A DNA stretch of 64,000 nucleotides from assembly GCA_021815405.1 (NCBI GenBank), contig JAKAGV010000011.1, forward strand, positions 62,001 through 126,000. Reading direction: 5' to 3'. The notes under the pieces were generated by a model. It was not told where the DNA came from. It saw only the letters and a list, made by a program, of their open reading frames with translations, and ran no database searches. Shown piece after piece: positions 1 to 64,000 of the stretch. Position 1 is the stretch's first letter, and the number at the start of each line of letters is the position of its first letter. Made by a program: the position numbers and the translations under genes. The stretch is from Bacteroidota bacterium (GTDB taxonomy: Bacteria; Bacteroidota; Ignavibacteria; Ignavibacteriales; Ignavibacteriaceae).

Positions 1-540
1 CTTCTCACCGGCAACTAATACTTCGGTTGAAGCGGTAGCTTCCGGGAAAGGATATTTGCCGTGCATGTCGCTTACAAAAAATTTTCTAAAAGGAATTAGG
101 AATAAAATGCCGAGAACTCCGCCGAATAATGAGGCTAAGAAAATTTTGTAAAACTCAGCGTTTAAGTTTAATATGTATAATGCCGGTATCGTAAAGATTG
201 CTCCAGCGACTATCAAACCTGAGTTTTGCCCGATTGACTGAATAATAACATTTTCTCCCAAGGCATTTTTTCTTTTTGATCCGGCAGATAATCCGACCGC
301 GATAATTGCAATTGGAATAGCAGCTTCAAAAACTTGTCCGATTTTTAGTCCTAAATAAGCAGCAGCCGCAGAAAAAACTATAGCCATAATAACTCCCCAA
401 ATAACCGAATATGGAGTCACTTCAGGTACAGCTTTGAATGGTGGCATTACAGGAACATATTCTTCGCCCGGCTTAAGCTCGGTGTATGCATTTGAAGGGA
501 TACTCTTTAAATTTTCTCCGTTGATATGTGTTTCATTCAT
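1..540 (-). CDS. OPT-family oligopeptide transporter, N-terminal part (cut by window edge)
   Basis: I translated the minus strand from the ATG at 540 to the window edge, which gives 180 residues with no stop. A short polar N-terminus is followed by PPFKAVPEVTPYSVIWG and a long hydrophobic run with AAAAYLGLKIGQVFEAAIP. This block is characteristic of the bacterial OPT (oligopeptide/metal-chelate transporter) family in Bacteroidota, which are inner-membrane proteins with many helices. Three or four hydrophobic segments are visible. The rest of the gene lies left of the window. It is divergent from the RsmI-like gene at 654, and 113 bp separate the two starts. The family call is firm; the substrate (peptide or chelate) cannot be read from this part. 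Confidence 0.85.
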   Translation of the reverse strand, partial: MNETHINGENLKSIPSNAYTELKPGEEYVPVMPPFKAVPEVTPYSVIWGVIMAIVFSAAAAYLGLKIGQVFEAAIPIAIIAVGLSAGSKRKNALGENVIIQSIGQNSGLIVAGAIFTIPALYILNLNAEFYKIFLASLFGGVLGILFLIPFRKFFVSDMHGKYPFPEATASTEVLVAGEK

Positions 541-616
541 AAAAAATTCCCGAATAAAAAATAATGCTTGAAAATTAAGAAGAATTCTATCGATAAAGCA
601 ATAAAAATTTTATTTT

Positions 617-648
617 TTTGTAATGATATTGTTGTTTAATTAACTTTA
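617..648 (+). promoter_or_regulatory. Bacteroidota-type promoter for the RsmI-like gene
   Basis: TTTG at 617-620 is followed after 20 bp by TAACTTTA at 641-648. This is close to the Bacteroidota consensus of TTTG and TAnnTTTG about 19 bp apart. The expected start of transcription falls within a few bases of the ATG at 654, so the message may be nearly leaderless. This is by eye only. Confidence 0.4.
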
Positions 649-653
649 GCTTC

Positions 654-1337
654 ATGAAAGGAAAGCTTTATCTTGTTGCTACTCCGATTGGCAATTACGA
701 AGACATCACGCTGCGTGCCTTGAATATTCTCAAATCGGTTGATTTTATTATTTGTGAAGAGTTCAAGGAAGCTCGTCGTCTACTTTCTCATTTTCAAATT
801 AATAAAGAATTATTTTCTTTGAATGAGCATAATGAAAAAGACAATGCTGATGAAATTCTGTTTAAAATAATTGAAGGCAAATCAGCTGCGATAATTTCGG
901 ATTGCGGGACCCCGTTGTTTTCCGATCCTGGGCATCTACTTGTAGGACTTTGTATTTCTCAAAACATTGATGTTGTCCCTGTTCCAGGTGCTAATTCACT
1001 TTTACCGGCATTAACAGCATCAGGATTCGATATCGAAAAGTTTTATTATTATGGCTGGCTTTCACCCAAAAAAGACGTACGAAAACAACAGCTAATCAAA
1101 TTGAAAAGTATAAATGAGGTAATCATTTTGATGGATACACCTTATCGGTTGAAAAGTCTATTGGAAGATGTAGTAAAAATTTTCGGAAAAAATATTCCTA
1201 TTGTATTAGGCTATCAATTAACTATGCATAATGAAAAATTTTTCCGCGGGTATGCTTTCGAAATTTTGAAGATAGCTGAAGAGAAAAAACTGAAAGGTGA
1301 GTTTGTTCTGCTTTTAAATAATAGGAAAAATTTCTAG
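654..1337 (+). CDS. rsmI: RsmI-like 2'-O-ribose rRNA methyltransferase, short form
   Basis: SAM-dependent methyltransferase of the tetrapyrrole-methylase fold. RsmI methylates the 2'-OH of C1402 in 16S rRNA. The N-terminus KLYLVATPIGNYEDITLRAL matches the family, as do ISDCGTPLFSDPG (about residues 81-93) and VPVPGANSLLPALTASGF, which form the SAM site. At 227 residues it is shorter than the usual 270-290 and lacks the C-terminal extension of E. coli RsmI. Bacteroidota often carry a second, short paralog, so this may have a different target. The stop overlaps the stop of the convergent rlmD-like gene by 4 bp. No clear Shine-Dalgarno site precedes the ATG. Confidence 0.8.
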   Translation: MKGKLYLVATPIGNYEDITLRALNILKSVDFIICEEFKEARRLLSHFQINKELFSLNEHNEKDNADEILFKIIEGKSAAIISDCGTPLFSDPGHLLVGLCISQNIDVVPVPGANSLLPALTASGFDIEKFYYYGWLSPKKDVRKQQLIKLKSINEVIILMDTPYRLKSLLEDVVKIFGKNIPIVLGYQLTMHNEKFFRGYAFEILKIAEEKKLKGEFVLLLNNRKNF

Positions 1338-2785
1338 GAAGCTTCCAAGAGTGCTACATTTTCAATATGATAGGTATGCGGAAACATATCTACAGGTCTA
1401 ATCTTAATTAACTTATATCCGGAATTCCCAAATATTTTAATATCCCTTACTTGTGTTGCCGGATTGCAGCTTACATAAACAATTTTCTTTGGCTTTAATT
1501 TAATTACATCATCAATCGTATTAGCATGCATCCCGCTTCTCGGCGGATCAAGAATAATAACATCCGGTAAAGGGAGGTTATTCGTATCAACTATAGGTAA
1601 GAATGATTTGTATAAATCAGCCGAAAAGAAATGAACATTAACAGCATTATTTATCTTTTTATTCTCTTCAGCATCATTAACGGCTGATTCAACTGTTTCG
1701 AAAGCATATACCTCTTGTGACTTCCCTGAAACAAATATTGAAATTGTTCCGGCACCGGAATAAAGATCGTAAATAATTTCTTTCCCATTCAATTCCGCAA
1801 AGTCGAGAGCTGTCTGGTATAGCTTTTCAGCCTGCAATGTATTAGTTTGAAAAAAAGAGTTGGCGCTTATTCTAAACTTATAATTTCCGATTAAATCAAA
1901 AATAAATCCGCTTCCGAAAATAATTTTCTCATAATCTCCTGTAGCTATGGAAGATTTTTTTTGATTGATGTTGTTTATAATTGTAGTAATCTCAGGTATT
2001 TGTCTTAATAATTCTCCCGAATAGCTTTTCATCAGATTCTCGTCATCATTGAGAGTTACAAGATTAACCATTAAATCATTAGTGTGGTGGGATGTTTTAA
2101 TGACGAGGTTGCGAAGAAAACCCGAATGAGTTTTTGTCGAATAAGGTGTAATCTTTTTTCTCTTAAAGAACTCCTTTGTGAAATTCAATATTCTGTTGCA
2201 TAATTCTGATTGAAGAAAGCATTCATCAATATCAAGTACTTTATCATAGACTTCAGGTACATGAAGTCCGAGTGCAAAATCTTTTTGAATATCAACCCCC
2301 GAACGGATTTCCTTTTGGGTTAACCAGCGTTTATCCGAAAAGGAAAATTCCATTTTGTTTCTGTAAAAAAATACTTTTTCGGAGGGAATAATTTCTTCAA
2401 TAACAAAATCTGTGAAGCCGCCCAACTTTGTAAAAATATCTTCAACCTGCTGCTGCTTAAACTTAACTTGCTGAGCATAGTCAAGGTCTTGCTGCTTGCA
2501 TCCGCCGCACTCTCCGAAGTACTTGCATCGGACTTTTATTCTGAAATTTGAGGGAGAAATAATTTTAACTGCTTTAGCTTCTGCAAATGATTTTTTAATT
2601 TTTTTTAGCTCAGCTTTTACTTTATCACCGGGATATGAGCCGTCAACAAACACGACGTAGTTCTGATTTGGATCTTCTTCCTTTCCAAGATCGGAACGAA
2701 TAATTCCAACCGGAACTTTTGCAATTCCCCTTCCTTCGAAAGCATATTTCTCAATTTCTAACTCGATGATATCGCCTTTTTTCAA
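1334..2785 (-). CDS. rlmD: 23S rRNA (uracil-5-)-methyltransferase, RlmD/RumA type
   Basis: TrmA/RumA-family enzyme making 5-methyluridine in 23S rRNA. An N-terminal TRAM-like domain (about residues 1-75) is followed by a 4Fe-4S cysteine set in CKYFGECGGCKQQ plus a later Cys, as in RumA. The C-terminal Rossmann domain has DLYSGAGTISIF (SAM binding), DPPRSGMH, and the catalytic cysteine in YVSCNPATQVRD. Length (483) is normal. Its ATG overlaps the stop of the upstream methyltransferase in an ATGA junction, so the two are translationally coupled. Several paralogs exist per genome in this phylum, so the exact uridine is inferred. Confidence 0.88.
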   Translation of the reverse strand: MKKGDIIELEIEKYAFEGRGIAKVPVGIIRSDLGKEEDPNQNYVVFVDGSYPGDKVKAELKKIKKSFAEAKAVKIISPSNFRIKVRCKYFGECGGCKQQDLDYAQQVKFKQQQVEDIFTKLGGFTDFVIEEIIPSEKVFFYRNKMEFSFSDKRWLTQKEIRSGVDIQKDFALGLHVPEVYDKVLDIDECFLQSELCNRILNFTKEFFKRKKITPYSTKTHSGFLRNLVIKTSHHTNDLMVNLVTLNDDENLMKSYSGELLRQIPEITTIINNINQKKSSIATGDYEKIIFGSGFIFDLIGNYKFRISANSFFQTNTLQAEKLYQTALDFAELNGKEIIYDLYSGAGTISIFVSGKSQEVYAFETVESAVNDAEENKKINNAVNVHFFSADLYKSFLPIVDTNNLPLPDVIILDPPRSGMHANTIDDVIKLKPKKIVYVSCNPATQVRDIKIFGNSGYKLIKIRPVDMFPHTYHIENVALLEAS

Positions 2786-3483
2786 TCTTGCTCTTTCCTC
2801 ATAATCGCCATTTTATAACCAATAAACTTGTCTCCGCCAAGCTTCAGATAAGCGTTTGATTCGTGGCTTATCTGTTTTAATAATTTTTTATAATAACTTT
2901 TTTCTTCATCAGTTAACTCACCGGATTTTTCTTTCAACAATCGGCTGCCCATCAAATAAAACTCTTTCAAGGTACCGGAAAGATCTTCTTCAAGCACTAT
3001 CTCAAATCCTTTTTCAGTAAAGAATCTGCCGAAGTCGTTAGAAGTAATCGGAGTGATGTTGGATGCTCTCCAGATATCCTCAACAAACGCCGGGACAGGA
3101 TTTTTTAAACTGACTATTTCACCGTTGCAAAAGTACCCGCCCGATTTAAGAATCCGTTTTATTTCTTTAATGATCTTGTTTCTATTCTTATTGGACATGG
3201 ATGCTTGTGCATAAACCAAATCAAAAAAGGAATCTTTAAAATCGGTATTTGAATAATCCATCATTTTTACAGAGGTATTCTTTTGCCCGGCAAGTTTCAT
3301 TCTTGAAGTGAGGAGCGAATCGTTATTGTCAACTATGATAGTAACACCAGCGGAATATTTCGCTGCCATCGAATTTGAAATTTCTTCACAACCGGGACCG
3401 ATTATTAAAATTGAAGAAAATTCCTGCGAAAGTGATTTGAATAAGATTTCTGATTGTTTAATTGTTCCGGGGAGAAAAATCAT
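2782..3483 (-). CDS. Class I SAM-dependent methyltransferase, substrate unknown
   Basis: A 233-residue protein with a class I methyltransferase core: motif I SSILIIGPGCEEIS near residue 25, an acidic strand end IIVDNN, MMDYSN as the motif II region, and DLVYAQASMS followed by EIKRILKSGGYFCNGEI (motif III and post-motif). Closest in style to the Methyltransf_11/25 groups. It ends in an ATGA overlap with the RlmD gene, so it is probably in the same operon. No Shine-Dalgarno site is visible. Its ATG sits one base after the stop of a 62-codon ORF, which suggests coupling or a frameshifted longer protein. Substrate unknown. Confidence 0.75.
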   Translation of the reverse strand: MIFLPGTIKQSEILFKSLSQEFSSILIIGPGCEEISNSMAAKYSAGVTIIVDNNDSLLTSRMKLAGQKNTSVKMMDYSNTDFKDSFFDLVYAQASMSNKNRNKIIKEIKRILKSGGYFCNGEIVSLKNPVPAFVEDIWRASNITPITSNDFGRFFTEKGFEIVLEEDLSGTLKEFYLMGSRLLKEKSGELTDEEKSYYKKLLKQISHESNAYLKLGGDKFIGYKMAIMRKEQD

Positions 3484-3484
3484 A

Positions 3485-3673
3485 TTAGATCAAATATTGT
3501 GTAACTTTGTTTTTAATTTCATCAATGAGGTAATTTTTATAGATAAAATTATAGTATTTATAAACTTCCTCAAAAGCAAATCTTTCATTATAAAACTTGC
3601 TTTTATAATATACTGTTCTTTCGATCTTAAGAGAAAGATACGGTGAAAAATAATTTATAAGCATTTTATGCAT
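3485..3673 (-). CDS. Small hypothetical ORF upstream of the methyltransferase
   Basis: A 62-codon ORF starting at an ATG (3673) and ending one base before the methyltransferase ATG. The product is rich in Tyr, Lys and Phe, has no signal peptide or membrane segment, and I recognise no family. Tight spacing to the next gene and the lack of any other leader support translation. The strong AT bias of the region makes a chance ORF possible. It could also be the N-terminal part of the methyltransferase in another frame. Uncertain. Confidence 0.35.
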   Translation of the reverse strand: MHKMLINYFSPYLSLKIERTVYYKSKFYNERFAFEEVYKYYNFIYKNYLIDEIKNKVTQYLI

Positions 3674-3748
3674 TAGAAAAAAACATTGTTATTTATTATG
3701 TAAAGAAACTTATTCAAACATTAAAAACAAAATTCCCGAATTCCAAGC

Positions 3749-3780
3749 TTTGCCTTTCAAAACAAGTTAGACTATTTTTA
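3749..3780 (+). promoter_or_regulatory. Bacteroidota-type promoter for the S9 peptidase gene
   Basis: TTTG at 3749-3752 is followed after 20 bp by TATTTTTA at 3773-3780, which fits the TTTG/TAnnTTTR pattern with the same spacing as the site before the RsmI-like gene. It lies 34 bp before the ATG at 3814, and a GAGG ribosome site follows at about 3804. Confidence 0.45.
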
Positions 3781-3813
3781 GCATCAAATTTTAAAAATCA
3801 ATTAGAGGACAAG

Positions 3814-5841
3814 ATGAAAACTCTTCTCACAATTTTGTTAATGCTGCCTAGTCTTCTTGCTGCACAGGAAAAACATCCCTTGACTGTCGATGATCTTTGG
3901 GCAATGAAAAGAATAGAAACATTTGATCTTTCACCGAATGGCAAGACGATAGCCTTTGCAGTAACTACTTATAATATGGAAGAAAATAAAGGCAATAGTG
4001 ATATTTATTTAATTAATACTGATGGCTCAGACATGCGCCCGTTAAAAAATTCCGATAAGAATGAAACATCTCCGAAATTTTCAGCTGACGGAAAAAAGAT
4101 AGCTTACCTTGTTGATGATCAAATCCATACATGCAATCTTGATGGTTCTGATGATCAACAAGTAACTGACCTTTATACCGGTGTTGATGATTTCAGATGG
4201 TCTCATGACGGCAAGAAATTTCTAATAATCTCTTCCGTTTATCCTGATTGTCCAAATCAAGAGTGTGACAAAAAGAAGGACGATGAGAAAAAAGAATCCA
4301 AACTAAATGTAAGAGTAATAACTCATCTTATGTTTCGGGACTGGAATAGATGGCTGAACGGTAAAAGAAGCCATATATTTTTATATAATGTTGGTACCAA
4401 AGAGTATTCTGATTTAACCTACCTGATGCACAACGATGTTCCTCCGCTTGATCTTGGCAGCAACAATGATTTCAATTTTTCTCCGAACGATAAGCAAGTC
4501 GCTTTTACTATGAATCCGAATTCGGTTGTTGCTAATAGTACAAACAACGAAGTTTATGTTGTTAATCTTGCCGATATCAAACCGAATGAGAAAGCACCTA
4601 TGAAAAAAATTTCCGAGAGTAAAGGCGACGATTGCCAGCCGGTCTATTCTCCCAATGGAAAATATATTGCATTCTCGTCGATGCTGGTACCCGGGCATGA
4701 ATCAGATCAATCTTACCTTGTTTTGTATGATAGAGCAACCGGCAAGCTGAAAAATCTTACCAAAGAATTTGATAGATCAATAGAAGAAATTGTTTGGTCT
4801 CCTGATTCTAAAGAAATTTATTTTACCGCTAACAATGAAATATATAACTCTGTTTATAAGATTGATATAAGTACCGGCAAGATTAAATTAATTTTGAAAG
4901 AACACAGCAATACAAATGTAATAGTGTCACCGGATGGAAATACAGTTTACTTCAAACAGCAATATGCAACACTGCCGTATGAAATATTCTCAATGAACTC
5001 AAACGGCGGAGACGTTAAGCAGATTACTTTTTTGAATAAAGATCGGTTAGCAAATATTGAAATGACTCCACTAGAAACTTTCTGGTGCGAAGGTGCTGCC
5101 GGTAAAAAAATTCAATCCATATTAGTTAAGCCGCCGCATTTTAATCCCGCAAAGAAATATCCAATGATATTTTTAATTCATGGCGGACCTCAAGATCATT
5201 GGGAAGATGACTTTCATTATCGTTGGAACACTGAACTTTTCGCATCTAAGGGATATGTAGTAATTGCGCCAAATCCTACCGGAAGCACTGGCTATGGTCA
5301 AGCTTTTACTAATGCTGTTTCAAGAAATTGGGGCGGCAGACCGTATGATGATTTAATGGATGTATATGATTATGCTGTTAAGAATTTCAAATATATCGAT
5401 AAGAAAAATACCTTTGCAGCTGGCGCTTCATTCGGAGGCTACATGATCGATTGGATTGAAGGGCACACAAACCGTTTTAATGCTCTTGTATCCCACGACG
5501 GAGTCTTTAATACTATAAGTATGTGGGGAACAACCGAAGAACTTTGGTTCCCTGAATGGGAATTTAACGGTACGCCATGGACAAACAGAACATTGTACGA
5601 TAAATGGAATCCGGAAAGATTCATTCAGAATGCCAAGACACCGATGCTTATTGTTGAAGGAGGTCATGATTACCGCGTGCCTGAAGAACAGGCATTTCAG
5701 TTGTTTACTTCGCTTCAACGGCTGGGTGTGGAAAGCAAACTATTGTATTTTCCAGATGAATTTCATTTTGTAGTTCATCCTCAAGATGCACGCTTCTGGT
5801 GGCATTCGGTTTTTGATTGGTTTGCTAAACACAAAAAATAA
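3814..5841 (+). CDS. Secreted S9-family serine peptidase (prolyl oligopeptidase / DPP type)
   Basis: A 675-residue exported peptidase. Residues 1-17 form a signal peptide ending LLAAQ. Residues about 30-420 are a beta-propeller made of WD40/TolB-like repeats (LSPNGKTIAFA, WSPDSKEIYF and similar). The C-terminal alpha/beta-hydrolase domain carries the triad: Ser539 in GASFGGY, Asp619 in GGHDYRVP and His651 in DEFHF. It should cleave short peptides in the periplasm or outside. It resembles acylaminoacyl-peptidase/DPP5-like enzymes; exact specificity is unknown. A GAGG site precedes the start. The next gene follows after 9 bp, so they may be co-transcribed. Confidence 0.9.
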   Translation: MKTLLTILLMLPSLLAAQEKHPLTVDDLWAMKRIETFDLSPNGKTIAFAVTTYNMEENKGNSDIYLINTDGSDMRPLKNSDKNETSPKFSADGKKIAYLVDDQIHTCNLDGSDDQQVTDLYTGVDDFRWSHDGKKFLIISSVYPDCPNQECDKKKDDEKKESKLNVRVITHLMFRDWNRWLNGKRSHIFLYNVGTKEYSDLTYLMHNDVPPLDLGSNNDFNFSPNDKQVAFTMNPNSVVANSTNNEVYVVNLADIKPNEKAPMKKISESKGDDCQPVYSPNGKYIAFSSMLVPGHESDQSYLVLYDRATGKLKNLTKEFDRSIEEIVWSPDSKEIYFTANNEIYNSVYKIDISTGKIKLILKEHSNTNVIVSPDGNTVYFKQQYATLPYEIFSMNSNGGDVKQITFLNKDRLANIEMTPLETFWCEGAAGKKIQSILVKPPHFNPAKKYPMIFLIHGGPQDHWEDDFHYRWNTELFASKGYVVIAPNPTGSTGYGQAFTNAVSRNWGGRPYDDLMDVYDYAVKNFKYIDKKNTFAAGASFGGYMIDWIEGHTNRFNALVSHDGVFNTISMWGTTEELWFPEWEFNGTPWTNRTLYDKWNPERFIQNAKTPMLIVEGGHDYRVPEEQAFQLFTSLQRLGVESKLLYFPDEFHFVVHPQDARFWWHSVFDWFAKHKK

Positions 5842-5850
5842 GGAGGACAT

Positions 5851-6231
5851 ATGACGGAGTTAGATTTTGATCTTGATGAGAAAAATGATCTCTCTGCTCT
5901 GGACTTCGGTGGAAAGACCGAGGATGAAGTAAATGAAAATATTAAGTATGTTGAAGGAAATTTGTGGACAAAGCTTGAGCGAGTAGGGAAGAAAATTACA
6001 TTCGCTAAAGATGTTTTTGCATTGTATAGGTACATCCGTGATCCTCTCGTTTCATGGCACCGGAAAGCAATCGTAGTTGCCGGGCTTATTTATTTTATTT
6101 GTCCGATTGATGCAATCCCGGATATTACTCCGTTCGTCGGTTATTTAGATGATCTTGGTGTAATAACAGCTTTGCTAAAATTTCTTGGACACGAGCTCGT
6201 ACCTTATTATGACTTGTCTTATCGTTCGTAG
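5851..6231 (+). CDS. YkvA-family (DUF1232) membrane-associated protein
   Basis: A 126-residue protein. An acidic N-terminal half (residues 1-55) precedes the DUF1232 core: VSWHRKAIVVAGLIYFICP, IDAIPDITPFVGYLDDLGVI. The core forms a hydrophobic hairpin typical of YkvA proteins, whose function is unknown. A perfect AGGAGG site lies 6 bp before the ATG, within the 9-bp gap after the peptidase gene. A large hairpin follows the stop. Confidence 0.85.
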   Translation: MTELDFDLDEKNDLSALDFGGKTEDEVNENIKYVEGNLWTKLERVGKKITFAKDVFALYRYIRDPLVSWHRKAIVVAGLIYFICPIDAIPDITPFVGYLDDLGVITALLKFLGHELVPYYDLSYRS

Positions 6232-6245
6232 AAATCACATAGTTT

Positions 6246-6308
6246 AAAAAGCGAGTTATCTAAATTATCTTGATTAAACAAGAATAGTTTATTTATAACT
6301 CGTTTTTA
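6246..6308. terminator. Long hairpin terminator after ykvA
   Basis: AAAAAGCGAGTTAT (6246-6259) pairs with ATAACTCGTTTTTA on the right (ending near 6308), with further pairing inside (TCTTG at 6268 with CAAGA at 6279). The right arm ends in a T run, as expected for a rho-independent terminator of the plus-strand genes. Confidence 0.7.
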
Positions 6309-6338
6309 TTTTCAAGTATAAACCAATTAACAGTTAAA

Positions 6339-6872
6339 ATGAATTTTAAAGTAAAAAAAAGCGAAGTTCTTTTCAAAGGAAAAGTCTTTGATCTTCAGGT
6401 AGATCAAATTGAATATAACAGCGGGAACAAAGGAGTTAGAGAAACCGCTATTCATCCTGGCGGCGCTGTTTCTGTGGCTGTTAAAGATAATGGTAAAATT
6501 ATTTTTGTAAAACAATTCCGATATCCTTTGCAGAAAAACCTGATTGAACTTCCGGCAGGTAAGTTAAATAAAGGCGAAGATCCATTAGTCTGCGCAACTC
6601 GTGAACTTGAGGAGGAAACGGGTTACAAAGCTGGAAAGATTGAAAAGCTCGGATCGATCTGCACAACTCCCGGATTCTGCACTGAAATATTGCACATCTA
6701 TTTAATGAAAGATTTAGTGCAGGGCAATCACAATCGGGAAGAAGGAGAGCTCGGGATGGAAATACTTGAATTTTCTTTGGCTGAAGCTGAAGAGAAAATC
6801 CGCAGCGGTGAAATTTTTGATGCTAAAACAATTTGCGGAATCCATTATGCAAGCCAATTGAAAATGATTTAA
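6339..6872 (+). CDS. Nudix hydrolase, ADP-ribose pyrophosphatase type
   Basis: A 177-residue Nudix protein. The Nudix box is complete: G74, five residues, E80, then REL-E-EE-T-G at residues 88-95, which binds the catalytic metal. The preceding strands QFRYPLQKNLIELPAGKL are typical of ADP-ribose diphosphatases (NudF-like), which hydrolyse ADP-ribose to AMP and ribose 5-phosphate. Length is normal. The start has no good Shine-Dalgarno site. RecN follows 67 bp downstream on the same strand. Confidence 0.88.
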   Translation: MNFKVKKSEVLFKGKVFDLQVDQIEYNSGNKGVRETAIHPGGAVSVAVKDNGKIIFVKQFRYPLQKNLIELPAGKLNKGEDPLVCATRELEEETGYKAGKIEKLGSICTTPGFCTEILHIYLMKDLVQGNHNREEGELGMEILEFSLAEAEEKIRSGEIFDAKTICGIHYASQLKMI

Positions 6873-6939
6873 AAAGTTTCTTGTTTTGAATTTCCAAACC
6901 AAATAAACTAAATTAGCCGCATCAAATTTCATTCAAAGT

Positions 6940-8661
6940 ATGCTGAAATCATTACAGGTTAAAGACTACGCACTCATTGAACAGATCAATGTTGAGTTTG
7001 GTACCGGTCTTAATATTATCACAGGCGAGACCGGTGCCGGCAAATCAATACTTATTGACGCAATGGGCTTGCTTCTTGGGGATAGAGCTTCAACGGATGT
7101 TGTTCGTAAAGGAGCTTTTAAATCAATAATAGAGGGAATCTTTGATGTTGAAATAAATAAGAAAGTAAAAAGAATTCTGGATGAAAATGAAATAGAGTTT
7201 TTCCCTGAACTTATCATGCGGAGAGAGATTTCGGTTAAAGGCTCTAACAGGTGCTTCATTAACGATACACCTGTCCCTCTTACACTTGTTAAAGAAGTCG
7301 GAAATCTTTTGGTCGACTTGCATGGTCAGCATGAGCACCAATCATTGTTAAGGACCGATACTCACATTGATTTTCTTGATGAATTCGGGACACCGGAAGA
7401 GCTTCTTAAAAATTATGAAGACTACTATCATAATTTATCTTCGCATACGAAGGAATTAAATTCTCTAAAAGAAAGAGAAAGTATTTTAAAGGAGAAAAAA
7501 GATCTCTATTTATTTCAGATGAATGAGATTGACAGTATTTCTCCAATTGAAGGCGAAGAAGAGAAACTGAATGAAGATCTAAACATACTGGAAAACTCCG
7601 AAAAGTTGATGGAGCTAACCACATCAGTTTACGAATCACTTTACGAATCTGAAAATTCGGTTAATGATTATCTTGGAAAAATTCAGAATGACTTATCGGA
7701 ACTTAGTAAAATAGATAAATCTTTCCTTGAAGTATTGGGAGAAATAGAATCTGCAAAAACCCTTGTAAATGATATTTCTAAATTTGTTAGAGATTACCGT
7801 TCTAAGATTGATCTTGATTCTCAGAATCTTGAACAGATTAGAGAACGTTTAGGTGCTTTGACTTTGCTGAAGAAAAAATACGGGGGTTCGATTAAATCAA
7901 TTTTAGAACACCGAGAAAAAATAGGCAGCGAGTTTAACCTTGCGGAAAATTTCTCGGAGAATATTCAAGTTCTTGAAAATCAAATTAAAGAACTGCGTGT
8001 TAAGTGCGGAGTTGCTGCAGAAGCTCTATCAAAAAAAAGGAAAGATTCCGCAAAGAAAATTCAGAAAGAGGTGAAAGAGGCACTTAGTTATCTTGGAATT
8101 CCCGACTCAACTTTTGAAGTTAAAATAAATCAGGTTGCCGCAGAAAGTTTCGACGATAATTTTATTTTTGTTAACGGAAAGAAGTTCAAATATTTTAGCA
8201 ATGGCTATGACGAAGTTGAGTTTTTCATTTCCACAAATCCGGGAGAAGATACTAAACCACTTGCTAAGGTTGCATCGGGCGGGGAAGTCTCAAGAATAAT
8301 GCTTGCGCTGAAAACCATTTTAGCTAAAAATGATAAACTTCCGTTGTTAATCTTCGATGAGATTGATACTGGCGTAAGCGGTCGAATTGCACAGAAGGTG
8401 GGGCAAGCTTTGAAGGCGCTCGCAGCGTATCATCAAATAATATCCATAACACACCTTCCGCAAATAGCTGGCTTGGCAGATCATCATTATGCGGTAGAGA
8501 AGATGTTAAATGAAGAGCGTGCGGTAAGCTCTATCAGAAAGCTGAAAGAAAATGAGCGCATTAAAGAAGTAGCAAAGCTAATGAGCGGCGAAAAGATAAC
8601 CGAAGCAAGCTTAACCGGGGCGAGAGAATTGATGGGCTTAAACAAGCAGACCGCAAGATAA
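6940..8661 (+). CDS. recN: DNA repair protein RecN
   Basis: SMC-like ATPase for double-strand-break repair. Residues 29-36 are the Walker A loop GETGAGKS. About residues 150-380 are coiled coil, rich in Glu, Lys and Leu. The ABC signature SGGEVSR is near residue 446 and Walker B LLIFDEIDTG near 468, followed by ISITHLPQIAGLADHH. Length (573) is normal. It is a single-copy housekeeping protein acting in the cytoplasm on broken DNA ends with RecA. No SOS-type operator was recognised upstream. Confidence 0.96.
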   Translation: MLKSLQVKDYALIEQINVEFGTGLNIITGETGAGKSILIDAMGLLLGDRASTDVVRKGAFKSIIEGIFDVEINKKVKRILDENEIEFFPELIMRREISVKGSNRCFINDTPVPLTLVKEVGNLLVDLHGQHEHQSLLRTDTHIDFLDEFGTPEELLKNYEDYYHNLSSHTKELNSLKERESILKEKKDLYLFQMNEIDSISPIEGEEEKLNEDLNILENSEKLMELTTSVYESLYESENSVNDYLGKIQNDLSELSKIDKSFLEVLGEIESAKTLVNDISKFVRDYRSKIDLDSQNLEQIRERLGALTLLKKKYGGSIKSILEHREKIGSEFNLAENFSENIQVLENQIKELRVKCGVAAEALSKKRKDSAKKIQKEVKEALSYLGIPDSTFEVKINQVAAESFDDNFIFVNGKKFKYFSNGYDEVEFFISTNPGEDTKPLAKVASGGEVSRIMLALKTILAKNDKLPLLIFDEIDTGVSGRIAQKVGQALKALAAYHQIISITHLPQIAGLADHHYAVEKMLNEERAVSSIRKLKENERIKEVAKLMSGEKITEASLTGARELMGLNKQTAR

Positions 8662-8785
8662 GGTATCTTTGCTTTAAAGTAACTTCAAAAAAAAAATTCA
8701 TTTCGATCTTGACTTATAGCTTAGGAATTAGGAGATTAGTTAAGCAGTTTTCAAGTTTACCATACAACACAAAGAAAGGATTTCC

Positions 8786-9664
8786 ATGAAGAAAGTAATT
8801 ATAGTCTTCAGCCTAATCTTGCTTTTTATTACTCCACTGTTTTCGCAGCAAGATCAGTTGAGTTTTTTAAATGAAACGCAGGTTGGAAATTTTATGCAGC
8901 CCTTTGCAACTAGTTTAAGTGAGGGACTAAATTCAGGCAGTTTTTATACGGCATCTATTTCTAGCTTCCCAAGTTTTTCAATAAGTTTTAGGGGAATGAT
9001 AATGTTTGTTCCCAGCAGTCAGATGACATTTACTCCAACTTTGCCAAGCGGTTATAAAGCGACAAATTCTACTGCCACAATTTGGGGAGACCAGGGAACT
9101 ATTTACACCGGACCAAACGGATATATTCCGTATCCTAACGGTTTAAACCAATCAAATATTCCTTTTGCAATGCCTCAAATTACCGGAAGTTTTATGGGCA
9201 CCGAAGTTTTAATAAGATATCTTCCGACAGTTCATGTGAAAAACGACGACATTAATTATTTTGGCATTGGAGTAAGGCACAGTATCAGTCAATATATTCC
9301 ATTAATTCCGGTAGACGTTGCTGTTGGAGTATTATACAATAAGTTGAATTATGGTAGCTATATTTCTGGAAGCACTTTCGCTGTTAATGGTGAAGTCAGC
9401 AAAACTTTCGGCTTGTTTACTGCCTATGGAGGGCTTCAATATGAAAGCTCTAGTTTTGATTTAAGCTATACAATTAAAGGCGATCCAAATAACGGAGATC
9501 CTACTCTCAGACAAGATAGAAATATAAGTGCAAGTGTAAGTGGTGCTGATAATATTAGATTTATTCTTGGTGGTTCATTAAAGATTGGTTTCTTAGTAAT
9601 AAATGCGGATTATAATCTGGCTTCTCAGTCGTTGTTTTCCGGCGGTTTATCATTTGAATTTTAA
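8786..9664 (+). CDS. Exported beta-rich protein, probably outer-membrane; family uncertain
   Basis: A 292-residue protein. Residues 1-20 are a signal peptide ending TPLFSQ. The rest alternates short amphipathic strands (YIPLIPVDVAVGVLYNKL, FGLFTAYGGLQYESS) and ends in aromatic SGGLSFEF, a C-terminus typical of outer-membrane beta barrels. It resembles DUF6588-type proteins of Bacteroidota, but I cannot confirm that. AAAGGA precedes the ATG. The lipoprotein gene follows after 11 bp, so the two probably form an envelope pair. Confidence 0.65.
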   Translation: MKKVIIVFSLILLFITPLFSQQDQLSFLNETQVGNFMQPFATSLSEGLNSGSFYTASISSFPSFSISFRGMIMFVPSSQMTFTPTLPSGYKATNSTATIWGDQGTIYTGPNGYIPYPNGLNQSNIPFAMPQITGSFMGTEVLIRYLPTVHVKNDDINYFGIGVRHSISQYIPLIPVDVAVGVLYNKLNYGSYISGSTFAVNGEVSKTFGLFTAYGGLQYESSSFDLSYTIKGDPNNGDPTLRQDRNISASVSGADNIRFILGGSLKIGFLVINADYNLASQSLFSGGLSFEF

Positions 9665-9675
9665 TCGGAGTCAAT

Positions 9676-10221
9676 ATGAAAAAATATTTATTAATAGGTT
9701 TTATTGCGGTTGCTTTTGTAGGCATGCTTTCTTTCAACGGTTGTATTTTGGATGCATTAAATTCTCTGACCCAAAATATTCCAATTACTCAGGAGTTTAA
9801 CATCAGCAGCGCATTGACTTCTTATAGTCAGAGTGAAACCATAGATCTTTCAAATTCGTCAACCTATCAGCGTTATTCTGATAAAATCCAGAACATTTCC
9901 TTCCTTACTGCTGAATTCAGAACAAAGAGCGTCAGCCCTTCTGATTTAAGTGGAAACGTAAATATTACCTTGAAGGATAACAATGGTAATTTACTTTTTA
10001 CTTATCCATTAGGTCAAATTAAACCTTCGGATTATGTAAATACTCCTTATCAGTTGCAGCTTAATTCTACGCAGATAGGCTTAATAAACGATTATCTTTC
10101 CACGCTGTCTAACAAAGTTTTCGTAGCCACTATTTCGATAACCAACATTTCATCAAGCCAATTGACTTATAATCTTGATGCAACTATAGATATAGTTTTT
10201 TCTATGAAAACAAATCTTTGA
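9676..10221 (+). CDS. Predicted lipoprotein of unknown function
   Basis: A 181-residue protein starting with a hydrophobic signal MKKYLLIGFIAVAFVGML and a Cys in FNGC at residue 27. The lipobox is imperfect (Phe at -3). The mature part is Ser/Thr/Asn-rich and beta-like, with no recognised domain. GGAG lies just before the ATG, 11 bp after the beta-rich exported protein. A strong terminator follows. Co-expression with its neighbour suggests a shared envelope role; that is inference. Confidence 0.65.
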   Translation: MKKYLLIGFIAVAFVGMLSFNGCILDALNSLTQNIPITQEFNISSALTSYSQSETIDLSNSSTYQRYSDKIQNISFLTAEFRTKSVSPSDLSGNVNITLKDNNGNLLFTYPLGQIKPSDYVNTPYQLQLNSTQIGLINDYLSTLSNKVFVATISITNISSSQLTYNLDATIDIVFSMKTNL

Positions 10222-10243
10222 TTTTTCATAAGCATGTATTATT

Positions 10244-10279
10244 AAAAAATCCTTGCAATACTTTTTGCAAGGATTTTTT
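10244..10279. terminator. Rho-independent terminator
   Basis: A perfect 15-bp stem (10244-10258 with 10265-10279) and a 6-base loop. The arms read AAAAAATCCTTGCAA and TTGCAAGGATTTTTT, so it can work in both directions. It closes the 8786-10221 gene pair. Confidence 0.9.
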
Positions 10280-10334
10280 ATTTCCCAATCATTATGTTTG
10301 ATTAAATCTAAATGTTATAAATAGAAAAACAGAC

Positions 10335-11480
10335 TTGAAGTTTGGACCTTTGAAAGACTCTGCGATTTATATTCACATTCCATTCTGCGACCACAAGTGC
10401 ATCTACTGTGATTTTTATTCAATCATTACTACAGACAACATCTCTAATTTTCTCTCAACATTAAAAAAAGAAATCAGTTTCTATTCGAGTAGATATTCAT
10501 CAGATAGAATTTTCAGTTCGATATATTTCGGCGGTGGAACTCCATCCCTTATGAAGCCGGAATATCTAAACGAGATCATAACTTTCGTAAAAGAAAATTT
10601 TACAATAACTGATGATGCTGAAATTACTATGGAAACGAATCCCGGTACGGTAGACAAAATCAAATTGAAGAAGTTTTTACAGAGCGGGATAAATCGAATA
10701 AGCATCGGCATTCAGTCTTTTGATAATTATGATCTCAAATTCCTTACAAGAATTCATAATAAGGAAACAGCTATTCAAACAGTGCTGGATGCTAATGAAA
10801 TAGGATTTGATAATATCAGCATTGACTTAATCTTTAATCTTCCGAAGCAAACGAGAGAAAAGTGGATGAGTAATTTGCAGGTTGCAATTGATCTTCCTAT
10901 AAAACATATCTCCACATACAGCTTAATTCTTGAAAGAGGTACAATATTAAACAAGTTGGTTCTGGATGGAAGGGTAACTATTCAAGATGATGATTATGAC
11001 GCAGAGCTTTATGAAATTACAATTAATTTTTTAGGTGATCAGGGATTTCATCAATACGAAGTCTCAAATTTTACTAAGCCAGGATATGAATGCCGCCATA
11101 ACAATGCATACTGGAGATACAGAGATTATCTCAGTTTTGGTCCGTCAGCTCATTCATTTGTAGATAAGAAAAGATGGTGGAATTTTTCCAGCTTGAAACG
11201 ATACATTTCAGAAATTGAAAAAAAAGGAATTGCGGTTGCTGGTTCGGAATTTATAAATAATGAAATGGCTTTGAATGAATATGTAATGCTCGCTCTTCGA
11301 AGTAATGGGCTTGATCTCAATGAATTCAAATCAATGTTTGGTGAGAGCTGGCTAATTCAAAAAAATGATTTCTTAATTGAAATAGAAAACCGCCACCTCG
11401 CGGTAAGAAGCCGTGGAATGCTAAAACTTACTAAATCCGGCTACGCAATTTGCGATGAAATATTGAGCAAATTAATTTGA
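10335..11480 (+). CDS. hemW: HemW-like radical SAM protein (heme chaperone)
   Basis: A 381-residue member of the HemW/HemN family. The radical-SAM cluster is C18-x3-C22-x2-C25 followed by DF, which is the family pattern CxxxCxYCDF. YFGGGTPSLM, METNPGT, GINRISIGIQSF and YEVSNFTKPG are conserved blocks. HemW proteins bind heme and deliver it to respiratory enzymes; they are often misnamed oxygen-independent coproporphyrinogen oxidases. The start appears to be TTG at 10335: no in-frame ATG or GTG precedes the conserved IYIHIPFC, and TTG gives the usual short N-terminus. Confidence 0.9.
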   Translation: MKFGPLKDSAIYIHIPFCDHKCIYCDFYSIITTDNISNFLSTLKKEISFYSSRYSSDRIFSSIYFGGGTPSLMKPEYLNEIITFVKENFTITDDAEITMETNPGTVDKIKLKKFLQSGINRISIGIQSFDNYDLKFLTRIHNKETAIQTVLDANEIGFDNISIDLIFNLPKQTREKWMSNLQVAIDLPIKHISTYSLILERGTILNKLVLDGRVTIQDDDYDAELYEITINFLGDQGFHQYEVSNFTKPGYECRHNNAYWRYRDYLSFGPSAHSFVDKKRWWNFSSLKRYISEIEKKGIAVAGSEFINNEMALNEYVMLALRSNGLDLNEFKSMFGESWLIQKNDFLIEIENRHLAVRSRGMLKLTKSGYAICDEILSKLI

Positions 11481-11610
11481 TTATTACTGCTTTGGTACCA
11501 TTAAATTTTGTAAATAAACATGGAGAGTTAGAAGGCAAAAAAGGACGATAAAAGTCCCCTAATTTTATTTTTCATGATACGATACCGATTTGAATTTTGC
11601 CCAATTAATT

Positions 11611-12267
11611 TTAGTTGAATAAAATATTTTTCAATTCTTTTATTTCATTCACAATGAAATCCGGGTTCTCTTTTTTAATTACAGCTAATGGACGATAACC
11701 GTAAGCAGCAGCACAAGTTTTTGTTGCGGCATTTTTGCCGCATTGTATGTCGAGCTCCGTATCACCGACCATCAATGTTTCCTTTGTCAGCACATCAATT
11801 TTTTTACAAATAAAAATCAGCGGTTCCGCTGAAGGTTTGTTTGCTATGTTTTCTCTTCTGCCCATAACAAAAGAAAAATATTTCCGCAGATTGAAGTAGT
11901 CGATTATCTTGTCTGCCTGGTCCTGAACTTTTGTTGTAAGCAGCGAAATTTTAATTCCTTTTTCATTTATATAATTTAAAACTTCTTCTGCGCCTTCGAA
12001 CGGTTTGGAATAATCTATAAAGTCAAAATAATGATTTTTATAGATTTTAATGAATTCATCAAAATTCTTTACCGGAATTTCAAGGTCTCTAAAAATATCA
12101 ATGAAGTGAAGTCCGATTCGGCTGTAAAATTCCTTTTCCGGTACCGGCACATTTATTTTAATTTCGCGCAGAGCCTTAACTGTGGTTTTGTAAATTGTGT
12201 TGTAAGAATCGATGATAGTGCCGTCTAAATCGAATGTAACGTGGCGGAATGAGTTTTGATTATTCAT
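11611..12267 (-). CDS. HAD-family phosphatase (phosphoglycolate phosphatase-like)
   Basis: A 218-residue haloacid-dehalogenase phosphatase. Motif I is FDLDGTIID with nucleophile Asp13 and Asp15. Motif II is SLLTTK, and motif III/IV is MVGDTELDIQCGKNA. A helical cap (residues 20-85) makes it a subclass I enzyme like Gph or PpaX. It should hydrolyse a small phosphate ester; the substrate is not evident. The zinc-ribbon mini-gene lies 28 bp upstream on the same strand, so they may be co-transcribed. Confidence 0.85.
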   Translation of the reverse strand: MNNQNSFRHVTFDLDGTIIDSYNTIYKTTVKALREIKINVPVPEKEFYSRIGLHFIDIFRDLEIPVKNFDEFIKIYKNHYFDFIDYSKPFEGAEEVLNYINEKGIKISLLTTKVQDQADKIIDYFNLRKYFSFVMGRRENIANKPSAEPLIFICKKIDVLTKETLMVGDTELDIQCGKNAATKTCAAAYGYRPLAVIKKENPDFIVNEIKELKNILFN

Positions 12268-12295
12268 TATTTTCTTCTTTTTGAATCACTGAGGT

Positions 12296-12472
12296 TTACT
12301 CGAACTGGTTATCGCATTGTTCACCGCGGCAGCACTCATCAATGTTGGTACCGCATTTAGAGCATTGTCCATGACCATGTACCCAGATTATTTCTGCCTG
12401 CTGTCCGCACCATTGACAAATTATTGTTTGCGCTTTTGCAGATTGTTTATTTATGAATGTCATGCAATTCAT
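12296..12472 (-). CDS. Small cysteine-rich zinc-ribbon protein
   Basis: A 58-residue protein. CQWC and CSKC are 16 residues apart, a zinc-ribbon pair, followed by ECCRGEQC near the C-terminus. Eight cysteines in so small a protein imply one or two bound metals. I chose the ATG at 12472; the ORF can be opened further upstream only by TTG (12493), and another ATG lies at 12463. No family recognised. It precedes the HAD phosphatase gene on the same strand. Confidence 0.65.
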   Translation of the reverse strand: MNCMTFINKQSAKAQTIICQWCGQQAEIIWVHGHGQCSKCGTNIDECCRGEQCDNQFE

Positions 12473-12616
12473 CTTATTAAAGATCGAGAGCAAAAATAGT
12501 AATTATAATTCTTGAGCACAATTGTAAGAATAAAATAGTTTTGTTTTTCACTTCCGACTAACTCTGTTTACATCACTCATATTATTCAAATCAAAAATCA
12601 ATTTAAATTATTTAAT

Positions 12617-12624
12617 TAAGTTTG
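12617..12624 (+). promoter_or_regulatory. Possible -7 promoter element for ypdA
   Basis: TAAGTTTG matches the Bacteroidota TAnnTTTG -7 element and lies 27 bp before the ypdA ATG. I did not see a good TTTG element at the usual distance upstream, so support is partial. Confidence 0.3.
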
Positions 12625-12651
12625 CATTTATTGATGTAGTACGGAAAAATT

Positions 12652-13617
12652 ATGAACGATAATTCATTTGATATAATTATAATCGGTGCCGGACCAATCG
12701 GTTTAAGCTGCGGCGTGGAAGCTGTTAAACGAAAGCTTAGTCACCTTATACTTGAAAAAGGCTGTCTTGTTAATTCTATTTTCCATTATCCCACAAACAT
12801 GACTTTCTTTTCTACTTCAGAAAGACTTGAGATTGGTGAGGTGCCTTTTGTTTCTCATGGTGATAAACCGACACGCAGAGAAGCACTCGAATATTACAGG
12901 CGAGTAAAGAATGATTGGAAGCTGAATGTAAAAACTTACGAGGAAGTTTTAAGCATCCAAAAAACTTTAAGTGGATTTAATGTAATTTCAAACAAAGGGA
13001 AATATTTTTCTAAGAATGTAATTATTGCTGTAGGATTTTATGACAAGCCGAATTACATGAACATTCCTGGAGAGAACTTGCCGAAGGTTAAACATTACTT
13101 CGATGAAGCACATCCATATGCTTACTTAAAGCTGGTAGTTGTCGGCGCAGCTAATTCAGCAGTTGATGTTGCCCTTGAGACTTACCGCCGCGGATCAGAG
13201 GTTACTATGGTTATCAGAGAAGACAGAATTAAGGATAACGTAAAATATTGGGTTAAGCCCGATATCGATAATCGTATAAAGGAAGGATCAATTAAGGCAT
13301 TTTTTAATTCAAACATGACCGGGATAAGAGAAAGGGAAGTTGATATTCAAACTCCGGAAGGAAAAATTACGATTGAGAATGATTTTGTCTTCGCGATGAC
13401 AGGTTATCATTCTGATTATGATTTCTTGAAAAAAGCAGGCGTTCATATTTCTGATGATGAGAATAAAGTGCCTTGCTTTGATCCTAATACTTATGAGACG
13501 AACATTACCGGTCTTTACTTGGCGGGTGTTGTCTGCAGTGGAATGGATACCGGCAAATGGTTTATTGAAAATTCGCGCTTCCATGCGATTAATATTTTTG
13601 ATCATATAGGAAAATGA
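12652..13617 (+). CDS. ypdA: YpdA-family FAD/NAD(P)-dependent disulfide reductase
   Basis: A 321-residue flavoprotein with FAD motif IIIGAGPIGLSCG at the N-terminus, the family block FHYPTNMTFFSTSERLEIG, a second nucleotide motif VVVGAANSAVDVALE near residue 162, and GLYLAGVVCSGMDTG near the C-terminus. It lacks the CxxC of thioredoxin reductases. In Firmicutes YpdA reduces bacillithiol disulfide; Bacteroidota homologs probably act on a similar low-molecular-weight thiol. Monocistronic by layout. Confidence 0.88.
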   Translation: MNDNSFDIIIIGAGPIGLSCGVEAVKRKLSHLILEKGCLVNSIFHYPTNMTFFSTSERLEIGEVPFVSHGDKPTRREALEYYRRVKNDWKLNVKTYEEVLSIQKTLSGFNVISNKGKYFSKNVIIAVGFYDKPNYMNIPGENLPKVKHYFDEAHPYAYLKLVVVGAANSAVDVALETYRRGSEVTMVIREDRIKDNVKYWVKPDIDNRIKEGSIKAFFNSNMTGIREREVDIQTPEGKITIENDFVFAMTGYHSDYDFLKKAGVHISDDENKVPCFDPNTYETNITGLYLAGVVCSGMDTGKWFIENSRFHAINIFDHIGK

Positions 13618-13647
13618 AATCATTCATAAATGCTGAATCTTTAATCC

Positions 13648-13697
13648 TGGATACTCGATAAACAATCGAGCATAAGCATCAAGTTTCAAATATCCGG
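13648..13697. repeat. Nested inverted repeat in the ypdA-aldolase gap
   Basis: CTGGATA (13647-13653) can pair with TATCCGG (13691-13697), enclosing CTCGAT (13654-13659) and ATCGAG (13665-13670). The GGATACT-type words resemble those in the hairpin at 59950-59993, which suggests a degenerate intergenic repeat family. Confidence 0.35.
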
Positions 13698-13897
13698 TTT
13701 CAATATCCTGCATCTCTCGAATTACAGATTATAACTTCATCATCGCTAATACGCATAATTAATTCTATAATTTTAAATTGAATCCCACCCGAATTAGCCT
13801 TATTTTTGTAATGGATTTTTAGCCTTAAGCTTACATTTTAAGCCGGAGGAATTAAATTTTGTAAAATGATTCATCAATAAACCAAACTGGAGATACA

Positions 13898-14947
13898 ATG
13901 TCACAGAAAATTAAAGAACTTCTTGGGAACGAAGCCGATTCGTTGTTAAACTATAAAGCCAAATTTCCTAAAGAAAAACTTCACCTTCCCGGACCTGATT
14001 TCGTAGATAGAATTTTTGCTCAATCCGATAGAAACATCAATGTATTGAAAAATCTTCAATGGATTTTTTACAGCGGTAGATTAACCGGTACAGGCTATCT
14101 TTCAATCCTTCCTGTAGATCAAGGCATTGAGCATTCCGCAGGCGCTTCTTTTGCACCGAATCCGGAATATTTTGATCCCGAAAATATTGTTAAGCTTGCT
14201 ATCGAAGGCGGCTGCAATGCTGTTGCTTCAACTCTCGGTGTGCTTGGAATGACCTCCAGAAAATACGCTCACAAAATTCCATTCATCGTAAAGATAAATC
14301 ACAACGAGCTCCTTACATTACCTAACAAGTTCGATCAAATCATGTTTGCTGGCGTTGAGCAGGCTTATGATATGGGCGCCGCTGCTGTTGGTGCTACAAT
14401 CTATTTTGGCTCCGATGAAAGCGGAAGACAGATTGTTGAAGTAAGTGAAGCATTTAAATATGCGCATGAACTCGGACTTGCAACTGTTCTATGGTGCTAC
14501 CTTAGAAACCCGGGCTTCAAAACAAAAGAAAAAGATTATCATGTAGCTGCAGATTTAACCGGACAGGCAAATCATCTCGGCGTAACAATCGAGGCTGATA
14601 TTATTAAACAAAAGCTTCCGGAATGCAACGGCGGTTTTGAAGCTTTGAAGTTCGGAAAGACCAGCAAGAAAGTGTATTCGGATCTTTCTTCGGATCATCC
14701 AATCGATCTTACTCGCTACCAGGTAATCAACAATTACATGGGCAGAGCAGGATTGATCAACAGCGGCGGTGCTTCCGGCGAAAACGACTTTGCAGAAGCT
14801 GCTAAGACCGCAGTTATTAACAAAAGAGCCGGTGGTATGGGATTAATCTCAGGCAGAAAAGCTTTCCAGCGTCCTATGGCTGAAGGCGTTAAGCTTCTTA
14901 ATACCATTCAAGATGTTTATCTTGATAAAGAAATTACTGTTGCTTAA
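13898..14947 (+). CDS. fbaB: Class I fructose-bisphosphate aldolase, archaeal/DhnA type
   Basis: A 349-residue aldolase cleaving fructose 1,6-bisphosphate to two triose phosphates through a Schiff-base lysine. Recognised by [17 protein letters not shown] near residues 66-82, [11 protein letters not shown] near 126, [12 protein letters not shown], and the C-terminal phosphate-binding [11 protein letters not shown]. This is the DhnA/FbaB class without metal. The start ATG follows GGAG-containing leader sequence. It works with the fructose-1,6-bisphosphatase encoded at 58832-59875 in glycolysis/gluconeogenesis. A strong hairpin follows. Confidence 0.93.
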
Positions 14948-14959
14948 TCCTAATTTTTA

Positions 14960-14994
14960 CAGATATCATTCCGATTATTTCGGGATGATATCTG
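14960..14994. terminator. Hairpin terminator after the aldolase gene
   Basis: A 15-bp stem (14960-14974 with 14980-14994, one G-T pair) and a 5-base loop, 12 bp after the aldolase stop. The T run is not immediate, but TATTTTC follows. Confidence 0.7.
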
Positions 14995-15024
14995 TATGAT
15001 ATTTTCATAAAATTTTGTTAATAG

Positions 15025-15079
15025 TCCCGGTTATATGCCGGGAAATTTATAATTATCATAAAATCTATTTTTTATGATA
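15025..15079. promoter_or_regulatory. Two further hairpins in the leader of uppP
   Basis: TCCCGG (15025-15030) pairs with CCGGGA (15038-15043). TATCATAAA (15054-15062) pairs with TTTATGATA (15071-15079). They lie between the aldolase terminator and uppP and may shape the 5' end of the uppP message. No known riboswitch was recognised. Confidence 0.35.
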
Positions 15080-15153
15080 GGAATCAATAATTAAATTATT
15101 CTCTCCGCTTAATTTTCAAATTGTCATATAAACTTTTCAAAGGAAATTTTTTA

Positions 15154-16011
15154 ATGCCGAATTACATTCAAGTCCTAATTCTCGCATTAGTTCAAGGTGC
15201 ATGTGAATTACTGCCCGTATCAAGTTCTGCTCACGTAATAATTGCTGAAAAAATTATGGGGCTGCATCCTTCTGCTCCGGAGATGACAATGATTCTTGTT
15301 ATGCTGCATACCGGAACTATGTTTGCTGTTATTGCTTATTTCTGGAAAGGCTGGAAGCGCGATTATTTTAACTCAAGTGTTAATCTGAAAAGCTTCATTA
15401 TTCAAATTATAATAGCGACTTTTTTTACAGGGATTATAGGGCTTGGGTTAAAGGAAATCATCGAAAAGATTTTTATGCGCAATGTTCCAAATGCTCAAAT
15501 TGAAGATTTGTTTTCCAATTTACCTTTAATAGCAATTGCTCTAGCAGCTGTCGGTGTAATGATTATTTATGCAGGCACTCGTAAAGCAAAAGAGAAACCG
15601 GCTGATGAGATAGTAACCAAGCATTCTATATGGATCGGGATTATTCAAGGTGTTTGCCTGCCGTTCCGCGGATTTTCACGTTCGGGCTCTACTATTTCTA
15701 CAGGACTCATGTTTAATTTGTCGAAACAGAAACTTGAAGAATTCAGCTTTGCACTCGCAGTTGTGTTAACTCCTGCGGTGGTTGTAAAAGAAGCATACCG
15801 CTTGCTTAAAGATAAAACTTTAACAGCGCATGTTTCAACAACTCATCTTTTTATGCCGAGTATCGTTGGAATGATTTTCAGCTTTATTGCAGGACTTCTG
15901 GCGCTGAAATTACTTTCACGTCTGCTTGAAGGAGGCAAGTGGCAGTGGTTTGGTTATTATTGTCTTGTTGCATCTGTAGGTGTTCTTATTTTTCACTTTA
16001 CTATGCAATAA
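15154..16011 (+). CDS. uppP: Undecaprenyl-diphosphatase UppP (BacA)
   Basis: A 285-residue inner-membrane enzyme that dephosphorylates undecaprenyl diphosphate to recycle the lipid carrier for peptidoglycan and LPS. The first signature is LVQGACELLPVSSSAHVII and the second is FRGFSRSGSTIS near residue 180; both are the catalytic BacA motifs. About seven hydrophobic helices are visible. I start it at ATG 15154 (MPNYIQ), which has AAAGG upstream, and not at the in-frame TTG 33 bp earlier. Loss or gain of this enzyme affects bacitracin tolerance in other bacteria. Confidence 0.93.
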   Translation: MPNYIQVLILALVQGACELLPVSSSAHVIIAEKIMGLHPSAPEMTMILVMLHTGTMFAVIAYFWKGWKRDYFNSSVNLKSFIIQIIIATFFTGIIGLGLKEIIEKIFMRNVPNAQIEDLFSNLPLIAIALAAVGVMIIYAGTRKAKEKPADEIVTKHSIWIGIIQGVCLPFRGFSRSGSTISTGLMFNLSKQKLEEFSFALAVVLTPAVVVKEAYRLLKDKTLTAHVSTTHLFMPSIVGMIFSFIAGLLALKLLSRLLEGGKWQWFGYYCLVASVGVLIFHFTMQ

Positions 16012-16083
16012 AAATTTTTTTTGAATACTTTTTTCATTTGCTAAATATTAATAATTTTTGTCATACTTAAATAAAGGTGTAAA

Positions 16084-16632
16084 ATGGACTTCTATTTTGC
16101 AGTACTGTTTTTCCATATATCCGGCGCCATTATTTTGTTTATGGGTATGGGGATAGAATGGATAGGAATTTCAAGACTCAATAAAACTTCCGTTTTTAAG
16201 CAGGCAGAAGAATGGTTTAAGGTTCTCTCTTCCCTTAAATCAATTTATATCAGCGGCGGTGTTCTCTTGTTGGTTACTGGCGTTTATCTTGCCTCTGCTA
16301 AATGGGGATATACTCCATGGATAATCGTTTCATTTTTATTGTGGTTGTTTATTGTTTTGCAAGGATCAGTAGTTAGCGGTAAGAAATTTAAAAGTCTTGC
16401 TGGTAAATTGAATTCAGAATCTGAGTTGAACAATAGTGAGCTAAGCGGATTTATTGATAAATTAAAATTGATGAATCTGCTTCAATCAAGACTTGCGATT
16501 GCATTCGGTGCTGTTTTTATTATGACTTATAAACCTGATTTGCCAGGTTCTGTAATAGTTGTAATAGTCGCAATTATTTTGGGTATTGTTCCCCTTTTAT
16601 CTAAACAGAAAACTAATGCACCAAACGTTTAA
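16084..16632 (+). CDS. Integral membrane protein of unknown function
   Basis: A 182-residue protein with about five hydrophobic segments (near residues 5-25, 52-70, 76-96, 130-147 and 152-172). The N-terminal helix carries a His and Glu (LFFHISGAIILFMGMGIEW), which recalls DUF2269-type membrane proteins, but I cannot assign it firmly. AAAGG lies before the ATG. It follows uppP by 72 bp on the same strand. Confidence 0.65.
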   Translation: MDFYFAVLFFHISGAIILFMGMGIEWIGISRLNKTSVFKQAEEWFKVLSSLKSIYISGGVLLLVTGVYLASAKWGYTPWIIVSFLLWLFIVLQGSVVSGKKFKSLAGKLNSESELNNSELSGFIDKLKLMNLLQSRLAIAFGAVFIMTYKPDLPGSVIVVIVAIILGIVPLLSKQKTNAPNV

Positions 16633-16900
16633 GCCTCTAATTCGATTTAGTGTGTAGTACGAAATAAAGGTTAACTTTTGGGGATTCGCATTTACCAATT
16701 CATGGCAGAAGTGTATCTCGAATTATAACGTCTCGTATTATTGTTTCGACTATATATAATTGGCAACCTATTAAAGTTGTATGAAAAAATATTTATTCAA
16801 TACTTGATGATCGGATTACTTCATTTCCTACTGCAAATTCTTGCAGGCATTTATAAAGAATTTCATTAAGTTTACCCTTAACATATTAAAGGGTATTGCG

Positions 16901-18367
16901 ATGAAAATTTTTTATTTAATCATTCTGTTATTTGCTGTAACTATGTTGAAAGCACAATCTATCAAATTCAACGATTATTTTATTAATAAAACAATGCGTA
17001 TCGACTATTATCATATAGGAGATGCTTCAAGTGAAGTTGTTACTCTCGATCATATTTACAAATACGGAATATGGGCGGGCAGTTTGAAAAATTTAATCGA
17101 CGGCTTCAACAACGGTCAATATTATTATAAAGCTTACGATGCTGCTTCCGGGAAATTGATCTTCTCAAAAGGATTCGATTCCTATTTCAAAGAATATCAA
17201 ACGAGTGATGAAGCTATAAAAGGTACAAAACGGACTTATCAGGAGAGTGCGATCATTCCTTATCCAAAAAATAAAATTAGGTTTGCTCTCGAAAAGAGAG
17301 ACAAGCAAAATAACTTATCCGAAATATATTCAACCGTAATAGATCCTTCCGCTCTTTATATTATAAAAGATGCGGTAAAGGATAAAAGCGTGAAGGTTTA
17401 TAAAAGTCATTTTAGCGGAGATTCTCATACAAAGGTTGATATTGTTATTCTTGGTGATGGCTACACTTTAAATGAACAAAAAAAATTTGAAAAGGATTTG
17501 AAGCATTTCACTGAATTATTTTTGAGAACGGAACCATACGTCTTAATGAAAGATAAATTTAACATTTACGGAGTATTTAAGCCGTCAGAGGATAGCGGTA
17601 TTGACGAGCCCGGCGCCAATATTTATAAAAATACAGTTTTAAACACTTCCTTTTATTCTCTCGGTTCTGAAAGATATGTTTTAACCGAAAACAATAAAGA
17701 AGTTCACGATCTTGCCGCTCATGTTCCCTACGATGCAATTTATATTATGTGCAACAGCGCCCGTTATGGCGGCGGTGGCATTTATAATTTTTATTGTACC
17801 TTTGTTTCGGACAACCAGTTCAGCGATTATATCTTCCTGCATGAATTCGGACATTCCTTTTCCGGGCTGGCTGATGAATATTACACCTCCGATGTTGCAT
17901 ATAATGATTTTTATCCTGAAGGTGTTGAACCTGTTGAGCCGAACATTACACGCCTGCTTGATAAGAATAATCTGAAATGGAAAAATTTGATTTCACCGGG
18001 AATCGAAATTCCAACTCTCTGGGAAAAAGAAGCTTATGATAAAATGGATAACGTATGGCAAAAAGAGCGCAGGGAAATAAATAACCGCATAGCTGAGCTA
18101 AAGCGTAACCAAGCCCCACAAAAAGAGATTCAAGCAGCGCAGGATGAGTATAATTGGAAAGATAAAATTCACAGTGATGAAGTAGATAAGTATTTGCGTA
18201 GCTCAAAATACTGGGGCAAAGTCGGTGCATTTGAAGGTGCAGGCTACTGCTCAAAAGGAATGTACCGCCCGATGCTTGACTGTATTATGTTTTCCAAAGG
18301 AGTAAAACCGTTCTGCAAAATCTGCGAGAATCATATTAGAAAGGTGATTGAGTTTTATGCGGATTAA
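16901..18367 (+). CDS. Secreted M64-family (IgA peptidase) metallopeptidase
   Basis: A 488-residue exported peptidase. I start it at ATG 16901, which gives a signal peptide (MKIFYLIILLFAVTMLKAQ) and an AAAGGG site; the ORF can be opened 60 bp earlier only by TTG. An N-terminal beta domain (about 20-160) precedes the M64 domain, which begins VDIVILGDGYTLNEQ and holds zinc site H314-EFG-H318 followed by SFSGLADEY. A C-terminal cysteine pair lies in FCKIC. M64 enzymes include IgA-cleaving proteases, but environmental relatives are common, so the substrate is not known. Confidence 0.88.
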   Translation: MKIFYLIILLFAVTMLKAQSIKFNDYFINKTMRIDYYHIGDASSEVVTLDHIYKYGIWAGSLKNLIDGFNNGQYYYKAYDAASGKLIFSKGFDSYFKEYQTSDEAIKGTKRTYQESAIIPYPKNKIRFALEKRDKQNNLSEIYSTVIDPSALYIIKDAVKDKSVKVYKSHFSGDSHTKVDIVILGDGYTLNEQKKFEKDLKHFTELFLRTEPYVLMKDKFNIYGVFKPSEDSGIDEPGANIYKNTVLNTSFYSLGSERYVLTENNKEVHDLAAHVPYDAIYIMCNSARYGGGGIYNFYCTFVSDNQFSDYIFLHEFGHSFSGLADEYYTSDVAYNDFYPEGVEPVEPNITRLLDKNNLKWKNLISPGIEIPTLWEKEAYDKMDNVWQKERREINNRIAELKRNQAPQKEIQAAQDEYNWKDKIHSDEVDKYLRSSKYWGKVGAFEGAGYCSKGMYRPMLDCIMFSKGVKPFCKICENHIRKVIEFYAD

Positions 18368-18727
18368 AAAACGGTTGCTAAAGAAAGGTTCCAATAAAAA
18401 AAATCTTAAATCTAACTAACTGAAGTTACGCAATTGTCATGCTGAACTTGTTTCAGAATCTAAAAACAGCTTAAAAATTAAGATTCCGAAACTAGTTCGG
18501 AATGCCAAATTAACCATTTCTTCCATTTTGCGTAACTTCAGTAACTAAGACTAAAGATTAAATTGTATCTTGATTTCAATAATTTAAAAGATACTATTTA
18601 GGGAAATGAGACTAAGAATTTTTTTGACCTAAAGTTTATTTAGTGAATTTTAGAATTGTTATATAAGTAACAACAAAATGGAAAAAAGATAATTTAATAA
18701 CTCTTGTTTTCCTCAATTAAGATTATA
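18368..18727. other. Gene-free gap with a 124-bp repeat element
   Basis: Between the convergent M64 peptidase and cytochrome c genes. The only structure I see is the inverted-ended element at 18419-18542. The rest is AT-rich with no ORF of note. Confidence 0.6.
18419..18542 (+). repeat. MITE-like 124-bp element, copy 1
   Basis: Perfect 15-bp inverted ends: ACTGAAGTTACGCAA (18419-18433) and TTGCGTAACTTCAGT (18528-18542). Inside lie TGTCATGCTGAACTT and an inner palindrome ATTCCGAA/TTCGGAAT (18483-18503). A second copy with the same length, orientation, internal word and right end is at 56179-56302. There is no coding capacity. Likely a mobile or otherwise dispersed intergenic repeat. Confidence 0.7.
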
Positions 18728-19156
18728 TTATTTACTCAAGCTTATCAGATAATCCGCAACCTTGCCAAGCACTTTAACATCTATGTTGCTGAAGGAGGGC
18801 ATCATCGTATTCGGGTATTTTGATTTTAATTCCTCGAACCTTGAAGAGCTCATGTATGAAGATGGATTGCGGAGATAGTTTATTAGTCCGTCTCTCGACC
18901 AATTATCTTTTACAGCATGCAAGCTTGGCGCCATAGCTGTACCGGAAAGGTCTCCGCCGTGGCAGCCTGTACAGCCTAGGTTTACAACTAATTTTTCAGG
19001 CGGCTGATCCGCAGAAACCTGTGGATTTTGCTGCTGCATTGCTGTCGTGGGGTTTGGTTTTACCTGTTCGTCGGTTCTTTTCGTACTCATCTCTAAAATG
19101 TATAATGCAAAAAATAAAACTAAGGTTGCTGCTACCCATATTTGCGGTTTTGTCAT
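18728..19156 (-). CDS. Membrane-anchored class I cytochrome c
   Basis: A 142-residue c-type cytochrome. Residues 6-22 form an uncleaved membrane anchor, followed by a Gln/Pro-rich linker. Heme attachment is C62-TG-C65-H66. The likely sixth ligand is Met118 or Met119 in NTMMPSF. It should carry electrons in the periplasm, probably to or from a respiratory complex. It stands alone, convergent with the M64 gene. Confidence 0.88.
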   Translation of the reverse strand: MTKPQIWVAATLVLFFALYILEMSTKRTDEQVKPNPTTAMQQQNPQVSADQPPEKLVVNLGCTGCHGGDLSGTAMAPSLHAVKDNWSRDGLINYLRNPSSYMSSSRFEELKSKYPNTMMPSFSNIDVKVLGKVADYLISLSK

Positions 19157-19337
19157 TGTATTCCGATCTATAATTATTCAATAATTCTTAGATAAAGTTT
19201 ACTTCAAAAATACGTAATAACTTCAACATAAATAAAGAGAAAAATTACATTTGAATTGCATTACTGAAGAGACGTTTGCTTAAGCAACATGCATATATTT
19301 TAATTGTCTCTTTACATACTAAAATAAAAGCTAATCA

Positions 19338-20069
19338 CTATTCAATTTCGAAAGAAGCATTTACCACTGCGGTAATCTCCTTGTCGATAGAACTGATATC
19401 GTTAATACCGTAATCAGAAACCTGGTTTGAATATTTCGGAGTAATTTGTAAAACTCCCATCCTTGCATTGCGCATCGGACCAAGCTTTCTTCCGGTTGCC
19501 TTTGCAATTTTTTCTGCTCTAATCATAGCATCCTTGGCTGCGGCTGCCTGCATATCAATTTTCAACTGTGCTAATTTTGTGTAATGATATTCCGGCGGAT
19601 TTACGTTAAAGTTTACTCCTTGTTCAATTACAGAGGCGACTTGGATTGAAAGCTGCTTTATTTTATTTACATCATTCGATTGAACTTCCACCTGCTGATT
19701 ATAAGTATAACCTTTTATATTTTGAGTTTGGTAACCATTAGCCGCAGTTTCATAAATAGGGTAATGCGTTATTGCCGAGAGTTCAACCTTATTTTGAGGG
19801 AATCCTTTTGAAGCCAAGAATTTTAAAAGAACTGGTCTTTCGCTTTCAAGCTGCCGGTAGGCTGCGTCAGCAGTTGCCGATTGAGTTGTAAGTGTTCCTT
19901 TTAAGATTGCAAGATCCGACACAATATCTTTTGTTGCCGATCCTGTAACAGTAATTGTCTGATTGGAATTGTAATTTGATTTCCATGTGGATGTAATTAT
20001 TATGATGCCTATTAAAAAAAATATTCCCCCGGTTAAAGCTGGAAGCAATAAGTTGTTTTTATTATTCAT
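19338..20069 (-). CDS. SIMPL-domain (DUF541) protein, membrane-anchored
   Basis: A 243-residue protein. An N-terminal hydrophobic segment (residues 8-27) serves as anchor or signal. The SIMPL domain follows: QTITVTGSATKDIVSDLAI, a mid-section with TYNQQVEVQS, and the AAAKDAMIRAEKIAKATGRKLGP block typical of the family. SIMPL proteins are periplasmic with poorly known roles (some are tied to oxidative stress). Monocistronic. Divergent from the YyaL-like gene. Confidence 0.85.
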   Translation of the reverse strand: MNNKNNLLLPALTGGIFFLIGIIIITSTWKSNYNSNQTITVTGSATKDIVSDLAILKGTLTTQSATADAAYRQLESERPVLLKFLASKGFPQNKVELSAITHYPIYETAANGYQTQNIKGYTYNQQVEVQSNDVNKIKQLSIQVASVIEQGVNFNVNPPEYHYTKLAQLKIDMQAAAAKDAMIRAEKIAKATGRKLGPMRNARMGVLQITPKYSNQVSDYGINDISSIDKEITAVVNASFEIE

Positions 20070-20198
20070 GGGATATTATTATTAATTGTATGAAATTATT
20101 TTACTATAACTTATCTAAAATGAAATTTAATCTCAACTTCGTGTTACCGCAGTTCACTTCAGTTTTGTTTTTTAGTCTTTATATTGAAATAAAAAAAT

Positions 20199-22280
20199 AT
20201 GCGAAATGCTAATAAATTAATCAATGAAAAGAGTCCATACCTTCTGCAGCATGCATATAATCCTGTAGATTGGTATCCCTGGTGCGAAGAAGCTTTTGAA
20301 AAGGCAAGGAAAGAAGATAAACCTATCTTCCTTTCTATCGGATATTCAACTTGCCATTGGTGTCATATTATGGAGAAAGAATCATTCGAAGATGAAGAAG
20401 TTGCAAAGTTAATGAATGAAACATTTGTTTCGATTAAGGTTGATAGGGAAGAGCGCCCGGATATTGATGGTATTTATATGACCATCTGCCAAATGATGAC
20501 CGGCAGCGGCGGGTGGCCTTTGACAATTATAATGACTCCGGATAAAAAGCCTTTTTTTGCAGGAACATATTTCCCAAAACAAAGCCGTTTCGGAAGAATT
20601 GGGATGCTTGAACTAATTCAGCGCATAATAGAATTTTGGATTTCAAGACGCGAAGAAATCTTCAGTTCAGCAGATGAGATTTTATCAACTCTTAAACGAT
20701 CAACTAATAATAATGTTGGTGACAAAGTAGATGATAATATTCTTGATAAGGCATTCGGCGCTTTTCTTAACCGATTCGATGAAGTATTCGGAGGTTTCGG
20801 CATTGCACCCAAATTTCCAACTCCCCACAATCTTCTTTTCCTTTTACGATACTGGAAAAGGAAAAAAGATAACCGTGCTTTATGGATGGTGGAAAAGACG
20901 TTAGAGCAAATGCGTATCGGCGGAATCTATGATCAAGTCGGATATGGTTTTCACCGGTATTCAACTGATCGAGAATGGCTCGTACCTCATTTCGAAAAGA
21001 TGCTTTATGATCAAGCTTTACTAATTACTGCTTATATTGAAACTTATCAGGCAACTAAAAAAAATCTTTATAAAGATACTGCTGAAGAAATAATTGAATA
21101 TGTCCTGCGCGATATGACTTCGCCGGAAGGCGGCTTTTATTCTGCAGAGGATGCTGACAGCGAAGGCGAGGAAGGGAAGTTTTATCTTTGGCGTAAAGAT
21201 GAAATCAAATCTATTCTTGGGGATGAGGCTGAATTGTTTGTTAAAATTTTTAACATAACAGATGATGGAAATTATGATGACCATGCATTAAGCGAAAAAA
21301 CCGGCGCTAATATTCTTCATATGAACAAAAGCATAAGTGAAGTTGCAAAAGAGCTAAGTCTGAAATCTGATGAATTGACTTCACTAATGAATTCAGCAAG
21401 GGAGAAATTATTTAATTTAAGAGATAAGCGGATTCATCCGTTTAAAGATGATAAGACTTTAACCGATTGGAATGGACTTATGATTTCTGCTCTTGCGAAG
21501 GCTTCTCAAGTATTCGTTCGAACTGATTACCTTGCTGCCGCAGAAAAATCAATGAATTTTATACTTTCAGAAATGATTGATGAGGGCGGATTGCTGCTGC
21601 ATCGTTATAGACAAGGTGAAGCTTCTATTCCCGGCAATATCGACGACTATGCTTTTATTATTGCCGCCTTAATTGATCTTTACGAAGCTTCTTTTAAAAC
21701 AAAATATTTAAAGGAAGCTGTCAGTCTTAATTTAGAATTGATTAAACATTTTTGGGATGAAAGGGACGGCGGATTCTTTTTTACCGGTGACGAAAGCGAG
21801 CAGTTGATAGTTCGTCGTAAAGAAATTTTTGACGGTGCAATACCATCGGGAAATTCAGTTGCTTTACTAAATTTAATTCGTCTGGGAAGAATTGCATCAA
21901 ATTCTGAATATGAGAATAAAGCCGAGATGATTGGAAAACTAATCTCTAATACAATTCAAGATTCACCTTTAGCGTTTGGTTATTCGCTTTGCGCGCTTAA
22001 TTTTACCTTCGGTCCGTCAAATGAAATTGTTATATCTTGCGGTAACCGGGAAGAAGCAAATGTGTATATTAAGAAATTAAATGAGTTTTATTTTCCCAAT
22101 AAAATTCTCATCCTAAATTCTGAAAAAGATGAAGTAATAAAAACTATTGCTCCTTTTACTGCAAATCAAAAACAAGTTGGAAATAAAGTTACGGCTTATG
22201 TATGCAGAAATTATGTCTGCAATTTACCTTTAAATTCGCTTGAAGATTTTGAGAGACTTCTTGAAAATATTTGTAGATAA
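20199..22280 (+). CDS. YyaL-family thioredoxin-domain protein (DUF255)
   Basis: A 693-residue member of the YyaL/SPATA20 family. The N-terminal DUF255 thioredoxin-like domain begins [21 protein letters not shown] and has C52-HW-C55 in [15 protein letters not shown]. The rest (about 200-690) is an alpha/alpha barrel like N-acylglucosamine 2-epimerase and glycoside hydrolases, with [15 protein letters not shown] and [12 protein letters not shown]. The function is unknown despite wide conservation. Cytoplasmic, with no signal peptide. Length is normal. Confidence 0.9.
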
Positions 22281-22367
22281 TATGCAAAGTAAAATGTAAA
22301 TTAGCCGAGCATTAATTTAACTTTAATGAGTGGTTTTGTATACGGATAATTAGAAAGGGACATTCTT

Positions 22368-23087
22368 ATTCAGGACAATAAATTAATACGGTCTTTAATT
22401 CAAAATGTTAAAGCAGGGAACAATTCTTCATTCGAACAGCTTTATCAAATTTATGCCGGAAGGATATATGCGCTTTGCCTGAGATTACTCGCTGATAAAG
22501 ACCTTGCCGATGACGTAACAAAATCAGCTTTCTTGTCCGCACTTAAAAATATAGTACATCTTAGAATGGACATTACATTTGGTTCATGGCTATGCGGTAT
22601 CACGGTATATTTGTGCCTTGATACTCTGCGTCAGAATGGAACTTCCTCTGATAAAATTGATGGGAAAAAATTAAAAAGCCTTAATCTAAGCGCGTTTGAG
22701 TTTGAGATTGTATCGCTTCCGCTAAAGGAGCGCTTATCGTTTGTTCTTCATGACCTCGAAAAATATACCGATGATGAAACCTCAGAATTGTTAATGATGA
22801 AGTCTAAGGAAATGAATGATTATTTGCAGCACGCGTATACCCTGTTAAAAACTGCCAACAATTCTCTAAGCCAGGTAACACCTTTGCAAGAAAGAATAAA
22901 TTCTTTGCCTAATCAAATTATTCCCGGAAACGAAATTTGGAAAAAAATTTCTTCCGAAATACAAAAAGAAAAGGCAAACACTACCATACATGAAAACGAT
23001 GATGATGCTAATTTAGAAGACGGAACTAAAAAAGATAAACAGGAACGAGAAAGAAAATTCAACATATTCGGCTGGAAGAAAAAATAA
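22368..23087 (+). CDS. ECF-like sigma-70 protein with degenerate region 4 and a tail; probable AUU start
   Basis: From 22368 the frame reads IQDNKLIRSLIQNVKAGNNS, then FEQLYQIYAGRIYALCLRL and DKDLADDVTKSAFLSALKN, a clear sigma region 2. Residues about 110-167 resemble region 4 (LPLKERLSFVLHDLEKYTDDETSELL) but lack a good helix-turn-helix. A tail (about 168-239) with LPNQIIPGNEIWKKI resembles the segment after the zinc finger of some anti-sigma factors. No ATG, GTG or TTG occurs in frame between the stop at 22347-22349 and TTG 22533, which would cut region 2. ATT 22368 has AAAGGGA 7 bp upstream. An ATG at 22326 in the same frame is cut off by that stop, so a nonsense mutation is the alternative. 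A regulator or an inactive relic. Confidence 0.6.
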   Translation: MQDNKLIRSLIQNVKAGNNSSFEQLYQIYAGRIYALCLRLLADKDLADDVTKSAFLSALKNIVHLRMDITFGSWLCGITVYLCLDTLRQNGTSSDKIDGKKLKSLNLSAFEFEIVSLPLKERLSFVLHDLEKYTDDETSELLMMKSKEMNDYLQHAYTLLKTANNSLSQVTPLQERINSLPNQIIPGNEIWKKISSEIQKEKANTTIHENDDDANLEDGTKKDKQERERKFNIFGWKKK

Positions 23088-23216
23088 CCTCATCCTATCC
23101 CCATACAAATTTAACTTAATTGAAAATTAATTAAACAAGATAATTTGCTAGACTGCATGTTCAAATGAAAGCATGTTTAACTCAATATAGTTATTCAAAA
23201 ATGCAATTAGGCTTGG

Positions 23217-24629
23217 CTATCGTTTGGGCTTATACATGTGAGTACTCTGACCGAAAAATACTTCAGCAGCTTCCATAACAGTTTCCGAAAGTGTTGGATG
23301 AGGATGAATGCTCAGCTTCAGATCAGTTACGTTAGCACCCATTTCAATCGCAAGAACTCCTTCGGCAATAAGCTCACCGGCGCCGGGACCGCAAATTCCT
23401 ACTCCAAGAATTCGCTGAGTATCAGGATCAATAATTAATTTAGTAACACCGTCGCTGCGGTCAAGGGTGGTTGCTCTGCCAGAAGCACCCCAAGGAAACT
23501 TTGCTACTTCGAATTTTATATTTTGTTCTTTGGCTTTTGTTTCTGTTAAGCCTGCCCAGGCAATTTCAGGATCTGTAAAAACAACTGCTGGAATAGCAAG
23601 CGGCTCGAAAGCAACTTTATGCCCTGCAATTGCTTCCACTGCTACTCTTCCTTCATGCGATGCTTTATGTGCAAGCATTGGCTCACCAGCAATATCTCCG
23701 ATCGCATAAATGTTCGAATCATTGGTCTGTAATTGCTTATTAACTTCAATCCAGCCTCTTGCATTTGTTTTTACCTTTGTGTTCTCCAATCCTAATCCAC
23801 TTGCGTTTGGCTTTCTTCCAATTGACATTAAAACGTATTCATATACTTGTTCCGTAGCTTTGCCGTCGCTGTCCTGTATATTTACGCTGATCCCATCCTT
23901 CACTTCTTTTATTGAAAGAACCTTAGAGTTAATCATTATCTTATCAAATTTTTTTTCAACTCTTTTGGCAAGGTATGATACTAAATCTCTGTCCGCACCA
24001 GGAAGCAGTCCAGGCATCATTTCAACAACCGAAACTTTAGTGCCGAGTGCATTGTATACCGAACCTAATTCAAGTCCGATGTAGCCACCTCCGATTACAA
24101 GCAGACTTTTGGGAATTTCAGGCAGGTCAAGTGCAGTTGTTGAATTTAGGATTCTTTTGCTATCAATATTTAGTGAAGGAATAGTTGAGATGACAGAACC
24201 TGTAGCGATTATAGCCTTCTCAAACTTATGCTCTTCAATTCCACCTTCAAATTTTTCTATCTTTAAAGTTGAAGAATTTACGAAAGTTGCTTTTCCACGA
24301 ATGTAATTTATCTTGCGTTGCTTAGAAAGAATACCGAGACCTCCTGTTAGCTTGTTTACAACGCCGTTCTTCCAATCTCTTAATTTATTTAAATCGATTT
24401 TAGGCTTGGAGAATTCAATTCCCCAATTCTTTGCATCTTCTGCTTCATTAATAAGTTTTGCAACATGAAGCAGGGCTTTGGAAGGAATGCATCCACGGTA
24501 AAGGCAAACACCGCCGGGATTTTTTTCCTTATCAATTAATGTAACTTCCATTCCAAGGTCAGCGGCAAGAAATGCAGCGGCATATCCGCCTGGTCCTCCA
24601 CCGATAACTGTAAGTTTCTGATTGCTCAT
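23217..24629 (-). CDS. lpdA: Dihydrolipoyl dehydrogenase (E3)
   Basis: A 470-residue flavoprotein that reoxidises the lipoyl groups of the PDH complex with NAD+. FAD motif VIGGGPGGYAAAF, redox pair C42-x4-C47 in GGVCLYRGCIPSK, NAD motif VIGGGYIGLELGSVY, YAIGDIAGEPMLAHKA, and catalytic His in HPHPTLSE. I chose ATG 24629 (MSNQKLTV), which has GGAG upstream; a longer start at 24677 would be TTG. Third gene of the minus-strand aceE-aceF-lpdA operon; a repeat-like 104-bp gap separates it from aceF. Confidence 0.95.
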   Translation of the reverse strand: MSNQKLTVIGGGPGGYAAAFLAADLGMEVTLIDKEKNPGGVCLYRGCIPSKALLHVAKLINEAEDAKNWGIEFSKPKIDLNKLRDWKNGVVNKLTGGLGILSKQRKINYIRGKATFVNSSTLKIEKFEGGIEEHKFEKAIIATGSVISTIPSLNIDSKRILNSTTALDLPEIPKSLLVIGGGYIGLELGSVYNALGTKVSVVEMMPGLLPGADRDLVSYLAKRVEKKFDKIMINSKVLSIKEVKDGISVNIQDSDGKATEQVYEYVLMSIGRKPNASGLGLENTKVKTNARGWIEVNKQLQTNDSNIYAIGDIAGEPMLAHKASHEGRVAVEAIAGHKVAFEPLAIPAVVFTDPEIAWAGLTETKAKEQNIKFEVAKFPWGASGRATTLDRSDGVTKLIIDPDTQRILGVGICGPGAGELIAEGVLAIEMGANVTDLKLSIHPHPTLSETVMEAAEVFFGQSTHMYKPKR

Positions 24630-24652
24630 ATTTCTCCAAAGATTTAAATTAA

Positions 24653-24715
24653 GCATAGCGCATAGTGTATAGAGCAAAGTGAAATAATTATAAGAAAAAA
24701 CTTATAGCGCTATGC
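24653..24715. repeat. Inverted-repeat spacer between aceF and lpdA
   Basis: GCATAGCGC (24653-24661) pairs with GCGCTATGC (24707-24715). Related words (AGAGCAA, GCGCAT) occur on both arms out to 24730, so this looks like a degenerate GCATAGCGC-type intergenic repeat. In the message it could form a hairpin between the two operon genes and tune lpdA levels. Confidence 0.45.
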
Positions 24716-24733
24716 GCATTGCTCTAAGCGAAA

Positions 24734-26398
24734 TTAGCCTTCAATTAGGATTTTTATCGGCTGTTCAAGAGCTTCGCAAACCCATCTTAAAAATCTTGCC
24801 GCGTCGGCACCATCAATAATTCTATGGTCATAAGAAAGAGACAGCGGCAGAATTAATCGCGGCTCAAACTTGCCATCATTATAGACAGGTTGAAACGAAC
24901 TTCTTGAAACGCCGAGTATTGCAACTTCAGGTGAGTTTATTATCGGTGTGAACGCAGTCCCGCCGATTCCACCAAGATTTGTAATCGTAAAGCATCCGCC
25001 TTGAAGCTCTTCGAGTGAAGTTTTTCTAATGCGTGCTTTCTCCGCTATTGTGTTTAATTCAACTGAGAGTTCCACAAGATTTTTCTGATCAACATTTTTA
25101 ATTACGGGTACTATTAATCCGTGCTCAGTATCCACTGCAACACCAACGTTGTAGTATTTCTTGTAAATAATCTCTTTCTTATCCATGTCGATGCTTGAAT
25201 TGAACTGCGGAAAAACTTTCAATGCGGAGGTAACAACCTTTAAAAGTATTGCCGTTACCGTAAGTTTGCCGCCTGCTTTTTCAATCTTAGGATTGAACGA
25301 CTTTCTGATTCTTTCAAGTTCTGTGATATCTGCATTATCATGCTGAGTAACATGAGGAATAGTCGACCATGCATAACTTAGGTGCTCTGCAGTTTTAGCA
25401 CGAATATTACTCATCGGCTTCTTTTCGATTGAACCGAATTTTGAAAAATCAGGAAGAGGTTCCTGCTTCACTCCAACTGAAGGTGTGCTGATTTTCCCTT
25501 CACTAAATTTCTTAACAAAATATTTAACATCTTCGTCCGAGATTCTTCCATTGGGACCTGTTCCTTTTACCTGGTTTATATCAACTCCAAGCTCTCTTGC
25601 TAATCTTCTTACGGAAGGAGCTGCCGGTGCAGCACCTTTTAACACAGGCGGCTGCAAATCTCTTTCACTTGGAATTTTCGTTTCACTAACGGCTGCCGGT
25701 GTTTCAACTTTTTTTTCAACGTGATGAACCGGGGCTGTTTCTGTAAAAGTTTCTTCTTTAACTGTTGCTTTTTCAATTACAGCTTCAACTGATTCACCGG
25801 TCTCAACTTTAATTAAGGTTTGTCCTACCTTTGCTTTCTCGCCTGATTTAATTATAACCTCTACAACTTTTCCGGAAACTGTTGCCGGCACTTCAATAGT
25901 CGCTTTGTCGGTTTCGATTTCCAATATGCCCTGGTCTTTTTCAATTTTATCACCTGTTTTCACCAGAACATTCAAGACATCTGCTGATTCAATATTTTCG
26001 CCAAGTTCGGGTAAAGTCATCTCGATAATCTTACTTCCACCAGCTTTTGCTGCAGGTGCAGTGTTTACCGCAGTTTTGTTTTCTGTTCTAACTTCTTCTT
26101 TCTCGGTTTCTATTTTTTCTTCTGCAGGCTTCATTGCTTCAGCGGCTTTACCGTTTGAGCCGCCATCATCAACTTTAAGGATTGTTTGCCCGACTTTTAT
26201 TTTGTCGCCTGATTTTATCAAAACTTCCTTCACAGTACCGGCAGCAGTTGCAGGTACTTCGATTGTTGCCTTATCGGTTTCGATTTCTATAACACCCTGA
26301 TCCTTTTCAATCTTGTCGCCTGTTTTTACAAGGACATTAAGTACATCGGCAGAATCGATGTTTTCGCCGAGCTCAGGTAATTTTATATCAATAGCCAT
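24734..26398 (-). CDS. aceF: Dihydrolipoamide acetyltransferase (E2) with two lipoyl domains
   Basis: A 554-residue E2 core of pyruvate dehydrogenase. Two nearly identical lipoyl domains have lipoylated lysines in ETDKATIE at K43 and K165, joined by Ala/Pro/Glu linkers. The peripheral-subunit-binding domain (about 255-292) has VRRLARELGVDINQVKGTGP. The catalytic domain ends with YDHRIIDGADAARFL, whose His and Asp are catalytic. The start ATG has AAGG upstream and lies 23 bp after aceE. The mix of E. coli-type E1 with multi-lipoyl E2 is as expected. Confidence 0.95.
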   Translation of the reverse strand: MAIDIKLPELGENIDSADVLNVLVKTGDKIEKDQGVIEIETDKATIEVPATAAGTVKEVLIKSGDKIKVGQTILKVDDGGSNGKAAEAMKPAEEKIETEKEEVRTENKTAVNTAPAAKAGGSKIIEMTLPELGENIESADVLNVLVKTGDKIEKDQGILEIETDKATIEVPATVSGKVVEVIIKSGEKAKVGQTLIKVETGESVEAVIEKATVKEETFTETAPVHHVEKKVETPAAVSETKIPSERDLQPPVLKGAAPAAPSVRRLARELGVDINQVKGTGPNGRISDEDVKYFVKKFSEGKISTPSVGVKQEPLPDFSKFGSIEKKPMSNIRAKTAEHLSYAWSTIPHVTQHDNADITELERIRKSFNPKIEKAGGKLTVTAILLKVVTSALKVFPQFNSSIDMDKKEIIYKKYYNVGVAVDTEHGLIVPVIKNVDQKNLVELSVELNTIAEKARIRKTSLEELQGGCFTITNLGGIGGTAFTPIINSPEVAILGVSRSSFQPVYNDGKFEPRLILPLSLSYDHRIIDGADAARFLRWVCEALEQPIKILIEG

Positions 26399-26421
26399 TT
26401 TCTAACCTTGTAATTTCTTAA

Positions 26422-29091
26422 TTATAAATAAATAGGATTCGGTTTGTTCTGGTCAATGCCGTAATCCTTAATTGCCTTTTCGACTACCGTATTCTTAATC
26501 TTGTTTTCAAGAGAAAGAGCATGAAGAGTTGCAACCACAATATGCTTTGCATCCACTTCAAAAAAGTCTCGTAGAGCTGTTCTGCCTTCACTTCTTCCAA
26601 AGCCGTCCGTGCCAAGGGATACCAGTTTTTTCGGGAACCACCTCGATACTGAATCCGGAAGTGCTTTTACATAATCAGAAGCTGCAACAAATACTCCCTC
26701 TTCATCTTTAAGCATTTGAGTAATGTAGGGAAGTTTTGGAGTTTCCGTTGGATGATACATATTCCATCTTTCAATGTCGAGCCCGTCTCTTCTTAACTCT
26801 TTGTAACTTGTAACGCTCCATATATCAGCAGCAACTTTGAATTCATCTTCAAGAATTTGTGCTGCTTTAATTACTTCATTAAGAATTGTGCCGCTTCCGA
26901 AAAGCTGTACTTTCAACTTCAAATTCTTTTTGTCTGAAGCTTTGAACTTGTACATGCCTTTAAGAATACCTTCTTTAGCACCGGCAGGCATAGGCGGCAT
27001 GTCATAATTTTCATTCATTACCGTGATGTAGTAAAAAATTTTTTCCTGTTCTTCGTACATTCTTTTAATGCCGTCCCGGATAATTACTGCAATCTCATAA
27101 GCGAATGCCGGGTCATAAGCAACAAGGTTAGGAACCGGGTAAGCCATTAAGTGGCTGTTACCATCCTGATGCTGCAAACCTTCTCCGGCAAGTGTTGTTC
27201 TTCCGGATGTACCGCCTAGGAGAAATCCTTTGCAGCTCATATCTCCCGCAGCCCAGATTAGATCTGCAGCGCGATTGAATCCGAACATAGAGTAATAAAC
27301 GAAAAATGGAATCATGTTTATTCCATGAGTTGCATAAGCAGTTCCGGCAGCAATGAATGACGACATTGCACCTGCTTCTGTAATTCCTTCTTCAAGAATT
27401 TGTCCATTGGTTGCTTCTTTGTAATAAAGGAGAGTTTCTTTATCAACAGGTTCGTACAACTGACCGGCATGAGAATATATTCCTACCTGGCGGAATAGAG
27501 CTTCCATTCCAAATGTTCTAGCTTCATCAGGAATTATTGGAACAATAAGCTTGCCGATTTCTTTATCTCGTAAAAGCTTTGCTAAAATTCTAACCGCAAC
27601 CATGGTAGTGGATGCATCTTTGCCTTCGGTTCCTTTGTAAAATTCTTCAAAGATTTCTTCCGGTGGAGTCTTAAGCGGGCGAATTGAAGTCTTTCTTTCT
27701 GGTAAGTATCCGCCAAGTAATTTTCGTCTTTCTTTGATGTATTTAATTTCAGCAGTTTCTTCTGCAGGTCTGTAGAAAGGTGCTTTTGCAACTTCTTCAT
27801 CGGAGATCGGTATACCAAACCGTGTTCTGAATTCTGCAAGCTCATCTTCATTTAATTTCTTTTGCTGATGAGTAATGTTCTTGCCTTCGCCGGCTTCGCC
27901 TAATCCGTAGCCCTTAATTGTTTTTGCAAGAATAACAGTTGGTGAACCTTTATGTTCTATCGCCATTTTATATGCAGCATAGACTTTCTCCGGATCATGA
28001 CCGCCGCGTTTCATTTTTCTTAGCTGCTCATCTGAAAGACCCTCAAGCATTTTTATTAAATCAGGGTCTCCGTTACAAAGATGCTCACGGATGTATTTAC
28101 CTGATTCGACAGAATATTTTTGGTATTGTCCGTCAACAATTTCACCAAGGCGTTTAACAAGTTTACCATCTACATCTTTTGCGAACAGCGGATCCCAATC
28201 GCCGCCCCAGACAACTTTAATAACATTCCAGCCTGCACCTCGGAAAGCAGCTTCAAGCTCTTGAATAATTTTTCCATTGCCTCTAACTGGACCATCAAGT
28301 CTTTGAAGGTTACAGTTAATTACAAAAATTAAGTTGTCAAGCTTTTCTCTTGCGGCTAAAGTGATTGCACCAAGAGCTTCAGGCTCATCGGTTTCACCAT
28401 CACCTAAGAAAGCCCAGACTTTGCTTCCATTGTTTTGCTTTATTCCACGGTCTTCAAGGTAGCGGTTGAATCTTGCCTGGTAAATAGACATGATTGGACC
28501 AAGCCCCATGGATACAGTTGGAAATTCCCAGAAGTTAGGCATTAGCCATGGATGCGGGTAAGAAGACAATCCGCCTCCTGGTTTTGTTTCATGCCTAAAA
28601 TTCTCCATCTGTTCTTTTGTAATTCTTCCTTCAAGGAATGCTCTAGCATAAAATCCCGGTGAAGCATGACCCTGGAAGTAAACCTGGTCTCCATCGTAAT
28701 CATTGCCTTTACCCCGGAAGAAATGGTTGAATGCAATTTCATAAAGTGTAGCGGCAGAGGCGTAAGTGGAAATATGTCCGCCAATACCATGTTCCTGCTT
28801 GTTTGCTTTTACAACCATCGCCATAGCATTCCAGCGGATTAAGCTTTTTATTCTTCTTTCAATTTCTCTATCTCCCGGGAAAGGCGGTTGAACTTCTCTT
28901 GGAATTGTATTTATGTAAGGAGTATTAGCTGAGAATGGAATCTGAACACCTTCTTTATGTGCTCTGATTTGTAATTCTTGAAGTAATTCTTTTACTCTCT
29001 CTGGTCCTCCGTGTTCTAAAACGTAATCAAGTGAATAAAGCCATTCTCTAGTTTCAATGTCAATAAGTTCTTTCGAATTATCAGTACTCAT
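26422..29091 (-). CDS. aceE: Pyruvate dehydrogenase E1, homodimeric type
   Basis: An 889-residue thiamine-diphosphate enzyme that decarboxylates pyruvate and passes the acetyl group to E2. The TPP motif is GDGETDEPEALGAI followed by NLIFVINCNLQRLDGPVRG. Other AceE blocks are YFQGHASPGFYARAFLEGR, AKTIKGYG and GEGLQHQDGNSHL. Length matches E. coli AceE (887). I chose ATG 29091 (MSTDNSKEL), which has GAGGG 9 bp upstream; the in-frame codon at 29106 is TTG. It leads the aceE-aceF-lpdA operon, whose upstream region holds a 17-bp palindrome. Confidence 0.96.
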   Translation of the reverse strand: MSTDNSKELIDIETREWLYSLDYVLEHGGPERVKELLQELQIRAHKEGVQIPFSANTPYINTIPREVQPPFPGDREIERRIKSLIRWNAMAMVVKANKQEHGIGGHISTYASAATLYEIAFNHFFRGKGNDYDGDQVYFQGHASPGFYARAFLEGRITKEQMENFRHETKPGGGLSSYPHPWLMPNFWEFPTVSMGLGPIMSIYQARFNRYLEDRGIKQNNGSKVWAFLGDGETDEPEALGAITLAAREKLDNLIFVINCNLQRLDGPVRGNGKIIQELEAAFRGAGWNVIKVVWGGDWDPLFAKDVDGKLVKRLGEIVDGQYQKYSVESGKYIREHLCNGDPDLIKMLEGLSDEQLRKMKRGGHDPEKVYAAYKMAIEHKGSPTVILAKTIKGYGLGEAGEGKNITHQQKKLNEDELAEFRTRFGIPISDEEVAKAPFYRPAEETAEIKYIKERRKLLGGYLPERKTSIRPLKTPPEEIFEEFYKGTEGKDASTTMVAVRILAKLLRDKEIGKLIVPIIPDEARTFGMEALFRQVGIYSHAGQLYEPVDKETLLYYKEATNGQILEEGITEAGAMSSFIAAGTAYATHGINMIPFFVYYSMFGFNRAADLIWAAGDMSCKGFLLGGTSGRTTLAGEGLQHQDGNSHLMAYPVPNLVAYDPAFAYEIAVIIRDGIKRMYEEQEKIFYYITVMNENYDMPPMPAGAKEGILKGMYKFKASDKKNLKLKVQLFGSGTILNEVIKAAQILEDEFKVAADIWSVTSYKELRRDGLDIERWNMYHPTETPKLPYITQMLKDEEGVFVAASDYVKALPDSVSRWFPKKLVSLGTDGFGRSEGRTALRDFFEVDAKHIVVATLHALSLENKIKNTVVEKAIKDYGIDQNKPNPIYL

Positions 29092-29106
29092 ATCAAATGC
29101 CCTCAA

Positions 29107-29493
29107 TTCTTTAAATCGTGGAAAAAGTTTTGCTCATTTCAAATTGTGGTTAGCCAATTTATTTCAAATTCAATTTGAATCCGGCATAAATTGAATTAAC
29201 CTAGATAATACTATTTTGTAAATAGTCTATCATTAAAATATTTATCTAAAATTTGCTTGCAATTGCGCAAACAGGTAAGCGATCCGTAAAATTTAGTATT
29301 CCAAAATAGCTGATTTGGATTATAAATACAAGAAAAACATCGTTTAAGACAGACTTAAAGTGATATAGAAAAAGTCTGATAATTAATTTGAAGGAAACAA
29401 GAAAATGAAAGTTATTTGTAAAGAACAACTGAATGACAGGCGAAGCCCTAATGATAGCGAAATGAATAACAAAGATTCATTATTGCGAATCAA
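29107..29493. other. Gene-free gap upstream of aceE
   Basis: Holds the promoter region of the PDH operon. The main feature is the palindrome at 29163-29179. No credible gene; short ORFs in it look like chance. Confidence 0.5.
29138..29179. promoter_or_regulatory. Candidate operator upstream of aceE
   Basis: TTCAAATTCAATTTGAA at 29163-29179 is a perfect 8-1-8 palindrome. A third half-site TTCAAATT lies at 29138-29145, nearer the gene. The sites are 47-88 bp before the aceE ATG, where a repressor or activator would bind. The regulator is unknown, and AT-rich sequence yields such palindromes by chance more often than mixed sequence. Confidence 0.4.
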
Positions 29494-30348
29494 TTATCTA
29501 TTCGATTCAGCTTTGAGGTATTTATCAAACCACAACTTCCTTAGTCGGTCTACTTCTTTGCGATGGTTCTTCAAAAAATGATCGCCGCCTTCAAGAATAA
29601 CAAGACGGTAGGTAAATCCTAACTTGTGCATCTTCTTTGCCATATCAATAGTTTGAACAGGCGAAACTATATTATCATTCGCTCCATGCAAAAGCAGATA
29701 AGGAATTTCCGGCAGTTTTTCTACCTGGTTGATGATTGTTCTCTTGTCAATCTCCTCTTCAAAATTATTTCCATCGATTATATTTTTATAGAATGAAATC
29801 TTTTCTTGATTTCCTTCAGCATATTTTTTCAAGTTTGAAATTGCACCGCTGAGTACCGCACATCTGAATTTAGAATTGCGTAAAAGAGCAAGGTAAGTCA
29901 TCATTCCACCACGACTCCAACCTTCCATTGCCCACAAATTTTTATCAGCATTTGGAATTTCTTCAGCAAGAGGAATAAGATTTAAAATATCATTTACGTC
30001 TTTACCGCCAAGCTGTTCTTTCCCCTGGCTGCCGGCATTACCCCGGTACTGCGAAGCAAAAACCACGTAGCCCCAGCTTGCCATTTGTCCAAAAATTCCT
30101 CTTGCAGTAAATGAATCCGTTGCACCGTTGTTAAGGCTTCCACCTCGATTCCAAATAATGCAGGGACAGCTTTCATTTGCATCCTTCGGATAAGCTAAGT
30201 AACCTTTAATATGCAAACCGTCAGAAATATAAGTCATTCGTTCAACAATCGAATTCTCAAAAGCTTCTTTACCCCAGCCGCTTACAACCATCTTCTCTTG
30301 CTGCGGAGATAATTTTATTATTTCTCTATTTATTATTCTGGAATTCAT
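29494..30348 (-). CDS. Prolyl-oligopeptidase-like alpha/beta hydrolase
   Basis: A 284-residue S9-type hydrolase without the propeller. The nucleophile Ser145 lies in EGWSRGG, Asp225 in HGANDNIVSP and His257 in GGDHF. IIWNRGGSLNNG is an oxyanion-loop motif. No signal peptide, so cytoplasmic. It may be an esterase or peptidase; the substrate is unknown. It stands alone, with 386 bp to the aceE start on one side and a 479-bp gap on the other. Confidence 0.82.
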   Translation of the reverse strand: MNSRIINREIIKLSPQQEKMVVSGWGKEAFENSIVERMTYISDGLHIKGYLAYPKDANESCPCIIWNRGGSLNNGATDSFTARGIFGQMASWGYVVFASQYRGNAGSQGKEQLGGKDVNDILNLIPLAEEIPNADKNLWAMEGWSRGGMMTYLALLRNSKFRCAVLSGAISNLKKYAEGNQEKISFYKNIIDGNNFEEEIDKRTIINQVEKLPEIPYLLLHGANDNIVSPVQTIDMAKKMHKLGFTYRLVILEGGDHFLKNHRKEVDRLRKLWFDKYLKAESNR

Positions 30349-30466
30349 AAAAAATCTTATTAAACATTATTTGCTAAATGTAAAAATAGGCAGTTTTAAT
30401 GAAAAACATTGACTTTTAGAGAAAAAATAGAGTAGATATGATGTAAATCCTGATTTTTTAATATTA

Positions 30467-30709
30467 GAAGATGTTGATTCGTTTATTAATAACATATTTC
30501 TATATACCGCAGAGGATAACTTGGCTGTAAGTAATAATTTGCTATTTGATGCAGAGGGTATATTAGCTGTAAGTGATACCTTTCAACATTTTGCAGAAGG
30601 CAATTTGGTTGTAAATTATGGTTTGCGACATGCTGCAAAGGGCAAATTATTTGTAAGTAATAGTCTTCTGCATTTAGTAAATGTTAGCTTTGATATTATT
30701 CATAGGTAA
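30467..30709 (+). repeat. Degenerate 42-bp tandem repeat, open in one frame (14-residue units)
   Basis: Four clear 42-bp units begin at 30509, 30551, 30593 and 30635, each opening GCAGAG/GCAGAA/GCAAAG and containing TTGTAA- or CTGTAA-type words. Translated, they read AEDNLAVSNNLLFD, AEGILAVSDTFQHF, AEGNLVVNYGLRHA and AKGKLFVSNSLLHL. A weaker unit precedes (30467) and a partial one follows to the TAA at 30707-30709. The frame is open from about 30431 but has no ATG; TTG 30521 is the first usual start. A gene remnant, or a short repeat protein. Confidence 0.6.
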
Positions 30710-30715
30710 ATAATA

Positions 30716-30749
30716 GAAGGCAATAGCTTTCAACCAAACTATTGCCTTC
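30716..30749. terminator. Hairpin downstream of the lipoprotein gene
   Basis: GAAGGCAATAG (30716-30726) pairs perfectly with CTATTGCCTTC (30739-30749), with a 12-base loop. It lies 79 bp beyond the stop of the minus-strand lipoprotein gene. There is no strong T run on either side, so terminator function is only likely. Confidence 0.5.
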
Positions 30750-30827
30750 CACAACTGAAAAATGAACTGTTTATTCATCAAATTTATCTTCTAAATGAAA
30801 AATTTGATTTTCAGTATAATTTAATCT

Positions 30828-31406
30828 TTATTTTTTAAAAGCTAAAACAGCAGTTCCATAATCCATAGTTGAACCACTTGAATCAGATGCAACCAGTGGG
30901 AAAATTAAGAACATGCCTTTATCATTAACTGCATAATGTACAGTATCGGCGTTATCAAAAACAATTGTACCTTGGGAAACTACAGACCAGGTACCACTTG
31001 TTTTTGAGAAAGTGCCGGGAATTGTTAGCGGAATTGTATATGTGCTATTTCCCTGAAAGACAACAACTTTTCCTTGAACATTTACAGATAGACTATTGGA
31101 GGTATAAGTTCCGCCGGATGCAGAAGAACCGGTTAATGTAATTGTTCCTCCCCCTGAGTTAGATTGATATTGAGTTGTAATTGTGGCGTTGGGAACTTGA
31201 TTAGGAAATAACTGGAATAGAGGATCGTTAGGAGCATAAGAGCTTCTAGGATCGCCCCCGCTTGCGGTTTGCAAGAATGCTGAGGAAGCTATATTGGCGC
31301 TTGCCTGTGGATCAGGACCAGACGGACCGGTTGAGTTGTCGTTTTTCTTACATCCGGTTAGTAAAAATAATAAAGACAAAATTGCAGTAAAGATATAGTA
31401 CTTCAT
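30828..31406 (-). CDS. Predicted lipoprotein of unknown function
   Basis: A 192-residue protein with a clean lipoprotein signal: MKYYIFTAILSLLFLLTGC, then a KKNDNSTGPSG linker. The mature part is Gly/Ser/Thr-rich and beta-like (GGTITLTGSSASGGTY), with no recognised domain. I start it at ATG 31406; a longer reading from 31526 would bury the signal peptide. The LTGC lipobox followed by KK and no Asp at +2 fits outer-membrane lipidation. It stands alone. Confidence 0.7.
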   Translation of the reverse strand: MKYYIFTAILSLLFLLTGCKKNDNSTGPSGPDPQASANIASSAFLQTASGGDPRSSYAPNDPLFQLFPNQVPNATITTQYQSNSGGGTITLTGSSASGGTYTSNSLSVNVQGKVVVFQGNSTYTIPLTIPGTFSKTSGTWSVVSQGTIVFDNADTVHYAVNDKGMFLIFPLVASDSSGSTMDYGTAVLAFKK

Positions 31407-31710
31407 AGATATGCTTTCATATATTTTGTGGATTCTTGGCTTGTCACTCTCGACTTTGAAATTTTTATCAGTATTACCATTATAATCACAAGAAAAATAA
31501 TTACAACCGTTAGCTATCACACACATAGAAGTTTCTAACTTGAAAAAAAATAATCAGAAGGCTTTGAAAACGGAGTAACTTTTGTAAATTTCCAGCTATG
31601 TTTTCTGATGTATATAAAAAGGTTATGTTGGCATAAAATTATTCTAATTGCCAGATACGTATCCTCAGAAAAAGTAGAAAGAATATTTTTCATTTAATAA
31701 TTGAAATTAT

Positions 31711-32271
31711 ATGGCGAAGAAAATTCAAACCGAAAAAAAACAGCAGCCTCAACCAAAGAACAAGAAAAGCATTTGGTACAAAATTATTCCCGCAGTAGTG
31801 ATATTAGCTGTGATAATTTATTTATTTTTCCCAAACATTTTTAAGAAAACTGAAAAGGACTCTGAATACGTGTTCAGGAAAGACGGCGAATTAACCTTTG
31901 TCGATTCAACAGGTACAAATGTAAAAACGAAAATAGATATTCAAATTGCAGATGATGACTTTGACCGAGAACTCGGTTTGATGTTCAGAAAACATATGCA
32001 GGAAAACCACGGGATGTTGTTCGTTTTTCCTCAAGAAACAATTCAGAATTTCTGGATGAGGAATACTTTCATTCCCCTCGACATGATTTTTGTTAACTCG
32101 AAGGATGAAATTGTAACGATTCAGCATGCAACGCAAACATTATCAGACCAGACATATTCGTCAACTGCGCCGGCACTGTACGTTATTGAAGTAAATCTTG
32201 ATTTCACAAATAAGTATAACATTAAGGTGGGCGACAAGATAAACTGGGTTCGTACACAGCCCAAACTTTAA
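31711..32271 (+). CDS. DUF192 (COG1430) protein with an N-terminal membrane anchor
   Basis: A 186-residue protein. A Lys/Gln-rich start precedes a membrane segment (IIPAVVILAVIIYLFFP, about 25-42). The DUF192 domain (about 70-180) has DDDFDRELGLMFRKHM, HGMLFVFP, NFWMRNTFIPLDMIFV and VIEVNLDF, all diagnostic. The domain faces the periplasm. The family's role is unclear. It is convergent with gmhA across a shared hairpin. Confidence 0.85.
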   Translation: MAKKIQTEKKQQPQPKNKKSIWYKIIPAVVILAVIIYLFFPNIFKKTEKDSEYVFRKDGELTFVDSTGTNVKTKIDIQIADDDFDRELGLMFRKHMQENHGMLFVFPQETIQNFWMRNTFIPLDMIFVNSKDEIVTIQHATQTLSDQTYSSTAPALYVIEVNLDFTNKYNIKVGDKINWVRTQPKL

Positions 32272-32296
32272 TTTCCTGACAATTTTATTTCTTTAG

Positions 32297-32337
32297 GTTG
32301 AACTTACATTGACATAATATTAATATGTAAGTTCAAC
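32297..32337. terminator. Bidirectional terminator between the DUF192 gene and gmhA
   Basis: A perfect 13-bp stem, GTTGAACTTACAT (32297-32309) with ATGTAAGTTCAAC (32325-32337), and a 15-base loop. It lies between two convergent stops, 26 bp from one and 6 bp from the other. Confidence 0.7.
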
Positions 32338-32342
32338 GCTGA

Positions 32343-32933
32343 CTAAGAATTGCCGTACAGTTCTAATTCAGTTAGTTCACAGATAATATGCGCAGCGGTA
32401 ATATGTCCTTCCTGGATTCTTTGAACATTTGATGAAGGAATAATAACAGGAACATCGACTAATGGTTTTAACTTACCGCCGCTGCCGCCAAGAAAACCGA
32501 TGGTTTTCATTTTCTTTTGCTTTGCCATTTCAACAGCTTTAATTACGTTGCCAGAATTTCCGCTTGTTGAAATCGCTATCAGAACATCACCCTCATTGCC
32601 AAGCCCCTGTACATTTCTTGCAAAGACATTTTCATAACCAATGTCATTGCCGCCTGCTGTTAAGTTGGAAGAATCGGTTGTAATAGCAATTGCAGCAAGT
32701 GCCGGTCGAGTTATTTGATGATTAAGTCTAATCATCAACTCAGTGGCAATATGCTGGCAGTCGGCAGCGCTTCCACCGTTTCCGCATAATAATACTTTGC
32801 AGCTGTTTTTATAAGCATTAACAAGCAAATCTATGGCAGCTAGGATATCCGCAGAACATTCTTTCTGCATCTTTAATTTTGTTTCAGAACTTTCTAAGAG
32901 CGAATCGGTTACAAATTTCTTTTTATCAATCAT
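32343..32933 (-). CDS. gmhA: Phosphoheptose isomerase GmhA (SIS domain)
   Basis: A 196-residue SIS-fold isomerase converting sedoheptulose 7-phosphate to D-glycero-D-manno-heptose 7-phosphate, the first step to LPS heptose. Family blocks are LLCGNGGSAADCQHIATELM, LAAIAITTDSSNLTAGGND, LIAISTSGNSGNVIKA and IQEGHITAAHIICELTE. Length is typical. It follows the GGGP-synthase-like gene by 21 bp in the same operon. It fits with the heptosyltransferase and Kdo transferase at 53.8-56.1 kb. Confidence 0.93.
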   Translation of the reverse strand: MIDKKKFVTDSLLESSETKLKMQKECSADILAAIDLLVNAYKNSCKVLLCGNGGSAADCQHIATELMIRLNHQITRPALAAIAITTDSSNLTAGGNDIGYENVFARNVQGLGNEGDVLIAISTSGNSGNVIKAVEMAKQKKMKTIGFLGGSGGKLKPLVDVPVIIPSSNVQRIQEGHITAAHIICELTELELYGNS

Positions 32934-32954
32934 TACTTTAATGTCGTCTATAAA

Positions 32955-33710
32955 CTAAACAATAATAGGTTGTTTAAAATGAACGGCTGAAGCGAATTCT
33001 TTAATCAAGTTCCAGTTAGCTTCATCTTCAAAAAAATTTCCGGTTACAATTATCTTTGCACCGTTCTCAACTTTTTCTCTAGCGGATTGCGGAGATTTAA
33101 TTCCTCCTCCAACAATTACCGGCACATCGCAGTAATCCGTAACAGCTTTAACCATTTCGTTCGGCACTGAATTCAAAGCTCCTGAGCCTGCTTCAAGATA
33201 AATTAATTTCATTCCAAGGTACTGTGCAGCCAATGCTGTCGCAGCCGCTATTTCAGGCTTATTCCTCGGTATAGGTTTACTTCCGCTAATATACTCTGCT
33301 GTAGTTACTGAGCCGGATTCAATAATCATATAACCAGTAGAAATCGGCTCAACTTTTTTCTTTTTGATTATCGGAGCGGCTAATACATGCTTACCTATCA
33401 GATGTTCTGGATTTCTTCCGCTTACAACCGAAAGATAAAGTAGAGCATCAGCATACTCGCATATTTGATTTACCTCGCCTGGGAAAATGATTACCGGCAA
33501 AGTTGTTATCTCTTTAACCTTCTCAACAAAGTTATCGAACTCTCCATCGAGGATTAAGCTGCCGCCGACAAGGAATCCGTCGACGTCGCTTTTTTCACAA
33601 TGTCTAATAAACTGAAACAATTTATTTTCAGTTAATTTATCCGGATCCAGCAAAACCAAATAAGCAGCTCCCTTGGAGGAGATTGTATTTAGCAGATAAT
33701 CATAAATCAT
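32955..33710 (-). CDS. Geranylgeranylglyceryl phosphate synthase family protein (PcrB/GGGPS)
   Basis: A 251-residue TIM-barrel prenyltransferase of the GGGPS/PcrB family, which joins sn-glycerol 1-phosphate to a polyprenyl diphosphate through an ether bond. Recognised by LVLLDPDKLTEN, GFLVGGSLI, the KPIPRNKPEIAAATALAAQYLGMKLIYLEAGSGA region and IVGGGIKSPQSA, with the phosphate-binding C-terminus IIVTGNFFE. It looks like the group II enzymes of archaea and Bacteroidota. The natural product in bacteria is not settled, and prenyl chain length cannot be read here. It leads the operon with gmhA. Confidence 0.88.
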   Translation of the reverse strand: MIYDYLLNTISSKGAAYLVLLDPDKLTENKLFQFIRHCEKSDVDGFLVGGSLILDGEFDNFVEKVKEITTLPVIIFPGEVNQICEYADALLYLSVVSGRNPEHLIGKHVLAAPIIKKKKVEPISTGYMIIESGSVTTAEYISGSKPIPRNKPEIAAATALAAQYLGMKLIYLEAGSGALNSVPNEMVKAVTDYCDVPVIVGGGIKSPQSAREKVENGAKIIVTGNFFEDEANWNLIKEFASAVHFKQPIIV

Positions 33711-33822
33711 AGAAATTTATATATGTTACAATGGAATATATAAATTTTGGAAAATAATAAAAAGGGAATGAAGTCCAATTATTAAATTCTTTCTAAAAAG
33801 ATTTTTTAGAAAGAAGAAATGT

Positions 33823-36012
33823 TCAGCTTTTCATGCTTAAAGAAATTCTACTGCGTTGAATATCAATTCCGATTATTGTTACATCTATTATATCACCAAC
33901 ATTAATAATATCAAGTGGATTTTTCACAAACTTGTTCGCAATTTGTGAAATGTGAAGTAATCCATCTTGCTTCACACCGATATCGACAAATGCACCGAAG
34001 TCAACAACATTTCTAACCGTTCCTTTCAGTTTCATTCCTTCTTTTAGATCTTCCATCTTAAGAACGTCGCTGCGAAGGATTGGAGCCGGTATATCTTCTC
34101 GCGGATCTCTGCCTGGCTTTTTCAGATTTTCTATAATGTCAATTAAAGTAGGCTCACCTATTCCGATTTCTTCGGCTAATTTTTTTGTTCCTTTTTGATT
34201 AACAATTAGAGAAATGAACGAGCCGGAATCTTTTATTTTTGCAACTGGCATGCTAAACTTTTCAAGCAGCTTTTCTGTTGCCTGATAAGATTCAGGATGG
34301 ATGAAAGTGTTATCAAGGAGATTTTCGCCATTACGAATTTTTAAGAATCCTGCACATTGCTCGAATGCTTTTTCGCCAAGTCCGGTAACATCTAACAATT
34401 CATTTCGTGTCTTAAACTTACCAATCTTTTCTCGATGCTTCACGATGTTTTCAGCAATCCTTTTATTAAGCCCGGAAACGTAGGTTAGGAGAGAAGCAGA
34501 AGCGGTGTTCAAATCAACTCCTACATAATTGACGCAGCTTTCCACAACGTCATCGAGCTTTTCTGAGAGCAGCTTTTGGTCAACATCATGCTGGTATAAT
34601 CCAACTCCGATTGATTTAGGATCAATCTTTACAAGCTCTGCAAGCGGGTCTAACACTCTTCTTCCTATTGAAATATTTCCTCGCTGGCTTGCTTCAAGAT
34701 CCGGAAATTCTTTTTTAGCGACAGCCGAAGCTGAATAAACCGAAGCACCTGCCTCATTGGCAATTATATACTTACAATTAAGATTATGATTCTTTATAAT
34801 GTCTGCGATAAACTGTTCTGTCTCTCTGCTTGCAGTACCGTTGCCGATCGCTATTACTTCAACTTTGTACTTTTCGATAAGCACAACAACAACTTTTTCA
34901 GCTTCTTCTTTTTTATTTTTCGGCGGATGAGGATAGATTGTTGATCCTTCTATATATTTTCCCGTCTCATCAATAATGGCAACCTTGCTGCCGGAGACAA
35001 ATCCAGGATCTATTCCCATAATTATTTTATTTAGTAGCGGCGGCTGAAGTAGCAACTGACGAAGGTTTGAGGCAAATATTTCAATTGCATGAAGATCAGC
35101 AGCTTCAGTTAAATAGTTTCGTACTTCTTTTTCGATTGAAGGATAGATCAACCTTGAAAAAGAATCTTCGATTGTTGAATCTAATATTTCCATAAACACG
35201 GATTCTTTATATGATAAGAATTTATTCTTTATCCTCTTTAATATATCCAGTTCATCAAAACTTAGATTTATTTTAAGTGCTTTTTCTTTCTCGCCTCGAT
35301 TCAATGCAAGCGTTTGATAAGGCTTTAATTTGGTTATATCAATCTGGAATTCATAATAAATCTGGTAAATTTCCTTCTTCTCTTTTTCCCTCTGCTTCTC
35401 GCTTGTATTTTCGTCCGGTGTTTTATCTTTTGTTTTTTCTGATTTAACAACCGATTGCTCAAGCAGAAATTCTCTTACTGTTTTTCTAACTTCGGCGTCA
35501 TCGCTTATCATTTCAGCAATAATATCCTTAGCACCTTGTAAAGCTTCCTCAGCTGTTGCTACTCCAAGTTCTTCATTTATAAATTCTGCAAGCTTCTCTT
35601 TCAAGTTTCCTTCAAAGCTGGGATTTTCAAGAATGAATAGTGCAAGCGGTTCCAATCCTTTTGCCTTTGCAATTGTCCCGCGCGATTTTCTTTTCGGCTT
35701 GTATGGTAGGTAAAGATCTTCAAGTTCTTGCAGCTTTGTACAATCCATGATCTTGGCTTTTAACTCATCAGTAAGTTTACCCTGTTCTTCAATGCTTTTC
35801 AAAATGGTTTCTCTCCGCTCTTCCAGAAGAGTAAGATAATTCAATCTTTCTTCAATCTGACGAAGTACGTCTTCATCCAGCCCGCCGGTTCGTTCCTTGC
35901 GATACCTTGCTATAAATGGAATCGTAGCGTCCTCTTTAAAGAGTTTTATTACCGAGTCAACTTGTTCGTCTCTTATACTTAATTCTTTTGCTATTATTGA
36001 TGGTATATTCAT
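33823..36012 (-). CDS. tex: Tex-family RNA-binding transcription accessory protein
   Basis: A 729-residue Tex/YhgF protein. The N-terminus has IAKELSIRDEQVDSVIKLF and IPFIARYRKERTGGLDED. The YqgF-like core starts IMGIDPGFVSGSKVAIID. A helix-hairpin-helix pair (about 490-560) has DLNTASASLLTYVSGLN. The C-terminal S1 domain (about 655-729) reads LKGTVRNVVDFGAFVDIGV, HISQIANKFV. Tex binds RNA and interacts with RNA polymerase in other species. Length is normal. No operon partner is apparent. Confidence 0.95.
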   Translation of the reverse strand: MNIPSIIAKELSIRDEQVDSVIKLFKEDATIPFIARYRKERTGGLDEDVLRQIEERLNYLTLLEERRETILKSIEEQGKLTDELKAKIMDCTKLQELEDLYLPYKPKRKSRGTIAKAKGLEPLALFILENPSFEGNLKEKLAEFINEELGVATAEEALQGAKDIIAEMISDDAEVRKTVREFLLEQSVVKSEKTKDKTPDENTSEKQREKEKKEIYQIYYEFQIDITKLKPYQTLALNRGEKEKALKINLSFDELDILKRIKNKFLSYKESVFMEILDSTIEDSFSRLIYPSIEKEVRNYLTEAADLHAIEIFASNLRQLLLQPPLLNKIIMGIDPGFVSGSKVAIIDETGKYIEGSTIYPHPPKNKKEEAEKVVVVLIEKYKVEVIAIGNGTASRETEQFIADIIKNHNLNCKYIIANEAGASVYSASAVAKKEFPDLEASQRGNISIGRRVLDPLAELVKIDPKSIGVGLYQHDVDQKLLSEKLDDVVESCVNYVGVDLNTASASLLTYVSGLNKRIAENIVKHREKIGKFKTRNELLDVTGLGEKAFEQCAGFLKIRNGENLLDNTFIHPESYQATEKLLEKFSMPVAKIKDSGSFISLIVNQKGTKKLAEEIGIGEPTLIDIIENLKKPGRDPREDIPAPILRSDVLKMEDLKEGMKLKGTVRNVVDFGAFVDIGVKQDGLLHISQIANKFVKNPLDIINVGDIIDVTIIGIDIQRSRISLSMKS

Positions 36013-36268
36013 ATCAATTAAAAATTCGAAATTAAAAATTCAAAAAATTTGAAATCATATTTATTGTTAAATTGTTCTATTGTTTAATTGCCTTTAATAT
36101 TAAAAAATGAAACAATTTAATAAAGCATCCAAAGTAAAAGTAAAGAAAATTGTTTTGCAACTTGATAATATCAAATAAATTTTTAAGAAACGTCTTTGAG
36201 ACTTACGCAACAAAAATTCTCGAAAGATTTGATTAATTAACACGTCAAAATTTAAGATAGGAGTAATT

Positions 36269-37057
36269 ATGAAGTTTCTAAGTAAATCATTCTTCTTTAC
36301 CGCTTTGATGATACCTGTACTGACTTTTGCCGCTTCATCCGATTTTACAACGAGCGGCAAAGAATATAAGATTAAAACTACAACAGTAAAATATTTAAGC
36401 GGTAAAGATACTGTAAGCGCTTACCTGGCTGTTCCCGAAGTGAAAGGAAAATTTCCGGCATTAATTGTAATTCATGAATGGTGGGGATTAACTCCGTGGA
36501 TGAAACAAAATGCAGAAAATTTTGCTAAAAGAGGGTACGTTGCACTTGCAATTGACCTGTTCCGGGGCAAAGTAACAAATGATCCAAAAGAAGCAATGGA
36601 GCTTGTAAAAGCTCTACCGAAAGAAAGAGCAATAACAGATTTAAAATCAGCTTACGCTTATTTGCTAAAGATGAATGAAGTTGATACAAAAAGAATTGGT
36701 TCGATAGGTTGGTGCTTTGGCGGAGGATATTCATTTCAAGCGGCATTGAATCTGCCAAATTTAAAAACCTGCGTTGTCAATTACGGCAGCCTTTCATCAG
36801 ATGAAAATTTAATTAGGAATATTCATTGTCCAGTTCAGTGCAATTTCGGAGATGAAGACAAAGCGATACCGCCTTCTGAGGTAAGGGCTTTCGACGCTGC
36901 TGCTAAAAAGGTTGGATTGAATGTGACGGTTAATTTTTTCCCAGGTGTAGGTCATGCGTTTATGAATCCCGGTAACAAAACCGGTTACAAGAAAAATATT
37001 GCCGATGAGGCATGGAAAGATATTTATGCTTTCCTTGATAAAACTTTAAAAAAATAA
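36269..37057 (+). CDS. Secreted dienelactone-hydrolase family protein
   Basis: A 262-residue DLH-fold enzyme with a signal peptide (MKFLSKSFFFTALMIPVLTFA). The catalytic Cys149 is in GWCFGGG, with Glu70 in HEWWG, Asp near 194-196 in GDEDKAIPP and His228 in GVGHAF. The Cys nucleophile and HEWWG are diagnostic. Exported DLH-like proteins hydrolyse esters or lactones; the actual substrate is unknown. ATAGGAG precedes the ATG. A hairpin terminator follows. Confidence 0.88.
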   Translation: MKFLSKSFFFTALMIPVLTFAASSDFTTSGKEYKIKTTTVKYLSGKDTVSAYLAVPEVKGKFPALIVIHEWWGLTPWMKQNAENFAKRGYVALAIDLFRGKVTNDPKEAMELVKALPKERAITDLKSAYAYLLKMNEVDTKRIGSIGWCFGGGYSFQAALNLPNLKTCVVNYGSLSSDENLIRNIHCPVQCNFGDEDKAIPPSEVRAFDAAAKKVGLNVTVNFFPGVGHAFMNPGNKTGYKKNIADEAWKDIYAFLDKTLKK

Positions 37058-37063
37058 TTTTTG

Positions 37064-37092
37064 GTGAAACTCATTTTCAAAGTGAGTTTCAC
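37064..37092. terminator. Rho-independent terminator
   Basis: GTGAAACTCA (37064-37073) pairs with TGAGTTTCAC (37083-37092) over a 9-base loop, 6 bp after the DLH stop, followed by an AT-rich tail with several T runs. Confidence 0.8.
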
Positions 37093-37239
37093 ATAAATTT
37101 TATTTATTTTTTCTTCGTGAAGTTTTATAGTTATAATTAATTGGTTTAGTACGGCTTCACATTTTTTTTTAACTTGTTTTGCTTATACCAAAAGAATAAG
37201 CAATGAATTTAACCAGCTCAAAAAGCAGGGAGAATAAAA

Positions 37240-38487
37240 ATGAAAAACAATCAAATGACGGACTTTGAAACTAAGTGTGTCCATTCAGGAATGGGCGAGT
37301 TTGAATATGGGGCAGTAGTCCCGCCGATTTATCAAACATCAACTTTTAAATTTGAATCCGCAAAGCATGGTGCGGCTCTTTTTGCGGGCGAAGAAAAAGG
37401 ATATATTTACACGCGAATGCTTAATCCCACTGTAGAGGCTTTGGAAAATTCCATTGCGGAACTTGAAAGCGGGTACAAGGGATTAGGATGCGCAAGCGGA
37501 ATGGCGGCTGTTCATACCGTGTTTGCAAGCCTTTTGCAGGCTGGCGATCATGTCGTTTGTTCGACTGCGGTTTATGGACCTACAAATACGCTGCTTGGAA
37601 CAATAATGAAAAAGTTTGGAGTAGAGACTTCTTTTGTTGATACTTCAAATCTTGAAGAAGTTCGAAATGCAGTAAGACCTAACACTAAAATTTATTATAT
37701 CGAGACTCCTGGTAATCCAACTCTTTCGATTTCAGATATATCGGCAATAGCTGAAATTGCACATGCAAACAATTCTTTGCTTATTGTTGACAACACTTTC
37801 ATGAGCCCGGCTCTTCAGAAGCCTATTGAACTTGGGGCGGACATTGTCCTTCACAGTCTGACTAAATTCTTAAATGGTCATGCTGATGTTATTGGAGGAA
37901 TTGTTGTCGTCAAAGATGAGGCGATGTATAAAGTATTTAGAAAAACATTAAATCAAACCGGCGGTGTAATTGATCCGTTTAATTCGTTTCTTGTACATCG
38001 CGGAATTAAGACTTTATCCCTGCGCATGCAAAGGCATTGCGAAAATGCTATCAAAGTTGCCGAGTTTCTAGAAAAACATCCGGCAGTCAATAAAGTATTT
38101 TATCCAGGTTTAAAGAGCCATCCTCAATACGAGCTAGCTAAAAAGCAGCAGCTTGGATCAGGCGGAATGATCACGTTTGAGCTTGAAGGAGGCGAATCTA
38201 CTCTGCCTAATGGATCACCCTCAACGGTAGGCGGATTTGAAGCTGGTCAACTGCTGATGAACTCTGTTAAGCTTTGCCAGTTAGCAGTAAGCCTCGGTGG
38301 AGTTGAAACACTGATACAGCATCCGGCAAGCATGACTCACTATACTATGGGAAGGCAAGCAAGAGAGGCTGCAGGAATTTCCGAAGGACTCATCAGGCTT
38401 TCGGTAGGCATTGAAAATGTAAAAGACATTATCGGCGATTTAGAACAGGCGCTGGAAAAAGTAAACCAGGCTGCAAATGTTTTTTAA
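37240..38487 (+). CDS. PLP-dependent trans-sulfuration enzyme (cystathionine/methionine gamma-lyase type)
   Basis: A 415-residue Cys/Met-metabolism PLP enzyme. PLP binds Lys209 in HSLTKFLNGHAD. Other blocks are YIYTRMLNPTVEALE, CASGMAAV, YYIETPGNPTLSI, IVDNTFMSPALQKP and GLIRLSVGIENV. At the site where Pseudomonas methionine gamma-lyase has a substrate-specifying Cys, the sequence is VYGPTNTLLG, so classical MGL specificity is not supported. Cystathionine gamma-lyase, gamma-synthase or a broad-range lyase are all possible. AGGGAG precedes the ATG. Confidence 0.88.
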   Translation: MKNNQMTDFETKCVHSGMGEFEYGAVVPPIYQTSTFKFESAKHGAALFAGEEKGYIYTRMLNPTVEALENSIAELESGYKGLGCASGMAAVHTVFASLLQAGDHVVCSTAVYGPTNTLLGTIMKKFGVETSFVDTSNLEEVRNAVRPNTKIYYIETPGNPTLSISDISAIAEIAHANNSLLIVDNTFMSPALQKPIELGADIVLHSLTKFLNGHADVIGGIVVVKDEAMYKVFRKTLNQTGGVIDPFNSFLVHRGIKTLSLRMQRHCENAIKVAEFLEKHPAVNKVFYPGLKSHPQYELAKKQQLGSGGMITFELEGGESTLPNGSPSTVGGFEAGQLLMNSVKLCQLAVSLGGVETLIQHPASMTHYTMGRQAREAAGISEGLIRLSVGIENVKDIIGDLEQALEKVNQAANVF

Positions 38488-38532
38488 TTTCACATTCCGT
38501 ATTTTTCCCATCAAAAAAAATTTGAGGCAGTA

Positions 38533-40068
38533 ATGGGATTTGAAAGGTCCGCAGGAATTTTACTTCATCCGACTTCTTTGCCAGGTAAATTTGGAATCGG
38601 CGATTTAGGAATTGAAGCATATAACTTTGTAAATTTTTTGGAAGCAGCGGGACAAAAACTGTGGCAGGTATTTCCGCTCGGACCAACAGGCTACGGCGAT
38701 TCTCCTTATCAATGCTTTTCTGCCTTTGCCGGTAATCCATTATTGATAAGTCCCGAAAAACTTTTTGAAAGAGGTTTTCTATCAAGTGAGGACATTAAAT
38801 ACGTCCCGCATTTTAATCCTCACCAGATAGATTTCGGCGAAATAATAAATTATAAAAAGAGTTTGCTTCATAAATCGTTTGAATATTTCAAGAAAGATAA
38901 CAACGGTACTCAAGGCTCATTCGATGAATTCTGTAATGCGAATAAAGATTGGCTGGAAGATTTTTCCTTCTTCATGGCGGCAAAAGATTTTCACGGCGGA
39001 AGGCTTTGGACATCTTGGGATAAAGGACTTGTTCATCGTGATGAAGCTGCATTGAAAACATGGAAAGAAAAGTTAGAAGATGATATCAACTATCATAAAT
39101 TTGTTCAGTTCCAATTTTTTTCTCAATGGAAAGAACTAAAAACTTTTGCGAATAATAAAGGCATAAAAATTATTGGTGACATGCCTATATTTATTGCATA
39201 CGACAGCGCCGATTTATGGGCTCATAAAGAACTCTTTTCTGTCGACAAGGAAGGTGAACTTGAAACAGTTGCTGGTGTTCCGCCGGATTATTTTAGCGAG
39301 ACTGGACAGCTTTGGGGAAACCCACTTTACCGCTGGAAAGTAATGGAACAGGATGACTTTCTCTGGTGGCGTCAAAGATTTTCACAGCTTCTTGAAATGA
39401 TTGATATTATCCGAATCGATCATTTCAGGGGCTTTGATGCTTATTGGGAAATTCCCGGAGGAGCGACAAATGCTATTAAAGGACGATGGGTGAAAGCTCC
39501 CGGAGAAAAATTATTTAATACTGTAAAGAAATATTTAGGCGATGTTCCCATTCTTGCTGAAGATCTTGGCGTGATAACAAAAGATGTTGTTGCTCTTCGT
39601 GATAAATATAATTTCCCTGGTATGAAAATACTTCAGTTTGCTTTTGGTACCGGCATGGAACGAAAATTTCTTCCTCACAATTATATTCGGAACTGCATGG
39701 TCTATACCGGTTCTCATGATAACGATACAACGCGTGCTTATTTTGAAAAAGTTAAAACTGAAAACCACGATATCTATTCACATGTTCAAAGATATTTGAA
39801 TTATTACGGTGACGATATTACCGGAGAGCTTATCAGAGCTGCTTATGCATCGGTTGCTGATCTTGTAGTTATTCCGATGCAGGATATACTCAAGCTAGGC
39901 GGCGAAGCGAGAATGAACTTTCCTGGAAAACTCGGCGGCAACTGGACATGGCGCTTTACTTGGGACCATGTCTATCATGATCTTGCAAAGTATTATAAAG
40001 AGCTTGCTAAGCTTTATGAACGACCGCCTGCACCCGAAGAGGTTGTTGAAATTGAAACCGAAGAATAA
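38533..40068 (+). CDS. malQ: 4-alpha-glucanotransferase MalQ (amylomaltase)
   Basis: A 511-residue GH77 enzyme that transfers alpha-1,4-glucan segments in glycogen and maltodextrin metabolism. The start has RSAGILLHPTSLPGKFGIGDLG, then LGPTGYGDSPYQ. The nucleophile Asp lies in IRIDHFRGFDAYWEIP, the acid Glu in LAEDLGVIT, and the third Asp in SHDNDTTR. Length is normal for the bacterial short form. It is 45 bp after the PLP enzyme and 24 bp before the membrane-protein gene, so all three could be co-transcribed. Confidence 0.95.
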   Translation: MGFERSAGILLHPTSLPGKFGIGDLGIEAYNFVNFLEAAGQKLWQVFPLGPTGYGDSPYQCFSAFAGNPLLISPEKLFERGFLSSEDIKYVPHFNPHQIDFGEIINYKKSLLHKSFEYFKKDNNGTQGSFDEFCNANKDWLEDFSFFMAAKDFHGGRLWTSWDKGLVHRDEAALKTWKEKLEDDINYHKFVQFQFFSQWKELKTFANNKGIKIIGDMPIFIAYDSADLWAHKELFSVDKEGELETVAGVPPDYFSETGQLWGNPLYRWKVMEQDDFLWWRQRFSQLLEMIDIIRIDHFRGFDAYWEIPGGATNAIKGRWVKAPGEKLFNTVKKYLGDVPILAEDLGVITKDVVALRDKYNFPGMKILQFAFGTGMERKFLPHNYIRNCMVYTGSHDNDTTRAYFEKVKTENHDIYSHVQRYLNYYGDDITGELIRAAYASVADLVVIPMQDILKLGGEARMNFPGKLGGNWTWRFTWDHVYHDLAKYYKELAKLYERPPAPEEVVEIETEE

Positions 40069-40092
40069 CCTTCTGCTTTTTTAATTTTTTAA

Positions 40093-41235
40093 ATGTTCGA
40101 GCGAAGACATTACATAAACTTAATCTCGTTGCTTCTGACTGCATTTGTCAGCAGTGTTTATTTTTTCAAATATTCTTCTGTCTATCTTCGGCATCCATTT
40201 TTATTAACTGCAATTTATATTCTAATTTTCGTTTTCGTTGCTTTAGCTATTGGAAAAATCAAAGATGAAAACTTATTGATTTCCAACCGTAAGTTTTTGA
40301 TAACATTTTCTATTCTAATTTTAGCAGCCACATTTCTGTGGATTACTTTTCTGCCGCGGTTCGGACAGATTGGGAGGTTGCCTGCAATTAAAGATTGGCT
40401 TGATAGGTTTTTCTCAGGCAGATTTCCTTATAATTCACCCTTTACACCATCGGGGTATCCTTTTCTATTCTTCTCTTCAATACCATTTTACTTTATTGGG
40501 AACATCGGTTATTTGGAAATTGCGGGATTAGTTCTTTTTATTTATTTGCTCTTTCTTTCTGCGAAAAGTCGTAAGGAAATTTTTGTTGTGTTGATTATTT
40601 TACTTATGACGCCCATTCTTTATTACGGTATTGTTGTTCGCGATGAATTGTTCTTTAACATGATGATTCCACTGGCAACAATTTTTATCGCGGAGAAATA
40701 TTTAAACGTCGATAAGTCGGATTTAAAATTTATCCTGATAGGAATATTGTTTGGACTTGCACTTTCAACTCGTTCGGTTGTAGCAATTATATATGCGATT
40801 TATTTGCTTTATGTTTTTAGAACTGCTATACCGAAAGGATTATTTTTCTTGATAATTGTGTCGTCTGTTTTTATCCTTCTATTAATACCGTTTTTAATTT
40901 GGGATGAAAAGTCTTTCATGCACAACGGTCCGATTGCGATTCAATCATATCTTTCTCACATTCCATTTTGGAGTGCAGTATTATTTATCTTAATATCTGC
41001 TGCGGCAGGTTGGATAGCGGCAGACTTGCAGGAAGTTTTTTTTGCATGCGGGATTTTCCTTTTTATCCCGGTATTCGTTTCAATGCTGATTCAAATTTCG
41101 CAAGTTGGATTTAATGAGGCAATCGTCAATGACATTTTCGATCCATCATACTATATATTCTGCATTCCATTCCTACTTCTATCAATTAAAGATTATAAAG
41201 TCGATAAAACTTTAGGGAAGATTTTAACTGATTAA
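40093..41235 (+). CDS. Polytopic membrane protein, possibly GT-C-like
   Basis: A 380-residue protein with about nine hydrophobic helices. A polar loop (about 100-125) reads RLPAIKDWLDRFFSG, followed by FPYNSPFTPSGYPFLF, which resembles the periplasmic loop of GT-C-fold mannosyltransferases with an acidic residue and aromatic/proline-rich stretch. No DxD motif is obvious, so the enzyme role is a guess. The start is ATG 40093 with no clear ribosome site. 24 bp downstream of malQ. Confidence 0.55.
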   Translation: MFERRHYINLISLLLTAFVSSVYFFKYSSVYLRHPFLLTAIYILIFVFVALAIGKIKDENLLISNRKFLITFSILILAATFLWITFLPRFGQIGRLPAIKDWLDRFFSGRFPYNSPFTPSGYPFLFFSSIPFYFIGNIGYLEIAGLVLFIYLLFLSAKSRKEIFVVLIILLMTPILYYGIVVRDELFFNMMIPLATIFIAEKYLNVDKSDLKFILIGILFGLALSTRSVVAIIYAIYLLYVFRTAIPKGLFFLIIVSSVFILLLIPFLIWDEKSFMHNGPIAIQSYLSHIPFWSAVLFILISAAAGWIAADLQEVFFACGIFLFIPVFVSMLIQISQVGFNEAIVNDIFDPSYYIFCIPFLLLSIKDYKVDKTLGKILTD

Positions 41236-41298
41236 TTTTTATAATCTAATTTTAACAAAAATAATTCTTAGTTCAAGAAAAGGTATCTTAAAGAGCGA

Positions 41299-42651
41299 TT
41301 AAGTTTGATTTGCTCTCATAACTAATTTGTAGGCAGGATATGTTATTGCTGCAAATATTAGAGCAAAGATAGCATTTAGAGGATCACCGAAAACATCGCC
41401 AATTAAAAATAGAAATGAGCCTGCAAGAAAGATTAAAGTAGTTGCGGGATATCCCCACGTTTTAAATGGTCTTTTCAAATCCGGTTCCTTTTTTCTAAGC
41501 TTGATCAAAGAGGAAAATCCCAGGAAATAATTTGCTACATAGAAGAACGCCGAAATGGCAATCAAAGTATCAACCGACCCGGAAATTATTAAGACTATAA
41601 CAAAAGCCGTGGTGAAAAATAGCGCTCTGCGAGGAGTTCCAGTTTCACTGACTGATGAAATTCTTTTTATAAATAAGCCATCGCGTCCAAGTCCGAATAT
41701 TATTCTTGTTGCAATTAGCAGGACAGCATTTAATACACTAATAAGAGCAACAATTGAAAGTATGGTAATTATTTTACTTCCAGCGGCTCCGAAAATAACT
41801 TGAGCAGCATCTGTAGCCGGTGCAATAGAAGATGCGAGTTTAGAAACGGGAAGAACGTAGAGGAGCCCAGCATTTACTGACAAATAAATAATTGCCGTTA
41901 TAAGTAACCCGCCTATTGCCGAACGCGGCAAATTCTTACCGGGATTTTTATCTTCCTCTGAAAAATAAATTATGTTATACCAACCATCATAAGAAAATAT
42001 AATTGATTGAAGAGCGATGATAAATCCGAAGAAAAATGCCGAGACTGTTGACGGCATTTTAATCGTCTCCGTTTCACCGGAAAGTTTTCCGCCGCCCCAT
42101 AAAAAGCAAGCTATGATAAAAGCAAAGTAGATAAGAGCTTTAATGAAGCTTGTTAATTCCTGCGTTCTGCTGCCGGAGCGGAGTCCGATCCATTGGATAA
42201 TTGTGAAGGCAAGAATAATTAATATTGCAATTTCTTTTATACTTGTCTGCAAGCCCGTGAAAATTATTACTGCGAACTCGCTGATAGCTAAGGCAATCGA
42301 AGCCAGAGTAGCGCAATTTGCAATCCAATCACTCCAGCCAATTACAAATCCGCCATAGCTGCCGAATGCTCTTCTGACATAAACGTACCATCCGCCTGCT
42401 TTTGGAATTGCTGTCGCCAGTTCAATTGAAGATAAAGTTCCGAGAAAGGAATAAATTCCGCCGAGAGTCCAGGCAAGCATAATTATCAAAGGGCTGCCCA
42501 GGTTTGCTGCAACCATTCCTGGTGTACGAAGGATTCCAACACCGATTGTTCCTCCGATTGTAATGGCGATTCCAAAACTTACGCCTAAAATTTTTTTAAG
42601 ACCTTGTTTTTCTACGACCTGCACTTGAGCCTGAATAGTAGAATTTTTCAT
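41299..42651 (-). CDS. APC-family amino acid permease
   Basis: A 450-residue inner-membrane transporter with about 12 helices. The N-terminal helix reads IAITIGGTIGVGILRTPGMVAANLG, the substrate-binding glycine-rich break typical of APC (LAT/YjdE-like) permeases. SYDGWYNIIYFSEEDKNPGKNLPRSAIGG is the conserved middle block. It probably exchanges or takes up amino acids with protons. Another APC permease is at 50503-52026. Monocistronic, and divergent from the lipoprotein at 43048. Confidence 0.87.
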   Translation of the reverse strand: MKNSTIQAQVQVVEKQGLKKILGVSFGIAITIGGTIGVGILRTPGMVAANLGSPLIIMLAWTLGGIYSFLGTLSSIELATAIPKAGGWYVYVRRAFGSYGGFVIGWSDWIANCATLASIALAISEFAVIIFTGLQTSIKEIAILIILAFTIIQWIGLRSGSRTQELTSFIKALIYFAFIIACFLWGGGKLSGETETIKMPSTVSAFFFGFIIALQSIIFSYDGWYNIIYFSEEDKNPGKNLPRSAIGGLLITAIIYLSVNAGLLYVLPVSKLASSIAPATDAAQVIFGAAGSKIITILSIVALISVLNAVLLIATRIIFGLGRDGLFIKRISSVSETGTPRRALFFTTAFVIVLIISGSVDTLIAISAFFYVANYFLGFSSLIKLRKKEPDLKRPFKTWGYPATTLIFLAGSFLFLIGDVFGDPLNAIFALIFAAITYPAYKLVMRANQT

Positions 42652-43047
42652 TTTTTATTCCCAATATATGAGCGTTGAACTTAAAGAAATCACTAATATG
42701 AAACAATTGGAGGGAAGGTAGTCCTTCATTCATTACATGATAATTTTGTGACCTGAATCTAACCGCTTTTATTTAGAAAAAATTCTTGTTGAGTTATTAA
42801 AGTTATTTAGTATCTTTCAACAGGAAATGATATTCTCTCATTCAGCTAAAGCTTGGCTGCGGATTGAGCTTTTGAGAAATTTAATACTGAACTATTTTCA
42901 ATTTATTCTATAGATATAATATTGAACAGGTTTCAATTATATATCAAATTCATAACACGAATTTTTAGAAATATTGTTTTGTTACTTATTCTTCCAATCA
43001 AATATTAAAATCAAAATTGACTAAATAAAATGCAAACGGAGAATTAA
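42652..43047. other. Gene-free gap between divergent genes
   Basis: AT-rich. A weak hairpin may form from CTCATTCAGC (42837-42846) with GCTG (42856-42859) and TGAG (42865-42868). I see no ORF, repeat or clear promoter. Confidence 0.4.
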
Positions 43048-43509
43048 ATGAGAATAAAATTTTACTTTTTAGCTCTCTTCAGCCTATATTTAATAGGTTG
43101 TACCTCAAGCAAGCAATCGGTACAAGAAACAAATTATTCCATCAAGAACATTCCCCCGGGGCAATGCAGAATAGTTGCATCGATAGTTAAAATTGATTCA
43201 ACATTATCCACGGGGAATGAAAATGATCCGTGCTCTAAAGCTCCGTGTACAGCATGGATAAGAGTAAAAAACATAGTTGGTTATGGTGCAGGTTCTGCAG
43301 CCCTGAGCCCAAGTGATACACTCAAAGCTAAATTTGCTTTCACATTGAATCCAACTACGAAAAAAACTTTTCCGACTTTAAAAGAAAATTTTCCGGGTTT
43401 GGAAGAAGGCTCATCATTCTTGGCTGATATTCAATTGATGCCATCCAATCCAGCGAATCATAAAAAAGAAAAAGTTTATTTGATTTACGGTTATACAAAA
43501 TTAAAGTAG
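43048..43509 (+). CDS. Predicted lipoprotein of unknown function
   Basis: A 153-residue protein. The signal MRIKFYFLALFSLYLIGC has lipobox LIGC at residue 18, followed by TSSKQSVQE. The mature part has KNIPPGQCRIVASIVKID and a Cys pair (DPCSKAPCTAWIRV), which hints at a disulfide. No family recognised. GGAG lies before the ATG. The type IX-secreted giant starts 34 bp downstream, so they may be co-transcribed. Confidence 0.7.
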   Translation: MRIKFYFLALFSLYLIGCTSSKQSVQETNYSIKNIPPGQCRIVASIVKIDSTLSTGNENDPCSKAPCTAWIRVKNIVGYGAGSAALSPSDTLKAKFAFTLNPTTKKTFPTLKENFPGLEEGSSFLADIQLMPSNPANHKKEKVYLIYGYTKLK

Positions 43510-43543
43510 TATTTCTATCTGCACCTAAAATGAAAGGATGTTT

Positions 43544-46297
43544 ATGCTTAAAAGACCATTTTACTATTTGACAATTGCTGCAATTATTTTTTCAAGCCAG
43601 TTTTTTTACGGACAGGTAATATCATTAAAAAAACAGAACTCGATGCCTTATTTTGTGAATGGTCCTCTCGTTACTAAAGAGAATCTTTCTTCCCGAAGAA
43701 ACTGGGAGTTTATGAGACTTAGAGATCCATATACTAATAAAATTCCTGCCAACATTTCCATTCTAGAAAGGAAATTTGCTGAAACACTTCCTACCGATAA
43801 GACTACAATGCTTCGTAAAAGCAGCCAGGTTTTTTCATCTAACTGGGCATTCCGCGGTCCATATAATCAGGGAGGCAGATCTAGAGCGGTTGCAGTAGAT
43901 GTAACAAATCCAAATATTATTCTAGCTGGAGGCGCTACCGGGGGTATGTGGCGTTCAACTGATAACGGACAAAGTTGGAGCAGAGTAACACCGGTTCAAG
44001 ATACTATTCAGACTGTTACTTGTATTGTTCAAGATACAAGAGCCGGCAAAACAAATAATTGGTATTATGGAACAGGTGAATATGCTTCAAACCTTGTTAT
44101 ACCTGATAACGGTGCTGGATTTGCTACAGATCTAGGTGCCGGAATTTATAAATCAACTGATGACGGAGTTACTTGGTCAAGGCTTTATTCGACAATGCCT
44201 AACTATTCGCCTACATTTGTAAATCCTTTTCAGATTGTCTGGAACCTTGCGGTTGATACTACAAATAAAAGCGAAGACATTGTTTATGCGGCGGTATATG
44301 GCGGCATTTTCCGTTCAACTGACGGCGGCTCTATCTGGACACAGGTTTTGGGAAATAATAATAATTCGATTTATACAAATGTAGCTGTTACAAATAAAGG
44401 CGATGTGTATGCAGCTTTAAGCAACGGCAATGTTCAGGGAATTTGGCATTCGAATGACGGAATTAATTGGACTGATATTACTCCGGCAAACTTTCCAACA
44501 GTTTATGCAAGAATAGTAATTGCTAACCCTCCGACAAACTCAAACGAGCTTTATCTTCTTGCCAACACTCCCGGGAGCGGCATGGCTGGCGACCCTCAAA
44601 ATGGTTCCGATGATTATCAAAGCCTTTGGAAATATGACGCTTCATCAAATCAATGGACAGACTTAACGAATATGCTGCCCGACTGGTCCGGTCCAGTCGG
44701 TGGTTATTCTACCCAGAGAAGTTACGATATGTTGATAAAAGTCAGCCCGGCTGATTCAAACTTTGTTATTATTGGCGGGACAAATTTATATAGAACAACC
44801 GACGGTTTTGCCACCAAACTGGATTCTACTGATTGGATTGGCGGATACTCAACTGCAAATGATGTTTCATCTTATCCAAATCAACATCCTGATGAGCACG
44901 ACCTTTACTTTTTACCTTCCGATCCAAAAATTGTTTACTCAGCGAATGACGGAGGTATAAGCTATACAACTGATGTAACAGCTCAACAAGTTAATTGGGT
45001 TAGTCTTGATAACGGTTTTTTAACGACACAATTCTATTCTGCAGCTCTCGACCATGCTACTGCAAATTCTCCACTTATTGTGGGAGGAATGCAGGATAAT
45101 GGAAACATGATGGATACTACTTGGACACAAAATTCAAGTTGGGTTGTTCTTCCCTTTGGCGGTGATGGCTGTATAGATGCCGTTGCTGATGGTGGAAACT
45201 ATATCTACTTCTCAACTCAGAACGGTAACATAATTGAAGGAAGAATTTCTGACCAAAAAGGTGCCATCATAATGCCATCAGGTGCTACAGGATTTTTGTT
45301 TGTAACTCCATATGTGCTTGATCCTAACAATACAAGTATGATGTATGAAGCTGCCGGAACTCAGATTTGGCGTAACTCGAATCTTTTAGATATTCCAATA
45401 GGAGGTGACAGCGCAACTACAATTGGCTGGACTCAAATGACTGGCATCGATACCTCAAACACCATAACTGCTTTGGCAGTGTCGAGTAATCCGGCAAACA
45501 TTCTTTATTATGGTACAGACAATGGAACGGTCTTTAAAGTGATTTCTGCAAATGTCGGTCTTCCTGTTTCAATTAATGTTACTTCGAACAATTTTCCTCC
45601 TGGATACGTTAATTGTATTGCAGTAGATCCTTCAAATGCTGACAATGTTATGGTTGATTTTTCAAACTATTCTGTTCAAAGTATTTTTTATTCAACCGAT
45701 GGAGGTAATTCTTGGACGGCTGTTTCCGGAAACCTTGAGCAATTTCCCGATGGATCAGGCAACGGTCCTTCTGTTCGTTCTGTTCGCATATTGGATTTAA
45801 ATGGAAGCAAAATATATTATGCCGGTACAAGCACAGGTCTTTATGCTACCACAGATTTAAATGGAATGTCTACAGTCTGGACTCAGCAAGGCGCTGCCAA
45901 TATAGGTATGGTTGATGTAGAAGCAATTGATGCAAGAGATAATGACGGTACAGTTGCAGTTGGTACTTTCGGTGCCGGTGTGTTTAGTACTAAGGTACTT
46001 GCAACCGGAGTTCAGTCTCAAAATAATGTCCCTTTAGCATTTTCTCTTTCACAAAATTATCCAAATCCATTTAATCCATCGACTATAATTAAATACAGTA
46101 TTGCTAAACCAGAATTGGTTAAGCTTTCAGTTTATAATATACTTGGTCAGCAAGTTGTTTCTTTAATTAATAAAGAACAGCAAGCCGGTAATTATGAGGT
46201 AGACTTTGATGCATCTAAATTTTCAAGCGGAGTTTATTTATACAGGTTAGATGCTGGCAATTTTACAAGTGTAAAGAAAATGATTTTGATTAAATAA
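43544..46297 (+). CDS. Type IX-secreted BNR/sortilin-repeat protein
   Basis: A 917-residue secreted protein. Signal peptide to about residue 25 (ends FFYGQ). Residues about 90-800 hold many Asp-box/BNR repeats such as STDNGQSWSRV, STDDGVTWSRL, STDGGSIWTQV and STDGGNSWTAV, which build a large beta propeller (sortilin/Vps10 or sialidase-like fold); no catalytic site is evident. The C-terminus carries the type IX sorting domain: LSQNYPNPFNPSTIIKYSI and VYNILGQQV, ending KKMILIK. I chose ATG 43544, which has AAAGG 6 bp upstream, over ATG 43538. Probably cell-surface or released. Confidence 0.88.
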   Translation: MLKRPFYYLTIAAIIFSSQFFYGQVISLKKQNSMPYFVNGPLVTKENLSSRRNWEFMRLRDPYTNKIPANISILERKFAETLPTDKTTMLRKSSQVFSSNWAFRGPYNQGGRSRAVAVDVTNPNIILAGGATGGMWRSTDNGQSWSRVTPVQDTIQTVTCIVQDTRAGKTNNWYYGTGEYASNLVIPDNGAGFATDLGAGIYKSTDDGVTWSRLYSTMPNYSPTFVNPFQIVWNLAVDTTNKSEDIVYAAVYGGIFRSTDGGSIWTQVLGNNNNSIYTNVAVTNKGDVYAALSNGNVQGIWHSNDGINWTDITPANFPTVYARIVIANPPTNSNELYLLANTPGSGMAGDPQNGSDDYQSLWKYDASSNQWTDLTNMLPDWSGPVGGYSTQRSYDMLIKVSPADSNFVIIGGTNLYRTTDGFATKLDSTDWIGGYSTANDVSSYPNQHPDEHDLYFLPSDPKIVYSANDGGISYTTDVTAQQVNWVSLDNGFLTTQFYSAALDHATANSPLIVGGMQDNGNMMDTTWTQNSSWVVLPFGGDGCIDAVADGGNYIYFSTQNGNIIEGRISDQKGAIIMPSGATGFLFVTPYVLDPNNTSMMYEAAGTQIWRNSNLLDIPIGGDSATTIGWTQMTGIDTSNTITALAVSSNPANILYYGTDNGTVFKVISANVGLPVSINVTSNNFPPGYVNCIAVDPSNADNVMVDFSNYSVQSIFYSTDGGNSWTAVSGNLEQFPDGSGNGPSVRSVRILDLNGSKIYYAGTSTGLYATTDLNGMSTVWTQQGAANIGMVDVEAIDARDNDGTVAVGTFGAGVFSTKVLATGVQSQNNVPLAFSLSQNYPNPFNPSTIIKYSIAKPELVKLSVYNILGQQVVSLINKEQQAGNYEVDFDASKFSSGVYLYRLDAGNFTSVKKMILIK

Positions 46298-46337
46298 CGA
46301 CAGAAATCCTCACATCCAGGCAAGAGTACTAGATATA

Positions 46338-46372
46338 AAAAAAGCCCTAATGTTATTATTTAGGGCTTTTTT
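46338..46372. terminator. Bidirectional terminator between the two type IX-secreted genes
   Basis: AAAAAAGCCCTAA (46338-46350) pairs with TTAGGGCTTTTTT (46360-46372), 13 bp with a 9-base loop, and flanking A and T runs on both sides. It lies between convergent stops at 46297 and 46403. Confidence 0.92.
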
Positions 46373-46402
46373 ATTTAAGTGAGTAGAATTAGTTAGTGAA
46401 AT

Positions 46403-49400
46403 TTATTTTAGGAAGATCATCTTTTTAGCCGTTACAAAATCTCCGGCAACTATTCTGTATATATAAGCACCACTTGATACCTGTTCACCAGAGTTATTCC
46501 TGCCGTTCCATTGTATGTTGTAGCTTCCGGCGGGCTTCTGTTCATCAACTAAAGTCTTTACTTCTTGCCCAAGCATGTTATAAATTTTAATTGAAACATT
46601 AGCTGCCTTCGGAAGTTGATAGTTTATCTCCGTTGTTGGATTAAACGGATTTGGATAATTCTGCGATAATGAAAATTCCTTCGGCAGAGAACCAGGAGTA
46701 TTATCGATACCTGTTACAATTAAACCATTCTTACCGAATGTTAAAGTAGGACCTTGTTGCTGCGGATTTCCATTTATGCTGAATGATGATTTTATTACTG
46801 ATCCAACCGGAATAGAATTGTTCAAAAAGCTTAATATGAAATTGCCTGGATTGAAATTGCCGCTTAAAGCTTTTGGCGAATTGAAGAAAAATTTCGCTTC
46901 ACCAGGCTTTGATTCAAGCGCTTGTACTAATGAACCATTGATATTAATTGATTTTGTAAATGCGTTAAATGAAATCAATGCCGGATCATAATAAAGTGTA
47001 AGCAATAAACTGTTAACGTTTTGCGCATTCGAAATTGCAATAGGCAGTGTTGCTGAAGATGTTTGGTTGTAAGTAACATTACCAATTGAAACAGAACCGG
47101 AAGATTGAGTTACATTCGGAGAGATTCCGTTTATAAAATCATAAAGTGCTGTTAAGTCTGCTTCATTTATTACCCCATCTTTATTGAAATCTGCATTTGC
47201 CAAAGCTTGCGGATTAGTTATAGGGCTAGTGCCGCTTAGGTAGAAAAGCAATGCAAAGAAGTCATTCATATTTACAACACCGTCAAGAGTAACATCTCCT
47301 GCTTGCTGAATTGAACCGATAATATTGTGGTAAATAAATGTTCCGTTCGTAAATGAAAAGTTATAATTAGAATTATTTGCGTTGAACTTAGAAGAATCGC
47401 AAACAATAGTGGTTGTTGAGTCCGCCGCAGAAGGTTTAATCTGAAGCTCAAGGCTGAACAATTTTCCAATAGAATCAATTGGAGTAATTCCAAATCCCGT
47501 AAAGCCGATTTGCCCGGCGACTGAAGTATCTATTACAAGATGCCATTGGGCATTGTTAATCAATCCGTTTGAAAGTGTTGCAAGGTAAGTCACTTTTGAT
47601 GTGTCATATAAAAATCTTCCACTAAGATAATTGAAAGTCATTGTCTTAGGTAGATATAGATTTACATCCACAAAATAAGTTGCACCTTTGTAAGCATTCA
47701 GAGTGCTTGAAACAGATATTGAAGGATTCGCACCTACATTAAAACCTGAATAATCAACATATCCAGGTTGCGGCATCGCATTGGGGAAATGCGTTGAATC
47801 AATTATTAGAGCTGGGATAATGGTTGGATCTGTTAAAGACAAAAAATCATTATTCCTGAAATCAACATCTTGAGTTGCTACATCAGTTCCCGAATGGTAA
47901 AGATCGATGAAAGGTGCTGTGTAGCCGAAAGCAGAATTATTTATCTTTATGCCGCTTGGCTGTGCTGAACTCACGGCAGGATAAGCAGAAACATTAATAA
48001 ACGGATTAGTAGAAAAGTTAGTCCTTTCAAAATTAAGTCCATTAAATATAGGATTGAACACACATCCTTGAATTTCCAGATCACTTACCATGCTGTTACC
48101 AAGCAAAATATTTCCGTTGAACACTGGCGCTACGATTGAATTACTTGCGGAGTTAAATCCCTTTAAAATCAAATTATTTATTAAGTTCGTCGTATCAATT
48201 ACTGTTCCGGAAAGAGTAAAATTGCTAATCGATTGCATAGGTGGATTTAATGGTGTACCAGCACTCATGGGTAATATAACCAGCGATGGCAATGAAGGAT
48301 CAACGTCTAAGTTTATACCAATAAAATTTTCAGTAAAGCTGCCGCCTATAAAGTTTAAATTATCATTTACCAAGACATGCAATCCATTATTGCCATTGAA
48401 TGAAGCAGTAGTATTATTAAAAGTTCCTTTGGAAGAGTTCGAAATGGTAATTCCGTCGCCTTGACCCGGTGATGGCGGTATGGATTTATTATCATTTGAA
48501 GTAAGATTATTAACGGTAAAGTTGCGGCAATAATTAAATATCGTTCCTGAAATTATATTAGAATTTGTAGTAATATTGGTAAGAGTTATATTCTTACAAT
48601 TATACAAATTTAATCCATCGATGCAGCCGGAAATATTCAGGTTAGTCAGTACAATGTTACTATCAGCTTGGAATTCAATGCCTGTGTTTGTTAAACCAAC
48701 TACAGTGATATTATCGAGAGTAACATAACTGCATCCTGGTGCGATATTTACCGATCCGCTGACATTAAAGGGATGGACAGAATAGATATTCAAATTACTA
48801 GCACTTACATTAGAACTTCCTGAAGCAATGAACATTAATGGAAAGATTGTGTTTCCTGAACCCCTTACATTTATTCCCGTCGTTAAAAAGACAGGCTCAT
48901 TGAACACACCGTTATCGACTATAATTGAATCGCCTGGCTGAGCATAATTCATCGCATGAGCATATGTTCTAAATGGAAGAGAAATGCTGCCATCATTTGG
49001 AGGGTAATCCTGACCGGAATTTGATACATACCAATTTCTTATTTGATGGAAATAAACTCTGATTGAATCATTAGAGGTTACATTCGAATAGATATAAGTC
49101 GGAATAGGTCCAAAGCTTGTTGCTCCGACTGTGACATTCTGAATTGAATAACCTGGATTTGCAGTTATTGTAAACGTCTGGCTTCCACCGTATTGAATCG
49201 GAATTAATCCGGAAGGTGAAATTGATCCTCCTGCACTTGCTGATGCAGAAATATAATAGGTATTTATTGCAAAGGTAACTGAGATTGTATGAATTGATTT
49301 TACATTGATAAAAGTATAAGATGAAGTTGAGTCCACGTACTTTCCATCAACAAAAACACTGTCAACATGATATCCTGGGTTAGATGTAAATGTATAAGTA

Positions 49401-50083
49401 ACATTACTTCCTGGTGAAACTGAATTGGTTCCCAAAGGAGAAATATTTCCGTTTAAGCCTGTAGAGGAAGTTATCGTACAAATATTTGAGAAGGATGCAC
49501 TAATCGTATGATTTGAAGTGACATTGCTGAAAGTGTATTCGGAATCAGGTCCTACCGCCGTATTATCAATATAAATGTTTGAAACGAAGTAACCCGAATC
49601 CGGCACTACTTTAAATGTTTGATTCTGTCCATATGCAACCAAAGTTACTGTTGATGGTGTAATTGTTCCGTGAGAACTTTGAGTAGGTGTTAAGGAAAAT
49701 AAAGTAGCATTACCTGCACCAGTAAAACTCCAAGTAGGAGTCCAAAGCGAATAAATATTATTAGAATTTTTAGACCTTACATGCCAGTAATATGTAACTC
49801 CATTTACCGGAGAAAAACTGTAATTGGTTGATGTAAGAGAATCAACATCAATTAAGATATTTGTGAAATTAGAATCACTTGCAATCTGTAAATTGAAAGT
49901 TAAACCAACAGTGCTGCTTGTCAGATACCAATTCAAATTTGTTGGTACTTCCCAAACGATTGAACCGTTTGTTGGGTAATCAGGAATAGGAACATTATAT
50001 GGTGACTGCGCAAAGGTTATACTTCCTAACAAGTATACAGCGACTAATGTCAACATAACTAATCGTAGAAGATTTTTAAGCAT
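46403..50083 (-). CDS. Giant type IX-secreted protein with beta-helix, cohesin-like and dockerin-like parts
   Basis: A 1226-residue surface or secreted protein. I start it at ATG 50083 (MLKNLLRLVM), which has GGAGGG 8 bp upstream; ATG 50113 would hide the signal peptide (ends SITFAQ). In order: an Fn3-like domain; three ~72-residue repeats like the divergent InlB B-repeat (about 120-335, SGYFVSNIYID, PGYHVDSVFVDG, PGYSIQNVTVG); a parallel beta-helix (about 340-800) opening WYVSNSGQDYPPNDGS; a cohesin-like domain; a dockerin-like EF pair (DVTLDGVVNMND, DFNKDGVINEAD); a second cohesin-like domain; and the sorting domain with YPNPFNPTTEINYQL. Likely binds or cuts a polysaccharide; no catalytic residues recognised. 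Confidence 0.87.
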   Translation of the reverse strand: MLKNLLRLVMLTLVAVYLLGSITFAQSPYNVPIPDYPTNGSIVWEVPTNLNWYLTSSTVGLTFNLQIASDSNFTNILIDVDSLTSTNYSFSPVNGVTYYWHVRSKNSNNIYSLWTPTWSFTGAGNATLFSLTPTQSSHGTITPSTVTLVAYGQNQTFKVVPDSGYFVSNIYIDNTAVGPDSEYTFSNVTSNHTISASFSNICTITSSTGLNGNISPLGTNSVSPGSNVTYTFTSNPGYHVDSVFVDGKYVDSTSSYTFINVKSIHTISVTFAINTYYISASASAGGSISPSGLIPIQYGGSQTFTITANPGYSIQNVTVGATSFGPIPTYIYSNVTSNDSIRVYFHQIRNWYVSNSGQDYPPNDGSISLPFRTYAHAMNYAQPGDSIIVDNGVFNEPVFLTTGINVRGSGNTIFPLMFIASGSSNVSASNLNIYSVHPFNVSGSVNIAPGCSYVTLDNITVVGLTNTGIEFQADSNIVLTNLNISGCIDGLNLYNCKNITLTNITTNSNIISGTIFNYCRNFTVNNLTSNDNKSIPPSPGQGDGITISNSSKGTFNNTTASFNGNNGLHVLVNDNLNFIGGSFTENFIGINLDVDPSLPSLVILPMSAGTPLNPPMQSISNFTLSGTVIDTTNLINNLILKGFNSASNSIVAPVFNGNILLGNSMVSDLEIQGCVFNPIFNGLNFERTNFSTNPFINVSAYPAVSSAQPSGIKINNSAFGYTAPFIDLYHSGTDVATQDVDFRNNDFLSLTDPTIIPALIIDSTHFPNAMPQPGYVDYSGFNVGANPSISVSSTLNAYKGATYFVDVNLYLPKTMTFNYLSGRFLYDTSKVTYLATLSNGLINNAQWHLVIDTSVAGQIGFTGFGITPIDSIGKLFSLELQIKPSAADSTTTIVCDSSKFNANNSNYNFSFTNGTFIYHNIIGSIQQAGDVTLDGVVNMNDFFALLFYLSGTSPITNPQALANADFNKDGVINEADLTALYDFINGISPNVTQSSGSVSIGNVTYNQTSSATLPIAISNAQNVNSLLLTLYYDPALISFNAFTKSININGSLVQALESKPGEAKFFFNSPKALSGNFNPGNFILSFLNNSIPVGSVIKSSFSINGNPQQQGPTLTFGKNGLIVTGIDNTPGSLPKEFSLSQNYPNPFNPTTEINYQLPKAANVSIKIYNMLGQEVKTLVDEQKPAGSYNIQWNGRNNSGEQVSSGAYIYRIVAGDFVTAKKMIFLK

Positions 50084-50502
50084 AAAGAACCCTCCGAATA
50101 TAATTTTTGACATTGCCTAATAAAACATTGACCAATAAGACAAATGCCTATTAAGCTGATAGTAAGAAATTAAAATTATTTAGAAAATAGTTTTATTAGC
50201 TGAAATGTAACGGCATTACTGCCTTACAGCTAAATCCGCATAACTTAAAGTGGAAACAATCGAAAAATCACACTAATATTATATCAATAAAAGCCAGACC
50301 GGTAATATAATTCTACCAAATACCTTTATGAACGACGAACGGTAAAATTATCTGTATATGTTTCGGATTACTGATTTTAAAGCTTAGCGCCGACTAACAT
50401 AATTATAAATGTCAAAACAGTCAAATTGAAATTGAGTTTCCTTTTTTAATTAAATAATTCGTAGATTAAATTATTATATATTACTTTTTTAGAGAGGAGT
50501 AC
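50084..50502. other. Gene-free gap between divergent genes
   Basis: Holds the leader of the giant secreted protein (minus strand) and the upstream region of the APC permease. A hairpin may form from TGTAACGGCA (50206-50215) and TGCCTTACA (50220-50228) with one bulged base. No ORF of note. Confidence 0.5.
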
Positions 50503-52026
50503 ATGATCGATAAACCGGCTACTGCTACTTCAGAAAATCAGGAGAATTATGCGGACAAGCCTTCCACCAAAGGTAAGATTTCTAAAACCTCATTCAAAAA
50601 AGAATTAAAACTTATCGACTCCACGATGATTGTAATTGGTTCCATGATAGGATCCGGGATATTTATTGTTAGTGCTGGCATTGGAAGAACTGTCGGTTCG
50701 CCCGGTTATCTATTGCTTGTTTGGCTGATTACCGGAGCTGTTACAATTACAGCAGCATTAAGTTATGGCGAACTTGCCGGTATGCTGCCACATGCAGGAG
50801 GTCAGTATGTATATTTACGCGAAGAATATAATCCATTAGTCGGTTTCCTTTATGGCTGGACTTTGTTCCTTGTTATACAAACCGGAACAATTGCCGCTGT
50901 TGCTGTAGCCTTTGCCAAATTTACTGCTGTCATTATTCCTTTCTTCAGCGAAAATAATATTTTAATACATGCTTTCGGGTTTAACATTTCAGCAGCACAG
51001 CTTTTAGGAATTGCTAGCGTCCTTTTCCTAACTTATCTGAATATGCTCGGTTTAAAAACTGGTAAGACTATTCAAAACATATTTACATCAACAAAAACAC
51101 TCGCATTATTTCTTCTAATCGTACTTGCATTTCTTATTGGAAGCAATGCGGTTGCTGGACATGCTAACTTTTCAGACTTTTGGAATCCAACCTGGACACA
51201 TCTTTCTAATGGGAAAATTTCTTCCGTGCAGCCACTCTCCGGATTAATGCTGATAGCTGCAATAGGGGTTGCAATGGTCGGCTCGCTCTTCTCAAGTGAT
51301 GCTTGGAATAACATTACATTTACAGCCGGTGAAGTGGTTAATCCCAAAAGAACAATTCCATTAAGTTTATTTCTTGGAACATTGATCGTTACGCTTTTAT
51401 ATATTTCTGCGAATGTCGGTTATATCATGGTTCTTCCGTTAAAAGGAAATCCTGATAGTATAAATGCAATGCAAAGAGGAATCCAATTTGCTATGAGTGA
51501 TCGAGTAGCCACTGCCACGGCTTCAATTATTTTTGGAAGTCCTGCAGTTATAATAATGGCTGTGCTTATCATGATTTCAACTTTCGGATGCAACAACGGG
51601 CTTATCCTTTCGGGTGCTAGAGTTTATTATGCTATGGCGAAGGATAAATTATTTTTCAAAAACACTGGCAAACTAAACAAGTATTCAGTCCCGGGTTTTG
51701 CGCTCGTAATTCAGGCTGTCTGGGCAAGTCTTTTGTGTTTATCCGGGACTTACAACGATTTACTTGACTATGTAATCTTCGCCGTACTGATTTTTTATAT
51801 CTTAACTATTTTTGGAATTTTCAGGCTTCGTAAATTGCGTCCCAATACTGAACGACCATACAAAGCTTGGGGTTATCCTGTTGTGCCTGCAATATATATT
51901 TTATGTGCCGTAGGTATCTGTATTGATTTGCTTATTTTTAAACCAATGTATACCTGGCCAGGTGTCATTATTGTTTTGATAGGAATTCCGGTGTATTTTT
52001 TATGGAGAAAATTTTCTGAAAAATAA
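50503..52026 (+). CDS. APC-family amino acid permease
   Basis: A 507-residue permease with about 12-14 helices. A 40-residue polar N-terminus precedes STMIVIGSMIGSGIFIVSAGIGRTVGSPGYLLLVW, the APC substrate-site motif. AWNNITFTAGEVVNPKRTIPLSLFLG is the conserved middle block, and RPYKAWGYPVVPAIYIL sits near the end, as in LAT-like permeases. GAGGAG precedes the ATG. The paralog at 41299-42651 is shorter and opposite in strand. Substrate unknown. Confidence 0.87.
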   Translation: MIDKPATATSENQENYADKPSTKGKISKTSFKKELKLIDSTMIVIGSMIGSGIFIVSAGIGRTVGSPGYLLLVWLITGAVTITAALSYGELAGMLPHAGGQYVYLREEYNPLVGFLYGWTLFLVIQTGTIAAVAVAFAKFTAVIIPFFSENNILIHAFGFNISAAQLLGIASVLFLTYLNMLGLKTGKTIQNIFTSTKTLALFLLIVLAFLIGSNAVAGHANFSDFWNPTWTHLSNGKISSVQPLSGLMLIAAIGVAMVGSLFSSDAWNNITFTAGEVVNPKRTIPLSLFLGTLIVTLLYISANVGYIMVLPLKGNPDSINAMQRGIQFAMSDRVATATASIIFGSPAVIIMAVLIMISTFGCNNGLILSGARVYYAMAKDKLFFKNTGKLNKYSVPGFALVIQAVWASLLCLSGTYNDLLDYVIFAVLIFYILTIFGIFRLRKLRPNTERPYKAWGYPVVPAIYILCAVGICIDLLIFKPMYTWPGVIIVLIGIPVYFLWRKFSEK

Positions 52027-52149
52027 TTAATTGTTAAATTGTCCACGATTGATAGATTTATATTTTACATATTCCATCAACTATCTTACACTTACAGAGA
52101 AATTCTAGCTAATGTTAAAATATTAATTACAGAATAATTGGGAGACCTC

Positions 52150-53766
52150 ATGACACAGTCCGCTGCTGCTCAGCCAGTTAAATTTAAATACAAATGGTTC
52201 GTCGCCGGAGACATTAATGGATTCTTCGGTTTGATGTTCGATAACCTTACAGTACTTTCCTTCTTAGCAGGAATTATGATATTCGTTTTCAAGTATCCGG
52301 CGGATATCGTTTACGGTAAAATGTTCCCAGGTACCGCGTTTGGTGTTCTTTTCGGAGATTTGGTTTATACCTGGATGGCGTTTCGTCTTGCTAAGAAAAA
52401 AAATAATTCGAATGTAACTGCAATGCCTCTTGGACTCGATACGCCATCGACAATTGGAATTGCGCTTACAGTTCTTGGTCCCGCTTTTATTTATTTGAAA
52501 GCGCAGGGAATGGCTGTTAATGACGCTGCGATGATGACATGGTACATTGGAATGGCGACAATGGTAATCATTGGAGTCTTTAAGTTAGTCTTTTCATTTA
52601 TTGGGGGATGGGTTCAGAAAATAGTTCCACAAGCAGGATTGCTTGGAAGCCTTGCTGGAATTGGTCTTGCTCTAATCGGATTTGTCCCGATGCTCGATGT
52701 ATTCGGTCTTCCTGTCATCGGAATGATTTCTCTTGGATTGATTTTATATACTCTCGTTGCGAAGATAAACCTTCCTAAAAAATTTCCCGGTGTGTTTGCT
52801 GCAATATTTATCGGAACTGTTTTATACTACATTTTATCTCCGATGGGATTATTTGGAGTAACTTACACCGCACCATCAATGCAACTTCACTTCGGTGTTC
52901 CGATTCCTACTTTAGGATTTGTTAACGGATTTTGGGAAGCATTAAAATATCTTCCGATTGCGCTGCCCTTTGCAATTCTAACTGTAGTTGGCGGAATAAA
53001 TGTTACTGAAAGTGCAAGAGTTGCTGGTGATGATTACAAAACGAGAGATATTCTCCTTACAGAAGCATGCGCAACTTTAATTGCCGGCATTTGCGGCGGT
53101 GTTGCACAAACAACTCCTTACATTGGTCAGCCTGCATATAAAGCAATGGGAAGCCGTGCCGGTTACACTGTACTTACCGGTCTATTTATAGGATTCGGAG
53201 GATTTCTCGGATATGTCTCTTTCTTCGTCGAGTTTATTCCTCGTGCAGTACTAGCACCAATATTAATTTTTGTTGCGCTTGATATTATGGTTCAGGCATT
53301 CAGGGCAGTTCCTGTTGCTCATACAACCGCTGTAGCATTTTCTCTTTTTCCAAATGTTGCCAGACTTCTCCAAATTCAAATGAGCAATACCGATATAGTC
53401 CCTCTAGCAAAATTTAATGAGCTGCTTACAGTACCTGGCAAAACTCTGCCGCAAATGCTTGTCATCGTCGCACTTGGGAACGGATTCATATTAACTGCAA
53501 TGTTGTGGGGCGCATTTGCTGCAAAACTGGTTGATAGGAAACTGAAGCAGGCAAGTATTTATCTTCTAGTAACTGCATTGTTTACATTTTTCGGAGTTAT
53601 TCATTCAGCTAATCCCAACGGAAATATGTATTTCCCATGGCAATTAACAGGAATATTTCAACAGATACCATATCAATTTACAATTGCTTATTTAATCCTA
53701 GCCGCTATGCTTTTCTTTTTATCTTACACTAAACAGAGCAAAGAACAAATCAGTTTGGTGGAATGA
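52150..53766 (+). CDS. NCS2/xanthine-uracil permease-like transporter
   Basis: A 538-residue membrane protein with about 12-14 helices. The middle block IALPFAILTVVGGINVTESARVAGDDYKTRDILLTE and GICGGVAQTTPYIGQPAYKAMGSRAGYT match the nucleobase:cation symporter-2 fold region, where a purine or related ring would bind. It may also be a divergent sulfate/benzoate-type (SLC23/26 fold) carrier. I start it at ATG 52150, which has GGAG 5 bp upstream; the in-frame TTG at 52138 lies before that site. 123 bp after the APC permease. Confidence 0.78.
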   Translation: MTQSAAAQPVKFKYKWFVAGDINGFFGLMFDNLTVLSFLAGIMIFVFKYPADIVYGKMFPGTAFGVLFGDLVYTWMAFRLAKKKNNSNVTAMPLGLDTPSTIGIALTVLGPAFIYLKAQGMAVNDAAMMTWYIGMATMVIIGVFKLVFSFIGGWVQKIVPQAGLLGSLAGIGLALIGFVPMLDVFGLPVIGMISLGLILYTLVAKINLPKKFPGVFAAIFIGTVLYYILSPMGLFGVTYTAPSMQLHFGVPIPTLGFVNGFWEALKYLPIALPFAILTVVGGINVTESARVAGDDYKTRDILLTEACATLIAGICGGVAQTTPYIGQPAYKAMGSRAGYTVLTGLFIGFGGFLGYVSFFVEFIPRAVLAPILIFVALDIMVQAFRAVPVAHTTAVAFSLFPNVARLLQIQMSNTDIVPLAKFNELLTVPGKTLPQMLVIVALGNGFILTAMLWGAFAAKLVDRKLKQASIYLLVTALFTFFGVIHSANPNGNMYFPWQLTGIFQQIPYQFTIAYLILAAMLFFLSYTKQSKEQISLVE

Positions 53767-53810
53767 TTAAGTAAAAAGTATGGTTGAGTAAATAATTAGC
53801 TTAAGGCGTT

Positions 53811-55088
53811 TCAGATAACTTTGTAAATCTCTTTTAGAATTTTCTCTGTTGCGCCTAAATTTTCCTGAACATAATCATATGAGATTTTTCCTTTTTCCTT
53901 GCGATATTCTTCATTGCTGAAAAGTGTTCTTAGCTGCCGGTAAGCTTCCGATTTATTTGTAACTCGGATTCCACCGCCCTGGCTTAAAAGCTTCTGTGTC
54001 TCCTGCGAGTTTTCAATCTTCGGACCAAACATTACCGGAATGCCGTAAACAGCGGCTTCAAGTACGTTGTGAATTCCTTGTTTAAAACTACCGCCTACAT
54101 AAGCTGCATGAGCGTAAGTGTAAAGCGTAAGTAGAATGCCGATCGAATCTATAATAATCACTCGTTCATCTTTATAATTATTTAAGAATGAAAAGCGGAT
54201 GGTCTTTAACTTGCCTGAGAATTCATTCTCAATCTTTTCGAGGTTCAGCAATGTCGGTTCATGAGGAGCAATAATCAGAATGACGTCTTTATCGTATTTC
54301 GAAAGCGTCATGAAAGCGGGAAGAATTACTTCCTCATCGCTTTCCCATGTACTTCCGGCAACAAAAACTTTTTTCCCATTTAAGATTTCCTCCTTTATTA
54401 AATTTCTTTCTCGCGCTGTAATGCTTCTTTGATAAACTCTATCAAATCTTGTATCACCAACGGCATGTACTTGAGAATCCGTGCAGCCGAACATTTTAAA
54501 TCCTTTGGAATCGACTTCAGAGACGGTTAAGATTTTAGTAAAGCTACTGTATAAAATCTCATGAAAATTTTTTATTAGCGGATACTTCCTTGATGAATCT
54601 GGTTTCATGGTTGCATCTACAATAAAACTGGGGACTTTAAGATTACTCATTGCCCAAACAATGTTAGGCCAGTAATCATACCGCATAATAATAGCAAGGC
54701 TGGGATGTACTATCTGAATAAACCTTTTTGCATTAGAATAAGTGTCGAAAGGAATGTAAGAAATTAAATCAGCGTACGGGTACTTGCGTGAGTTTTCATA
54801 TCCGGACGGCGAAAAGAATGTGACAAGAATATTAATGCCTATGTCTTTTCTCAACTCTTCGATAATCGGTTTAGCTTGTTCAAATTCTCCAAGTGACGAC
54901 GAATGGAACCAGATAAGTTTCTTCGTTTTGTCCAGTGCTGCGGCGTTAAGAATAAGCTCTTCAAAAATTCTTTTTCTTCCTTCTATTCCGCGCTTTACCT
55001 TGCTATTAAAAATTCCTGCTGTACGGATCAGGATATACAGCGCAGGTATAACGATAACATTATAAATAATAAACCAAATTTTCTTCAT
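53811..55088 (-). CDS. waaA: Kdo transferase WaaA (KdtA)
   Basis: A 425-residue glycosyltransferase (GT30) that adds Kdo to lipid A precursors at the inner membrane. An N-terminal anchor (residues 5-22) precedes IWFHSSSLGEFEQAKPIIEELR, which holds the catalytic Glu. Other blocks are ILVTFFSPSGYENSRKY, VAGSTWESDEEVILPAF, APHEPTLLNLEKIE and AYVGGSFKQGIHNVLEAAVYGIPVMFGP. Length is normal. Its ATG overlaps the heptosyltransferase stop (ATGA), so the two are coupled. Confidence 0.93.
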   Translation of the reverse strand: MKKIWFIIYNVIVIPALYILIRTAGIFNSKVKRGIEGRKRIFEELILNAAALDKTKKLIWFHSSSLGEFEQAKPIIEELRKDIGINILVTFFSPSGYENSRKYPYADLISYIPFDTYSNAKRFIQIVHPSLAIIMRYDYWPNIVWAMSNLKVPSFIVDATMKPDSSRKYPLIKNFHEILYSSFTKILTVSEVDSKGFKMFGCTDSQVHAVGDTRFDRVYQRSITARERNLIKEEILNGKKVFVAGSTWESDEEVILPAFMTLSKYDKDVILIIAPHEPTLLNLEKIENEFSGKLKTIRFSFLNNYKDERVIIIDSIGILLTLYTYAHAAYVGGSFKQGIHNVLEAAVYGIPVMFGPKIENSQETQKLLSQGGGIRVTNKSEAYRQLRTLFSNEEYRKEKGKISYDYVQENLGATEKILKEIYKVI

Positions 55089-56080
55089 TTAGTATTCAAT
55101 AATAATTTTAATTTGTCAAAAGCTGATTCAGGCGTTAACTCTTTCATACATTTGAAATGCTTTTCCGGGCATTTGTCTTTCCCAATATGCGAACATGGAC
55201 GGCAATACAAGCCTTCGTTCTCCACAACTACACTTTTGTTTTTATATGGCGTAAAGCCAAATTCTTTTACAGTTGATCCGAAGAATGTAAGCACAGGTAT
55301 TTTTAAGGCGCATGCAACATGCATTAAACCGGAATCGTTGCATACAACTGCTTTACATCTCTTCATATCGGCGGCAATATTAATTACTCTATTATCATTA
55401 GATAGATTTATTGAACCGGTAATCTTTGAGGAAAGATAATAACATATCTGAAGATCATCTTTCCCGCCAAACAGAACTACTTTATATCCTTCCTTAACCA
55501 GCATATTTCCAAGTTCGATGTAATATTCTTTCAGCCACATTTTAGTATAATGCCTCGAACCAGGTGCAAAACCAATATATAGTTCCTCATCGATTAGTTG
55601 GGTTGAAGTATTCTTAGGAATAAATAAATCGAGTCCATTATCATCAAGAGAAAAATCTGTAAGAGACTGCGAGTATCTTACCGGTATTTGCGGTGCATCC
55701 TTAAGTTTGTTGATTTTGAATTTAACTAAAAGAATTTTATCCAGTGTTCTCTTATTAAATTTAACAAACTTCACATTTAATTTTCTATTTATCTTTCCGG
55801 ATCTAAAATTATTTTGAAGATCAATGACAAGATCATAATTATTTTTGCGAAGCAAACCGATGAGATTCTTCTTATCAATCTTTCCGGTTTTGTATTCAAT
55901 TACATTTGAAAGATAATGATTAAATAGAAGAATTTCTTTATACTGTTCTTTGAGTAGAAAATCGATTGAGATATCAGGATATTTTATTTTAATCGAACGG
56001 ATTAAAGGAGTGGATAAAAGAATATCACCCAGTGAGCTGAGCCTGATGATTAAAAGCTTTTTTATTCCGGTAAAGTCCAA
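55085..56080 (-). CDS. Glycosyltransferase family 9 (heptosyltransferase-like)
   Basis: A 331-residue GT9 protein, cytoplasmic face of the inner membrane, likely adding heptose to the LPS core. N-terminal LLIIRLSSLGDILLSTPLIRSIK is the family start. The C-terminal donor-binding half has IGFAPGSRHYTKMWLKEYY, VVLFGGKDD, VVCNDSGLMHVACALKIPVLTFFGST and CSHIGKDKCPEKHFKCM. First gene of the heptosyltransferase-waaA pair, and consistent with gmhA at 32.3 kb. Exact linkage unknown. Confidence 0.88.
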   Translation of the reverse strand: MDFTGIKKLLIIRLSSLGDILLSTPLIRSIKIKYPDISIDFLLKEQYKEILLFNHYLSNVIEYKTGKIDKKNLIGLLRKNNYDLVIDLQNNFRSGKINRKLNVKFVKFNKRTLDKILLVKFKINKLKDAPQIPVRYSQSLTDFSLDDNGLDLFIPKNTSTQLIDEELYIGFAPGSRHYTKMWLKEYYIELGNMLVKEGYKVVLFGGKDDLQICYYLSSKITGSINLSNDNRVINIAADMKRCKAVVCNDSGLMHVACALKIPVLTFFGSTVKEFGFTPYKNKSVVVENEGLYCRPCSHIGKDKCPEKHFKCMKELTPESAFDKLKLLLNTK

Positions 56081-56440
56081 AAATATTCGCCTAAATTTCT
56101 TTAAAAAGCGTTGTTAATTTAGCCATAACTGCACTTTAGTTCCAATATTAGTTCAATTATCAAAATATTATTAAATAGATGAAGTTAGGCAAGAACATAA
56201 AAAATGTCATGCTGAACTTTTTTCATCATATAAAAACCTTGCGATAAGGAGATTTCGAAACAAGTTAGAGATGAGGGAGACATTGTTTTGCGTAACTTCA
56301 GTTAAAAAAAATTTCAAGCCGGTTTACACTTTCCAACTTTCTTTTTTTGGTTACAATTTTTCTTGATTAGGCACATAAAATGTGTTGCAGATTTCTACTT
56401 GCTAAGGTATTTTTGCAAAGAAAATATTTAGGAAACAAAT
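56081..56440. other. Gene-free gap with the second 124-bp repeat
   Basis: Between the divergent heptosyltransferase gene and the small ORF at 56441. Holds the repeat copy at 56179-56302. No ORF of note. Confidence 0.55.
56179..56302 (+). repeat. MITE-like 124-bp element, copy 2
   Basis: The right end TTGCGTAACTTCAGT (56288-56302) is identical to copy 1. The left end ATGAAGTTAGGCAA is decayed. Inside lies the shared word TGTCATGCTGAACTT (56205-56219). Total length is the same, 124 bp, in the same orientation as 18419-18542. Confidence 0.65.
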
Positions 56441-56713
56441 ATGTCTTTATCGTCAACTCCCGGAGATATAAATACGCCGGCGGAATCAATTGAAAAAAAA
56501 GTTTATAGCGTTGTAAATGATTTAACTCAATATTTACCAATTACAAACGATAGGAACCGACTTGGTTTCGATCTTTATAAATATGTTATCGGGGAAGGCG
56601 ACGAACCGCTTGTAACAATTCGAAATGCTAAAGTAAAATTGCAGGGCATTTCTGTAGAAGAACTTGCAAAACTAATTACTTATAGATTAAAAAGTCTAAA
56701 CGGAAATAAGTAG
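56441..56713 (+). CDS. Small hypothetical protein
   Basis: A 90-residue protein, acidic N-terminus then a mixed helical part (EKKVYSVVNDLTQYLPI and GISVEELAKLITYRLKSL). No signal peptide, membrane helix or recognised domain. AGGAA lies 7 bp before the ATG, and codon use looks ordinary, so I believe it is translated. It stands alone between repeat-rich gaps. Confidence 0.55.
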   Translation: MSLSSTPGDINTPAESIEKKVYSVVNDLTQYLPITNDRNRLGFDLYKYVIGEGDEPLVTIRNAKVKLQGISVEELAKLITYRLKSLNGNK

Positions 56714-57462
56714 TCTTTCATATCTTTTCAATAGCCACGCAAAGGAATCCGCAAATAGAAGAAAGTCATCCGACTTCTGATTATTGAAATTCTTTTTAAT
56801 TTTTTAGAAGATTAAGGAAAGCATTCCTTCTTTAGTAATTTTAAACAGGAATGTTTATTAGTAATCGTAATATTAATTCATTTTATTAAAGCGAACTACT
56901 TAGCTTGTTCAAGAAAATAATCCATCATTCCGGGAAATCGTTCCGTCAGTTTCAGAAATGTAAGCATTGGAATAGGAAATCTTTCCGTCAACTTTAGAAA
57001 TCATTCCATTAGCCTAAAATAAATGATAGTTGAACAAATACATATAAATTCCTGCCAAAATGATCAATTTACAGAGTATTTGAGGATTTAAATAATCCGA
57101 AAGAACTTCGCTATCCTAGAGACTTTAAATTTGGAAATCAAAGGATTAAAAAATTTTTCTGTATTTCAATAAAAAATTGATTAAGTTGTGTAAGAGTTCT
57201 ATCAACACACTGTGTTTAGGATTAGAGTATTGTGAATGAGGTAGAGCTCCGATATAAAATAATAATTTTTGACAATGGCAGATGAACCTTTGGCGGGAGT
57301 AATTCAAAAACCATGAAGTCATGCTACAATACTATGAAAAAATATTTTACCCAATAATTTTTTCTAAAATGTTTTAACGATGAAAATTAATTATCAATTA
57401 TTTTTTTTGAATTATAAAGGAACTTTTAAAATTATCATTTAATAAAAAATCAGGGAGATAAT
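56714..57462. other. Long gene-poor gap with a 42-bp repeat remnant
   Basis: About 750 bp without a credible larger gene. The clear feature is a short 42-bp repeat array at 56909-57016, open on the minus strand. The rest is AT-rich, and I see no tRNA or structured RNA. Confidence 0.5.
56909..57016 (-). repeat. 42-bp repeat remnant, open on the minus strand (14-residue units)
   Basis: Two 42-bp copies begin GAAATCGTTCCGTCA (56934) and GAAATCTTTCCGTCA (56976) on the plus strand. On the minus strand a 31-codon frame from ATG 57004 to TGA 56909 reads MISKVDGKISYSNA, YISETDGTISRNDG, LFS. The DGxIS motif repeats every 14 residues, the same period as the array at 30467-30709. Probably a decayed repeat-protein fragment. 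Confidence 0.45.
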
Positions 57463-57717
57463 ATGCCGCGGCAAAGAAAAGATCTAATGATGAATAGTGC
57501 AGTCATAACTTCGATTATACTGCTGACCGGAGTAATTATTATGATGTACGGTTTTACTTACCATAATAAAATCATTATTTATTTCGGTATTTTTATTACG
57601 GGTATAGCAAGTATTACGTTAATTATTCTCCAGATAATTATTCCGCAAAAAATGAAAAGAGGCTTGCATTCTTATACAGAATTCGGAACAATTCCCAGGC
57701 GAAGAAAAATAAAATAG
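57463..57717 (+). CDS. Small two-helix membrane protein
   Basis: An 84-residue protein with two hydrophobic helices (about 11-30 and 37-59) and a basic tail (MKRGLHS, PRRRKIK). GGGAG lies before the ATG. I recognise no family; the basic C-terminus should stay in the cytoplasm. The DUF3795 gene follows closely on the same strand, so co-expression is possible. Confidence 0.6.
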   Translation: MPRQRKDLMMNSAVITSIILLTGVIIMMYGFTYHNKIIIYFGIFITGIASITLIILQIIIPQKMKRGLHSYTEFGTIPRRRKIK

Positions 57718-57740
57718 AATATTTAAGAATACGGGAAACT

Positions 57741-58097
57741 ATTAACACAAAATTAATAGCACCTTGTGGCATGAACTGCGCTGTTTGCTGTACGTATCTT
57801 GCATTCAAAAATAATTCACCTTTAAACAAAGGTACAGGTTGTCGTCCTCGGAATAAGCAGAGTGCGTTTCTAAAAAAGAAATGTAAAGATGATTTGAAAC
57901 TACTCAAAGGAGGAATATCATTCTGTAACGAATGTAATTTTTATCAGTGTGAAAATTTAAGCTGCCTGGATTTCCGGTATAGGTATAATTACGGCATGAG
58001 TATGATTGATATTTTGAACTTCATAAGAGACAATGGAATGACGCGGTTTACAAAGAGAGAAGTTCAAAAATATAAATGTCAAAAAGGGGTGAGTTAA
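57741..58097 (+). CDS. DUF3795-like cysteine-rich protein; possible AUU start
   Basis: The frame contains NTKLIAPCGMNCAVCCTYLAF, then GCRPRNK, CKDDLKLL, FCNECNFYQCENLSCLDFRYR and a C-terminal region. This is the DUF3795 pattern, a likely zinc- or Fe-S-binding protein. ATG 57771 would start inside the conserved PCGMNC block and drop its first Cys. No ATG, GTG or TTG lies upstream in frame before the family N-terminus, but ATT 57741 would give the expected start (I/M-NTKLIAPCG), with GGGA 4 bp before it. If ATG 57771 is used, the protein is 108 residues and may lack a ligand. Confidence 0.55.
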   Translation: MNTKLIAPCGMNCAVCCTYLAFKNNSPLNKGTGCRPRNKQSAFLKKKCKDDLKLLKGGISFCNECNFYQCENLSCLDFRYRYNYGMSMIDILNFIRDNGMTRFTKREVQKYKCQKGVS

Positions 58098-58196
58098 AAT
58101 CAACGCATAATAACAAATATTTTGCATGTGTGAAAATCACTTCACTAACGTAATTATTTATTTGAGAATTCAATTATAATTTTATTAGAAATATCT

Positions 58197-58763
58197 ATGA
58201 AAGAAATATATTTTCGTAAATTGTCGGAATGGAAACATTGGCTTTCGTTTCATCATGACAAGTCTGAGGGCATCTGGATGGTTTACTACAATAAGCAGTC
58301 GGAGAAACCTTCAATAAATTATAAAGAAGCACTTGACGAAGCCTTGTGTTGGGGCTGGATTGACAGCATAATAAAGAAAATTGACGATGAAAAGTACGTT
58401 CGCAAGTTTACACCAAGGAATGAAAACAGCAAATGGTCCGAAGTGAATAAGAAAAGGGCAGAGGAATTAATAAAAGAAAACCGTATGAATGAATTTGGAC
58501 TATCAAAAATAAATGCCGCAAAGAAAAACGGGACGTGGTTTAAAAATGACAAACCCCAGCTAAAGTTTGAAATGACAAAAGAATTTGAACAAGAACTTTC
58601 TAAGAATAAAAAAGCCGAGAAATATTTTAAAAGTCTATCCAAAACAAATCAGAAACAATTCCTCGGCTGGATTGAAACAGCAAAGCTTCCTGAGACAAGG
58701 AAGAACAGAATAAAAGAATCTATTCTGCTTTTATCAAAAGAAAAAAAGCTCGGATTGAAATAA
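58197..58763 (+). CDS. YdeI/OmpD-associated (OmdA) family protein
   Basis: A 188-residue protein. N-terminal half: EWKHWLSFHHDKSEGIWMVYYNK, then YKEALDEALCWGWIDSIIKKID and the FTPRNENSKWSEVNKKRAEELI block, typical of YdeI/OmdA proteins. The C-terminal half has FKSLSKTNQKQFLGWIETAKLPETRKNRI. Cytoplasmic; in other species linked to resistance to peptide bacteriocins, without a known mechanism. Lys-rich, which fits the low GC. Confidence 0.85.
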   Translation: MKEIYFRKLSEWKHWLSFHHDKSEGIWMVYYNKQSEKPSINYKEALDEALCWGWIDSIIKKIDDEKYVRKFTPRNENSKWSEVNKKRAEELIKENRMNEFGLSKINAAKKNGTWFKNDKPQLKFEMTKEFEQELSKNKKAEKYFKSLSKTNQKQFLGWIETAKLPETRKNRIKESILLLSKEKKLGLK

Positions 58764-58831
58764 TTCAAATCAGCGTCTGCCTTCATTTTTATAAATAAAT
58801 AATGAAATCTCGAATATTTGCTTCTATGAGT

Positions 58832-59875
58832 TTATGATTTGCTGCTCAAATAAATTTCACTATTCACTTCTTCTTTTGCCATGAACTCTCCGACCATTTT
58901 CACATCTTCTTCGCTGCCGATAAAGATCGGCGTTTTTTCGTGAAGGCTCTTTGGCTGTATTTCAAGTATTCTTTGCTTTCCGTTGGTAGCCATTCCTCCA
59001 GCGGCTTCGATAATGAATGACATTGGATTACATTCATACATAAGTCTCAGCTTGCCCTGCGGATGCCGGTAATCAGATGGATACATAAATATACCGCCGT
59101 ATAAAAGACTGCGGTGAATATCCGCTACCATTGAGCCTACATATCTAGAAGAATACGGTCTGTCTGTCTTTGCATCTTCTTCTTGAAGATACTTGATATA
59201 TTTTTTTAGTCCTGGATGCCAATAGAGGTAGTTGCCTTCGTTGATAGAATATATTTTCGACTTCTTAGGAATCTTAATATATTCATGTGAAAGCAGGAAT
59301 TCGCCGAAAGATGGATCTAGTGTAAAGCCGTGTACGCCTTCGCCTGCAGAATAAACAAAAATTGTGCTTGAGCCGTAGACAATATATCCCGCGGCAACCT
59401 GATTGATACCTTGCTGAAGGCAGTCCTCAAGTGTACCTGGTTTATCTTCCGGTGTAATTCTTCTATAAATCGAAAAGATAGTCCCGATAGAAATATTGGC
59501 ATCAATGTTTGAGGAGCCGTCAAGAGGGTCGAAGAGGAGAACATATTTACCGAGTTTGTGCTGCGAAGGTATATGAATAATATCTTCCTCTTCCTCTGAT
59601 GCCATTACGCATAAATGTCCGCCGTGGTCCATCGCTCTGAAGATTAAATCATGGGCAAACATGTCGAGCTTTTTTACTTGTTCGCCGTGAACATTGCTAT
59701 TGCCGGTAAATCCGAGAATATCGGCAAGCCCGGCTTTGTTAACTTCAAGTGAAATAGCCTTAGCAGCTAATGAAAGATCTGAAAGAAGCTTTGATAATTC
59801 GCCCGTCGCTTCGGGATGTTTTTTTTCACCTTCGATAATATGACGGGCAAGAGTCATGAACCTTACTTTTGGCAT
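58832..59875 (-). CDS. fbp: Fructose-1,6-bisphosphatase class I
   Basis: A 347-residue enzyme of gluconeogenesis hydrolysing fructose 1,6-bisphosphate. The metal site is LFDPLDGSSNIDANISIGTIFSIY, and earlier MASEEEEDI supplies the second acidic cluster. SSRYVGSMVADIHRSLLYGGIFMYP binds sugar phosphate. Length is normal for the class I type. Counterpart of the aldolase at 13.9 kb. The hairpin at 59950 lies just upstream. Confidence 0.95.
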   Translation of the reverse strand: MPKVRFMTLARHIIEGEKKHPEATGELSKLLSDLSLAAKAISLEVNKAGLADILGFTGNSNVHGEQVKKLDMFAHDLIFRAMDHGGHLCVMASEEEEDIIHIPSQHKLGKYVLLFDPLDGSSNIDANISIGTIFSIYRRITPEDKPGTLEDCLQQGINQVAAGYIVYGSSTIFVYSAGEGVHGFTLDPSFGEFLLSHEYIKIPKKSKIYSINEGNYLYWHPGLKKYIKYLQEEDAKTDRPYSSRYVGSMVADIHRSLLYGGIFMYPSDYRHPQGKLRLMYECNPMSFIIEAAGGMATNGKQRILEIQPKSLHEKTPIFIGSEEDVKMVGEFMAKEEVNSEIYLSSKS

Positions 59876-59949
59876 GGCTGAACTCCTGTAATTTTTGTTT
59901 ATAATTTAAGAATTGAAATTCAATTAGGCAATATTCTCGATGCTAGATT

Positions 59950-59993
59950 CTGGATACTAGATACTTTATTCTAAATATGTATCAAGTATCCAG
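59950..59993. repeat. Inverted repeat between the ABC exporter and fbp
   Basis: CTGGATACTAGATAC (59950-59964) pairs with GTATCAAGTATCCAG (59979-59993), one mismatch, with a 14-base loop. It lies 10 bp beyond the stop of the ABC exporter at 60003, so it may end that operon. The words resemble the repeat at 13648-13697. Confidence 0.5.
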
Positions 59994-60002
59994 TAACGCA
60001 AA

Positions 60003-61796
60003 TCAGCCAGCTTTAACAATCTCTTGGTCTTTGTATTGAAGCTGATAGAGCTTATAATAGATTCCGCGTTTTGCAAGCAGCTCTTGATGATTACCCATCT
60101 CTCTCACTTCACCTTTGTGCATGACAATTATATTATCAGCATTTTGGATTGTGGAAAGTCGATGAGCAATTACAATTGCAGTTCTTCCTACTAGAAGCTT
60201 TTCAATTGCTTTTTGAATAAGAATTTCAGTCTCCGTATCTACACTTGAAGTTGCTTCATCAAGAATTAAAATTTTTGGATCGAATGCAAGAGCGCGTGCA
60301 AATGATATAAGCTGCTTTTGACCAACACTTAAAGTAGCACCTCGTTCTTTAACAACTTCATCATATTTGTTTTGAAGCTGCTCGATAAATCTTTCTGCGC
60401 CCACAATTCTTGATGCTTCAATTATTTTCTCCATAGGAATTTCGTCGTTGTTCATACTTATGTTAGATCGGATAGTACCGGAGAACAAAAAGACATCCTG
60501 AAGGACAATAGAAATATATTTTCTTAATTCTTTCTTATCCATCGTCTTAATGTCAATTCCATCAAGAAGAATTGAGCCTTTGTTAATATCGTAGAAGCGC
60601 GAAAGAATGCTGATTAAGCTTGTCTTTCCCGCACCGGTATGACCAACGATTGCAACCGTTTCACCGGGATTTATCTTGAATGAAACATCTTTCAGCACGT
60701 ACTCTTCTTCGTTGTATGCAAACCATACGTTTTTAAATTCAATTGTTCCTTTGACAATTTCAACTTTAACTGGAAGTTCGGGATTCTTGATGATTGTTTT
60801 ATTGTCTAAGAGCTTAAATATTCTTTCCGAAGAAGCCATTGCAGTCTGCATAATGTTATATTTTTCCGAGAGATCTCGGATAGGTCTAAAGAACATTTCG
60901 GTATATTGAAGGAAAGCAAACAAGATTCCGATGGTAAGATTGCTGCGGACAATTTCTCCGCCTCCGTACCAGATAATTAATCCTACAGCAACAGAACTCA
61001 GCAGCTCAACGCTCGGATAAAACATAGCATAATAAAAAATTGAATGTATGTTTGCTTCACGGTAATCATTATTAATGCTTGCGAACTTTTTAAGCTCTTC
61101 TTTTTCTTTATGAAAAATCTGAACCACGTTCATACCGGTAACATGTTCCTGCATGTAGGCATTTAATCTAGCTAAATGAAGTCTAACATCGCGGTAACTT
61201 TCCCTAACTTTTCTTCTGAACAAAAAAGTTCCGTAAATAAGAATTGGCAAAACGGATAACGTTACGAGTGAAAGTTTTACATCCATTGCGAACATAAAAA
61301 CAAGTATCCAGAAGATGATGAAGACATCGCTGAATACCATTACAATTCCGGATGAGAATAAGTCATTTAATGATTCGACATCGTTAGTTACGCGTGTTAC
61401 AATTCTTCCAATAGGTGTTTTATCGAAGAATCTAAGTGCAAGTTTTTGCGTGTGCGAGAAGATTTGTACGCGCAAATCATAAATAGTCTTTTGTCCGATA
61501 TATTGCGTATAATAAGTAAGAAAATATTGAATTACAGCCTGAAGCAAAAGAGTGCCGAATAATATCAATACAATGACGAGTAATCCTTTATAATCAGAAT
61601 GTGCTATATATTTATCGATGGCTACTTTAGTCAGATATGGACGGAGCGGACCGAGCCCAGCAACAACCACATTCAATATGATTGCGAAAATAACGTACTT
61701 CCTATATGGCTTTATATACTTAAGAAGCCTTTTCATCAACTTGGAATCGTACGCTTTGCCTAATACTTCATCTTCGCTTTTATAATCGTTAGCCAT
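60003..61796 (-). CDS. ABC exporter half-transporter, catalytic-Glu subunit
   Basis: A 597-residue export ABC protein. Six membrane helices (about 30-320) precede an ATPase domain: Walker A GHTGAGKT, signature LSVGQKQ (normally LSGGQ), Walker B ILILDEATSSVD with the catalytic Glu, and IAHRLSTIQNAD. It pairs with the half-transporter at 62821-64000, whose Walker B Glu is Asp. Together they look like an asymmetric heterodimer such as TM287/288 or LmrCD, with a drug or lipid as possible substrate. Separated from its partner by the hydroxyacid dehydrogenase gene. Confidence 0.92.
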   Translation of the reverse strand: MANDYKSEDEVLGKAYDSKLMKRLLKYIKPYRKYVIFAIILNVVVAGLGPLRPYLTKVAIDKYIAHSDYKGLLVIVLILFGTLLLQAVIQYFLTYYTQYIGQKTIYDLRVQIFSHTQKLALRFFDKTPIGRIVTRVTNDVESLNDLFSSGIVMVFSDVFIIFWILVFMFAMDVKLSLVTLSVLPILIYGTFLFRRKVRESYRDVRLHLARLNAYMQEHVTGMNVVQIFHKEKEELKKFASINNDYREANIHSIFYYAMFYPSVELLSSVAVGLIIWYGGGEIVRSNLTIGILFAFLQYTEMFFRPIRDLSEKYNIMQTAMASSERIFKLLDNKTIIKNPELPVKVEIVKGTIEFKNVWFAYNEEEYVLKDVSFKINPGETVAIVGHTGAGKTSLISILSRFYDINKGSILLDGIDIKTMDKKELRKYISIVLQDVFLFSGTIRSNISMNNDEIPMEKIIEASRIVGAERFIEQLQNKYDEVVKERGATLSVGQKQLISFARALAFDPKILILDEATSSVDTETEILIQKAIEKLLVGRTAIVIAHRLSTIQNADNIIVMHKGEVREMGNHQELLAKRGIYYKLYQLQYKDQEIVKAG

Positions 61797-61802
61797 AAAT
61801 TC

Positions 61803-62813
61803 CTAGATTACTTTATGATAACTTTCCCCGCCTAAAAATGCTTTTATGTTTTCAACTGTCGTATCCATAATTCTTTCTACTGCTTCAATTGAATCGAAAG
61901 CCATATGCGGCGTAATTATTACCTTTTCGTTTCTTAAAAGAATATTTCTTTTTAAAATTGCTTCAAGATGTTCGACCGAAACATTCTTTGTAAGCATCTG
62001 ATTTTCTTCTTTTAATAATTCCTCGCCTTCGAATACATCAAGTCCTGCACCACCGAAAATTCCATTCTCAATAGCATGGTAAAGTGCCTTGGGCTCGACA
62101 ATTCCATTTCGTGCGGTATTTATGAACAACGTACCTTTCTTCACCTTTGAAATATTTTCCATATTGATTAGGTGATGAGTATGCTGATTGTAAGGACAAT
62201 GCAAAGTAATTATGTCTGAGTTTTCAAGCAGTTCGTCCAAAGATGCGTATTTGAAATCAAGCAGCTCAGTCAGCATATGGTTCGGCTTAACATCGTAAAC
62301 CAGAACCTTCATGCCGAAGCCTTTTGCAATCTTAATTACATGAACACCAATATTACCTGCACCGATTACTCCTAAAGTTTTTCCTTTAAGATCAAAGCCC
62401 TGCAAACCTTCGAGAGCGAAGTTGTTGCTGATTGTTCTAACATAAGCGCGATGAAGGTTCCTTGACAAAGCAAGTATTAACGCAAAAGTATGCTCAGCAA
62501 CTGTATTCTCGCCGTAAAAAGGAACATTAGCTACGGAAATATTTTTTGCCTTCGCAGTCTGAATATCAATATGATTAAAGCCTGTACTGCGTGTCGCAAT
62601 CAGCTTAAGATGTTTTGCTTTCGACAATACATCCTGAGTAAGATTTGAATAAATAAACGGAGAAACTACGTCAACATCTTTTATTAGTTCGGAATTTCCG
62701 AAATCAAGTATCTCCGGATAAAACCTCAGCTCAAAGTATTTATCGAATTTACTCTTCAAGTATTTCTTTTCTTTAGGCGTGGTTTCGAAAAAGGCAATTA
62801 TCGAATTATCCAT
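61803..62813 (-). CDS. D-2-hydroxyacid dehydrogenase (D-lactate dehydrogenase type)
   Basis: A 336-residue NAD-dependent dehydrogenase. NAD motif LGVIGAGNIGVHVIKIAKGFG with a following Asp in VYDVKP, STGFNHID, the VPFYGENTVAEHTFALILAL region, NTARNGIVE (catalytic Arg), DVFEGEE (Glu) and TPHMAFDS (His). Closest to D-lactate dehydrogenases, reducing pyruvate; other 2-oxoacids are possible. Gaps to both flanking ABC genes are only 7-8 bp, and GAGAGGG precedes the ATG, so all three form one operon. Confidence 0.9.
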   Translation of the reverse strand: MDNSIIAFFETTPKEKKYLKSKFDKYFELRFYPEILDFGNSELIKDVDVVSPFIYSNLTQDVLSKAKHLKLIATRSTGFNHIDIQTAKAKNISVANVPFYGENTVAEHTFALILALSRNLHRAYVRTISNNFALEGLQGFDLKGKTLGVIGAGNIGVHVIKIAKGFGMKVLVYDVKPNHMLTELLDFKYASLDELLENSDIITLHCPYNQHTHHLINMENISKVKKGTLFINTARNGIVEPKALYHAIENGIFGGAGLDVFEGEELLKEENQMLTKNVSVEHLEAILKRNILLRNEKVIITPHMAFDSIEAVERIMDTTVENIKAFLGGESYHKVI

Positions 62814-62820
62814 ATCCCTC

Positions 62821-64000
62821 TCACTTTAATTCTTCCAATTCTTTTTCAAGCAGCTGCTTATAATGAAGGTCGGCGTATATACCGCCATATGAAACAAGTT
62901 CATCATGGGTGCCTTCTTCTGCGATTCTGCCGCCGGATAGAACTATAATTTTATCAGCATCTTTAACAGTTGAAATACGATGACTGATAATTATGCTCGT
63001 CCTGTTTTGCATAAACTTTTTTAAATTCTTGAGAATCTCTTCTTCTGTGTTTGTATCAACTGCAGAAAATGAATCATCCAGTATTAGAATTTTCGGATCG
63101 ATTGCAAGTGCACGGGCGAGGCATGCGCGCTGCTTTTGACCACCAGACATTGTAATTCCTCGTTCTCCTATAATAGTCTCAAATCCATTTGGAAATGATT
63201 CTACATCTTTTTCAAATGCAGCGGTTCTGGAAACTTCAACAACCCTATCTTTATTAATTTCTCTGAGTCCGTAGGAAATGTTATTGTAAATATTATCCGA
63301 GAACAGAAATGATTCCTGCTGCACTAATCCGATATTCGTACGGAGAGTTTTAAGAGGAATAGTTTTTACATTATTACCATCAATAAGAACTTCACCCTCG
63401 GTGCAGTCGTATAAACGCGGTATTAAATTTATCAGAGTAGTTTTACCTTCACCGGTATATCCCATAATTGCAATAGTAGAACCCTCAGGGATTGTAAGAT
63501 TAATATTTTTCAAAACATAAGGATGGTTCTCGCTGTATCTAAAAGAAAGATTTTTAAATTCAATTCTGCCTTTGATATCTGTAATTGAATTATTGGTAGA
63601 TTGAGAATCATCTATTTCATAAGGCTCAGAAAAAATTTTATTTAGTCTCTTCATGCTTGCTTCTGCCTGCTGTACCATGTTTGTAACCCAGCCAAATGCA
63701 ATCATGGGCCAAATAAGAATTCCAAGATAAATTATGAAAGCGGCAACATCACCAAGATTGGTGCTTCCATTTATTACTTTGATACCGCCAACCCAAATTA
63801 CAATTATGATTGATAATCCGGTTAATAAAAACAGAGTTGGTTGAAGCATAGCCTGATATCTTACCATGCTCATGTTTCTTTTAAGATAATCTGTACTGAG
63901 TTTAGTGAACTCATTAACCTCGTTATCTTCGCGAACGTAAGATTTAATAACTCTTATGCCGGAATAATTTTCCTGAGCTTTAGTTGTTATTTCTGAAAAT
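62821..64000 (-). CDS. ABC exporter half-transporter, degenerate-site subunit (cut by window edge)
   Basis: The reading frame runs unbroken off the right edge (FSEITTKAQENYSGIRVIKS at the very end), so the gene starts outside and ATG 63873 is internal. The visible ~392 residues hold helices 4-6 and the ATPase: Walker A GYTGEGKTTLI, signature MSGGQKQR, Walker B ILILDDSFSAVD with Asp in place of the catalytic Glu, and ISHRISTVKDAD. That substitution marks the inactive site of a heterodimeric exporter, complementing the partner at 60003-61796. First gene of the operon in this window. Confidence 0.9.
   Translation of the reverse strand, partial: FSEITTKAQENYSGIRVIKSYVREDNEVNEFTKLSTDYLKRNMSMVRYQAMLQPTLFLLTGLSIIIVIWVGGIKVINGSTNLGDVAAFIIYLGILIWPMIAFGWVTNMVQQAEASMKRLNKIFSEPYEIDDSQSTNNSITDIKGRIEFKNLSFRYSENHPYVLKNINLTIPEGSTIAIMGYTGEGKTTLINLIPRLYDCTEGEVLIDGNNVKTIPLKTLRTNIGLVQQESFLFSDNIYNNISYGLREINKDRVVEVSRTAAFEKDVESFPNGFETIIGERGITMSGGQKQRACLARALAIDPKILILDDSFSAVDTNTEEEILKNLKKFMQNRTSIIISHRISTVKDADKIIVLSGGRIAEEGTHDELVSYGGIYADLHYKQLLEKELEELK

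Follow-up and report, generated by a model that had tools for sequence, protein, structure and literature searches.

An ECF sigma factor gene that almost certainly begins at a rare near-cognate codon, in a family where CTG recurs at the same start position

The closest precedent for the gene analyzed here is sigR of Streptomyces, an ECF sigma factor gene that starts at GTC and is repressed by IF3 (PMC5472188). Both are ECF sigma factor genes with an extended Shine-Dalgarno sequence (SD), a non-canonical start that is kept within the genus, and a start that gene callers miss (PMC5472188); in contrast to sigR, our gene carries CTT-ATT (CTG in its relatives), belongs to an unrelated lineage, and has no adjacent anti-sigma gene. 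Another set of precedents, namely infC, pcnB (AUU), and ccpN (AUA) and cvfC1 (AUU) of S. aureus, also show AUH starts on genes that are regulatory or expressed at a low level, and the S. aureus pair has extended SDs and reaches about 10-30% of AUG expression (PMC13009471). None of these encodes a sigma factor, however, and the AUU described below is confined to one species, its relatives having CUG. A CUG start in E. coli gives 0.86% of AUG (PMC11497404), and a literature search turned up no further bacterial sigma factor with a CTG start. The present locus brings in another ECF sigma lineage, the second and one remote from Streptomyces, whose start codon appears to be kept poor.

The sigma frame was open from 22350 to 23087, its full 245 codons intact, and contained not a single ATG, GTG, or TTG between the in-frame TAA at 22347-22349 and TTG 22533, its first canonical codon, which falls within sigma region 2 (Table 1). 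Among the 47 long open frames of the window (the whole 64-kb stretch of DNA that was analyzed), this was the sole case of a missing canonical start; two more frames had a late first start, one from a gene whose signal peptide has a normal ATG, the other an ORF cut by the window edge. The landmarks reported by the initial annotation were all located correctly: ATG 22326 with its TAA after seven codons, the frame open from 22350, ATT 22368-22370, AAAGGGA at 22354-22360 with a gap of 7 nucleotides, and TTG 22533. So was its observation that region 2 coding starts before any usual start, as PF04542 begins at 22440, upstream of TTG 22533. Entry by frameshift from a canonical start upstream was considered and rejected: between positions -75 and +9 relative to the start column (22365, where ortholog starts align), none of the three frames offers a canonical start leading into the sigma gene, and frameshift entry is therefore ruled out for that interval.

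Table 1. Features of the sigma factor locus, in window coordinates
Feature	Coordinates	Strand	Remarks
DUF255/thioredoxin-like gene, upstream neighbor	20199..22280	+	PF03190; syntenic
Promoter-like TAGATA-N17-TAAATTAG	22274..22304	+	Fixed spacing kept upstream of orthologs (alignment); overlaps stop codon of upstream gene
Seven-codon ATG..TAA mini-ORF, in frame	22326..22349	+	Probably not functional: peptide unconserved, no SD, missing in nearest ortholog G007
Shine-Dalgarno UAGAAAGGGA	22351..22360	+	-9.3 kcal/mol with genus 16S tail CCUCCUUUCU; strongest of 31 rows (duplex energy)
CTT, codon at ancestral start column	22365..22367	+	CTG in closest relatives
ATT, most likely initiation codon in window genome	22368..22370	+	Aligned SD spacing 6; AUU favored over CUU by published codon efficiencies (PMC12350097)
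ECF sigma factor gene	22368..23087	+	239 aa if ATT is the start
Sigma-70 region 2	22440..22640	+	PF04542, 38.3 bits (cut-off 24), E 1.1e-9
Sigma-70 region 4	22710..22838	+	PF08281, 16.3 bits, under cut-off 25.7 in window protein; 32.8 and 41.9 bits in orthologs
Conserved LP..I.P...IWK.I motif after region 4	22896..22964	+	Alignment; precedes membrane helix in long orthologs
Conserved basic tail KFNIFGWKKK	23055..23084	+	Stands where long orthologs have a TM helix and a FecR-like domain
Dihydrolipoyl dehydrogenase-like gene (lpdA), convergent downstream neighbor	23217..24677	-	PF07992/PF02852; syntenic

Comparison with the nearest ortholog (G007; 59% protein identity) revealed where coding constraint begins. 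Over codons 2-31, the two genes matched at 27/30, 27/30, and 17/30 of codon positions 1, 2, and 3, respectively, whereas the 60 nucleotides upstream of the start column showed no periodic pattern (7, 11, and 9 of 20); the coding start is therefore placed near the column, and the open region before TTG 22533 is not due to chance. The sigma gene almost certainly begins without ATG, GTG, or TTG, at a rare near-cognate codon. This bears out the earlier proposal of a near-cognate start on a regulator gene overlooked by gene callers: automatic callers would miss such a start, cutting off region 2. A decaying pseudogene, or one translated only from TTG 22533, would fit with the missing canonical start, with a region 4 under the Pfam cut-off, and with orthologs going undetected in 6/13 genus genomes at E 1e-25; we regard this as very improbable given the intact frame, the identity to G007, the concentration of conservation at the first two codon positions before TTG, and the syntenic orthologs that likewise have no canonical start.

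Two further explanations involve the mini-ORF. The initial annotation had allowed for a nonsense mutation in a longer leader, with ATG 22326 as the former start, and an in-frame ATG at -39 followed by a stop was indeed also present in G002 and G010. Yet the stops fall at differing places, the peptides are unrelated, no SD precedes them, G007 and G004 have no such ATG, and conserved coding is absent before the column in the orthologs, which together make a longer leader extremely hard to credit. Near-cognate initiation that depends on reinitiation after the short upstream ORF (translational coupling) would draw on the occurrence of the mini-ORF at -39 in 3/5 genomes of the CTG clade; with the mini-ORF missing in the other two and no SD before it, such coupling is highly unlikely.

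The start column itself was traced through 97 relatives and then 80 genomes of the same GTDB family, which yielded 30 full orthologs as well as shorter paralogs; eleven of the latter had readable starts, all of them ATG. (A single-protein scan of named genomes recovered one close relative only, JAJYIL010000098.1.) Ortholog N termini aligned well on (x)xQDNK.IRSL, and the column read CTG in 6, CTT in 1, TTG in 8, GTG in 6, and ATG in 7 of the full orthologs, with an ATG two codons earlier in 2. CTG was found in four of the six other genus members (G007, G002, G010, and G004), the remaining two having TTG, and, from two other genera, in G039 and G025. All six CTG genomes were devoid of canonical in-frame codons in the stretch from the last stop to the conserved block. 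In the four CTG orthologs of the genus, the first ATG was at codon 29, where a gene caller might begin them and lose the N terminus. The locus suggests that automatic annotation shortens CTG-started regulators unnoticed. A clean ATG instead of ATT in close orthologs, named earlier as the finding that would speak against a near-cognate start, was sought and seen in 0/6 of the genus members.

The window sequence had CTT at the column and then ATT 22368, and was the only aligned ortholog with ATT in that place: the near-cognate start is kept among orthologs, AUU itself is not. In a maximum-likelihood tree, the window sequence was sister to G007 (CTG; support 100/99) and enclosed by a five-genome clade of CTG and CTT (support 93/87). 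Given this nesting inside a CTG clade, the simplest origin of the window CTT is mutation from CTG, and the best reading of the alignment and tree is that the ancestor of these five genus members would have started at CUG, lost as CUU in the window lineage.

Where initiation now occurs was assessed from the SD and the two candidate codons. SD duplexes were computed with the 16S 3′ end from two genus members, as the assembly of the window genome contains no 16S. Aligned SD spacing was 3 to CTT 22365 and 0 to ATT 22362, in addition to the value for ATT 22368 in Table 1; where a real SD is present in the family, the spacing lies anywhere between about 1 and 8 and is therefore no judge between AUU and CUU. 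AUU 22368 is the most likely start because AUU mispairs with the initiator anticodon at one position and CUU at two, and because, of the two, only AUU ranks in the top seven start codons in E. coli measurements (PMC12350097). A strong SD precedes this codon. The AUU start put forward in the initial annotation stands to that extent, but the conserved column lies one codon upstream, at CTT 22365. Initiation might still take place at this ancestral column, either at CUU or at a true CUG whose T is an assembly or sequencing error. The orthologs start exactly there, the AGG-N6-start spacing to the column equals that of G007 (CTG) and of the AGAGG-N6-AUC of infC, and one assembly or read error at 22367 could have turned the CTG of the relatives into CTT. 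We nevertheless consider this unlikely, if well worth keeping in view, since CUU is outside the seven strongest E. coli initiators (PMC12350097) and carries the additional mispair, and the assembly is of high quality (31 contigs, 99.98% complete).

Family-wide, SD duplex medians were -1.3 for ATG members (mostly without an SD) versus -6.8 for CTG members (strong). Codon and SD thus trade off, so that net output is unreadable from the codon alone, and the gap in net initiation may be smaller than the codons would imply.

Our favored reading, to which we assign a probability of roughly 0.65, is that of a functional orphan ECF sigma factor with a near-cognate start and a low-level product. An ancestral CUG would have mutated to CUU in the window lineage, and initiation would have shifted one codon downstream to AUU 22368, helped by the strong SD. 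With a mispaired initiator tRNA and complexes that IF3 would reject, protein levels would be low; by this account the cell probably makes the sigma protein in small amounts only, and the low level may hold an unrestrained sigma factor in check.

In the window protein, region 2 (residues 31-97) and region 4 (residues 121-163 of 245) are joined by a short linker, and Pfam identified no further domain. A sequence profile aligned to Bacillus SigW over both sigma regions; this was the best solved-structure match of the sigma part (PDB 5wuq, E 3.4e-26; crystallized with its own anti-sigma RsiW), a likeness of sequence. The window protein and its genus orthologs are short forms (about 237-277 aa) with a basic tail; the window protein has no TM helix before its end at 23087 and is not a sigma/anti-sigma hybrid. 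Elsewhere in the family, about 18 ECF sigma factors were fusions that also carry a TM helix and a FecR/PupR-like domain (e.g., L012:1501-3060), several of them at the same syntenic locus. These long orthologs (about 520 aa) have their membrane helix near residues 255-275, and their C-terminal domain matched no Pfam family and was recognized by fold only. An AlphaFold model of one of them (mean pLDDT 81.8, pTM 0.48) matched SigW over residues 5-168 (Z 15.6), the PupR cell-surface signaling domain over residues 306-432 (Z 15.1, rmsd 2.5 over 124 residues), and the anti-sigma BDI_1681 (Z 14.1). On the strength of this model, the long orthologs look like sigma/anti-sigma hybrids of the kind described for IutY of Pseudomonas putida, with which they share the sigma domain, TM helix, and FecR-like domain; the window protein, by contrast, is without the TM and FecR-like part (PMC5411451). 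One long hybrid, in G108 (L045, reverse strand near 1152-1165), was broken by a frameshift in a run of A residues, probably through misassembly.

Start codon and domain content varied together. CTG/CTT starts occurred in 7/12 short forms versus 0/18 long forms with the FecR-like domain (Fisher p 4e-4, kinship ignored), and one genus holds both, with CTG in the short G025 and ATG in the long G049 and G114. IutY without its anti-sigma part is active without its signal (PMC5411451), and it is therefore reasonable that poor starts may compensate for lost restraint. It is a tentative and rather doubtful extension of this idea that the fused FecR-like anti-sigma was lost several times, that CUG/AUU starts arose in those lineages, and that translational throttling replaced post-translational restraint. 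The co-occurrence of CTG starts and anti-sigma domain loss suggests a testable explanation for the cell's tolerance of a sigma factor without restraint.

Upstream, the promoter-like element TAGAWA-N17-TAAWTTWG was kept at fixed spacing before orthologs in several genera. A pattern search found it elsewhere in genus genomes at background frequency only; an autoregulated regulon was therefore rejected, and none can be claimed. The leader RNA (22308-22430) folded no better than shuffles (z 0.67).

The gene order SIMPL, DUF255, sigma, lpdA was kept in most of 16 loci, and the neighboring genes served as a control. ATG was the start in 31/32 neighbors versus 3/16 sigma genes at these loci (nearest-start rule; Fisher p 4e-8, with kinship ignored and both sets sharing genomes). 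The wider interest of the locus lies in this family-wide avoidance of ATG at the sigma start, plus its link to the lost fused anti-sigma domain. No anti-sigma gene was found between the sigma gene and the convergent lpdA, where there is no room left for one.

Within the window's genome, 13/15 genes with sigma-70 region 2 had a canonical start. The comparison with infC drawn in the initial annotation proved apt, in that infC of the same genome starts at AUC (TTAGAGAGG-TTGCTA-AUC GCT CAA). An infC start at AUC, AUU, or AUA behind a similar SD was common to nearly all of 30 inspected relatives, and across the order nearly every genome inspected had AUC (sometimes AUU/AUA) for infC, usually behind AGAGG-N6 (L133-L136, L085-L114). 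A second ECF sigma gene without a canonical start was noted in the same genome, on contig C14:18136-18699 (L153:1501-2064), with AUC immediately following a stop; the G004 ortholog (L154; 68% identical) has an AUU start and likewise no canonical alternative. Downstream of the C14 gene lies an ATG-started gene with an N terminus that, judged by eye, is like that of a zinc-finger anti-sigma factor, and this layout of a sigma gene with a putative zinc-finger anti-sigma gene resembles sigR-rsrA of Streptomyces (PMC5472188).
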